DNA from: Candidatus Bipolaricaulota bacterium
Lineage (GTDB): Bacteria > Bipolaricaulota > Bipolaricaulia > M55B111
Direction of reading: 5' to 3'
NCBI GenBank assembly: GCA_018335015.1
Contig: JAGXKX010000010.1
Location: forward strand, 1-36,662
Length of the DNA stretch: 36,662 nucleotides
Positions 1-36,662 of this stretch are shown in pieces. Within the stretch, counting starts at the first letter, position 1; the number at the start of each line of letters is the position of its first letter. The position numbers and the translations under genes are program-made. The notes beneath the pieces were generated by a model. It saw only the letters and a list, made by a program, of their open reading frames with translations, did not search any database and had not been told where the DNA came from.

Positions 1-297
1 AAGAAAGGGTGGAGAGCGAGCCGAGATCGGAAAGGGCAATTTCCCCGCTGGGGAAATTGATCCCTGGTTTTATCGAACGGTTTCCAAAGCTACAATTTGG
101 TTTTACACAGTTGTTTCTACACAATCGCAAAGAATCTAAACTGGGTTAATCAAACCAAAGTATTTTGTTTCGCTACCCTTAGGGTTAGGTTGTCGGCGAA
201 AACCACTTAATTAAGGTGGTAATTTGCCGGTCGTTTATTACAATTGTTATTAGATTGTGAATTTGATAGTTATAAAACCTTAGTTTACACTCCATTT
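1..297. other. Gene-free leader region with a perfect hairpin
   Basis: No convincing gene is seen. Positions 38-46 (AATTTCCCC) and 50-58 (GGGGAAATT) form a perfect 9-bp stem with a 3-nt loop. No T-run follows, so it is not a classical terminator for the plus strand. A weak promoter for the next gene may lie at 244-249 (TTGTTA) and 267-272 (TAGTTA), 17 bp apart. The rest is AT-rich and unassigned. Confidence 0.4.
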
Positions 298-314
298 AGG
301 AGGTTCTTTCAATA

Positions 315-815
315 ATGAAAACAAATGAGGCTGAAACGGCAAACCGATCCGGTGGGCTTAAGGTGGTTCTGTTTCTTGCCAGGGTGTTAATGGGAGGAAG
401 CTTGATTGGCCTTGGTTTACGACTCTTTGTCGGTGGGGGCTGGGGCGCGTGGAATTCCATCGGAGTAGTACTTCCCACCACTTACCCCAGGGGACCTATA
501 GGAGATATCTTTCTTGCTTTCTGGGGCAACCAGTTTGTAATTCAATTACTCATCTGGTCTTCCGTGCTTGTCGGAATTGCTCTGGTTCTGGGAGTCGCCG
601 TACGGCTTGCTTCCTACGGAGGAATTCTGATAATGTTGATGCTTTATTTAGCCGTAATTCCACCGGGTTCCGTCATATTAAACCAGCAGGTAATGTATAT
701 CGTCGTTTTTCTCTTTCTGGTGGCAGGTGAAGCCGGAAAAGTGGGAGGCGTAGATTCTTTTCTCGCTCCAATTTTGGAGGAAAGGTATCCGAGTCTAAAG
801 TACTTACTTGGATAA
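315..815 (+). CDS. DoxX/DoxD-like integral membrane protein
   Basis: A 166-residue membrane protein with about four hydrophobic segments. It opens with the LKVVLFLARVLMGGSLIGLG stretch typical of the DoxX/TQO small-subunit (DoxD) group, whose archaeal members belong to thiosulfate:quinone oxidoreductase; most bacterial members have no proven role. The ATG follows a strong AGGAGG at 298-303. It is a single gene: the region downstream is a palindromic repeat and then genes on the other strand, so context gives no partner. Family assignment rests on the N-terminal helix pattern and size; a specific oxidoreductase function is not supported. Confidence 0.6.
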   Translation: MKTNEAETANRSGGLKVVLFLARVLMGGSLIGLGLRLFVGGGWGAWNSIGVVLPTTYPRGPIGDIFLAFWGNQFVIQLLIWSSVLVGIALVLGVAVRLASYGGILIMLMLYLAVIPPGSVILNQQVMYIVVFLFLVAGEAGKVGGVDSFLAPILEERYPSLKYLLG

Positions 816-821
816 ATTAAA

Positions 822-1030
822 CTCAGATCTTCACCAATGTACGAAAGCAAAACTTAATTTATGAAGGCTGACTGCGCTTTTTACTACAAAAAGCTCTCTT
901 TCACTTACCTGGCTGCCGGGTTTTGTCTACTGCTAAGTTTTAAAAGGTTAAACCAGTTGCCAGGTAAGTGACAGAGAGCAGTTATTCGGGCCAGTGGGAT
1001 AAATTTGTCGCTGGTTGTTGAACTGAGCTT
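822..1030 (+). repeat. Two-stem palindromic element, copy 1
   Basis: Inner stem 893-913 pairs with 959-979 (20 of 21 positions complementary). The core between starts TTACCTGGCTGCCGG and ends CAGTTGCCAGGTAA. The outer arms (CTCAGATCTTCACC at 822-835 and the TTGAACTGAGCTT end near 1018-1030) pair only partly. The same core occurs at 13.6, 13.95 and 19.9 kb. This copy lies downstream of the DoxX-like gene and next to an MFS gene remnant, between two 3' ends. The family is not recognised; it is ERIC/BOX-like in size and in being intergenic. Confidence 0.8.
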
Positions 1031-1045
1031 AATAGAAAAACCGGT

Positions 1046-1216
1046 TTAGTTAAAGTCGGTACCCGCTTCTTTTATCCTCTTACGAATTATCACCAGCCCT
1101 AGGGAAACGAACAGGCTCGCCAGCAGAAAAGACAACAGATAGCTACCTGATTTTGCTACGTATCCGCCTAGAAGAGATCCAAATACAGCACTTAGTCCGC
1201 CGACACCGTTTATTTC
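1046..1216 (-). pseudogene. C-terminal remnant of an MFS-type transporter
   Basis: Reading the minus strand from 1213 to the TAA at 1046-1048 gives about 55 residues beginning INGVGGLSAVFGSLLGGYVA and ending in a charged tail (IIRKRIKEAG). This is the pattern of the last two helices of a major facilitator transporter. A stop lies in frame immediately upstream (the TAA ending the cupin gene region), so no start or body remains. It sits directly after the cupin gene and may once have been the last gene of that operon, most of it having been deleted. Family assignment is by pattern only; no substrate can be inferred. Confidence 0.55.
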
Positions 1217-1567
1217 TTAATCCCCTATTCGATTCAGCCAGAAGTCGAAAGACCGGGCGGGTGCGAATACGTCCAGACCGACTGATCTCTCTTTCCCGGA
1301 ATTTTCTATTCTGTGTGGTTCGTTTGCGGGAAAATGTACTGAATCGAACTTTGTGAGCCTGAATTTCTCTTCCTCCGTATATACGGTAAATTCACCCTCC
1401 AGGACCACGGTAACCTGTTCGTTTTCGTGCTGGTGCATTGGAGAGGAGTGCCCGGGAGGTTTGTCAAACCACTCGAAAGAGAACTTCTCGCTTCCGGCGA
1501 GCGAAGTTCTGTTCCAGTCTTCCTCCGGCTGATATTTTTCGGCTTCGTCAAACCTAACCACTTGCAT
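1217..1567 (-). CDS. Small single-domain cupin protein
   Basis: A 116-residue protein with the two cupin motifs: H45-x-H47 with E50 in PMHQHENEQ followed by LEGEF (motif 1), and PANEPHRIEN with H85 (motif 2). These would be the metal ligands of a small beta-barrel. Such proteins are isomerases, dioxygenases or ligand sensors, and the motifs do not tell which. The start ATG is preceded by AAGGTGA at a normal distance. It lies about 65 bp after the C45 hydrolase gene on the same strand, so it probably belongs to the transporter/MttB/C45 transcription unit. Specific activity is unknown. Confidence 0.75.
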   Translation of the reverse strand: MQVVRFDEAEKYQPEEDWNRTSLAGSEKFSFEWFDKPPGHSSPMHQHENEQVTVVLEGEFTVYTEEEKFRLTKFDSVHFPANEPHRIENSGKERSVGLDVFAPARSFDFWLNRIGD

Positions 1568-1632
1568 AAAATCACCTTGATTATTTCTAATTCTAATTAT
1601 GGGACGTTATCCTGTCTGTCGGTGGGGTATTC

Positions 1633-2712
1633 CTATTTGATGGAGTATTTTATGAATTCGTTTTCGCAGGCAGGTCCGTTTGCGATCCACCATTCTTTCT
1701 TTGTATTGTCAATTATCCAGGTTGCACAGGAGATAAATCCCTGTTCGTCTTCGTCCAGAGGCTCGGGGTGACGGCAGATTGACTGGGGAAAGTTCACGTG
1801 ATCCCGGGTGAAGTCCTTTAAGGTATCTATATCTATCGAGCCTTCCCTTTCCTCCAGTAGCCTGTTTATCCTGTTATGCCTTATCGTCGAAGAGGCCGAA
1901 CTACGCCCCCCGGCGTGACCGAGATCCTGTTTTTCTCTAAATTTTTCTGCGACGTAATGGTTCGCGTGACCTATGTATTTTGGAGAATAAATTACATCTA
2001 CATCGCTAGGCGTCGCTTCTATACTATAGATTTCTTCGGGTCCACCGATCACGAAATTGAAGCACCCCGCCCTTTTGGCCTGTAGTACTACGGATAATGC
2101 ATCACCGATTTTTTCCTGTCGGAGGACGTTTTCGATGATAACGTAAGTAGGGACGCCGTAGTCAAACCCGAGCCTGGGAACGGAATTCCAGCTAATGCCT
2201 ATCCCTTCGGAATTCACGCCCGCTCCAGCCATCATTCCCGGATAGGTATAAGAAAGGAAGTTTGGACCTTCGTCCCTTTCGATCTCAAGCAGAAACGGGT
2301 CGGCATTCTCACATAATTCCGGCGTTATGTCCCAGGTTTGCCCCATCAAGTTTGATCCGTCCGCGGTGGCTCCACCCGTAACTGCGAAGGTCGTGCAGTT
2401 CTGAGCCAGGACTGAAAAGGATCTTCGCTCCTCGTGCAGCGCTATTAGAACTATTTCCTCGATAGATCTGTCGGATCCTTCGGCAATCCCCCTCAGCTCG
2501 TCGTAAATTGCCCCGGAGTAACTCTCGATGAACGGGACGTATTTATGGGCATGGTCCAGTATCTCGTCAACAGATTGATCCGAATCCTTAAATTCCTCTT
2601 TCAGGTAGGCCACAAATCCCTCTATCTCCGATTTGACCTTTTTTCCGTATTCACTGCCACGATCGTAGGGCGTTCCCGATATTTCGATCCTGGTTAAACC
2701 ATCGTTTTTCAT
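1633..2712 (-). CDS. Peptidase C45 / acyl-CoA:6-APA acyltransferase-like hydrolase
   Basis: A 359-residue protein of the C45 (N-terminal nucleophile) family. The hallmark is AQNCTTFAV, where Cys106 should become the N-terminal nucleophile after self-cleavage, preceded by an ELRGIAEGSD stretch and followed by GQTWD and the GISWNSV region. Members cleave or form amide bonds, for example penicillin acyltransferase and N-acylated amino acid or peptide hydrolases. No signal peptide is seen, so it should act in the cytosol. SD GGAGAAGG precedes the ATG. The gene starts 15 bp after the MttB-family gene, so the two are almost certainly co-transcribed. A role in releasing a methylated amine from an imported conjugate is an inference. 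Confidence 0.8.
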   Translation of the reverse strand: MKNDGLTRIEISGTPYDRGSEYGKKVKSEIEGFVAYLKEEFKDSDQSVDEILDHAHKYVPFIESYSGAIYDELRGIAEGSDRSIEEIVLIALHEERRSFSVLAQNCTTFAVTGGATADGSNLMGQTWDITPELCENADPFLLEIERDEGPNFLSYTYPGMMAGAGVNSEGIGISWNSVPRLGFDYGVPTYVIIENVLRQEKIGDALSVVLQAKRAGCFNFVIGGPEEIYSIEATPSDVDVIYSPKYIGHANHYVAEKFREKQDLGHAGGRSSASSTIRHNRINRLLEEREGSIDIDTLKDFTRDHVNFPQSICRHPEPLDEDEQGFISCATWIIDNTKKEWWIANGPACENEFIKYSIK

Positions 2713-2727
2713 TTTTCCTTCTCCACC

Positions 2728-4194
2728 TCAAGAATCAGATTTTTGATAATACTCGCGAGCATCTTCGACAATCCTATCGAGCTCCTTCTTCGTTTCCGGA
2801 TCCATATCAACCGGTTTCGAGTTTTCCAAAATCGATTTTGCCTTATCCCTGGCAACTGTACTGATCTCCTTCCTGCCCTTTGTTATCCAGTTTTCCCAGG
2901 TATCCCTGTTGCTGAGTTGCGACTGGTACTGTTCTCCCTTCCTTGCGTGACGAGCGGTGTGTTTTTCCCGCAGGAAATCGCCTCGGGGCCCGACGGAATC
3001 TATCAAATCCCGGGCAATGGTCTCCTCGCTTATCTCGAAACCGTCCAGGGTATCCATAATCATTCCGAAAACCTCGTTATCAATTACCAGTTGGGCAAGA
3101 CTGCAGCTTTTTAGCGACTCCAGTCCTCCCGCGCCGGAAAGGAAATCAGCGCCCGCCAGGGCGGGTACGATGCCGTTCATCGATTTTTCGTAACCCTGTT
3201 GTTGGTCCATTATTTTCGAGTCGGAAGACAAGCCGTAAACGTCGGAAGGAATATCGTACCTGTTCAGGAGTTGAACGGCGCACGCGGAGGCCATACCAAG
3301 TTCGTTTGTGCCCCAGGAGACATAGGACGTTCTCATGTCCATGATGGATAATCTCGGACCAAGGACGGTTGGTAAACCGGGCGATATAGCCTGGGCAATG
3401 ATCAATCCCGCGATCAGTTCCGCGTTCTGCTGGACGAGGGCACCTGCAAAAGTAACGGGAGAAGTTCCACCAGTGGTTGGCGCCGGCAATATCTTTAGCG
3501 GCAAGCCCTTTCTCGCTCCTTCAATTAACGCCTCGGAGCTCAACCTGTCGAAGGAGAGGGGGCTGATCGGCGAGATAGAAATTACGAAACCTGGCTTGTC
3601 TTTTAACTCTTCTTCTCCTCCCGCCAGCGACCGGAAGATCCTGTAAAGAAAATCTACTTCCCTTCCTGAATCAACAGGGTTTTCGACTATCTTTTCCGTA
3701 TTACGAACCGCCGCGTTTACCATTTCTACCTGTTCTGATCCAGGAGTTACGTCAGTGGGTGATACCATTGGGGAATAGGCGTGGATATTATCAAGGCGAC
3801 TGATTACCCTTGCTCCGTTCTTAACGTCGGCAATTTTCGCCTCTCTGCGCTTTCCACTATCCAGATCTCTGATATATGACGGTCCTCCCGTAGTATGGGT
3901 ATGGACCGTATCCCCTGTTACCCTTATCTCTTTTCCCTCGTTCCCTCTTTCGTACAGACTGAAACCCGCAGGAGCAGTTTCGATTGAACTTTTAACCAGT
4001 CCGGGAGGGAACTTTACTATGCTGGAATCCTCCTCGATCTTGGCTCCCCTGTCGATTAGCATCTCCTGGAGTTCGTTGTTTTCTACCAGTACTCCGGTAC
4101 GCCTCAGGACTTTTAGCGTTGATTCGTGCAGTTCGTCCAGTTCCGATTCCGATAGAAGTTCTAGGTAATGTCTGCTATCACTGTGATCGATCAT
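2728..4194 (-). CDS. MttB-family methyltransferase, non-pyrrolysine type
   Basis: A 488-residue protein of the trimethylamine methyltransferase (MttB, COG5598) superfamily. Recognisable are the N-terminal LHESTLKVLRRTGVLVEN region, the HTHTTGGPSYIRDLDSG strand, and SDSKIMDQQQGYEKS and ALAGADFLSGAGGLES in the barrel. The frame has no internal TAG, so it is not the pyrrolysine enzyme. Characterised non-Pyl relatives (MtgB, MtpB, MtcB) move a methyl group from glycine betaine, proline betaine or carnitine to a corrinoid protein. No corrinoid protein gene is adjacent. SD GGGTGA is 7 nt before the ATG. The gene lies in a run with a C45 hydrolase and an Opp/Dpp-type uptake system, suggesting that the methylated substrate enters by that transporter. 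Confidence 0.85.
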   Translation of the reverse strand: MIDHSDSRHYLELLSESELDELHESTLKVLRRTGVLVENNELQEMLIDRGAKIEEDSSIVKFPPGLVKSSIETAPAGFSLYERGNEGKEIRVTGDTVHTHTTGGPSYIRDLDSGKRREAKIADVKNGARVISRLDNIHAYSPMVSPTDVTPGSEQVEMVNAAVRNTEKIVENPVDSGREVDFLYRIFRSLAGGEEELKDKPGFVISISPISPLSFDRLSSEALIEGARKGLPLKILPAPTTGGTSPVTFAGALVQQNAELIAGLIIAQAISPGLPTVLGPRLSIMDMRTSYVSWGTNELGMASACAVQLLNRYDIPSDVYGLSSDSKIMDQQQGYEKSMNGIVPALAGADFLSGAGGLESLKSCSLAQLVIDNEVFGMIMDTLDGFEISEETIARDLIDSVGPRGDFLREKHTARHARKGEQYQSQLSNRDTWENWITKGRKEISTVARDKAKSILENSKPVDMDPETKKELDRIVEDAREYYQKSDS

Positions 4195-4264
4195 CTATTT
4201 TCACCCGTTGACCTGTAATTGGAACTTTAACTTTGATTAACTGTCTCGTACTTTGTCAGCAATA

Positions 4265-5146
4265 CTACTGGAGCTGCGGGCTCTTTTTTAGTTTCGGATC
4301 CAGCGCGTCTCTGAGTGCTTCCCCGAGGAACGTGAAACCCAGGGTGGCCATTACCAGGAAAATAGCACTAAAGGTGACCATCCAGGGAGAAGTTCTTATA
4401 TAGGAGTAACCCGAACGGAGAATCCTGCCCCAGCCCGGTATGGGTGGTGGAACACCCAGACCCAGAAAGCTCAGTGCTGCCGCAAACGTTATTATAACCG
4501 GTATATCCATGGCGGCGTTTATGAATACGGGACCTATTGAATTGGGAAATATGTGCTTAAATAATGTTCGTGCCGTTGTGCTACCGGCTGCTTCGGAAGC
4601 CATGACGAATTCTCTCTTGCTGACCTGGGCGCTCTGGGCTCGAACTAGACGCCCATACCCGGGGAATCTCGTAATTCCCAGCACGATTATTAGTACCAGC
4701 AAGTTCGCTCCCCCGGTTAGTGTGATTATCGTAATTGCCAGCAGCAGCGGTGGAAAGGCCCGTACTGTATCAAATATGAAAAGCAAAACGTTATCCAGCG
4801 TGCCCCCGCTGTAACCTGCAATCGTCCCCAGCATGATTCCAACTATAACTCCTAGTCCTATTGCCGGAAGGGAAACAAGCAAAGCAATCCTGGAACCAAA
4901 AATAAGTCTGCTCAAAAGATCTCGCCCCAGGTGGTCCGTCCCAAACGGATGTTTTGCTGTTGGGCCAGCCAGTCTGTTCGTTACGTCGATCTTTGTCGGG
5001 TTATGGGGGGCAAGCTGTGGTGCAAATATGGCGATTATAATAATCAAAGCAATCAGCACGAGCCCCAATGTGCCCGAAAAAGATGAGAGAATCCTCCGCA
5101 GCATACCTGACTTGTAGCTTTTGAATAGTTTTTTGAATATATTCAT
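4265..5146 (-). CDS. Dipeptide/oligopeptide-type ABC permease, DppC/OppC family
   Basis: A 293-residue inner-membrane permease. It has an N-terminal transmembrane segment, the PTKIDVTNRLAGPTAKHPFG and DHLGRDLLSRLIFGSRIAL motifs of DppC/OppC proteins, about six helices, and the EAA loop EFVMASEAAGSTTARTLFKH that contacts the ATPase. It should pair with the DppB-like protein encoded 16 bp upstream in the operon. No ATPase genes (DppD/DppF type) occur in the window. Length is normal for the family. The substrate may be a peptide or a quaternary-amine conjugate, judging by the MttB and C45 neighbours; this is inference. Confidence 0.9.
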   Translation of the reverse strand: MNIFKKLFKSYKSGMLRRILSSFSGTLGLVLIALIIIIAIFAPQLAPHNPTKIDVTNRLAGPTAKHPFGTDHLGRDLLSRLIFGSRIALLVSLPAIGLGVIVGIMLGTIAGYSGGTLDNVLLFIFDTVRAFPPLLLAITIITLTGGANLLVLIIVLGITRFPGYGRLVRAQSAQVSKREFVMASEAAGSTTARTLFKHIFPNSIGPVFINAAMDIPVIITFAAALSFLGLGVPPPIPGWGRILRSGYSYIRTSPWMVTFSAIFLVMATLGFTFLGEALRDALDPKLKKSPQLQ

Positions 5147-5162
5147 GGTTAACCTCGCTGGT

Positions 5163-6104
5163 TCACTCAGTTCTCATCCTGGGATCTATGAAACCGTGAG
5201 ACAGGTCGGCCATCATATTTACAAACGCGTAAAGGAAGACCGCTATGATCAACCCACCTTCGGCCACGGGAAAGTTCCTCGCTTTGACCGCGTTGTAGAT
5301 CAACGTACCGATTCCCGGACGGTTAAATACAACTTCCGTCAATACGGTTCCGCCTAGGAGCGTCCCGAATCCGACTCCAATGAACGAGACGACCGGAACC
5401 ATTGCACTCCTGAGTGCGTGTTTGTAAAGAGTCATTCGCTCAGAGACTCCTTTTGCCCGAGCAGTTCTGACGTAATCTTCCGTCAGTTCATCGAGCACAA
5501 CCGCTCGAGTCAGTCGTGCTATATAGCCTATCCAGCCGATTGCAATTGCTGCCATTGGTAGAATTAGGTGATAGAGTTGATCGAGAATGTTCCCGGGTTC
5601 TCCTCCACCCGTTGCGGGAAACCATTTTAGGATTACCGCGAAGACTAAAAGCAGGACTATTGCTTTGACGAACGAAGGCATGGTGATGAAAGATACCGAA
5701 ATTACCCCCGTAATTTTATCCAGCAAAGAGTCCCTGTAGGCGGCGGCAAAAGCTCCTAGAGGTATTCCAATAATGGCGGCGACGCCCATACCGGTGAAGG
5801 CAAGTACGATTGTATAAGGCAAGGCGTTAAGTACCAGCTCTCGGACCGGTCTGTGGGTCAGTATATCTTTGCCCAGATCTCCCTGAAAAACGTTGAACAT
5901 AAATTTTCCGAATTGTACGTATATTGGCTGGTTTAGCCCCATCTTTTCCTCGAAGTTAGCTATGATTTCCGGTGATGCCCTTGGTCCGAGCAGAATCGTG
6001 GCCGGGTTTCCTGGCATGAACTGGATCATAATGAACAGGAGAACCATCGCCCCAAATACGGTAGCCAGAGCGGTAATAAACCTTCTAAATGTATACTGGG
6101 CCAT
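5163..6104 (-). CDS. Dipeptide/oligopeptide-type ABC permease, DppB/OppB family
   Basis: A 313-residue permease with the classic DppB opening (RRFITALATVFGAMVLLFIM, then MPGNPA), the LGLNQPIYVQF-like region, about six helices, and the EAA loop EDYVRTARAKGVSERMTLYKH. It should form the membrane channel with the DppC-like partner just downstream. The ATG is preceded by AAAGGGGG. It is separated from the binding-protein gene by about 170 bp holding a strong hairpin (6150-6200), which would let the binding protein be made in excess. Confidence 0.9.
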   Translation of the reverse strand: MAQYTFRRFITALATVFGAMVLLFIMIQFMPGNPATILLGPRASPEIIANFEEKMGLNQPIYVQFGKFMFNVFQGDLGKDILTHRPVRELVLNALPYTIVLAFTGMGVAAIIGIPLGAFAAAYRDSLLDKITGVISVSFITMPSFVKAIVLLLVFAVILKWFPATGGGEPGNILDQLYHLILPMAAIAIGWIGYIARLTRAVVLDELTEDYVRTARAKGVSERMTLYKHALRSAMVPVVSFIGVGFGTLLGGTVLTEVVFNRPGIGTLIYNAVKARNFPVAEGGLIIAVFLYAFVNMMADLSHGFIDPRMRTE

Positions 6105-6149
6105 CGGTAACCCCCTTTGTTATTTTTTGGAGCTTAATTTATAAGCGAA

Positions 6150-6200
6150 GAGGAAGGGAGTATCTTTCTCAGTTCATATCTTCTTGATATTCCCTTCCTC
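6150..6200 (-). promoter_or_regulatory. Intercistronic hairpin between binding-protein and permease genes
   Basis: Positions 6150-6163 (GAGGAAGGGAGTAT) and 6187-6200 (ATATTCCCTTCCTC) form a 14-bp stem with one G-T type mismatch and a 23-nt loop. It falls in the gap after the binding-protein gene. Such structures commonly protect the upstream mRNA 3' end or partly terminate transcription. No strong U-run follows on the minus strand, so stabilisation or attenuation is more likely than full termination. Confidence 0.6.
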
Positions 6201-6273
6201 CCCACCGGATTGTTATTTTGGTTCAAAATCAGCAGAGACGAAGAAACAAATCGCCTAGGAATAAATCCTCTAG

Positions 6274-7803
6274 CTATTCTTTTTTCTCGTAGTACTCGTA
6301 CTGTGCGTACTGAGCTAAGTAAGAAGGCTCGATGGTCGGTTTTGTAACGTGGACGTTTGCTCCGTTGGTGACGAATACAAGAGGAACTTCTTCGTGCATT
6401 AATTTCTGCATCTTAACGAAGTTCTTGGTTCTTAGTTCCTGGTCAAGCGTGGTGTTAGCTTCGACGAGCAGTTCGTCGTATTCCTCATTGCACCAGGCTA
6501 CGACGTTCCATTTGCCGACCTGGTCACAGGTGAACCATTCGAACCAGTAACCCGGATTCAAATTCAACGAGAAGCTATAGTAATGCATTGCGGCAGGTAG
6601 TTTATTTAAAGTCTCGTATTGGTTCTCGACCTCTTTGATTCTGATGTCGATACCTACCTGCATAAGTTGTTGCTGGATAATCTGAGCACTGAAAGAGTGG
6701 TAATCGGGACCGCCAACAATTATTGTGGTCTCAAAACCGTCGGCATATCCTGCATCCTCAAGCAGTTCTTTTGCTTTTTCTACGTCCTGCTGGTAGTCGG
6801 GGCACCCGTCCCAGGAGCCCACTATCTGCTCGGGCAGCATGCAGTTGTTTACTTCCGGTACGTCGTTGTATGCTCCCTCTACGATTTCACCGGAATCGAT
6901 CGCGTACCTGATTGCCTTTCTGACTCTGATATCGTTAAATGGTTCTGCCTGGGTGTTGAAGCCGACCCAGTGGTAGCGCAAGTTAGTAAGTTTGTGAACT
7001 ACAGCGTTATCCTTATCTCGATATCTATCCACAGAGCTCAATGAGATGGAAGTGTCGTCAATTTCACCCCGGTCAAAAGCCATCTCAGCCGACTGGGTGT
7101 TCTCGATCGTTAAAATTTCTATTGTTTTGAATTCCGGCTTCTCGCCGTAATAGTCCTCAAACCGCTCCAGAACTATTTTCTGTTCGGGCTGCCATTCCTT
7201 CCAGCGGTAGGGGCCAGAGCCGATCGGATGGGTGGAAAATTCGTCTCCCAGTTCCTGGTAGGCCTTTTTGCTTATGATTGCTCCCGACGTGTAAGGGATG
7301 GTGGTTGTGAAGAGAGAGGCAAGTGGTTCGCTAAAGACTAGCTTGCCCGTGTATTTTCCCGTTACTTCAACGTGATCGAGTGTTTCCCATTCACCTTTGT
7401 AAGGAGAATCGTTTTCAGGATCAACAATTCGTTCGTAGGAAAATTTGACGTCCTCGGCCGTCATCTCGCCGTAACCTTCGTGAAACTGGATACCTTGTTT
7501 GAGTTCGAAGGTTACTGTCTTTCCGTCTTCGCTGACATCGACTGATTTAGCTGCGTCCAGCTTTAACTCTTGTGAACCTGGCTTATACTTCATCAGTCTG
7601 CTAAATATTGCCAGATTTATATTGTATTCCTCGTCACCCAGGTGAAAAGCCGGATCCATGTTGGTAATATCATTACCTTTTCGAGCTCTTACCGTCAGGA
7701 CGTCTCCGCCGTCAGCTGCCAGAGCAACAAATCCACTTACGATAAGTAAGGTCGATAAAAATATCCCTATACCAAAAGTCTTGAGGTTTAAGTTATTTTT
7801 CAT
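6274..7803 (-). CDS. ABC transporter substrate-binding protein, family 5 (DppA/OppA-like)
   Basis: A 509-residue SBP_bac_5 protein. Residues about 8-30 form a hydrophobic signal segment ending VALAA; no lipobox Cys is seen there. The mature part shows family features: NLAIFSRLMKYKPGS, the VTFELKQGIQFHEGYGEMTAEDVKFSYERI block, LASLFTTTIP, HPIGSGPYRWKEW, and YAIDSGEIVEGAY. It would capture the ligand outside the membrane and pass it to the two permeases downstream. A strong GAGGAGG lies 7 nt before the ATG. The family binds peptides, glycosides, nickel complexes and amino-acid derivatives; the linked methyltransferase and amidohydrolase hint at a methylated or acylated amine. Confidence 0.9.
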   Translation of the reverse strand: MKNNLNLKTFGIGIFLSTLLIVSGFVALAADGGDVLTVRARKGNDITNMDPAFHLGDEEYNINLAIFSRLMKYKPGSQELKLDAAKSVDVSEDGKTVTFELKQGIQFHEGYGEMTAEDVKFSYERIVDPENDSPYKGEWETLDHVEVTGKYTGKLVFSEPLASLFTTTIPYTSGAIISKKAYQELGDEFSTHPIGSGPYRWKEWQPEQKIVLERFEDYYGEKPEFKTIEILTIENTQSAEMAFDRGEIDDTSISLSSVDRYRDKDNAVVHKLTNLRYHWVGFNTQAEPFNDIRVRKAIRYAIDSGEIVEGAYNDVPEVNNCMLPEQIVGSWDGCPDYQQDVEKAKELLEDAGYADGFETTIIVGGPDYHSFSAQIIQQQLMQVGIDIRIKEVENQYETLNKLPAAMHYYSFSLNLNPGYWFEWFTCDQVGKWNVVAWCNEEYDELLVEANTTLDQELRTKNFVKMQKLMHEEVPLVFVTNGANVHVTKPTIEPSYLAQYAQYEYYEKKE

Positions 7804-7890
7804 TTAAGCCTCCTCTTTTTTAAATGATAGAAAAATTCGAAGTAGTACCATTGAAGAACCTAATTAGCTGGAAGCCCTCGATTAAAGGTT

Positions 7891-7906
7891 GTATCACCTC
7901 CTTTTT
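7891..7906 (-). promoter_or_regulatory. Very strong Shine-Dalgarno-like sequence in the binding-protein leader
   Basis: The minus strand reads AAAAAGGAGGTGATAC. Twelve of these bases (AAAGGAGGTGAT) are the exact complement of the usual 16S rRNA 3' tail. It lies about 90 nt upstream of the binding-protein ATG. No ATG, GTG or TTG stands at a normal distance; a GTG overlaps the motif, and an open stretch of about 24 codons runs to a TAA just before the SD of the binding-protein gene. It may be a ribosome standby site, a leader peptide with a rare start, or chance. Confidence 0.35.
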
Positions 7907-8161
7907 GGGTGGTCGTTTTAACACCTTTTTAGAAGGAAAAAGTAACTTACTTATATTTACCTTCAACAGCCAATGTATAAACGATATATTAAAAAATAAT
8001 CTCTATTTTGTATTATATTTTATTTAATTCAGAAATCAAACTGCCCCCGGGGTGTTGACTCGGCTGGAGGAGTAAACTCCGGCTGATATTAATATTATTT
8101 TTGGAGAAACTATCGAAGCTACTGCGATAACGTAGGGCCCTGTAGGTATTGAAAAAACCTG

Positions 8162-8258
8162 GACTCAAGATCTTTCACCGTCGTATGAAAGTGAAACTTA
8201 ATTCGAGAACAATAACTTTTTACCAGGTGCTCTTCCCCCTTGCCTGGCTGCCGGATTA
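8162..8258 (+). repeat. Two-stem palindromic element, truncated copy (left half)
   Basis: The left arm matches copy 1: ACTCAAGATCTTTCACC at 8163-8179, then GAAAGTGAAACTTAATT, and CTTGCCTGGCTGCCGGATT at about 8239-8257. The loop, right inner arm and right outer arm are missing. The break is followed at once by a fragment of an IclR gene, so the element was probably cut by the same rearrangements that made the debris downstream. Confidence 0.65.
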
Positions 8259-8282
8259 TCTCAACTCCGAGGGAGTATTTCG

Positions 8283-8562
8283 GGATTCGACCCCGAATTC
8301 GATAACTAATGTCGGGCAGTTAAGGAGAGAACTGGAGAAAGTTCGAGAGAAGGGTTGGGCTTACTCCGATGAAGAGTTTGCGGAGGGTGTAAGAGCGATT
8401 GCCGGACCGGTATCCGGGGCAAGTGCGCCGGGAGTACATCCACCGGACGAATACTGGGAGCGAATCCGAACTATTTGCGATAAATATGGCGTATTACTGA
8501 TAGTAGATGAGGTTATGAGTGGAATGGGTCGAACCGGCACGTGGTGGGGGATCGATCATAGT
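8283..8562 (+). pseudogene. In-frame chimera: IclR regulator C-terminal piece joined to class III aminotransferase piece
   Basis: The frame open from 8149 to 8721 changes identity along its length. About 8283-8412 reads STPNSITN..LRRELEKVREKGWAYSDEEF..GVRAIAGPV, the effector-domain pattern of IclR-family regulators. From about 8407 it reads PVSGASAPGVHPPDEYW, then ICDKYGVLLIVDEVMSGMGR, the PLP-cofactor-binding region of class III aminotransferases, including the Asp of DEVMSG. The two share the residues PV at the joint. Neither an IclR DNA-binding domain nor the aminotransferase catalytic Lys is present. After about 8562 the frame no longer resembles a protein. Codons upstream of 8283 belong to the truncated palindromic repeat. 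Confidence 0.65.
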
Positions 8563-8578
8563 TCCGTCGAACGATTAG

Positions 8579-9067
8579 GAACCGGAATTCGAATTAAACG
8601 AGATAGATCCTATCAGGGACCGGCTGGAAATCGGCCTGGCCAAACTGGCATTGAAGAAAGGATTTCCGGTACTGGCGATCTGTCGTGGTATTCAAGTTTT
8701 AAACGTGGCAGCTGGCGGTAATCTCTATCAGGATCTGGGCCAACAGAGGGATAACGCACTAAACCACTATCAGGACGCTCCGAGATGGCATCCGACCCAT
8801 AGGGTCAAAATAGACCGGGGAAGTGTTCTATTTGACGTTATCGGGAAGGAGAAAATCAAGGTCAACTCCCTGCACCATCAGAACGTTATGGATGTTGGAA
8901 AGGGGTTCGAGGTGACCGCCCGGAGCAGTGACGGATTGGCCGAAGCCATAGAGCATAAGGAAGCCACGTTTCAATTAGGACTCCAGTGGCATCCGGAAGC
9001 AATGGTGGGGAGAGACGAAAATTCTTATCTAATATTTTCTCGGTTCGTCGAAGCTGCCGAAGGATAA
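8579..9067 (+). pseudogene. N-terminally truncated peptidase C26 (PuuD-like gamma-glutamyl hydrolase)
   Basis: After an in-frame TAG at 8576-8578 the frame reads PEFELNEIDPIRDRLEIGLA and then FPVLAICRGIQVLN, with the nucleophile Cys in AICRGIQ, LHHQNV, and the catalytic WHPE near the end. These are the hallmarks of class I glutamine-amidotransferase-like C26 hydrolases (PuuD, YvdE). About 163 codons remain of the usual 240-255; the N-terminal third is missing and is replaced by aminotransferase debris in another frame. A TTG at 8651 is the only plausible start and would remove more of the fold. It is probably dead. PuuD-type enzymes work with aminotransferases in polyamine breakdown, so the ancestral cluster may have been of that kind (inference). 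Confidence 0.65.
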
Positions 9068-9084
9068 CGATTGGCATGACACCG

Positions 9085-9591
9085 TCAACCAAACTGGAAG
9101 AACTTACTCAGGTATCCCGCAATTAGTCCACCCAGCAGCGGGACCACGAACGCGGAGAGAAACCGAAGAACCGAGAACCTCCAACCGAGAAACGCTACTT
9201 CGTAAGGTACCCTGGTAAGTGCTACCCCTATACTCGCGGACAGGATCATTGTCATGATCTGACCAATTCCAGAACCCGCTTCGAGCAGTGTGGCGGCAAT
9301 GGGGTATATTGTAAATGGTGCTCCCGGGGTCACGGCTCCTACGCCCCAGGCTATCATGTATCCTTTCATTCCGCTGGCCGGACCAAGGTAGTTTGAAACC
9401 ACTTCCCGGGGGATAAGTACGCGGAGAAAGCCCGCCACGCCTAGAGCAAGCAAAAGTAGCGCCCAGACGTTGTTCAGAGTCCCAAGGCTAGATTTTAGTC
9501 CGTTAAAAACACCCTCCAGACCCTGAATGAACCAGGTAACCCCACCAAGTAGTCCGAAAATCCCGAGCATTATTGCCGTATTTATATCCAT
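9085..9591 (-). CDS. Half-size permease of the ArsP/UPF0718 type
   Basis: A membrane protein of about 168 residues with roughly five hydrophobic segments. The central GPASGMKGYMIAWGVGAVTP, then the PGAPFTIYPIAATLLEAG block and ALTRVPYEVAFLGW region, recall the permease family COG0701 (ArsP_1), whose members usually carry two such halves in about 300 residues. I prefer the ATG at 9589-9591: it has GGGGG 9 nt upstream, while the frame extends nine codons to a TTG at 9618. The gene lies 38 bp downstream of a DUF389 gene on the same strand, probably in one transcript. Substrate unknown. Confidence 0.6.
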   Translation of the reverse strand: MDINTAIMLGIFGLLGGVTWFIQGLEGVFNGLKSSLGTLNNVWALLLLALGVAGFLRVLIPREVVSNYLGPASGMKGYMIAWGVGAVTPGAPFTIYPIAATLLEAGSGIGQIMTMILSASIGVALTRVPYEVAFLGWRFSVLRFLSAFVVPLLGGLIAGYLSKFFQFG

Positions 9592-9629
9592 CAATTGCAA
9601 CCCCCGAAAGAGTGACAAATACTGCCGAA

Positions 9630-10904
9630 TTATCCCGTAGAAACCTTCCTGAAGCCAAGACTTAAATCTACACTTCTACCCAGATAGCTCTCCAGCTTTT
9701 CGTCAATGGTCGATACTAGACTTTCTTTGAAAGTCCTAGCACGGTACTCAGCAGAAATTCCGACAATTTTTTGAAAGAAAAGACCGGTTTTTTCGGAGCT
9801 AAATTCCGTAAGTTCTACCCCCGCCTCGGCCATGGCTGATTTAGTGATCTCGCGTAACTTTGTTACACGCTGGCTTTCCCTTCGCACTTCCCAGGTCATC
9901 GTACCCAGAAAAGCCGCGATCACGAGCAGTAAGGCTAGGAGAACGAAGATCCGGCTTTTCGTGGCCTTCTCCGCTCCTTTTTGTTCGTACCACCTGCCAG
10001 GTTTATAGCCCTGAAACCAGAGCGTAAAAGTTCCGGCGAGATTGATGCTGACAAGGTTAATTAGCAGAATAATTGAAGCGCTCACGGCAATTTCCAGGTT
10101 TACGGTAGCTATTCCTATTCCAGCGGCGGCGGCCGGAGGCAAGAGCGCAACGGAAATCATAACCCCGACCAGGGCGGAGTTTATCCCGGCGGTTAAAGAA
10201 AACGCACCGGCTAACCCGGAACCAAGGGCAACGATCAGGCTTAGGAAGCCGGGATTCATCTGGTGGGTGACCTGGGACAACGAGAGAAGGTCCAGGTTGG
10301 CGGGCAGCATAATTGATAATGCCACCCTGCTAAAAGCAATACTGCTGGCAACGGCGAGGAGTACTCCAAGTATCTGTTTCTTTACCCCCAAATAAAATAG
10401 AGATTCGTCGTTAATTATCGTACCGACACAACTTGCCATTGCAGGACCTATGAGCGGGGCAATAACCATTGACCCTACAACTATTGCCGCGTTATCCAGG
10501 AGGATTCCAGCTGAAGCAATTAGTGATGCAGCCAATAACAGGAGATAATAGGTTGGGGAGGAGGGGGAAAGGCTTTCAGCGCTCGCCTTCAACTCCTGTC
10601 TGGCTACTTTGCTCTCATCCACCTCTTCCGATTCCTGATAGCGCTCCTTGAGTTCTTCGAACTCCCGGGCAACTATTGCCTCTGCCTTGGTAACCACTGT
10701 AAACCCGTTCTCTTCCAGACCCGACTTCCGGAGCTCATCTAAAATTTCCTCCACACCTTCTTTTGGGATAGGGAAGAACAGTACGTCGCTATACTTTCTC
10801 TGAGAGGTCTCAGGGCTGATTACGTAATCTATGCCTTTTTCAGTCAGCAGATCGATTATTTCGTCTTTTTTACCTTCGGGAATGACTACTTGAATAAGCC
10901 GCAT
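9630..10904 (-). CDS. DUF389 (TIGR00341-type) membrane protein
   Basis: A 424-residue protein. Residues 1-80 form a small soluble ACT-like region (MRLIQVVIPEGKKDEI); about 110-330 carry the DUF389 membrane core, including the strongly conserved ILLDNAAIVVGSMVIAPLIG stretch and ALLPPAAAAGIGIA. A C-terminal helix and a soluble tail of about 90 residues follow. The family is common in haloarchaea and some bacteria; its function is unknown. No SD is visible before the ATG; AT-rich sequence including TAGAAT stands directly upstream. The permease gene follows by 38 bp. Confidence 0.8.
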   Translation of the reverse strand: MRLIQVVIPEGKKDEIIDLLTEKGIDYVISPETSQRKYSDVLFFPIPKEGVEEILDELRKSGLEENGFTVVTKAEAIVAREFEELKERYQESEEVDESKVARQELKASAESLSPSSPTYYLLLLAASLIASAGILLDNAAIVVGSMVIAPLIGPAMASCVGTIINDESLFYLGVKKQILGVLLAVASSIAFSRVALSIMLPANLDLLSLSQVTHQMNPGFLSLIVALGSGLAGAFSLTAGINSALVGVMISVALLPPAAAAGIGIATVNLEIAVSASIILLINLVSINLAGTFTLWFQGYKPGRWYEQKGAEKATKSRIFVLLALLLVIAAFLGTMTWEVRRESQRVTKLREITKSAMAEAGVELTEFSSEKTGLFFQKIVGISAEYRARTFKESLVSTIDEKLESYLGRSVDLSLGFRKVSTG

Positions 10905-11296
10905 ATTATTCTATTCACTCTATTCTTTAACACCAGAGTTGTGTCGGTACCGGAATTATCTCCAGACAGGTGATACTAAGATTCGAACCGACAATTATCA
11001 ATAAATCCGTCAGAAAAGATATCTTATGGTTTTGTTTAAAAAATGCGGTAATTTTTATTTTTCCTGACTTTTTTCTTTTCTGTGTCCGGCTTTTTGCCCG
11101 ATATTATTGGTTTTCTGCTCCTCGTTCAGTAGTTTTTGCAGAAGGACCTCCAGTAAGCTATCATCAATAAAACATCGTGAACTTCCTATTTGTGTTTGGT
11201 AGTTAGCATTTATCCTAAGGGCATGGTTGCAGTGCCTTTTATTATTTTCATTCTAGTCTTTTATTCAAGAAAGTTATCGGTAACAGGAGGAATAAC
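10905..11296. other. Intergenic region, 390 bp
   Basis: This region lies between the divergent DUF389 and trkA genes. No palindromic element of the 14-kb type is present. On the minus strand, 11055-11223 is open for about 55 codons and reads SLLEVLLQKLLNEEQKTNNIG, which faintly recalls the N-terminal region of IS256-type transposases; this is too weak to call. The end holds AGGAGG for trkA and a small GTTA/TAAC hairpin just before it. Confidence 0.3.
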
Positions 11297-11977
11297 ATGA
11301 GAGTTATAATAGCCGGACTTGGTGATATAGGAACTCAGCTCGCCGAGGATCTTACGGCCCGTGAGGGGTTTGAACTGGTTCTCGTGGATCAGGACGAGGA
11401 AAAATGCGAGGCCCTTTCGAGCGAATACGACGCCCTGGTACTTCACGGCGACGGTACAGAGCCCGAGCTGCTGGAGAGCGCCGGAGCCAAACAGGCCGAT
11501 GCCCTCATAGCGACCACGAATTCCGATGCCTTAAATATGGTAATCGCCGTGCTCGGTAAGAAATTTGAGGTTCCCAGAGTCGTCGCCAAACTCAATAAAA
11601 CCAGCCTGAGAACGACCGCTCGGGAGTTAGGAGTAGATCATGTTATCTCCCCGAAAGTCTCGGCGGCAACAGAAATATCCAGCTTGCTCCACGGCTATGA
11701 CGTCCTGGACTTTTCCCTATTGGTTCAGGGTGGAGCGAGGTTGGTCGAGATATCTCCAGGAGAGCTGGCTGGCGAAAAAATAAAAGACATCGATCTACCG
11801 GAAGGTACGTTGATAACATCGGTACTCCGCGAGGGCGTAGCAATTATTCCCCGGGGAAGCACGGAATTAAGTGAAGACGATATCCTGATAATAATAACAG
11901 AGAACGAGGAGAAAGAAAATAGGATAAAAGAACTATTCGGTGAGCTCCAAACCGGCCAACGACCCGAAAAAATGTGA
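11297..11977 (+). CDS. trkA: Trk/Ktr potassium-uptake regulatory protein, TrkA (first copy)
   Basis: A 226-residue protein with one RCK_N Rossmann domain (residues 1-about 120; G7-x-G9-xx-G12 in GLGDIG and acidic D31 in LVLVDQDEE) and one RCK_C domain (about 140-220, ending GVAIIPRGSTELSEDDILIII). It gates a TrkH/KtrB channel from the cytosol in response to bound nucleotides; RCK_C domains of relatives bind c-di-AMP or ATP/NAD. Single RCK_N-RCK_C length fits the KtrA-like form. ACAGGAGG precedes the ATG. Its likely partner trkH lies downstream in the opposite orientation, so the pair is not co-transcribed. Confidence 0.9.
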   Translation: MRVIIAGLGDIGTQLAEDLTAREGFELVLVDQDEEKCEALSSEYDALVLHGDGTEPELLESAGAKQADALIATTNSDALNMVIAVLGKKFEVPRVVAKLNKTSLRTTARELGVDHVISPKVSAATEISSLLHGYDVLDFSLLVQGGARLVEISPGELAGEKIKDIDLPEGTLITSVLREGVAIIPRGSTELSEDDILIIITENEEKENRIKELFGELQTGQRPEKM

Positions 11978-12077
11978 TACCTTGTTTTTAGTGAACTGAT
12001 TCAGAAGTTTATTCTCTATAACCAGCAACCAATTTCTCGGCTTTTTTCTGTTCGGTGAGAAGAATTTCTGAAAGCTT

Positions 12078-13505
12078 TTATCGCCAACTTCCCGGGTAGA
12101 GCGCTACCAGTACAGGGGTGATTTCCAGCCTGCCGAGCCACATATTGACTATCAAGATTAGTTTTGAAACGGGATTAAGGTCCGGTGAAGTTAAGCCGAC
12201 TGACATCCCCACTGTTCCTTCTGCGGAGGCGACCTCAAACAAGGAATTTACCAGGCTGGCTCCTTCCAACCATATCACGGCCAGCGTTGAGATGACCAGT
12301 ATCAGTAGATACGAGAGGAAAAATGCAATTATAGATTCGGCTTCTTCCTTACCCACCGTGACATTTCCAAACCTAAGGGGTAGCTTGGCCTCTTTTGGCA
12401 GGAGTGACCGGAAGAAGACCAGTCTTATCAGCCCAAGAAGTATCAGCAATCTAAATAACTTGATACCTCCGGCAGTCGAGCCGGTACCTCCCCCAATGAC
12501 CATTAAAACAATAGTGACGAACTTGTCACCGTCGGGAAGGGCTCCAGTCGGGACGGTATTATATCCTGTAGTCGTTATGGCCGTGGCAGTCTGAAATATG
12601 CCAGGGACGACGTTTGTCAGGCTGGGACCGAAGCTGATGATGAAGATCAAAGATCCGAAAAGAACCAGAATTATCAGAGCTCGGACCTGGTGGTCTTCGA
12701 AGAACTCCCGGACTTCGCCTTTTACGGCCAGGTAATAGAGGGGGAAGCTGATCGCACCCATTATCATGAATAACGTGACAGTCATCGAAATCGCTTCGCT
12801 ATCATAAAAACCGATGCTTTCGGAGTAAAGCGAAAATCCGCCGGTAGGTATAGTCGTCAAGATGTGGATTAAAGCGTCGTACAGGCCCATTCCGGCAAAG
12901 TAAAAGGAAAGGAAGCCTATCACGGTTAAGGAAAGGTAGACTTTGATTACGGCTTTCGCCGTCGAGATCACGCTACCCATTATGTTTGCTTCTCCAAACT
13001 CGGACGAATAAAGTTTAAAAGCGCTTTTTCCTGGTCTTAGAAGTATAGCCAGGGTAAGGACAATAATACCCATTCCTCCCAGCCACTGAGAATAAGCTCG
13101 GAAGAAGTGAAGCGATGGTGATAGCGTGGTTTCGTTAACCATGGTAAGGCCGGTGGTGGTAAACCCCGACATGGCTTCAAATAGACCGTCCAGGAAGGTT
13201 TTTATTGGAAGGAACGGCACCGCTCCGATGAGGCTGAATAAGAGATATACCAGCGCGGTAACGATCAATGCGTCGATCAAGTTCATTTCCTCGCTGTTAA
13301 ATAAGTCCAGGTGCCAGACCCCAAAACCAATTACGATCGAGCCAAAGGCAAGTCCGCCAAATAGTTGAGTGTATAGAAATTCCCGAAATGCAATGGAAAC
13401 AAAGAATGGAACGAGTAATAGGAGTCCCAATAGCCCGAGGGCACCGAATAGTTCGTGGAGAACGTTATGCCAGTTTGCCGTTCTTAAATGTTCGCTAAGC
13501 TTCAT
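12078..13505 (-). CDS. trkH: Trk/Ktr potassium channel subunit, TrkH (first copy)
   Basis: A 475-residue membrane protein with the four-repeat pore of the Trk/Ktr/HKT superfamily. The filter loops are SGFTTTGLTM, TTIPTGGFSLY, TAITTTGYNTVP and SAEGTVGMSVGLT; the fourth is of the KtrB-like TVGMS form. The C-terminus GRLEITPVLVALYPGSWR is typical. It imports K+ (often with Na+ or H+) under TrkA control. The leader has no visible SD before ATG (CAAACCAATG) and, if transcription starts near the TATAAT at 13735-13740, contains palindromic element copy 2. Confidence 0.92.
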   Translation of the reverse strand: MKLSEHLRTANWHNVLHELFGALGLLGLLLLVPFFVSIAFREFLYTQLFGGLAFGSIVIGFGVWHLDLFNSEEMNLIDALIVTALVYLLFSLIGAVPFLPIKTFLDGLFEAMSGFTTTGLTMVNETTLSPSLHFFRAYSQWLGGMGIIVLTLAILLRPGKSAFKLYSSEFGEANIMGSVISTAKAVIKVYLSLTVIGFLSFYFAGMGLYDALIHILTTIPTGGFSLYSESIGFYDSEAISMTVTLFMIMGAISFPLYYLAVKGEVREFFEDHQVRALIILVLFGSLIFIISFGPSLTNVVPGIFQTATAITTTGYNTVPTGALPDGDKFVTIVLMVIGGGTGSTAGGIKLFRLLILLGLIRLVFFRSLLPKEAKLPLRFGNVTVGKEEAESIIAFFLSYLLILVISTLAVIWLEGASLVNSLFEVASAEGTVGMSVGLTSPDLNPVSKLILIVNMWLGRLEITPVLVALYPGSWR

Positions 13506-13561
13506 TGGTTTGGTTGAAACTTTGCCTGGTTTGAGGTTTGTACATCAACCGATTTATCACT

Positions 13562-13714
13562 CTCAGATCTTTCACTACTAGCTCTCTACCCCTTACCTGG
13601 CTGCCGGATTTCGTCTCCTGCTGAGTTTTAAAGGTTAAATCAGTTGCCAGCTAAGGGGTATAGAGCAGTTATCCGAACCAGATAGCTAAATCCGCCGTTG
13701 GTGAAAGATCTGAG
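13562..13714 (+). repeat. Two-stem palindromic element, copy 2
   Basis: The shortest full copy. The outer stem is perfect over 14 bp: CTCAGATCTTTCAC at 13562-13575 with GTGAAAGATCTGAG at 13701-13714. The inner stem 13581-13601 pairs with 13646-13666 with two mismatches; the part next to TTACCTGGC is CTCTACCCC here, against CTCTTTCAC in copy 1, and the opposite arm changes to match. Core orientation is as in copy 1. It lies 57 bp upstream of the trkH start, so it may be in the trkH 5' leader. Confidence 0.85.
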
Positions 13715-13734
13715 TTCCTTTTACTTGGCCAAAT

Positions 13735-13740
13735 ATTATA
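13735..13740 (-). promoter_or_regulatory. Possible -10 box for trkH
   Basis: Perfect TATAAT on the minus strand, with no convincing -35 at 17 bp (TACGGA). If used, the transcript would begin near 13728 and carry the whole palindromic element copy 2 in its leader. Confidence 0.3.
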
Positions 13741-13857
13741 ATCAAAGCGTCCGCTCATCCGTACATTATTTATTGGTTACCTAAAAACTAAGTGATGGTT
13801 GTAAAAAACAATTCACCTGCAAATATTACTAAAATTAGTCGAAAAACCAAAGGGAAA

Positions 13858-13881
13858 GCCCTGGAATTATTTTTTCAGGGC
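13858..13881. other. Short hairpin between repeat copies 2 and 3
   Basis: GCCCTG at 13858-13863 pairs with CAGGGC at 13876-13881 around a T-rich 12-nt loop. The roughly 200 bp between the two repeat copies hold no gene. The role is unclear. Confidence 0.35.
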
Positions 13882-13919
13882 CCGGCTCTGGGATGGAATT
13901 GCCCACTTTAACCTTAACA

Positions 13920-14116
13920 CAGTTCTTTCACCATCCCCGTACATCATTGTTTTGTCCTCCTGTGCCTCCTGCCTATTACCTGGCAACTGATTTAACCTTA
14001 AAATCCTACCAGTAGACGAAATCCCGGCAGCCAGGTAATAGGCAGGAGGCTTGAACTAAAAAATATAATGATTTCTCCTGTCTTTCACATTGCTTCCGAC
14101 GGCAGTGAAAGAACTG
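13920..14116 (-). repeat. Two-stem palindromic element, copy 3 (inverted relative to copy 2)
   Basis: The outer stem is CAGTTCTTTCAC at 13920-13931 with GTGAAAGAACTG at 14105-14116, perfect over 12 bp. The inner stem 13964-13984 with 14030-14050 is perfect over all 21 bp. Its variable part is CTCCTGCCTA, unlike copies 1, 2 and 4, yet fully matched by the other arm. The core is in reverse orientation. It lies in the 3' flank of the Usp gene that ends the kdp operon. Confidence 0.88.
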
Positions 14117-14193
14117 AGCTTAAAACATTTTCGGTGGTTCCTACTTTAATTTTTTTAGAAGTGGAGCCGGAAAAACTTCGCTGGCACGCCTTG

Positions 14194-15093
14194 CTAAGTG
14201 GAGGCAACGAGATCCGTCAATGCCTTTATCAACCCTTTCCCCCAGGCGACCATTTTGTGCTCGCTCCCCTTAAACATCAGCACCGAGGATTCGACCCTGT
14301 TTGTCAGGTTGTCGGCGGTACGTCCGAACAGGAACCTGTTAAATACCCACTCCCTACCGGGACCGAGGATAACAAGATCGGCGTCATGGGAAGCCGTTAG
14401 CAGCCCACTGAGAACGGAATTCGAAAGAAGGACCGTCGTTTCAACGTTTGCCGTCATCAATTCGAGTACTTTCTGAAGATACTGGGTTGCCTCTTGTTCG
14501 CTTCGTTCGCTCGGTTTTCCTGTAAGTACATGTACGAGCTCGGCCTCAACTTCCACCTCACTCATTATTCTGTCCAGCAGGGCTAACCGTTTTGGCCGTG
14601 GCTGGTTTGGGCCCACGGGCATCAAAATTTTTTCGACTTCTCCAAGGTCCTTCCGGGATTTCAGTACCCCGACGTCGCAGGAGGCCTTGTGAAGTACCTT
14701 ATTTACTACTGAACTCCTCCTGACTACTACAGGGGTAATCCGACCAAACCACCCCATCAATATAAAGTCCGCTCCGATTTCTTCGGCGGAGTCGATTATT
14801 GCCCCCGGAATCGAACCGGACGTCACGGTAAGAGGCTTTGCCACCCGCCCGAGTTTCTGGGCATAGTGGGTGGTATCCATGACTAATTCTGATCCTTTTC
14901 GCCAGGATCGCTCCTCCTCGGGGAAAGATCCCTGTCGGGTCACGTTCAAGATATGGAAAGTAGTTTGATGGGTAGTAACGTGATGTGCCATGGTAACTAA
15001 CTGCCGGGCTGTTTCCGGATTGGCGATAGTGATTAAGACGTCCGCGTAGTTCAATTCTTCAGTTGTTGGTTTTTTTACTTGGTTTTCGTTCAT
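14194..15093 (-). CDS. Tandem universal stress protein (UspA-type), last cistron of the kdp operon
   Basis: A 299-residue protein with two Usp folds. Domain 1 (about 16-150) has ILMGWFGR followed by RRSSVVNKVL in the nucleotide-loop position; domain 2 (about 155-285) has ILGPGREW then FLFGRTADNL, nearer to the G-xx-G-x9-G-S/T pattern. The gene begins 1 bp after kdpC stops, so it is translationally linked. Usp domains occur in KdpD sensors and beside cation or amino-acid transporters, where they bind ATP or cyclic nucleotides. No kdpD or kdpE gene lies in the window; that this protein tunes Kdp is an inference. No membrane segment. Confidence 0.8.
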   Translation of the reverse strand: MNENQVKKPTTEELNYADVLITIANPETARQLVTMAHHVTTHQTTFHILNVTRQGSFPEEERSWRKGSELVMDTTHYAQKLGRVAKPLTVTSGSIPGAIIDSAEEIGADFILMGWFGRITPVVVRRSSVVNKVLHKASCDVGVLKSRKDLGEVEKILMPVGPNQPRPKRLALLDRIMSEVEVEAELVHVLTGKPSERSEQEATQYLQKVLELMTANVETTVLLSNSVLSGLLTASHDADLVILGPGREWVFNRFLFGRTADNLTNRVESSVLMFKGSEHKMVAWGKGLIKALTDLVAST

Positions 15094-15094
15094 A

Positions 15095-15850
15095 TTATCC
15101 GGACTCCAGTATTTTTTCTATTTCTATATTTAACGATAACACGTTCACTCTTTCCAGACCGTACAGACCGACGAATTTATTCTGAGTATTATCATCAATT
15201 AACTCTCTCAGTCTTTCCGGGTCAATCCCCGTTGCCTCGGAGACTCTCGGTACCTGTAAGTAAGCGGATTTCGGAACTATATGGGGATCGAGAGAAGACC
15301 CTGATTCGGTGACTAAACTTACAGGGACTTCTTCCGGTTTTACTCCCTCTTCTTCTAGCCTTTCAAGAAGTTCGGTCGATCGCCGGGCTAGCTTTTCGTT
15401 TCCCGGCGACAGGTTGGCACTGCCCGAGTCCATTCCGTCGTAGTTCTTGGAAGAGGGTCTGGGGTGAAAGTATTTATCGGAACTGAAGGGTTGACCAATC
15501 AACCTGGAGCCGACGACCTCGTCGTTATGCTCCACCAGGTTACCCTGGGCGGGTCCCTGCCAGGCAAGGTTTCCTATACCCGTCGTGGCAAGGACGTATA
15601 GAACGCTGGTAAGCAGAAAAGTTATTAGGAGGGTTCGCAGGCCGATGCCAAACATCCTGGAGATACTTAACTCGTCCGTATCGGGGTAGGAGACTTCCTC
15701 GTCTTCCTCTATTTCTTCTTCTTCTTTGACTTCCTTTTCCTCCGATTTCCCTTTTCCCGGCTTTTCTTCTCCGACCTTTTCGCGGGCCTCCGAAGCGGGA
15801 AGTTCCTCTAGTTCTTCTTCCTGCTTATCTTCTTCGTTTTCGTGGTCCAC
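15095..15850 (-). CDS. kdpC: Potassium-transporting ATPase subunit C with acidic N-terminal extension
   Basis: A 251-residue KdpC; most are about 190. The extra part is residues 1-65, very rich in Glu and Lys (for example EEEIEEDEEVSYPDTDE), before the single membrane helix (about 70-92). The periplasmic part is normal: GSRLIGQPFSSDKYFHPRPS, YDGMDSGSANLSPGN, and VTESGSSLDPHIVPKSAYLQ. KdpC stabilises the KdpA-KdpB complex. With KdpC topology (N-terminus inside), the acidic arm would face the cytosol near KdpB. A start inside the helix region would remove the arm, but no better SD-supported start was seen. The gene starts 2 bp after kdpB. Confidence 0.92.
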   Translation of the reverse strand: MDHENEEDKQEEELEELPASEAREKVGEEKPGKGKSEEKEVKEEEEIEEDEEVSYPDTDELSISRMFGIGLRTLLITFLLTSVLYVLATTGIGNLAWQGPAQGNLVEHNDEVVGSRLIGQPFSSDKYFHPRPSSKNYDGMDSGSANLSPGNEKLARRSTELLERLEEEGVKPEEVPVSLVTESGSSLDPHIVPKSAYLQVPRVSEATGIDPERLRELIDDNTQNKFVGLYGLERVNVLSLNIEIEKILESG

Positions 15851-15852
15851 GG

Positions 15853-17880
15853 TTAGAACACCCCCACTGTCACTAGCAGCCAGTCTATTAACTTTATTGA
15901 GAGGAACGGTACTACGAGCCCGCTACCTCCGTAAATTAACATATTGCGAACCAACAATCGAGACGCGCTAACCGGCTTGTACTCGACACCCCGCATTGCC
16001 AGAGGAACAAGGAAAGGTATTATCAGGCTGTTGTAAATTAGCGAGGAGATGACCACGCTTTGCAGGGAATGGAGATTCATCAGGTTCATCTTGCCCAGCG
16101 CCGGGATGCTGGCGGAAAAAATCGCCGGCACCAGGGCAAAGTAACGGGAGATGTCGTTGGCGATGCTAAAGGTGGTAAGCGAGCCCCTGGTCATAAGGAG
16201 CTGTTTGCCTATACCGACCACTTCGATTAACTTGGTGGGATCAGAGTCCATATCCACCATGTTGCCGGCCTCTTTTGCGGCGGCGGTACCGGCGTTCATC
16301 GCAAGGCCTACGTCTGCCTTTGCAAGGGCCGGGGCGTCATTCGTCCCGTCCCCGGTCATACCCACCATGTGACCTTTGGCCTTCTCATCTTCCACCAGCC
16401 CGATCTTTTCCTCCGGCTGAAATTCAGCGTAGTATTCGTCCAACCCGGCCTCTTCTGCAATGTAGCGGGCGGTCCGTTCGTTGTCACCTGTACACATTAT
16501 AGTTTTTATCCCCATCTTCTGGAGCCTGGCTATTCTGTCCCCTATGCCTGTCTTCAGTTCGTCCTGTAGCTCAATTATACCAATCACTTTTTCATTGACG
16601 GCCAGACCGAGAGGCGTGCCCCCGGAGTCTGCCACTTCCGCTGCTTTGTCGTCCAGCTCGTCCGGAATCGAACTAGCGTAATCCCGTATTTCGTCTACGG
16701 AACCCTTCCTGATCTCAGTCCCGTCGTCGAGGTCTATTCCGCTCATACCGGTCTCGGCGCTAAATTCGATAAACCCCTCTTCGGGCAGTTCTCCTTTGTC
16801 GACTTCTATGCCTTCCTGCTCCGCCAGAGCGACAACTGATCGTCCTTCGGTTGTTTCGTCGTAAAACGAAGATTTTAAAGCGGCTTCAGCAACCTCTAGC
16901 CTGTCACCGCCACCTAAGGGAATGAAATCCGCTGCTGCTCGCTCTCCCGTGGTGATGGTACCCGTTTTGTCGAGAATTAGCACGTCCAGGTCACCGGCCG
17001 ATTCGACCGCCTTGCCGGATTTGGCAATAACGTTATCTCTCGTTACGCGAGTCATGCCGGCTATTCTTATTGCCGAGAGGAGTGCGCCGACCGTAGTTGG
17101 AATAAGACCAATTAATAGAGCAATCTGGTCCGCCACTTCCACGTTCAACCTGACGAAGTCGCCGAAAAAGGTCAGGGTGGTCACGACGAGCATGTAGATA
17201 AAGGTAAAGCTAGCAAGAAGCAGGGTGAGGGAAATCTCGTTTGGCGTCTTCTCCCGGCTGGCACTTTCAACAAGTCCGATCATCTCGTCCATAAATGATT
17301 CGCCGGCGGCAGCTGTTATCTCGATCTTTAACTGGTCGCTTAATACTTCCGTACCACCGGTAACGGAGCTTTTGTCGCCACCGCTTTGACGGATGACCGG
17401 CTCCGACTCGCCGGTTATTGCCGACTCGTCAATTGAAGCAGAACCCTCAATGATTGAGCCGTCTCTGGGGATCATGTCCCCTTCCTCGACGAAGACCACG
17501 TCACCTTTCTCCAGTTTATCGGACTCGACTTCCTCCAGGTTCGCTTCGTCTATCTCCTCGAGTGGAGCATCTTCTTCGAGCCTCTTTCCGATTACTTCTT
17601 CCTTCATCGCCCGGAGGCTCTCAGCGTGTGCTTCTCCCTGGGTTTCCGCTAGTGACTCGGCAAAAGTAGCAAATATTACTGTGAACAATAACACGACGGA
17701 GATTGCCGAGTAGTACCATCTTCCCTGGGTTCCACCGAAAAATCCCGGTACAATAGTGAGAACTATTACGATGATCGTACTGATCTCGGTAACGAATATT
17801 ACGGGGTTCTTTACCAGATATGCTGGATTCAGCTTCTTTCCGGCGTCGATGAGTGCCCCCAGTACCTGTTCTCTATCCAT
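15853..17880 (-). CDS. kdpB: Potassium-transporting P-type ATPase subunit B
   Basis: A 675-residue P-type ATPase of normal KdpB length. Visible motifs are TGES (156-159) of the actuator domain, DKTGT with the phosphorylated Asp304, the [10 protein letters not shown] region, and [20 protein letters not shown] of the hinge. The C-terminal block [17 protein letters not shown] is KdpB-specific. It hydrolyses ATP to drive high-affinity K+ uptake through KdpA. It is 6 bp downstream of kdpA and 2 bp upstream of kdpC. Confidence 0.97.
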
Positions 17881-17886
17881 TTCCGG

Positions 17887-19623
17887 TCACCACAAGGAGA
17901 GAAGTTCAGCGATCGGACCGAGCGACAGGGCGGGAATGAATACCAGCCCGCCGATTATTACCATGATTACCAGTAGCAGTACCAAAAATGGTACATTTTC
18001 AACTTTAAGAGTTCCTTCGGTCTCCGGTCGGATATTCTTCTTCGCCAGGGAGCCGGCTATCATCATCTGTAACAATAGCGGAATATACCGGGCAAGAAGG
18101 ATTACCATCCCCCCGGCTATGTTGTAAAAAACGGTGTCATCCATCAATCCTTCTAAACCAGAACCGTTATTTGCCCCCGCGGAGAAGAACTCGTACATTA
18201 CCTGGCTGAATCCGTGGAATTCAGGGTTTGTTATCGCTTCTTTGCCCATGTTAGTTACCACTGCAATTCCGGTTGGAAATAGGACAAGCGTAGGAAGCAG
18301 CAGGATGATCATCGCGGCGAACTTTATCTCGTCCGATTCCAGTTTTTTTCCAAGGTAAACAGGAGCTCGCCCGATCATGAGGGCGCCCATGAAGGCAGCG
18401 AGGAAGACGTAGGTAAGGAGGTTCATAACCCCAGTCCCCACGCCAGCAAAAAGTGAATTTAGACTCATACCTAGGAAAAGGGCTAGCCCCCCCATCGCGG
18501 TAAAGCTATCGTGCATCGAGTTAACTCCACCGTTGGTGGTCGAGGTAGTTGATACTCCCCAGAGGGCACTCAGGGTGGCTCCGAATCGGACTTCCTTACC
18601 TTCCATGTTGCCCAAGGATTGATCTATACCCAGACCTTCGAAGGCGGGGTTACCTCCCAGTTCGCCTCCAACGGCCATTGCCAGAAACACCAGTACGAGT
18701 ACCGAGACTGCTCCGACTAACACCAACCCGTGTCTTCGTTTCTTAACCCAGATACCGAAAGCGTAAAAGTTTGTTATCGTGCCTAAAAACAAGAAGAGGT
18801 TCAATACCACGTTGGACAACGGCGTCGGGTTCTCGAACGGATGGGCAGCGTTGGCGGCGAAGAACCCACCTCCATTTGTTCCAAACATCTTTATCGCCTC
18901 GTGGGTTGCCACCGGTCCCCGGGCTATCGTCTGGGTCGCTCCCTCGAGCGTGGTAACCGAAGCGGGCCCGGCAAGAGTTTGCGGGACTCCCTGGCTGATC
19001 AAAAACAGCGCCAGCACGAAACTAATCGGCAACAGAAACCTGGTCAATGATTTGACGAATACGACGTAGAAGTTCCCCAGCCTGGGATCTTCCTCGTTGG
19101 TCAACCCCCTGGCGAAACCAAGCAGTAAACCAATTCCTGTAGCGGCAGACGCGAACATTGCCAGAAGCACCGCGCCGAGCTGTGAGAAGTAAGAAAGCGC
19201 GGTCTCACCGGCATAGTGTTGCTGGTTGGTATTGGATACGAACGTCGCTGCATTATGAAAGGCGAGGTCCCAGTCGAGGTTACCTATCTCGGCGGGGTTG
19301 AGCGGAAGTCCACCCTGGAACAGGAAGATCAGATATAGGAAGACGAACAGAATCAGGTTCAGCCACAGAGCGCTCAATAGGTACGTCTTCCAGTTCATCG
19401 TGATTGAGGGATCAATTCCGGTGACCCGATAAATTAACCGCTCGATCGGTTCCAGTATTGGTTTTTCGAAGTATCGTTCCAGGTAGTCGAAGAACCCGGG
19501 AAAACCTTCCTCTACCATCATCTCTTTCCGGAATGACCATCCCAGATACTCCCCCAGGACGTAAACCAGTCCAGCCAGAATCAGGAAGAACAGGGCCAGC
19601 GGAAGAATTATTCCGAAAAACAT
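17887..19623 (-). CDS. kdpA: Potassium-transporting ATPase subunit A
   Basis: A 578-residue channel-like subunit, slightly longer than the usual 560. Filter and family motifs are SNTNQQHYAGE, TNGGGFFAANAAHPFENPTP, STTNGGVNSMHDSFTAMGG and AGANNGSGLEGL. It selects and translocates K+ in the KdpFABC complex. The ATG starts 1 bp after the kdpF stop codon (TAGCATG), so translation is coupled. Confidence 0.97.
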   Translation of the reverse strand: MFFGIILPLALFFLILAGLVYVLGEYLGWSFRKEMMVEEGFPGFFDYLERYFEKPILEPIERLIYRVTGIDPSITMNWKTYLLSALWLNLILFVFLYLIFLFQGGLPLNPAEIGNLDWDLAFHNAATFVSNTNQQHYAGETALSYFSQLGAVLLAMFASAATGIGLLLGFARGLTNEEDPRLGNFYVVFVKSLTRFLLPISFVLALFLISQGVPQTLAGPASVTTLEGATQTIARGPVATHEAIKMFGTNGGGFFAANAAHPFENPTPLSNVVLNLFLFLGTITNFYAFGIWVKKRRHGLVLVGAVSVLVLVFLAMAVGGELGGNPAFEGLGIDQSLGNMEGKEVRFGATLSALWGVSTTSTTNGGVNSMHDSFTAMGGLALFLGMSLNSLFAGVGTGVMNLLTYVFLAAFMGALMIGRAPVYLGKKLESDEIKFAAMIILLLPTLVLFPTGIAVVTNMGKEAITNPEFHGFSQVMYEFFSAGANNGSGLEGLMDDTVFYNIAGGMVILLARYIPLLLQMMIAGSLAKKNIRPETEGTLKVENVPFLVLLLVIMVIIGGLVFIPALSLGPIAELLSLW

Positions 19624-19624
19624 G

Positions 19625-19711
19625 CTAAAACCTCTCCGGAAAAATCAACACGTAACCGAGGTAAATAAAGATGAACCCGGCAACTACCGCTAGCAACATT
19701 TGACCACCCAT
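19625..19711 (-). CDS. kdpF: Potassium-transporting ATPase small subunit F
   Basis: A 28-codon gene, easily missed. It encodes one hydrophobic helix (MLLAVVAGFIFIYLGYVLIF) followed by the PERF ending diagnostic of KdpF, the small stabiliser of the Kdp complex. SD GGAGG lies 7 nt before the ATG, and kdpA starts 1 bp after its TAG. It is the first gene of kdpFABC-usp. Confidence 0.93.
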   Translation of the reverse strand: MGGQMLLAVVAGFIFIYLGYVLIFPERF

Positions 19712-19738
19712 ATAGAAACCTCCCTGGACTCAACTGTG

Positions 19739-19790
19739 GCGGAAGAATTATACCTAACAGATTACGTGATGCAAAATTTTATTCTTCCGC
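19739..19790 (-). promoter_or_regulatory. kdp promoter flanked by a 10-bp inverted repeat (likely operator)
   Basis: On the minus strand a -35 TTGCAT (plus 19769-19774) and a perfect -10 TATAAT (plus 19747-19752) are 16 bp apart, 36 bp before kdpF. They are bracketed by GCGGAAGAAT at 19739-19748 and ATTCTTCCGC at 19781-19790, a perfect inverted repeat. The placement over -10 and just upstream of -35 suits repression or activation by a dimeric regulator. The regulator is not in the window. Confidence 0.7.
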
Positions 19791-19846
19791 AATGAAATCT
19801 TCTTACCTGTAATGGCTCAAAGTTAAAGGATACTTAACTTCAACCT

Positions 19847-20041
19847 AATTCTTTCACCGCTCACGTAATTAGTTGCTCGTTCGAAAAAATCCCTCTCCCC
19901 GTTTACCTGGCAACTGATTTAACTAAAAAAATGAAGGTACCCTAAATCCCGGCAGCCAGGTAAGCGGGTAAAAGGTCCTTGAGAAAAATGGAGTCATTTT
20001 TTACCTGTTTCGTCTAGGTTGAATACAACGGTGAAAGAATT
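19847..20041 (-). repeat. Two-stem palindromic element, copy 4
   Basis: The outer stem is AATTCTTTCACCG at 19847-19859 with CGGTGAAAGAATT at 20029-20041, perfect over 13 bp. The inner stem (19898-19911 with 19955-19968) is weaker: the TTACCTGGC part is kept, and the flank CCCG pairs with CGGG. The core is in reverse orientation as in copy 3, with a more divergent loop. The right arm also holds TTACCTGTTTCGTCTA near 20001, resembling a shortened second core start. It lies between the divergent kdp and DUF4389 transcription units. Confidence 0.82.
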
Positions 20042-20376
20042 GAGTTCAATCAATTGTTACAACAGGAAGTCTTTTCGACTATGCTCTGAGCGTTGCGCTA
20101 GTATATTGGAAGGCCCATATGGATTCAAGTTTTCCGATCTCGCTGATTTTCTCACTTAAATGTCGTACTATTCTTTCCGTTTCGATCTTCGACCTAATAT
20201 TGGCAGGGAGTGGTAACGGCAATTTGTTTGGTTATTGCGGGTGGGGGAAGATGGGCCGGAATTAAGTGAGAAGGTTGTTAGAGACCCGATTTAGAACCTA
20301 CTCGTCGATATTTGAACTTTACCTGAACTATAAATAATTATAACTGTAATATCATAACTTCAAGGAGGAATAGCTA
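20042..20376. other. Intergenic region before the DUF4389 gene
   Basis: No firm gene. On the minus strand 20079-20231 is open for 50 codons and reads RIVRHLSEKISEIGKLESIW near its end, protein-like but unassigned; it could be a fragment of a nucleotidyltransferase-like or HsdS-like gene. The last 60 bp are AT-rich and hold AAGGAGG for the next gene. Confidence 0.3.
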
Positions 20377-21036
20377 ATGGAGCAAGCAAAAAGTGAGAAA
20401 CCTACAAAATTGACCATTGAGTACCCCGACAGGCAGCTTGACCGACTTACCACGTTTTTTAGACCTATAGTTGCAATACCTATTTTGATAGTCCTTGGGA
20501 CCCTGTCCGGTGCCCCGGTTTTCTGGGAAGGTACACCCTGGGGCTGGGGTTGGATAGGCCAGTGGGACTGGCAGAATGCAGCGGCATTCGTGGTCGTTCC
20601 TACGGCATTGATGATTATATTTCGGAGGAAGTATCCTCGCTGGTGGTTCGACTGGAATCTAAATATGGCGAAATTCGTGGCAAGGGTTTTTTCATATATG
20701 GCATTAATGACTGACACTTATCCCTCGACGGACGACGAACAGGGTGTTAACCTGGATTTACACTATCCGGAAGTGTCGGAAGAGTTAACTTCGTGGATGC
20801 CTCTGGTCAAGTGGTTTCTGGCAATACCGCATTATATAGTACTTTTCTTTCTTAATATTGCTAGCACCATGGTGGTTATCATCGCGTGGTTTGCCATAAT
20901 GTTTACCGGGAGATATCCAAAGGGGCTTTTCGACTTCGTGGTCAAAGTTTATCACTGGAACCTCCGAGTCCTGGCATACGCTTTTCTGCTGATAACGGAC
21001 AAGTACCCGGCGTTCGACTTTAACGGCTGGGAATAG
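20377..21036 (+). CDS. DUF4389 membrane protein
   Basis: A 219-residue protein with two related halves. Each has a pair of hydrophobic segments followed by a conserved signature: RRKYPRWWFDWNLNMAKFVA then YPSTDDEQGVNLDLHYPE, and GRYPKGLFDFVVKVYHWNLR then DKYPAFDFNGWE. This is the DUF4389 pattern, found in bacteria and archaea, function unknown. AAGGAGG precedes the ATG. A second membrane-protein gene follows after 30 bp with its own strong SD, so the two form an operon. Confidence 0.8.
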   Translation: MEQAKSEKPTKLTIEYPDRQLDRLTTFFRPIVAIPILIVLGTLSGAPVFWEGTPWGWGWIGQWDWQNAAAFVVVPTALMIIFRRKYPRWWFDWNLNMAKFVARVFSYMALMTDTYPSTDDEQGVNLDLHYPEVSEELTSWMPLVKWFLAIPHYIVLFFLNIASTMVVIIAWFAIMFTGRYPKGLFDFVVKVYHWNLRVLAYAFLLITDKYPAFDFNGWE

Positions 21037-21066
21037 TTATAATTTTGCGTTTATAAGGAGGCCAAA

Positions 21067-21747
21067 GTGAGTGGAGGCAAAATATTTCTGATTGTTGTTT
21101 CCGTATTGATTTTGTTAATTGGATTAGGTTTGATTGCCGGTGGCGGAGCTCTTTTGTGGTCCAATACTTTCCTGAGAGATGATGAAGGGTATTATACTAC
21201 AAGAACGATGGACATAGAACGCAATTCTTACGGAGTGACTACGTATCCGGCCCATATAGAATTTGGCCCAGCCTGGTTCTTCGACTGGTCGAATCTTGTC
21301 GAAGTAAAACTAACTGCGAAAAATAACAGGGTTAAGAAGACGTTCATCGGTATAGCAGAAGAAAGAGACCTTCTGGGATATTTTAGCGACGTTGCCTACG
21401 ACGAGATCAGGGAGTTGCACATGAATAATCCATTCGGTAAACCAAGGATATCTTATCGGGAATTTCCCGGTGAAGCACCTACCGAGCCCCCCGTCGATAA
21501 GGGCTTCTGGACTGCATCGACCGTCGGCAGTGGTACCCAGGTACTGCGCTGGGGTCTCGAAGAAGGCCGGTATTCCATTGCCTTAATGAATCACGACGCT
21601 TCAAGAGGTCTGGATATCGACGGTGAGATTGGTGTAAAGGTGCCAATGGTTAAAGGTATCGGCATAGGGCTTCTCGTAGGTGGGCTTGTTTTTATCCTCT
21701 TTGCCTTTTTAATGGTATACCTCGTGGTAGCAAGGTCCAGAGAGTAA
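21067..21747 (+). CDS. Bitopic membrane protein with extracytoplasmic domain
   Basis: A 226-residue protein of unrecognised family. A hydrophobic helix at about 5-32, an extracytoplasmic domain of about 160 residues, and a second helix at about 196-222 end in a short basic tail (VARSRE). The middle part is rich in aromatic and charged residues and has no catalytic motif I can name. It starts with GTG at 21067 after AAGGAGG. It sits 30 bp after the DUF4389 gene, so a joint membrane function is likely. Confidence 0.65.
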   Translation: MSGGKIFLIVVSVLILLIGLGLIAGGGALLWSNTFLRDDEGYYTTRTMDIERNSYGVTTYPAHIEFGPAWFFDWSNLVEVKLTAKNNRVKKTFIGIAEERDLLGYFSDVAYDEIRELHMNNPFGKPRISYREFPGEAPTEPPVDKGFWTASTVGSGTQVLRWGLEEGRYSIALMNHDASRGLDIDGEIGVKVPMVKGIGIGLLVGGLVFILFAFLMVYLVVARSRE

Positions 21748-21756
21748 CGGGAAAAA

Positions 21757-22227
21757 CTATTTATCTTCTGAATCGCTAGCGATAAACCTTTCGGCCAGGT
21801 TGATTATTCTCTCCGAGGCATTGTTTAGTAAGGAGAGGGGATACCTGGCCCAGGATATATTATCGTGGAAGCTTATCCAGAACCTGGGGAAGTAAATGAG
21901 GCTGAAAATTATCCCGAGGAGAAAAACACCGAGCAAATAACTGAGGGTGGAAGCATAATCTCCCCAGGTCAGTAGCAGCCCAATTTCGTCCATTAGTAGA
22001 CCGAGTCCGGCTCCGTAGATCAGGGCAAGTTTTTCCTTGCTGATATCCGTTCTTCCGGCTATTGCCAGCCAACCCGCAATCCCCATCAGGAGGATGCCAA
22101 AGTAAAAATGGTGGATGTGATAGCCGAACAGGATTATATTTCTTCCGATGTGGAAGTGGGTCAGAGTCGAGCCGCCTTTGACTATCTGGGCAATTTCGCT
22201 ATTGGCCGAACCCGCCACGATAACCAT
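21757..22227 (-). CDS. Polytopic membrane protein with HIHHFYFG motif; start probably lost by a frameshift
   Basis: At least 156 residues, about four to five hydrophobic segments, and a striking His-rich stretch (THFHIGRNIILFGYHIHHFY) followed by DEIGLLLTWGDY. The family is not named here; His-rich motifs of this kind could bind metal. The frame continues upstream of this ATG through a further helix (TPFLIAISYLAAFVFIRLMV) but meets no start codon. Removing one base of the T7 run at 22281-22287 would join it to an ATG at 22324 that has AGGTGG upstream, giving about 189 residues. The 22227 start is therefore doubtful. It converges on the preceding gene with a 9-bp gap. Confidence 0.6.
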   Translation of the reverse strand: MVIVAGSANSEIAQIVKGGSTLTHFHIGRNIILFGYHIHHFYFGILLMGIAGWLAIAGRTDISKEKLALIYGAGLGLLMDEIGLLLTWGDYASTLSYLLGVFLLGIIFSLIYFPRFWISFHDNISWARYPLSLLNNASERIINLAERFIASDSEDK

Positions 22228-22280
22228 TAACCGGATGAAAACGAAGGCGGCCAGGTAAGAAATTGCTATGAGGAATGGTG

Positions 22281-22287
22281 TTTTTTT
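22281..22287 (-). other. Homopolymer run at a probable frameshift
   Basis: T7 on the plus strand (A7 on the coding strand). The downstream frame encodes a membrane helix in phase with the gene at 21757-22227; the upstream frame gives MTLVMRHRTARKQK from the ATG at 22324. Loss of one base joins them. It may be a sequencing error, a decayed gene or slippage-based switching. Confidence 0.5.
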
Positions 22288-22324
22288 GTTTTCTTGCGGT
22301 ACGATGTCGCATCACCAGGGTCAT

Positions 22325-22665
22325 TTTACCACCTGAGGTGAGAAGTTCAAAGATTGCAGTCATCCTGGATTGCTGTGTCTCCAATGGAATTTTCCTGAAC
22401 AATTACCAGGTAACTCCCTCCCTTGGTTCGATGAAATTGACTGCCCGCAGTTTAGGGAAAGTAGTCCGATTCGGTTAATTGAACTGAATTTCAGAATAGA
22501 GGGTAATCTTACCACCGATTAACCCCCCATCCAACTTGGTTTAAGGACGTGACGAGATTTATTTTCGATAGATGGATTGGTTAAGCGTGATTATTTGGGT
22601 AAAATCTATTAACTACGTTAATTCTGGGTAATTCTAAACCAGGTAATATAAGGTGATCTAGATAA
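22325..22665. other. Intergenic region with a possible degenerate repeat half
   Basis: Read on the minus strand from 22490 to 22395, the arm begins CAGTTCAATTAACC and ends AGTTACCTGGTAATTG, like the right half of element copy 1 with C-to-T changes. No matching second arm follows, so this is tentative. The end holds AAGGTGAT, the SD of the next gene. Confidence 0.3.
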
Positions 22666-23133
22666 ATGATAATTTCTGGAGAAGGTTTTGTTGAAAACTT
22701 CGTGGATCAGAGCGTCCAGCGTCAGGAGGCCGGCGTAGATTTAACGGTGAAAGAAATCGAGCGGTTTACGGAGGCCGGTAGGTTAGATTTTGATAATTCT
22801 TCCCGACGAATTGCCTCGGGTGAGGATATCAGCGGGGAGGAGCTGGAAGGCGGGACTTCCTACAGAATTACCTACAACGAAAAGGTCTCAGTACCTGAGG
22901 ACGCAATGGGTCTCGTATTTCCCCGGTCTTCTTTGATGAGGAATGGATGTCACCTCGTGACCGCCGTGTGGGATCCGGGGTACGAGGGTAGGGGACAGGG
23001 ATTATTGCAGGTACTCAATCCCCGAGGTATCGTCCTGGCGGATAACGCCAGAGTGGGACAGCTGGTATTCTTTCGCCTGGAAAGAGAGGCGACCGAAGGT
23101 TACGATGGCCGGTATCAGGGAGAAAATATGTAA
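22666..23133 (+). CDS. dCTP deaminase / dUTPase family protein
   Basis: A 155-residue trimeric-type nucleotide hydrolase. Motifs are GVDLTV, the FPRSSLMRNG loop, AVWDPGYEGRGQGLLQV, RVGQLVFFRLE, and the C-terminal YDGRYQGEN lid. This set is nearer to the archaeal-type Dcd/Dut branch than to E. coli Dut, so it could make dUMP from dUTP, dCTP or both; the motifs do not settle which. AAGGTGAT lies upstream at a normal distance. It is a single gene with debris downstream on the other strand. Confidence 0.82.
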   Translation: MIISGEGFVENFVDQSVQRQEAGVDLTVKEIERFTEAGRLDFDNSSRRIASGEDISGEELEGGTSYRITYNEKVSVPEDAMGLVFPRSSLMRNGCHLVTAVWDPGYEGRGQGLLQVLNPRGIVLADNARVGQLVFFRLEREATEGYDGRYQGENM

Positions 23134-23183
23134 ACGGGATGAAGTAGCAGAAATTTCTTTAATCAATAGTTTCCGGACCTAAC

Positions 23184-23408
23184 TCAAGAAGATTTTATCT
23201 TTCTAAACTTTGCCGCGAAGTCTTTTGCCGCCGATAGATCGACCTCGTCTTCGGTCAGCGTAAGGACTCCTTCCCCTTTCAGAGAAATTACTATCCTGTT
23301 GCCTTTCAGGTCGAGCTGAGCTTCCTGGATCGAGTGCTCCAGCCCAATTTTTTTTGCCAGCCCCCAATCCAGGACCATTGGCAGGTACTTATCAACGTAA
23401 CTTTCAAC
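23184..23408 (-). pseudogene. C-terminal gene fragment, possibly Ppx/GppA-like
   Basis: An open frame of about 75 codons reads DKYLPMVLDWGLAKKIGLEH and ends SAAKDFAAKFRKIKSS. It has no SD-supported start; a stop (TAA) lies in frame a few codons upstream. The ending weakly recalls the C-terminal domain of Ppx/GppA phosphatases, but identification is uncertain. It overlaps, in another frame, the end of a nucleotide cyclase fragment, so the region looks like two broken genes joined. Confidence 0.35.
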
Positions 23409-23716
23409 AGGAGCTCGGAAACCTCTTCGTTACCTATGCCCTTCAATTTCCGGTAGTCCGTGTCGACAAACTCGAAATTATCTTGGCTTTTCGATTTTTC
23501 CCTCACGGAAGAGGAAACAAGTATCTGCCCCCCTTTGGCGGAGTTTGCGGGCCGAGCAGCCATATTTACGGAATGACCAAAAATATCGTCGTTATCCCGG
23601 ATAATTTCCCCCCAGTTTAACCCTATACCGGTCGAGATGGTGCCTTCGGGGTTTGCTTCGTTGTGTTTCTGGAGCGACCGCTGGATTTCTATCGAAGTAC
23701 TGTGCCTCGGTTTCCC
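23306..23716 (-). pseudogene. Fragment of a class III adenylate/guanylate cyclase
   Basis: From about 23700 down, the minus strand reads SIEIQRSLQKHNEANPEG, then STGIGLNWGEIIRDNDDIFG, HSVNMAARPANSAKGGQILV and DYRKLKGIGNEEVSELLLKV. This is the C-terminal half of a class III cyclase domain: GIGLNWGE, DIFGHSVNMAAR with the catalytic Asn/Arg region, and the closing KGI motif. An in-frame TAG at 23717-23719 and the lack of the first metal-binding Asp region show that the N-terminal half is gone. After about 23400 the frame runs into unrelated sequence. It cannot be catalytic as it stands. Confidence 0.75.
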
Positions 23717-23749
23717 CTAGGGATGGTGAGGTGATATTGACGACACTAT

Positions 23750-23807
23750 TCCTGGTAAGACTGCCATTGATTTTTTATGATAGGATTAAGATTTTTATTT
23801 ACCAGGA
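23750..23807 (+). promoter_or_regulatory. Inverted repeat upstream of the second trkH
   Basis: TCCTGGTAA at 23750-23758 and TTACCAGGA at 23799-23807 form a perfect 9-bp inverted repeat with a 40-nt AT-rich spacer, 44 bp before the trkH start. It could be an operator pair or leader hairpin. It shares the TTACC-GG look of the palindromic elements but lacks their core. Confidence 0.4.
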
Positions 23808-23850
23808 CTCAGCGAATACTTTTATCTCTTAGCTAATAGAGGTCAGCAGG

Positions 23851-25329
23851 ATGAAGATTGAACCTTGGTTAACCAGGTTGCGGTACGTGGGAGCGTTACT
23901 CTGGGTATTTGGGTTCATCATACTCTCCCCGCTAACGATAATACCTTTCTCGTCTCAGTTATCTTTTAAGTTATCCGTAGTCTACCCGTTCGTCCTACCG
24001 GCCGCGATTTCCATGTTAATAGGGGGATTATTAAGCAGGTCTATAGATTTTAGACCGCTGAGCGGCAGGGAGTCCCTGGTCGTTGTTTCGCTTGGCTGGA
24101 TAACTGTCTCGGTTATCGGTGCTTTGCCCTTGTTTATCGGACTCGACGTTGGTTTTCTGAATGCAGTTTTCGAGTCCACCAGCGGGTTCACCACGACGGG
24201 AATAACCGTCCTTCAGGGTCTGGATTCAATGCCTCACCATATCCTTTTCTGGAGATCACTCACCCAGTGGATCGGTGGGCTTGGAATTTTAACCCTGTTT
24301 CTGGTTCTGGTATTCCGGGGAGATGTTTCACACAAGCTTTTCGGGGCGGAGAGCCATAAAATATTCTCCGAAAGACCGGCACCGGGTTTATTCCATACCC
24401 TCAAGATCCTTTGGTCGATATATAGTCTTTTCACAGTGGTGATAGCGTTCGTTCTCGCCCTGGAGGGTCTAACCTGGTTCGACGCGATAAATCATGCCCT
24501 TACTGCACCTTCTACTGGAGGGTTTTCAACTCACGACGCCAGCATTGATTACTTTCGCCAGGCCGGTTACGCCAATTATCGCATGATCGAATTTACTTTT
24601 ATATGGGCAATGACTCTAGGTGGAATGAGTTTCGTCGTCCATTACCGCGTATTACGGGGTGAGATCAAAGCCCTGTGGGAAGGCCTGGAGATCAGGTTGT
24701 TCTGGAAGATAATTCTTGTTAGTCTCGCCATTGTTGCCCTGAGTCACTTCGTAAATTTTGGGGTCTCTCAAGCCTGGGACGTACTGCGACACGGGCTATT
24801 TCAGGTGGTTGCACTGGTGACCTCGACCGGTTACGCCACAAAGGATATTGGTAGCATGTATTTCCCGACAGGGGCCAAATTAATATTCCTTTTCCTCATG
24901 GTCGTAGGGGGTTGTGTGGGTTCAACTGCCGGCGGATTCAAAGTTCTTCGTGTGGGAATACTGGGTAAAATGGTCACCCGCCAAATCAGATCATTGTCCC
25001 TTCCGTCTCGAGCTGTAAATATATTAATCGTCGATGGAGAAGTTATCCCCGTAAAAGAAATACGGAGAATAGCCGCTCTTTTGTTTGCCTGGATGGGATT
25101 TTTACTGGTAGGAAGTCTAATTACTGCTTATTTCTCGAATCTGGGCCCGCTGGCTTCAGTATCGGGTATGTTCTCTGCAATGGGTAACATGGGGCCGAGC
25201 TACATCCCCCTCGAAAATTGGCCGGGGTTACATCCCGTAATTAGAATTACTTACATCGTTGGTATGTTAGCCGGAAGGTTGGAGATTTTACCAATTATAA
25301 TGTTATTTGCTAGGATTGTCTGGAGGTAA
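23851..25329 (+). CDS. trkH: Trk potassium channel subunit, TrkH (second copy)
   Basis: A 492-residue four-repeat K+ channel subunit. Filter loops are SGFTTTGITVL, TAPSTGGFSTHD, LVTSTGYATKD and SAMGNMGPSYIP; the last is of the TrkH GNxGP type, unlike the KtrB-like copy at 12-13.5 kb. The C-terminus GRLEILPIIMLFARIVWR is standard. It is encoded directly before trkA, whose SD lies inside the trkH end, so the two should be made together. The two TrkH proteins are clearly diverged and not a recent duplication. Confidence 0.93.
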   Translation: MKIEPWLTRLRYVGALLWVFGFIILSPLTIIPFSSQLSFKLSVVYPFVLPAAISMLIGGLLSRSIDFRPLSGRESLVVVSLGWITVSVIGALPLFIGLDVGFLNAVFESTSGFTTTGITVLQGLDSMPHHILFWRSLTQWIGGLGILTLFLVLVFRGDVSHKLFGAESHKIFSERPAPGLFHTLKILWSIYSLFTVVIAFVLALEGLTWFDAINHALTAPSTGGFSTHDASIDYFRQAGYANYRMIEFTFIWAMTLGGMSFVVHYRVLRGEIKALWEGLEIRLFWKIILVSLAIVALSHFVNFGVSQAWDVLRHGLFQVVALVTSTGYATKDIGSMYFPTGAKLIFLFLMVVGGCVGSTAGGFKVLRVGILGKMVTRQIRSLSLPSRAVNILIVDGEVIPVKEIRRIAALLFAWMGFLLVGSLITAYFSNLGPLASVSGMFSAMGNMGPSYIPLENWPGLHPVIRITYIVGMLAGRLEILPIIMLFARIVWR

Positions 25330-25332
25330 GTT

Positions 25333-26031
25333 ATGTATATAGTTATTGCCGGTGCAGGTTTGCTCGGTAGGGGGTTGGCAAAAAGACTCGTAGATAACAA
25401 ACACGACGTAGTTGTCGTTGACAAAGACGAAGAAGCCTGTAACAAAGTATATCGTGAATACGGTGCGGTTTCAGTTAACGGAGACGCAACGGATGTGGAC
25501 GTGCTGGAGGATGCCGGGCTTGACGAGGCGGACGTGGCTGTCGCGCTGATGCGGCGGGACGCCGATAACCTATCCTTTTCCTTGCTGGCAAACAATTACG
25601 GCGTCTCCCGGATTTTTACGAGGATGAGAAACTCTAAGTACGAAGAGGCATACAAGGCAGCCGGGGTGACGAAGGTAATTAACGTGGTCGATCTCTACCT
25701 CGATCAGTTCACTATGGAGATCGAGCAGCCTAAACTGCAGCGAGTGGCGACGTTTGGTGGAGGCAAAGCCTCTATAGTTATTCTAGAGATTCCCGAAAAT
25801 TCCAGGGGGGCCAACAAAACTATTGCCGAGATCACTCAAGACAAAAGCTTCCCCGAGGACTGTGTTATCGCCGGGATCTACCGAGAGGACGAGTTTATAA
25901 TACCTCGCGGTAATCGAACGATAAATACTGGCGATAGGGTTTTCCTGGCTGCAGCTCTCGAGAACGTAAAGCCAGCCTCCAAGTACCTGGGTATCGAAGG
26001 GGAAAAGTGGTTCGAGCGATTAGGGTTCTGA
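25333..26031 (+). CDS. trkA: Trk potassium-uptake regulatory protein, TrkA (second copy)
   Basis: A 232-residue RCK_N-RCK_C protein. The nucleotide loop is GAGLLG (7-12), with VVVDKDEEAC ending the second strand. The RCK_C domain closes with GDRVFLAAALENVKPASKYL. It lies 3 bp after trkH with GGAGG just before its ATG, so it is the cognate gating subunit of the second TrkH. The gene for a c-di-AMP phosphodiesterase-type protein (pgpH) converges on it; c-di-AMP controls RCK_C domains in several Gram-positive bacteria. Confidence 0.92.
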   Translation: MYIVIAGAGLLGRGLAKRLVDNKHDVVVVDKDEEACNKVYREYGAVSVNGDATDVDVLEDAGLDEADVAVALMRRDADNLSFSLLANNYGVSRIFTRMRNSKYEEAYKAAGVTKVINVVDLYLDQFTMEIEQPKLQRVATFGGGKASIVILEIPENSRGANKTIAEITQDKSFPEDCVIAGIYREDEFIIPRGNRTINTGDRVFLAAALENVKPASKYLGIEGEKWFERLGF

Positions 26032-26042
26032 ATCCGGGTCCG

Positions 26043-26061
26043 TTCGACCCCGAATTCGATA
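26043..26061 (+). repeat. 19-bp exact repeat, copy B (copy A at 8286-8304)
   Basis: TTCGACCCCGAATTCGATA occurs identically at 8286-8304, where it is part of the IclR gene fragment (codes STPNSI), and here, 12 bp after the second trkA stop. A match of this length is unlikely by chance in 37 kb. Homology stops at both edges. It may be a scrap of the same or a related gene. Confidence 0.5.
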
Positions 26062-26075
26062 TGGCGTGTTTTTGC

Positions 26076-27596
26076 TCAGGTTCGTTGGCCAAGCGTTTGT
26101 TCGTCTCCAAACTCACTTACTCCTAGTTCTTCAGGCTCTTCCTCCGGGTAATTCTTGACCCTGCGCTGATCCATGGCCCGAAGCGTTGAGATGAAAGCTT
26201 CCTTTATTGCCGCGATATCATCAAGAGTCAGCGGGCTATGATCGAGCTGGCCGTCATTTATTTTAGAGTCGACCTGTTCCTCCACCATATCCTCGAGCTC
26301 CTGGCCGACGTCTTCGAGTGTATGAGAAGCTGCCTCGACGGGGTCAGCCAGGGCTATGATCGTCGTCTCTTTACTCATCGGTAACTCCCCTTCGTAACGG
26401 AAATCACTTTCGGGGAAATCGACTTCCTCTCTACCCTCTCTCAGTGCCTTGAGGTAAAAGTATTTTATTAAAGAAGTACCGTGGTGACTAGGGATAAAGC
26501 TAAGTACGTCCTCCCGCAATCCATATCGCTTTCCGAGATTTATTCCCTGTTTGATGTGGGAAGTGAGGACAATTTTGCTCATCGAAGGAGTCAGGTCGTC
26601 GTGGGGATTGGAATTGCTGGGTTGGTTTTCAATGAAAAAGTCCGGACGGACCATCTTTCCGATATCGTGGTAGTAGCCTCCCACTTTGGTTAAAAGGGGA
26701 TCCGCTCCGATGGCTCTTGCCGCGCTTTCCCCCAGGCTCGCGATGTTCTGGCTGTGATGATAGGTTCCGGGAGTTTCGGTCCTTAGCCTTTCCATTAATG
26801 GGTGCGAGGGGTTGAGTAATTCCATCAACCCTATAGGGCTTGTAATTTGTGTTATCCTTTCAGCCGTAGGCACCGTTGCTGCTATAAACAGGGCACTTGC
26901 CAGGCCGTTCAATACTGCCCACCAGTAGTTCGGCCAGTCCAGGTTTACGATGAATGGGGAGGAGAGCGCAGGGAATCTAAATGCGAAGACCAGTACGGCG
27001 TTGACCAGACCGACGGAGATACCTATGCTTGTCAGGTCAGACATTCTATTTATATCTCGTGCTTCCAGTATACCCATCAGTCCACCGGCAAAAGCGATAA
27101 TAACGGGTCCTATAGAGCCTGAAACTCCTGATTGAACCCCGACGGCTATTGCCAGAAAAAGGTTAAGGCTGAGGCCGGTCTCGAAATCGAGAAAAAGCGC
27201 AGTCAATGCCGTGGCGAATGCTACCGGTACGAGATAAAGGGAGACGAGCGATGCACCTTTAATGGTGAGAAGTAGAAGGAAGGTTGTGCCCATTAGGAAA
27301 GCCATTAACCTGGTATCCCGGATAAGTTTTTCCTTCCTTATCGAAATATAAGATATCGTAGCAACCGCCGCAATCGCAACAACCAGGCCGTGGGAGACCG
27401 CTTCCTTCCAGGGCAGGAAAACGAAGAAAGGCTCGCTACTCTGGAAATTGAAGGTAAAAAGAAACGATATAAGCAGGATATACCCGGATAGCAGAAGCCC
27501 CTTTTTAGAACTTCCTTCCATGGGCGTTCCGGTCAGCGTCTTAAAGTACCCGGCCATTCCGTTTTTATTCTCGTTATTTGTCTGCTTCTTCTTCAT
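26076..27596 (-). CDS. pgpH: 7TM-HD (PgpH/YqfF-type) phosphodiesterase without the extracytoplasmic domain
   Basis: A 506-residue protein: a first helix (about 32-50), six or seven further helices to about 265, and a cytosolic HD domain with TYHHSQNIASLGESAARAIG, YYHDIGKMVRP, and a later TSHIKQGINLGKRYG and PSHHGTS. This is the arrangement of PgpH, which hydrolyses c-di-AMP. Relatives of about 700 residues carry a large extracytoplasmic 7TMR-HDED region after helix 1; here only about ten residues stand there. The gene overlaps phoH by 23 bp if the ATG at 27596 is used; a second ATG lies 13 codons in, and neither has a clear SD. phoH-pgpH is the common Gram-positive order, but ybeY does not follow. 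Confidence 0.85.
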   Translation of the reverse strand: MKKKQTNNENKNGMAGYFKTLTGTPMEGSSKKGLLLSGYILLISFLFTFNFQSSEPFFVFLPWKEAVSHGLVVAIAAVATISYISIRKEKLIRDTRLMAFLMGTTFLLLLTIKGASLVSLYLVPVAFATALTALFLDFETGLSLNLFLAIAVGVQSGVSGSIGPVIIAFAGGLMGILEARDINRMSDLTSIGISVGLVNAVLVFAFRFPALSSPFIVNLDWPNYWWAVLNGLASALFIAATVPTAERITQITSPIGLMELLNPSHPLMERLRTETPGTYHHSQNIASLGESAARAIGADPLLTKVGGYYHDIGKMVRPDFFIENQPSNSNPHDDLTPSMSKIVLTSHIKQGINLGKRYGLREDVLSFIPSHHGTSLIKYFYLKALREGREEVDFPESDFRYEGELPMSKETTIIALADPVEAASHTLEDVGQELEDMVEEQVDSKINDGQLDHSPLTLDDIAAIKEAFISTLRAMDQRRVKNYPEEEPEELGVSEFGDEQTLGQRT

Positions 27597-28551
27597 AGGC
27601 TTCGATAATTTTCTTGACGAGGTCGTGCCTTACGACGTCCGTTTTCGTGAGGTAAATAAATTCAATTCCGGGAATGTTTTCCAAAAATTTCCGATCGTGA
27701 CTCAACCCCGAAGCATCGCTCTTTAGATCTATTTGGGTAATATCGCCCGTGATGACGGCTTTCGAGTCGAATCCCAGCCTGGTCAAGAACATCTTCAACT
27801 GGGTCGAGGTAGTGTTTTGAGCTTCGTCCAGAATTACGAAAGAGTTATTAAGCGTTCTTCCTCTCATGAAAGCCAGGGGGGCAATCTCGATCCTTCCGTC
27901 CTCTTTTAGTCTCTCGAATTCTTCCCCCGGTATCATGTCGTAGATAGCGTCGTATAGAGGCCTCAAGTAGGGATTGACTTTTGCCTGCATATCGCCGGGT
28001 AAAAACCCCAGCTCTTCCCCTGCTTCGACCGCGGGCCTGGTGAGTATCATCCTTTTAACCTTTCCTTTTTTCAAGAATTCTATTCCCATTGCCACTGCGA
28101 GGTACGTTTTACCCGTACCGGCGGGCCCTATACAGAATACGATGTCTTTTTCCCGAATTGCCTCCACGTACTCTTTCTGATTGATCGATTTGGGCTTGAT
28201 CTGTTCACCCCAGTAGGTAGTCTGGATGACGTCGGAAAGCACCCCTTTTAGCTCCCCGCCCTTTCCTTCCTTCGCCATTCGGGTAAGTCTCTTGACCTCT
28301 TCGTGTTTCAGAGATTGGCCCGCGTCGATCATTTCCAGAAGTTCGTCGAAAAGTGATCGGACCTGCTTAACCTCTTCTTCCTTTCCTGATATTTTTATGT
28401 TACCGTCCCTGACTATTATCTGGGCGTCGAAGTTATCGCGAATGTAATTCAGGTTCTTGTTGTACTGTCCCAACAGGGTCACAGTTTGATCATGGTCCCT
28501 CAGGGTTAGTTCCCGTTCTATGGTCTTCTCGTTCTCGTCGATTTTCATCAC
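27574..28551 (-). CDS. phoH: PhoH-family ATPase
   Basis: A 325-residue protein. The N-terminal part (about 1-75) is KH-like; the ATPase domain has Walker A GPAGTGKT (142-149), EAGEELGFLPGDMQAKVNPY, the Walker B FVILDEAQNTT, and TRLGFDSKAVITGDITQIDL. PhoH proteins are RNA-linked ATPases, often encoded beside ybeY. The start may be GTG at 28551 or the next codon ATG; GGGGAG precedes both, and the mtaB stop overlaps the start (TGATG), so translation is coupled. Confidence 0.93.
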   Translation of the reverse strand: MMKIDENEKTIERELTLRDHDQTVTLLGQYNKNLNYIRDNFDAQIIVRDGNIKISGKEEEVKQVRSLFDELLEMIDAGQSLKHEEVKRLTRMAKEGKGGELKGVLSDVIQTTYWGEQIKPKSINQKEYVEAIREKDIVFCIGPAGTGKTYLAVAMGIEFLKKGKVKRMILTRPAVEAGEELGFLPGDMQAKVNPYLRPLYDAIYDMIPGEEFERLKEDGRIEIAPLAFMRGRTLNNSFVILDEAQNTTSTQLKMFLTRLGFDSKAVITGDITQIDLKSDASGLSHDRKFLENIPGIEFIYLTKTDVVRHDLVKKIIEAYEEEADK

Positions 28552-29915
28552 TCCCCGCTTTTTTCTCTCCCTGATTTGATTGCGCTAGCTACCTTCTGAG
28601 TTTCATGGTCCGAATCTAAGGGCTCTGCCAGGCAGTAGTCTTCTCTTACTTCGGTCATTTTAACTTTTACCGTCTCTCCTGGCTCGAGCGTAACGGCATG
28701 GTCTAACTGCCGGAGGTGAATATCAAGGTAATTTTTCGAGTAACCCCTCCAGCCACCAATTTTATCGCTCGGCTCCTCTATTATCATGTCCAGGCTGTTC
28801 CCCCTGAATTCCCGCCTTCTATTCAAGCTAATTGAGGATACCAGCGAGCGCAGCTCTGCCGCTCTTCTTTTCTTCACGGAAGACCTCACTTTATCCTCGA
28901 AGTCAGCAGCCGGAGTAACGGATCGGGGCGAAAAGCGGAATACGTGTCCGTTGATTGGACCTGCTTCTCTAATAGTTTCTTTGGTCCGGGCAAAGTCTCT
29001 TTCCTTCTCTCCCGGGAAACCTACCAGCAGATCCGTACCAATTGTCGGCTCGGAGAGGCTATTTCTTATTAATTCTATTTTCTTCAAGTAGAATTCTCGC
29101 GAGTAACCCCTTTTCATTGCATCAAGTATACTATCCGAACCGGATTGCAGGGGTACGTGAAAGTACGGACAGGTCTTTTCGGAATCTTTGAACGCCTCCA
29201 GTAACTCTCGAGTAATCCCCTCTGGGTTAATTGAACTCAGTCTTATCCTCGATATTTCTTCAACTTGAGAAAGCTCCCGAATTAGTTCGGCGAGCTCTTC
29301 GGCCTCCTCGCCGTATTCTGCCAGGTTAATTCCTGTCAGCACGATTTCACTGAACCCGTTATCGCCCAGTTCGCTGGCTTCCTCTATAACTCTGGACCGG
29401 GATTTGCTCCTGGTTGGTCCCCTCAGATAATGAACTTTGCAGAACGTGCAATGATTGCTGCAGCCGTCCTGGACCTTCAGGAAAGCCCTGGTATGATTGC
29501 TGTCCCTGGAGATAACCCGCTGATCTATGTCCCAGGCACTACCGTTGACTTCTTCTACCTTTCCTCGAAATCCGGATTCGGCTCGACGAATGATCTTAAC
29601 TACTTCGTACTTGTGGGGATTCGGAAATATAATATCCACCCCGGAAATATCCGCAATTTCGTCGGAATCCAACGAAGTATAACAGCCAGTAACCATTACT
29701 AGTTCGGCTTTTCGGGCCGCACGACGAATGTATTTTCGAGATTTTCTGTCAGCCCCACCAGTGACGCTGCATGTATTTATGATAGCAATATCTGAATCTT
29801 CTGAAAGAGGCGCGATCCGGTAGTCCGATACTTCGTTCAAGGCACCTTTCATAACTTCAGTATCGTACTGATTCGCTTTACAGCCTAAAGTGTAGAAAGC
29901 TACTTTTTTGGTCAT
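28548..29915 (-). CDS. mtaB: tRNA t6A37 methylthiotransferase, MtaB-type
   Basis: A 455-residue radical-SAM methylthiotransferase. The N-terminal domain holds Cys12, Cys49 and Cys78 for the auxiliary 4Fe-4S cluster (TLGCKANQYD, NTCSVTGGADRKSRKY, VTGCY). The radical-SAM motif is DGCSNHCTFCKVHYLRGPTR. A C-terminal TRAM-like domain ends near 435. The MtaB-type start TLGCKANQYDTE distinguishes it from MiaB and RimO. It converts t6A to ms2t6A at position 37 of tRNAs reading ANN codons. It is the first gene of mtaB-phoH-pgpH. No SD is seen before the ATG. Confidence 0.92.
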   Translation of the reverse strand: MTKKVAFYTLGCKANQYDTEVMKGALNEVSDYRIAPLSEDSDIAIINTCSVTGGADRKSRKYIRRAARKAELVMVTGCYTSLDSDEIADISGVDIIFPNPHKYEVVKIIRRAESGFRGKVEEVNGSAWDIDQRVISRDSNHTRAFLKVQDGCSNHCTFCKVHYLRGPTRSKSRSRVIEEASELGDNGFSEIVLTGINLAEYGEEAEELAELIRELSQVEEISRIRLSSINPEGITRELLEAFKDSEKTCPYFHVPLQSGSDSILDAMKRGYSREFYLKKIELIRNSLSEPTIGTDLLVGFPGEKERDFARTKETIREAGPINGHVFRFSPRSVTPAADFEDKVRSSVKKRRAAELRSLVSSISLNRRREFRGNSLDMIIEEPSDKIGGWRGYSKNYLDIHLRQLDHAVTLEPGETVKVKMTEVREDYCLAEPLDSDHETQKVASAIKSGREKSGE

Positions 29916-29965
29916 AATTATTGGTCTCGATCAGGGTTTCGGTGCTGGTAAAGGATGGGATAAAA

Positions 29966-30499
29966 TCAATTGTCAATGGGAGTTTCTCCCTCGTGTCTTT
30001 CGACTTCGAAGCGCTTGATTACGAAGTTTTCGTCCCTCGGAGGGATGCCAGCCTTGTTTTTCGTTACCTCCAGCTGTTCTTCCACGGAATCTATTCCCTC
30101 CAGGTCGGGTAAGAGCAGACCTGATCTCGCCCCCTTTTCGACGATAATTCCGTACTTGTCGGGGTTCAGGTCTTCTCTATCACATGCTTCCGGCTGGGAT
30201 AAGATATCTACTGATATCGTTAATCCCCCCAACTCCTCCGGTTTGACCGGGGAAAATCTGGGGTCTTCCAGGGCTGCCGAAGAGGCGTTCCTAATTATCT
30301 CTTTCCCGACGGATTCCGTAACCGGCGTATAGGTTCCTATACACCCCCGAAGGTCTCCGTTTAACTTTTTCAGGGTTACAAATGCTCCCCGGGACTCGTC
30401 GGGTAACGATTCTTTAAGCTCCTGAATTCCTCCTGGGTCTTTACCGGTAACAGCCTTCTGGACTGACTTTTTGGCTAATTTTACGTAGTTATCTTCCAT
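29966..30499 (-). CDS. amrA: AMMECR1-domain protein (AmmeMemoRadiSam protein A type)
   Basis: A 177-residue AMMECR1-fold protein with the signature LRGCIGTYTP, then RFSPVKPEELGGLTISVDIL and a C-terminal part with the usual GLLLPDLEGIDSVEEQL. In many prokaryotes it is encoded with a Memo-like protein and a radical-SAM enzyme (AmmeMemoRadiSam set). Neither partner is here, so this is a solo copy. Function is not established. It ends 50 bp before mtaB on the same strand. The promoter at 30508-30536 ends only 8 nt before the ATG, so the message may be nearly leaderless. Confidence 0.85.
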   Translation of the reverse strand: MEDNYVKLAKKSVQKAVTGKDPGGIQELKESLPDESRGAFVTLKKLNGDLRGCIGTYTPVTESVGKEIIRNASSAALEDPRFSPVKPEELGGLTISVDILSQPEACDREDLNPDKYGIIVEKGARSGLLLPDLEGIDSVEEQLEVTKNKAGIPPRDENFVIKRFEVERHEGETPIDN

Positions 30500-30507
30500 T
30501 GCCCTTT

Positions 30508-30536
30508 ATTATAGAGCCAAGAAACCCGTTATTCAA
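30508..30536 (-). promoter_or_regulatory. Promoter for the AMMECR1 gene, likely leaderless
   Basis: On the minus strand, TTGAAT (plus 30531-30536), a 17-bp spacer and a perfect TATAAT (plus 30508-30513). The ATG begins 8 nt after the -10 box, so transcription would start about 2-3 nt upstream of the codon. AAAGGG lies in that gap but too close to serve as a normal SD. Confidence 0.6.
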
Positions 30537-30606
30537 AGCTACCTGGCTCTTTGACTAAATCCTTGACTTATCCACAAGGATACGTTAAGTTAAGCGTGAT
30601 GTTAAG

Positions 30607-31800
30607 ATGAAATGGAAGATAACCATATCAATCGTTCTGGTAGTATTATTAGTCGGATCCGGGATCGGGATTTACCTTCTCAATCAACGTGACGTAAACG
30701 AACTGGTCAAGAAAGGGGAGAGGATCAACCTTCTCGTCCTGGGTATCGATCATATAGAAGGGGCTCAAGCTCGTCGTAGCGATACGATGATGCTCGCCAG
30801 CATAGATACGGCCGAGGGCAAAGCCAGTTTGATTTCAATCCCACGGGACCTTTTCCTGAAGTACCCGGACGATAACTTCCGTCGGGTTAACGCTGCTTAC
30901 GCCATAGACGGGCCGGAACTGGCCCGCGAGTTGGCGTCAAACTTTTTAGGCGTGCCGATGAACTTTTACCTCGTCCTGGATTACGAGGGATTCAAGGAAA
31001 TAGTTGATCTCATGGGCGGGGTCGAGATAACCGTGGAAGAGCGGCTGCAGTATACGGACGAGGCGGGAGATCTAAATATAGACATTGATCCCGGCAGGCA
31101 GACCCTGAACGGCGAAGAGGCAATGGGTTACGTGAGGTACCGAGGTGACCAGAGCGACCTCCAGCGTATCAATAGACAACAGAAATTCCTCCGGGCACTG
31201 CTTCAGGGTGGCGTAAATCTGGAGGGTTGGTCCCAGATCAAAGACGTTATTAATACGGGCCGCAAATACGCTAAAACCAATCTCTCCCTGATGGATATGT
31301 ACGACCTCGGAAGGACCCTGAAGGATCTGGGGACAGAGGACTTCGAAATGGTAACTCTATCGGGTAAGCCGGCTAGAGTTGAAAATAAATCCGTACTATT
31401 ACCCCGAATTGTGGAGACCAGAAAGGTAGTTGCTCAGGAGATAAACGGTGTAAACATGGTCGGCAACGCCGACGCAAAGGTTTACATATTGAACGGTGAA
31501 GGAAGTAATTATCTCGCTAGAAATACGGCGGACAGGCTTACGAGTTTGGGTTTTTCGGTGACCGGAACGGACAACGCGGACCGGTTTGATTACGAGACGA
31601 GTTATCTTGTTACCTTGAACGATGAGGGCGAAGAAATGGCTGATTTGGTCGCTCAGGAACTGGATTTTAACCCGGAGATAGTCAGTGCGGAGAATTTTCA
31701 GGAAACCATGACCTCGCTTGAAGGTGCGGGTGTCGACCCGACTCCTGAAACGAATTTATTATTAATAATGGGAGAAGGATCGCCAGACTTTGTCTCTTAA
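30607..31800 (+). CDS. LytR-CpsA-Psr (LCP) family wall-polymer transferase
   Basis: A 397-residue membrane-anchored protein. A hydrophobic helix at about 5-25, the LCP domain at about 40-235 (INLLVLGID, RRSDTMMLASI, LISIPRDLFL, RRVNAAYAIDG, YVRYRGDQSDLQRINRQQKF), and a C-terminal LytR_C domain at about 290-390 (AKVYILNGEGSNYLARNTAD). The Arg and Asp residues of these motifs bind the pyrophosphate of lipid-linked polymers. LCP enzymes attach wall polymers to peptidoglycan outside the membrane. No SD is visible; two TTGACT boxes lie 40-55 bp upstream. The gene overlaps rsfS, as in many Gram-positive-type genomes. Confidence 0.9.
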   Translation: MKWKITISIVLVVLLVGSGIGIYLLNQRDVNELVKKGERINLLVLGIDHIEGAQARRSDTMMLASIDTAEGKASLISIPRDLFLKYPDDNFRRVNAAYAIDGPELARELASNFLGVPMNFYLVLDYEGFKEIVDLMGGVEITVEERLQYTDEAGDLNIDIDPGRQTLNGEEAMGYVRYRGDQSDLQRINRQQKFLRALLQGGVNLEGWSQIKDVINTGRKYAKTNLSLMDMYDLGRTLKDLGTEDFEMVTLSGKPARVENKSVLLPRIVETRKVVAQEINGVNMVGNADAKVYILNGEGSNYLARNTADRLTSLGFSVTGTDNADRFDYETSYLVTLNDEGEEMADLVAQELDFNPEIVSAENFQETMTSLEGAGVDPTPETNLLLIMGEGSPDFVS

Positions 31801-32146
31801 CGACGAAGAAAGACAGGATTTACTGAGATTGCTGGAGATTATCGAGGACAAGAAGGGAAAGCAGGCGAAGGTCCTGGATATGAGGGATCACACGATTGCT
31901 ACCCGATTCTTCGTTCTGGCAAATGGCACGAACCCAAAACACGTGAGGGCGCTGGCAGAGGAGCTGCTGGAAAAGTACGAGAAGGACGCAGCGCACAAAG
32001 AGGGGCTCGATACTGGCTCCTGGATTGTTCTTGATTACGGTGAAGTGATGGTACACCTTTTTGACGAGGACGTCAGGCAATTCTACGACCTGGACGACCT
32101 CTGGATGGATAGATATTACCCTCTTAAAAAGTTACGAACGGCCTGA
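31790..32146 (+). CDS. rsfS: Ribosomal silencing factor RsfS
   Basis: A 118-residue RsfS/Iojap protein: LEIIEDKKGKQAKVLDMRDH, FFVLANGTNPKHVRALAEEL, and SWIVLDYGEVMVHLFDEDVR followed by the FYDLDDLW ending. It binds ribosomal protein L14 and blocks subunit joining during starvation. It starts with TTG at 31790, overlapping the stop of the LCP gene, with GGAGAAGGA upstream; no ATG is available at the proper place. Confidence 0.93.
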   Translation: MSLNDEERQDLLRLLEIIEDKKGKQAKVLDMRDHTIATRFFVLANGTNPKHVRALAEELLEKYEKDAAHKEGLDTGSWIVLDYGEVMVHLFDEDVRQFYDLDDLWMDRYYPLKKLRTA

Positions 32147-32174
32147 TTGTTGCTTATACCTTCAGAAATAGTTC

Positions 32175-32723
32175 TCAGTCCAAAAAACACTCCTTAATTA
32201 ACTTTCTATTGCTAATTAGATAGTCCGCACCGGAGACGACTGCCGTTGCCATCGCCAGGTAGATCAACCAGGGTATGGAAAGTTCCAGCCAGGTTAACTG
32301 GAACTCCAGGTCCATCGTAATGGCGACAATAAGAACTATATGGGATACCACTTTTGTCTTCCCGAACCAGCTGGCTGAAATAACTTTTTCCCTGGTTGCG
32401 CCGAGTAGTCGAAGGCCGGTTACAAGAAATTCTCGGCTGATTATCACTACTACTGGTACCGCGGTAAGTTCTCGCAGTTGAACGAAAGTAATAAATACAG
32501 CGGAAACCAGCAATTTATCAGCAATTGGGTCTGCAAACTTGCCGAACGGGCTCGTCCTGTCGTATTTTCTTGCCAGATACCCGTCGGCAAAATCGGTGAC
32601 GGAGGAGAACAGAAATAGGCCTAGGGCAGCTAGGTTGAAGCCGGACAACAGGAGGAACATCACGAAAGGTACGGATAAGATTCTGAATACGGTCAAGGCG
32701 TTGGGAATATTTTCGTCAGTCAT
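32175..32723 (-). CDS. pgsA: CDP-diacylglycerol--glycerol-3-phosphate 3-phosphatidyltransferase
   Basis: A 182-residue membrane enzyme of the CDP-alcohol phosphatidyltransferase family. The full active-site motif is present: DGYLARKYDRTSPFGKFADP then IADKL (DGxxAR...G...D...D). The start NIPNALTVFRILSVPFVMFL is typical of PgsA. It makes phosphatidylglycerol phosphate. It converges on rsfS. The gene has no SD; an extended -10 (TGAGATAAT) ends 6 nt before the ATG, suggesting a leaderless message. Confidence 0.92.
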   Translation of the reverse strand: MTDENIPNALTVFRILSVPFVMFLLLSGFNLAALGLFLFSSVTDFADGYLARKYDRTSPFGKFADPIADKLLVSAVFITFVQLRELTAVPVVVIISREFLVTGLRLLGATREKVISASWFGKTKVVSHIVLIVAITMDLEFQLTWLELSIPWLIYLAMATAVVSGADYLISNRKLIKECFLD

Positions 32724-32729
32724 GTTGTT

Positions 32730-32738
32730 ATTATCTCA
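32730..32738 (-). promoter_or_regulatory. Extended -10 box for pgsA
   Basis: Minus strand TGAGATAAT, a TG-n extended -10 (GATAAT at plus 32730-32735), 6 nt before the pgsA ATG. No -35 of note. Transcription from it would start at or next to the ATG. Confidence 0.45.
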
Positions 32739-33039
32739 CTTAAAAACTGTCCGGATCCGTAAATCATACCCTTCCCTCGATAAGGTTGTTGGTTCAAAAC
32801 TTGAATTTTATCCGTTCTCCATATGTATAATGGACGGGCATCGAGATTGCCAGTGAACCCTTTAACCAACTAGTTCGGAAAGGGTTGGATTGTATTTCTC
32901 CCCTTGCTTGGTTATACTGTCCTGAATTGAATTGGTCTGTTTTTCTTTTAATTTAACTATACGATGAGATGAGGGGTCGTTGGCTAACTTTTTCGAGAAT
33001 AGGGACAGTAAAGTCAATAGTGTGACAGGGTGAAAGAAA
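32739..33039 (+). other. Leader region of cysS with promoter and hairpin
   Basis: A possible promoter is TTGAAT at 32801-32806 and TATAAT at 32826-32831, spaced 19 bp. Downstream, AACCCTTT at 32856-32863 pairs with AAAGGGTT at 32879-32886 around a 15-nt loop. A T-box was considered because cysS genes often carry one, but the conserved T-box sequence was not found. GACAGGGTG lies before the cysS ATG. No other gene is seen. Confidence 0.4.
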
Positions 33040-34470
33040 ATGCTTCAACTTTACAATACGCTGACCGGTGAGCAGGAGAAATTCGAGCCGCTCGAGGAAG
33101 GAAAGGTTAGATTTTACAGTTGTGGACCCACGGTTTACGACTATTTCCACATTGGTAATGCCAGACCGTTTATCGTCTTCGACGCCCTGCGCCGATATTT
33201 AGAGTTTAAGGGGTACGAGGTCGAATTTACCCAGAACGTCACGGACCTCGACGACAAAATAATCGACCGGGCCGAAGAAAAGGACGTCGAACCGGAAGAG
33301 CTCGCGAAAAAGTACGCCGAAGCCTACTTTGAAGACCTGGATAAACTGGGAGTAAAAGAGGCCGACTACGTGCCTAGAGTCACCGAATACGTGGAACAGA
33401 TAATTGAGCACGTAAGCGCTCTTGTGGACAAAGGATACGGTTACGAAGTAGAAGGGGACGTTTACTTCAGGGTCAGGGAGTTCTCCGATTACGGAAAGCT
33501 TTCCGGTCGCTCGATTGACGATCTAAAGAGCGGCGCCCGGGTGGAGGTAGATGCCAAGAAAGAGGATCCCCTGGACTTTGCCCTGTGGAAGAGTTCCGAT
33601 CCGGACGAGCCGGGCTGGGATAGCCCCTGGGGTAGAGGACGGCCTGGCTGGCACATCGAATGTTCCGTTATGGCTCAGACCACGCTGGGGGAGACTATAG
33701 ATATTCACGCCGGTGGCCACGATCTGGTATTCCCTCATCACGAAAACGAAATAGCTCAGTCCGAGGGGAGGACAGGGAAACAGTTCTGTCGTTACTGGAT
33801 ACATAACGGGTTGCTGGAGTTCGAAGGCGAGAAGATGTCGAAATCGCTGGGAAACTTCGAGTACGCCAGAGAGGTTCTGGATAATTACGACAGGGAGACG
33901 GTAAGGTACTTCTACTTTTCCACCCACTATAGAAAACCGCTCAACTTCAGCGAGAAGAACCTTAAAGATGCGAGGAGCGCGGTAGACAGGGTTTACGAGT
34001 TTTTGCGGACCGTCGAAGATCTGGATGCGGAGCCGGAAAATTCGGAATCTCCCCTGACGGATTCAGGTAAAGAACTGCAAGATCGGATAGAGACTGCCCG
34101 GGATCGTTTTGAAGAGGAGATGGACAAGGACTTTAATACGCCAGGAGGCCTAGGCGTAATATTTGACCTGGTCAAGCAGGCGAACAAATTCAGGGACGAA
34201 GGCAAAAACGAAAACAGTTATTTGCTGAAGGAAGCAAAGAGAGAGGTCCAGAAGCTAGCAGAACCTCTCGGACTGTTTCAGGGCAGAGAAGAGCCTTCCG
34301 CCAGTGGAATGGAAGAAGGCCTGGTGGAACTTCTACTGGAGGTTAGAAATTCGTTAAGGGATAAGCAGGACTGGGAGCTCGCGGATCGAATAAGGTCGGA
34401 GCTGGAAGAAATAGGGATCGAGGTCAAGGATCAGGAAGGTGAAACCACATGGTCGGTTGACCGGAATTGA
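33040..34470 (+). CDS. cysS: Cysteinyl-tRNA synthetase
   Basis: A 476-residue class I synthetase, normal length. Cys28 (SCGP) begins the zinc site, completed by WHIECSVMA and the [20 protein letters not shown] block. The HIGH motif is HIGN (37-40), the second signature KMSKS lies in [13 protein letters not shown], and the DALR-type anticodon domain follows. It charges tRNA-Cys in the cytosol. Composition is strongly acidic (for example [20 protein letters not shown]), fitting a salt-adapted cell. SD AGGGTG precedes the ATG. Confidence 0.97.
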
Positions 34471-34541
34471 TAACCCCCATCGGTTTGTTTTTGGTAGTTT
34501 AGGTTAAAGCTTTAAATGAATACTACTACTCGGGTGATATC

Positions 34542-34835
34542 GTGAATAGACTTGAAGCGTACCTGTCAGTGACGGACGTGTCTGAATATGCCGGATTGAG
34601 CATTGAAGGGGTCAGGGACCTGATCGACGAGGGAGAGCTGGATGCGCTTGAGCTTAACGGAAGAACGAAGATCCGGAAATCGGAAATAGATAGATGGCTG
34701 GACGAACATGTAAATATAGAAAAATTGCTCGAATTAACCGATAAAATGGAAGGAGAGGTGGACGTCCAGGAAGTCGCTTCGGAGCTGGATATGGATCCGG
34801 AAGAAGTTCAGGATAAGATTATAGATAATGATTAG
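34542..34835 (+). CDS. Small excisionase/MerR-type helix-turn-helix protein
   Basis: A 97-residue acidic protein. Residues 5-55 form an HTH_17-like winged helix: YLSVTDVSEYAGLSIEGVRD and the DALELNGRTKIRKSEIDRWL strand-helix ending. The tail (60-97) is a second helical region (VQEVASELDMDPEEVQDKI) with no known match. It starts with GTG; GGGTGA lies upstream. It stands between cysS and tatC on the same strand and may regulate or simply accompany them. No phage genes are near, so an excisionase role is unlikely. Confidence 0.65.
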   Translation: MNRLEAYLSVTDVSEYAGLSIEGVRDLIDEGELDALELNGRTKIRKSEIDRWLDEHVNIEKLLELTDKMEGEVDVQEVASELDMDPEEVQDKIIDND

Positions 34836-34869
34836 TGTATTGGACCTAATTATCTTCTCCTAAAATATC

Positions 34870-35586
34870 GTGGCCAACAGTAATCTATTCCAGGAATTGC
34901 TAGACCGGACGGAAGACCTGAGAGGCCGGTTGATTCGCAGTTTTGCCGCTATTATCCTGGTGGGTATTGCCGCTTATGTCTTTAGGGATAGGGTCCTGGA
35001 ATTCATCCAGAGGCCCCTGGTCGACAAGGAACTAATTTTCATCCACCCCACGGAAGCATTTTTCACATACATTAAACTCTCCCTGTTCGTCGGCGTGCTG
35101 GTAAGTGCTCCCTATCTTCTGTACCAGATTATCCAGACTGCTACCCCTTTCCTGTCAAAAAGCGAGCGGTTCAGCAAGGGGTTCGTATGGGCGTTGTTCG
35201 GGTTCGGTAGCCTGTTTTTCTACTCCGGGGCGGCGTTTGCTTTACTGGGGGTGATGCCTTTTGCGCTGGACTTCTTGAAAGGGATCAGCGGAGAAAGTTT
35301 AAGAGCCACGTTTACCGTGGGGAACTACGCCTCGTTTATAATGGCGTTTACGCTTATTTTTGGTTTCGTGTTTGAGATGCCGGTGATCTCGTTCGGACTG
35401 GCCAGGCTGGGATTAATAACTCGCAAGACACTGACGAGTCAGTGGCGAATAGCACTCATTAGCGCGGCGATTCTGGCGGCGATTCTGACCCCTCCCGACC
35501 CGATCACTCAGATGTTTCTCTGGGGTCCGCTGTTGATTCTCTACGGTTTATCCATCGTCCTTGCGGGGATAGCTGAGAGCCGGTAG
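34870..35586 (+). CDS. tatC: Twin-arginine translocase TatC, divergent copy
   Basis: A 238-residue protein with six helices and the TatC layout: IFIHPTEAFFTYIKLSLFVG, APYLLYQIIQTATPFLSKSE, FGFVFEMPVISFGLARLGLI, and LTPPDPITQMFLWGPLLILY. The N-terminal signal-binding motif, usually HLEELR, is degraded to DRTEDLR, and the Phe normally found after YQxWxF is replaced by Thr in QTATP. The Glu of FVFEMP is kept. It may have altered substrate recognition relative to the TatC encoded at 36025. The GTG start has no clear SD, and other starts are possible. Confidence 0.88.
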   Translation: MANSNLFQELLDRTEDLRGRLIRSFAAIILVGIAAYVFRDRVLEFIQRPLVDKELIFIHPTEAFFTYIKLSLFVGVLVSAPYLLYQIIQTATPFLSKSERFSKGFVWALFGFGSLFFYSGAAFALLGVMPFALDFLKGISGESLRATFTVGNYASFIMAFTLIFGFVFEMPVISFGLARLGLITRKTLTSQWRIALISAAILAAILTPPDPITQMFLWGPLLILYGLSIVLAGIAESR

Positions 35587-35733
35587 GGGGTACTGAGTAC
35601 GTTTTCCGCAGCTAGAAAATCATATAGCCCGGAGGGCAGAAATGTTGCCGGCTTTGCTTTTGACTTTAGGTATTACATTCCGGAATAGAATACGTTAAAA
35701 TGTTTCCAGCACGTCTGGAGGTGTTATCAACAA

Positions 35734-36000
35734 ATGTTCGGATTGGGACCGACAGAGCTAATAATTATCCTGGTAATAATTCTCGTTATCTTTGGTGGCG
35801 AGAGGTTACCTGAACTGGCCCGATCTCTGGGGAAAGGGGTCAGGGAATTCAACAAGGAAAAAGAGAAGATTCAGGAGCAATACAATGAGACCCAGGAAGC
35901 AATAGACGTCGACACGGAGACCGGTAGCAAAGATTCTGATAGGGCTTCCGGCGACGAATCGGTCGAAGAAAAAGACGAAGACGAAGACGAAGAAAATTAA
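35734..36000 (+). CDS. tatA: Twin-arginine translocase pore subunit TatA/TatB-type
   Basis: An 88-residue protein: membrane helix at 5-20 ([21 protein letters not shown]), an amphipathic helix [17 protein letters not shown], and a very acidic tail rich in Glu and Asp (KDEDEDEEN). The FG hinge and [10 protein letters not shown] motif are diagnostic of TatA/E; the Glu in GPTEL also occurs in TatB, so one protein may serve both roles. GGAGGTG precedes the ATG. It lies between two tatC genes. Confidence 0.92.
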
Positions 36001-36024
36001 TAGATATCCCACGATTATCTTTGA

Positions 36025-36662
36025 ATGAAAGACGAAGAACGACCGCTCGGGGAGCACCTGGAGGAACTGAGAAGTCGGATAATCCGCTCCCTGGGTGCGA
36101 TCGTTCTCCTCGGTGGTACTGCCTACTATTTCCGGATACGGCTGTTGAGTTTCCTCATAGATGCAGCCCGTGAGGAGTCCTTAATATATCTTCATCCCAC
36201 TGAAGCCTTCTTAACTTACTTAAAGCTGGCAGTGATAACGGGGTTGATACTTTCCACTCCTTGGCTGCTTTATCAGTTCTGGAAATTTATCCTTCCGGCT
36301 TTGCTCGATGAAGAGAAAAAGTGGTTTAGGCTGGGATTTTTGCTCGGCGGGGTCCTGTTTTACGCCGGTATCGCACTGGCCCTGCTCGTTGGATTGCCCT
36401 ATACAATGAAGTTTCTGGCGAACGTGGGGGGCGAGAGCCTTGTTTCCAGCTTTTCCGTCCGCAATTACATAACTTTTACCTCACTGCTGTCCTTTGCAAT
36501 GGGGCTCGTGTTCGAACTTCCCCTACTTATCTATCTGGTGGTGAGGCTGGGGTTCGTTAAACTATCGACTTTGAGGAAAAATAGAAGGTTCGTTATCGTC
36601 GGTACGTTTATCGTAGCGGCGTTTATAACTCCGACCGACCTCTTTTCTCAGGCTTTTATGGC
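36025..36662 (+). CDS. tatC: Twin-arginine translocase TatC, canonical copy (cut by window end)
   Basis: 212 codons visible; the 3' end lies beyond the window. It has an intact signal-binding motif GEHLEELRSRIIRSLG, the HPTEAFLTYLKLAVITGLIL loop, LLYQFWKFILPALLDEEKKW with the conserved Phe and Glu, FAMGLVFELPLLIYLVVRLG, and ITPTDLFSQAFM. These residues bind the twin-arginine signal in characterised TatC. It follows tatA by 24 bp, so tatA and this tatC form the likely core system. Confidence 0.93.
   Translation, partial: MKDEERPLGEHLEELRSRIIRSLGAIVLLGGTAYYFRIRLLSFLIDAAREESLIYLHPTEAFLTYLKLAVITGLILSTPWLLYQFWKFILPALLDEEKKWFRLGFLLGGVLFYAGIALALLVGLPYTMKFLANVGGESLVSSFSVRNYITFTSLLSFAMGLVFELPLLIYLVVRLGFVKLSTLRKNRRFVIVGTFIVAAFITPTDLFSQAFM

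Follow-up and report, generated by a model that had tools for sequence, protein, structure and literature searches.

A family of non-autonomous transposable elements with variable, matched stems and an inverting core in Bipolaricaulota

The palindromic repeats that a first-pass annotation described in the window (the whole stretch analysed, 36,662 nucleotides of contig JAGXKX010000010.1) are members of a family of non-autonomous transposable elements (MITEs) of about 200 bp. The genome concerned is a Bipolaricaulota draft of 1.96 Mb in 152 contigs, a Great Salt Lake relative. We consider it moderately probable that the family is lineage-specific, that an IS701-like DDE transposase moves it in trans, and that both the covariation of an inner stem and the inversion of the core arise through template switching, with an extra constraint acting on an internal loop and a 9-bp stem. 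In particular, our results favour arm-to-arm copying of DNA over selection on RNA as the main cause of the covariation.

The element family and its mobility

The four full copies reported earlier are all present, with limits that could be refined, and a fifth, reduced to its left half, had been overlooked. The features in the window are the following:

822-1027, plus strand: copy 1, a MITE with degraded terminal inverted repeats (CTCAGATCTTCACC ... GAACTGAG), its target duplication no longer clear
892-980, plus strand: inner stem and 63-nt core of copy 1 (GCTCTCTTTCAC / GTGACAGAGAGC)
about 8165-8266, plus strand: fifth copy, truncated within the core so that only its left half is present, beside gene remnants
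13562-13714, plus strand: copy 2, a MITE whose left arm is internally deleted (terminal inverted repeat to TTTCAC repeat)
13580-13667, plus strand: inner stem and core of copy 2 (GCTCTCTACCCC / GGGGTATAGAGC)
13918-14118, minus strand: copy 3, a full-length MITE
13963-14051, minus strand: inner stem and core of copy 3 (GCCTCCTGCCTA / TAGGCAGGAGGC)
19844-20044, minus strand: copy 4, a full-length MITE
19890-19976, minus strand: inner stem and core of copy 4

By the orientation of their cores, copies 1 and 2 are on the plus strand and copies 3 and 4 on the minus strand. Copy 3 is flanked on either side by the target duplication CTTAA (13913-13917 and 14119-14123), and copy 4 by TTCAA (19839-19843 and 20045-20049).

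Regarding the surroundings of these copies, the left-half copy adjoins a single ORF (8149-8721) in which partial matches to IclR_C and to a class-III aminotransferase stand back to back, apparently gene debris joined at a repeat. Two of the four full copies are placed between trkH and a universal stress protein gene; this region (11297-20044) holds potassium-uptake genes of the Trk type (11297-13505) and of the Kdp type (KdpA, 17887-19623), which, together with the universal stress protein, are fitting for a salt-lake organism. Elsewhere in the window, at 3129-3228 on the minus strand, there is an Rfam PYLIS_3 match (48 bits) within an MttB-family gene whose 488-aa frame is free of in-frame stops; it is probably a matter of sequence similarity only and not of pyrrolysine use.

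The terminal inverted repeat (TIR) that bounds the elements, CTCARWTCTTTCACC, occurs 130 times in the window's genome with at most one mismatch, against 0 occurrences of the controls. Across the genus, 127 copies with an intact core were gathered, and both TIRs are found in 86 of them; a full copy is about 200 bp long and non-coding, and its frame is asymmetric, with about 80 nt between TIR and core on one side and about 58 nt on the other. At the centre of the element, a 12-bp stem whose sequence varies encloses a 9-bp stem that is conserved (TTACCTGGC/GCCAGGTAA). Inside the latter follow an internal loop, likewise conserved and asymmetric, with TGCCGG facing AGTT, a short stem (GATTT/AAATC) and a tip that varies. 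The core is a 63-nt hairpin standing on the changing 12-bp stem, of which 96 distinct versions were found among 116 copies, their arms staying pyrimidine-rich towards the core. Further copies in the genome are far more frequent than chance would allow: the 12-base core motif CCTGGCWGCCGG occurs 102 times in the 1.96 Mb, against once for the reversed control, and BLAST searches with copies 2 and 3 retrieved many further copies with identities of up to 99%. The statement that all copies are intergenic can likewise be extended beyond the window, as the core lies within an ORF of at least 120 aa in none of the 85 genomic copies examined.

The core was also found in frames that do not have the usual TIRs (L061, L062, L167, L178 and L157); in the first four of these, the other frame is bordered by hairpins whose loop (GTGGGAGC/ATGGGAGC) is constant and whose stems vary. 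Additionally, the same TIR bounds other inner hairpins. For instance, a GCCGAGGAA[stem]AGGAATCGGC module (L224, L210, L204, L213) is present genus-wide, with 19 copies in G002, 17 in G003 and several different matched stems, and hairpins of the form CGATAG[7-nt stem]TTTCTA[stem] (L212, L193, L206), equally genus-wide, have many different matched stems and often occur twice per element. As both kinds of hairpin recur throughout the genus with different self-complementary stems, variable but matched stems seem to be a general habit of these elements, which suits a mutational cause. Terminator-like hairpins (TTTTTCTACAAGCCCCGTCCCTTGGGGCGGGGTTCTTGACT) also recur in several places (L037, L204, L210, L016), some of them abutting elements.

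The first-pass annotation had left the choice between a structured RNA and a mobile element, and the latter part of it is borne out by TIRs, 5-bp duplications, a nested insertion and empty sites. Exact 5-bp target duplications flank 31 of the 86 copies with both TIRs, and 19 more agree at four of five positions, when about 0.08 copies with an exact duplication would be expected by chance; one copy (L033) is inserted in the core of another, with the duplication TACTA. In sister species of the same genus as the window's genome, copy 2 is absent at the matching place in G002 and copy 4 in G003, the latter according to BLAST coordinates in a region where the MAFFT global alignment is poor. At the site of copy 3 (window 13720-14160), both sister species carry a different element subfamily (L251, L252) whose core is reversed between them, explicable either by replacement or by an insertion hot spot, and at the site of copy 4 the sister species also hold another subfamily.

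A covariance-model search of the relatives, as had been suggested, detected the core in all five of the species analysed from this genus and gave no hit in 95 genomes from elsewhere in the phylum, all of these genomes being draft MAGs in which repeats sit at many contig ends. The core is also present in named genomes of Candidatus Bipolaricaulota isolate GSL_GSL3510_5. The element has no match in viral contigs that would point to a viral origin.

No DDE_5 transposase was found in the five members of the genus, nor any transposase in the plasmid records searched. An autonomous element between distant TIR pairs (L212 and L213 of G002) and in L070 was considered and rejected, as no transposase reading frame is found there. 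A candidate is provided by a genome of a sister genus (G005), one contig of which begins within a DDE_5/IS701-like transposase gene, with an exact TIR match 87 bp before the ORF, and a second contig of which starts with a transposase-like C-terminal frame, with the other TIR at most 20 bp after it. The TIR of the MITEs is therefore common to this candidate, an IS701-like gene that is split between contigs and has a TIR next to each of its ends. The two contigs probably carry the opposite ends of a single autonomous element, left unjoined in the assembly. The ORF scores 50 bits with DDE_5 (cut-off 27) and 73 bits with the NCBIfam IS701 model, whose curated cut-off is 170, with only 240 residues in hand.

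Stem covariation and core inversion

The covariation of the inner stem that had been claimed withstands statistical testing. Watson-Crick pairs occupy 1110 of 1270 cells, against 715±17 when partners are shuffled between copies, and 143 cells of the 12-bp stem are changed on both sides, against 47.9±5.7 after shuffling; none of 500 shuffles reached any of five measures. In 48 diverse copies, 90.1% of cells are paired, against 80.3% when shuffled and 35-50% when slid. Within the helices, 14 of 26 pairs are changed on both sides; the 9-bp stem contributes little to this covariation, being conserved in sequence. The co-variation also claimed for the centres of the outer stem is weak, with left and right TIR dinucleotides agreeing in 58 of 104 copies when 44.5 would be expected, and a shared transposase site would explain this agreement. 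Consequently, outer-stem covariation was rejected as evidence for RNA, the outer stem being the terminal repeat of a transposon. It was also considered whether the core had been inserted into pre-existing hairpins, with the stem as target, and this was rejected because the stems are related to each other, are pyrimidine-rich towards the core and have a common consensus over 12 positions.

Compensation can also be followed among close relatives. Groups of low divergence contain four private double compensations and one restoration, against 18 private single changes (counted with our own scripts and simple alignment rules), and by our estimate about 0.07 doubles would arise by chance. Among these double changes is T-A to A-T, a replacement that cannot pass through a wobble pair. 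Over the whole family, compensated changes are richer in transitions (152 transitions to 69 transversions) than unpaired positions (62:53, p=0.009).

Between species, 39 pairs of occupied sites are shared, with flanks matching on both sides. In 29 pairs, which are not independent of each other, our scripts counted 41 differing stem positions that are Watson-Crick in both versions (26 transitions, 15 transversions) and 128 other stem differences; our estimate from flank divergence puts the compensated differences arising by chance at about 5. The share of transversions among these compensated differences is similar to that in the unpaired flanks (26:15 against 62:53, p=0.36). Some of the pairs may be replacements or separate insertions and not true orthologues, particularly at the sites of copies 3 and 4.

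The core can also be turned round. At five shared loci, the core is reversed between species although the direction of the outer parts is unchanged (L295 against L107/L259, L257 against L026, L264 against L102, L304/L268 against L087, and L252 against L251). Within the asymmetric frame, judged by the distances to the TIRs, the two orientations of the core are found in proportions of 45:22 in the window's genome, 21:4 in G002 and 4:4 in G003.

Origin of the matched stems

Compensatory changes in a stem are usually taken as proof of selection for RNA structure, and the first-pass annotation took the combination of a co-varying stem and conserved loop ends as a mark of structured RNA. This reading could not be established here. 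The family is indeed unrecognised as far as Rfam is concerned, and a known RNA family was rejected: there is no match to the repeats at the gathering score in the window, and 15 related loci searched at E<=1 gave chance matches below threshold and nothing credible. If the inner hairpin were a structured RNA, cis-regulatory or small, carried by the MITE, selection at the locus or in the mobile lineage would keep its stem paired, which would be consistent with a conserved internal loop and 9-bp stem accompanied by a covarying outer stem and a variable tip, with a core that is more conserved than the unpaired flanks of the element, with identical cores in differing outer frames and with the family-wide excess of transitions among compensated changes, as wobble-mediated selection would give. 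Selected RNA pairing is expected to tolerate G-U over A-C on one strand. However, neither strand shows such a preference in the mismatches of the inner stem (34 G·T against 29 A·C, p=0.61), a test that is weak alone because mutations after insertion would dilute any bias, and in the core stem A-C mismatches (21) outnumber G-T (9). Moreover, the orientation of the core relative to tandem flanking genes is not significantly biased (23:13, p=0.13, with simple ORF rules in our own scripts), an inversion in place would change the transcribed strand, and 128 differences at shared sites are uncompensated. We therefore regard a structured RNA as unlikely. The lack of a strand preference for wobble pairs and of a significant orientation bias, together with the in-place inversion of the core, points to copying between the arms at the DNA level, and the roughly neutral share of transversions among compensated differences, with mismatches showing no strand bias, favours it over RNA selection.

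In the mechanism that we propose, an IS701-like DDE transposase would recognise the 15-bp TIR and make the 5-bp target duplications, mobility itself being observed and the assignment to this transposase resting on the sister-genus gene. In the DNA, the arms would behave as an inverted repeat some 21 bp long, and replication, stalling at the hairpin, may let the nascent strand switch to the other arm or to the other strand. One type of switch would copy a mutation from arm to arm, producing compensatory changes without selection, and the other would reverse the core where it stands. An additional sequence constraint would act on the conserved internal loop and 9-bp stem. In fact, every full copy retains the asymmetric internal loop, and no homogenised version of it was seen in about 115 copies, which counts against a purely neutral account; either arm copying stops short of the loop or selection keeps it. 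Template switching leaves such strict conservation unexplained, and we take it to reflect a separate constraint, which may be the binding of a protein or a requirement of transposition. The excess of uncompensated over compensated stem differences at shared sites (128 to 41) also counts against the proposed mechanism, as do the family-wide richness of compensated changes in transitions and the persistence of pyrimidine-rich arms towards the core.

It is conceivable, with a low probability in our judgement, that the 63-nt core is instead a folded nucleic-acid module of an undescribed kind, putatively bound by a protein through its internal loop, riding several mobile frames, keeping its stem paired at every locus and inverting in place. 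If this were true, about 100 intergenic sites would carry a hairpin of switchable orientation.

Recombination between the arms of about 21 bp, or a recombinase, could be an alternative source of both inversion and arm matching. A site-specific recombinase recognising the conserved TTACCTGGC arms might invert the core as in other invertible DNA, with arm matching derived from strand exchange; the reversed cores at five shared sites and in about one third of the copies, and the position of the 9-bp arms among the most conserved parts, would agree with this. However, no recombinase gene travels with the element or could be tied to it, and, since the variable 12-bp arm is external to the conserved ones, strand exchange within the latter alone would not keep it matched, for which reasons we judge this to be the least probable of the explanations. 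Hardly more probable is the idea that the hairpin forms an independent single-strand-DNA element of the REP or IS200/IS605 type, which sits within MITEs and would be read by a Y1 transposase. It would account for the cores in frames without the usual TIRs and for the recurrence in the genus of hairpins with constant loops and variable stems, but no outer frame lacking only the hairpin was seen, the foot of the hairpin does not have the GTAG tag, and 5-bp duplications are typical of DDE transposition. Ectopic gene conversion between dispersed copies, spreading matched stems and swapping cores, would explain by replacement the other subfamily at the sites of copies 3 and 4 in the sister species; nevertheless, with 96 distinct stems among 116 copies there are few donors, and conversion that relies on homology of the core would fail to reverse it inside an unchanged frame, so we give it a similarly slight probability.

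Comparison with known systems

The bacterial MITEs already described (Correia/NEMIS, ERIC, RUP, BOX and CIR; PMC10969869, PMC2229807) resemble the present family in being non-coding, intergenic and 100-200 bp long, with TIRs, target duplications and strong hairpins; they are thought to be moved in trans by the transposase of an IS, and whole Correia elements have been reported to invert (PMC10969869, PMC2229807). Unlike them, the present family has no Rfam relative, the outer frame of its elements stays fixed when the inner core inverts, and the covariation of the stem extends over about 100 copies and between species. The likeness to the IS701 family (DDE_5) lies in the TIR CTCAATTCTTTCACC found together with a DDE_5/IS701-like transposase in G005. 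By contrast, the sister genus is the only place where this transposase was found here, and there it is represented by two incomplete ends, with 73 bits against a cut-off of 170 for the whole protein. REP/TnpA-REP systems (PMC3733652, PMC8266576) are also high-copy palindromic intergenic repeats, but the present elements are about 200 bp long, with TIRs and 5-bp target duplications, and neither a GTAG nor a CGTC tag is present at the foot of the hairpin, where the conserved stem reads TTACC/GGTAA in the alignment.

The closest parallels to the behaviour of the stem are in template-switch hairpins (PMC8794818) and in yeast inverted repeats (PMC8604942), where arm homogenisation and spacer inversion occur together, a combination described as the result of template switching between inverted repeats (PMC8604942). 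Both features are found here. The inverted spacers reported are of 2-5 nt in yeast (PMC8604942) and of up to 7-8 nt in rRNA (PMC8794818), while the spacer inverted here, of about 44 nt, is much longer, and this is the main reason for caution about template switching. A mutational origin was predicted to be most strongly supported by compensation accompanied by loop inversion, a combination that was found to be extremely rare, with only six cases (PMC8794818). In contrast with the published template-switch hairpins, the present ones form a replicated mobile family in bacteria, with about 100 copies of one hairpin, many of them common to several species, family-wide compensation and inversion at five shared sites. 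Covariation alone is consequently insufficient for calling repeats in such genomes RNA families, and the present family, as a natural test of the evolution of matched arms in DNA, can measure how often covariation arises without selection on RNA.
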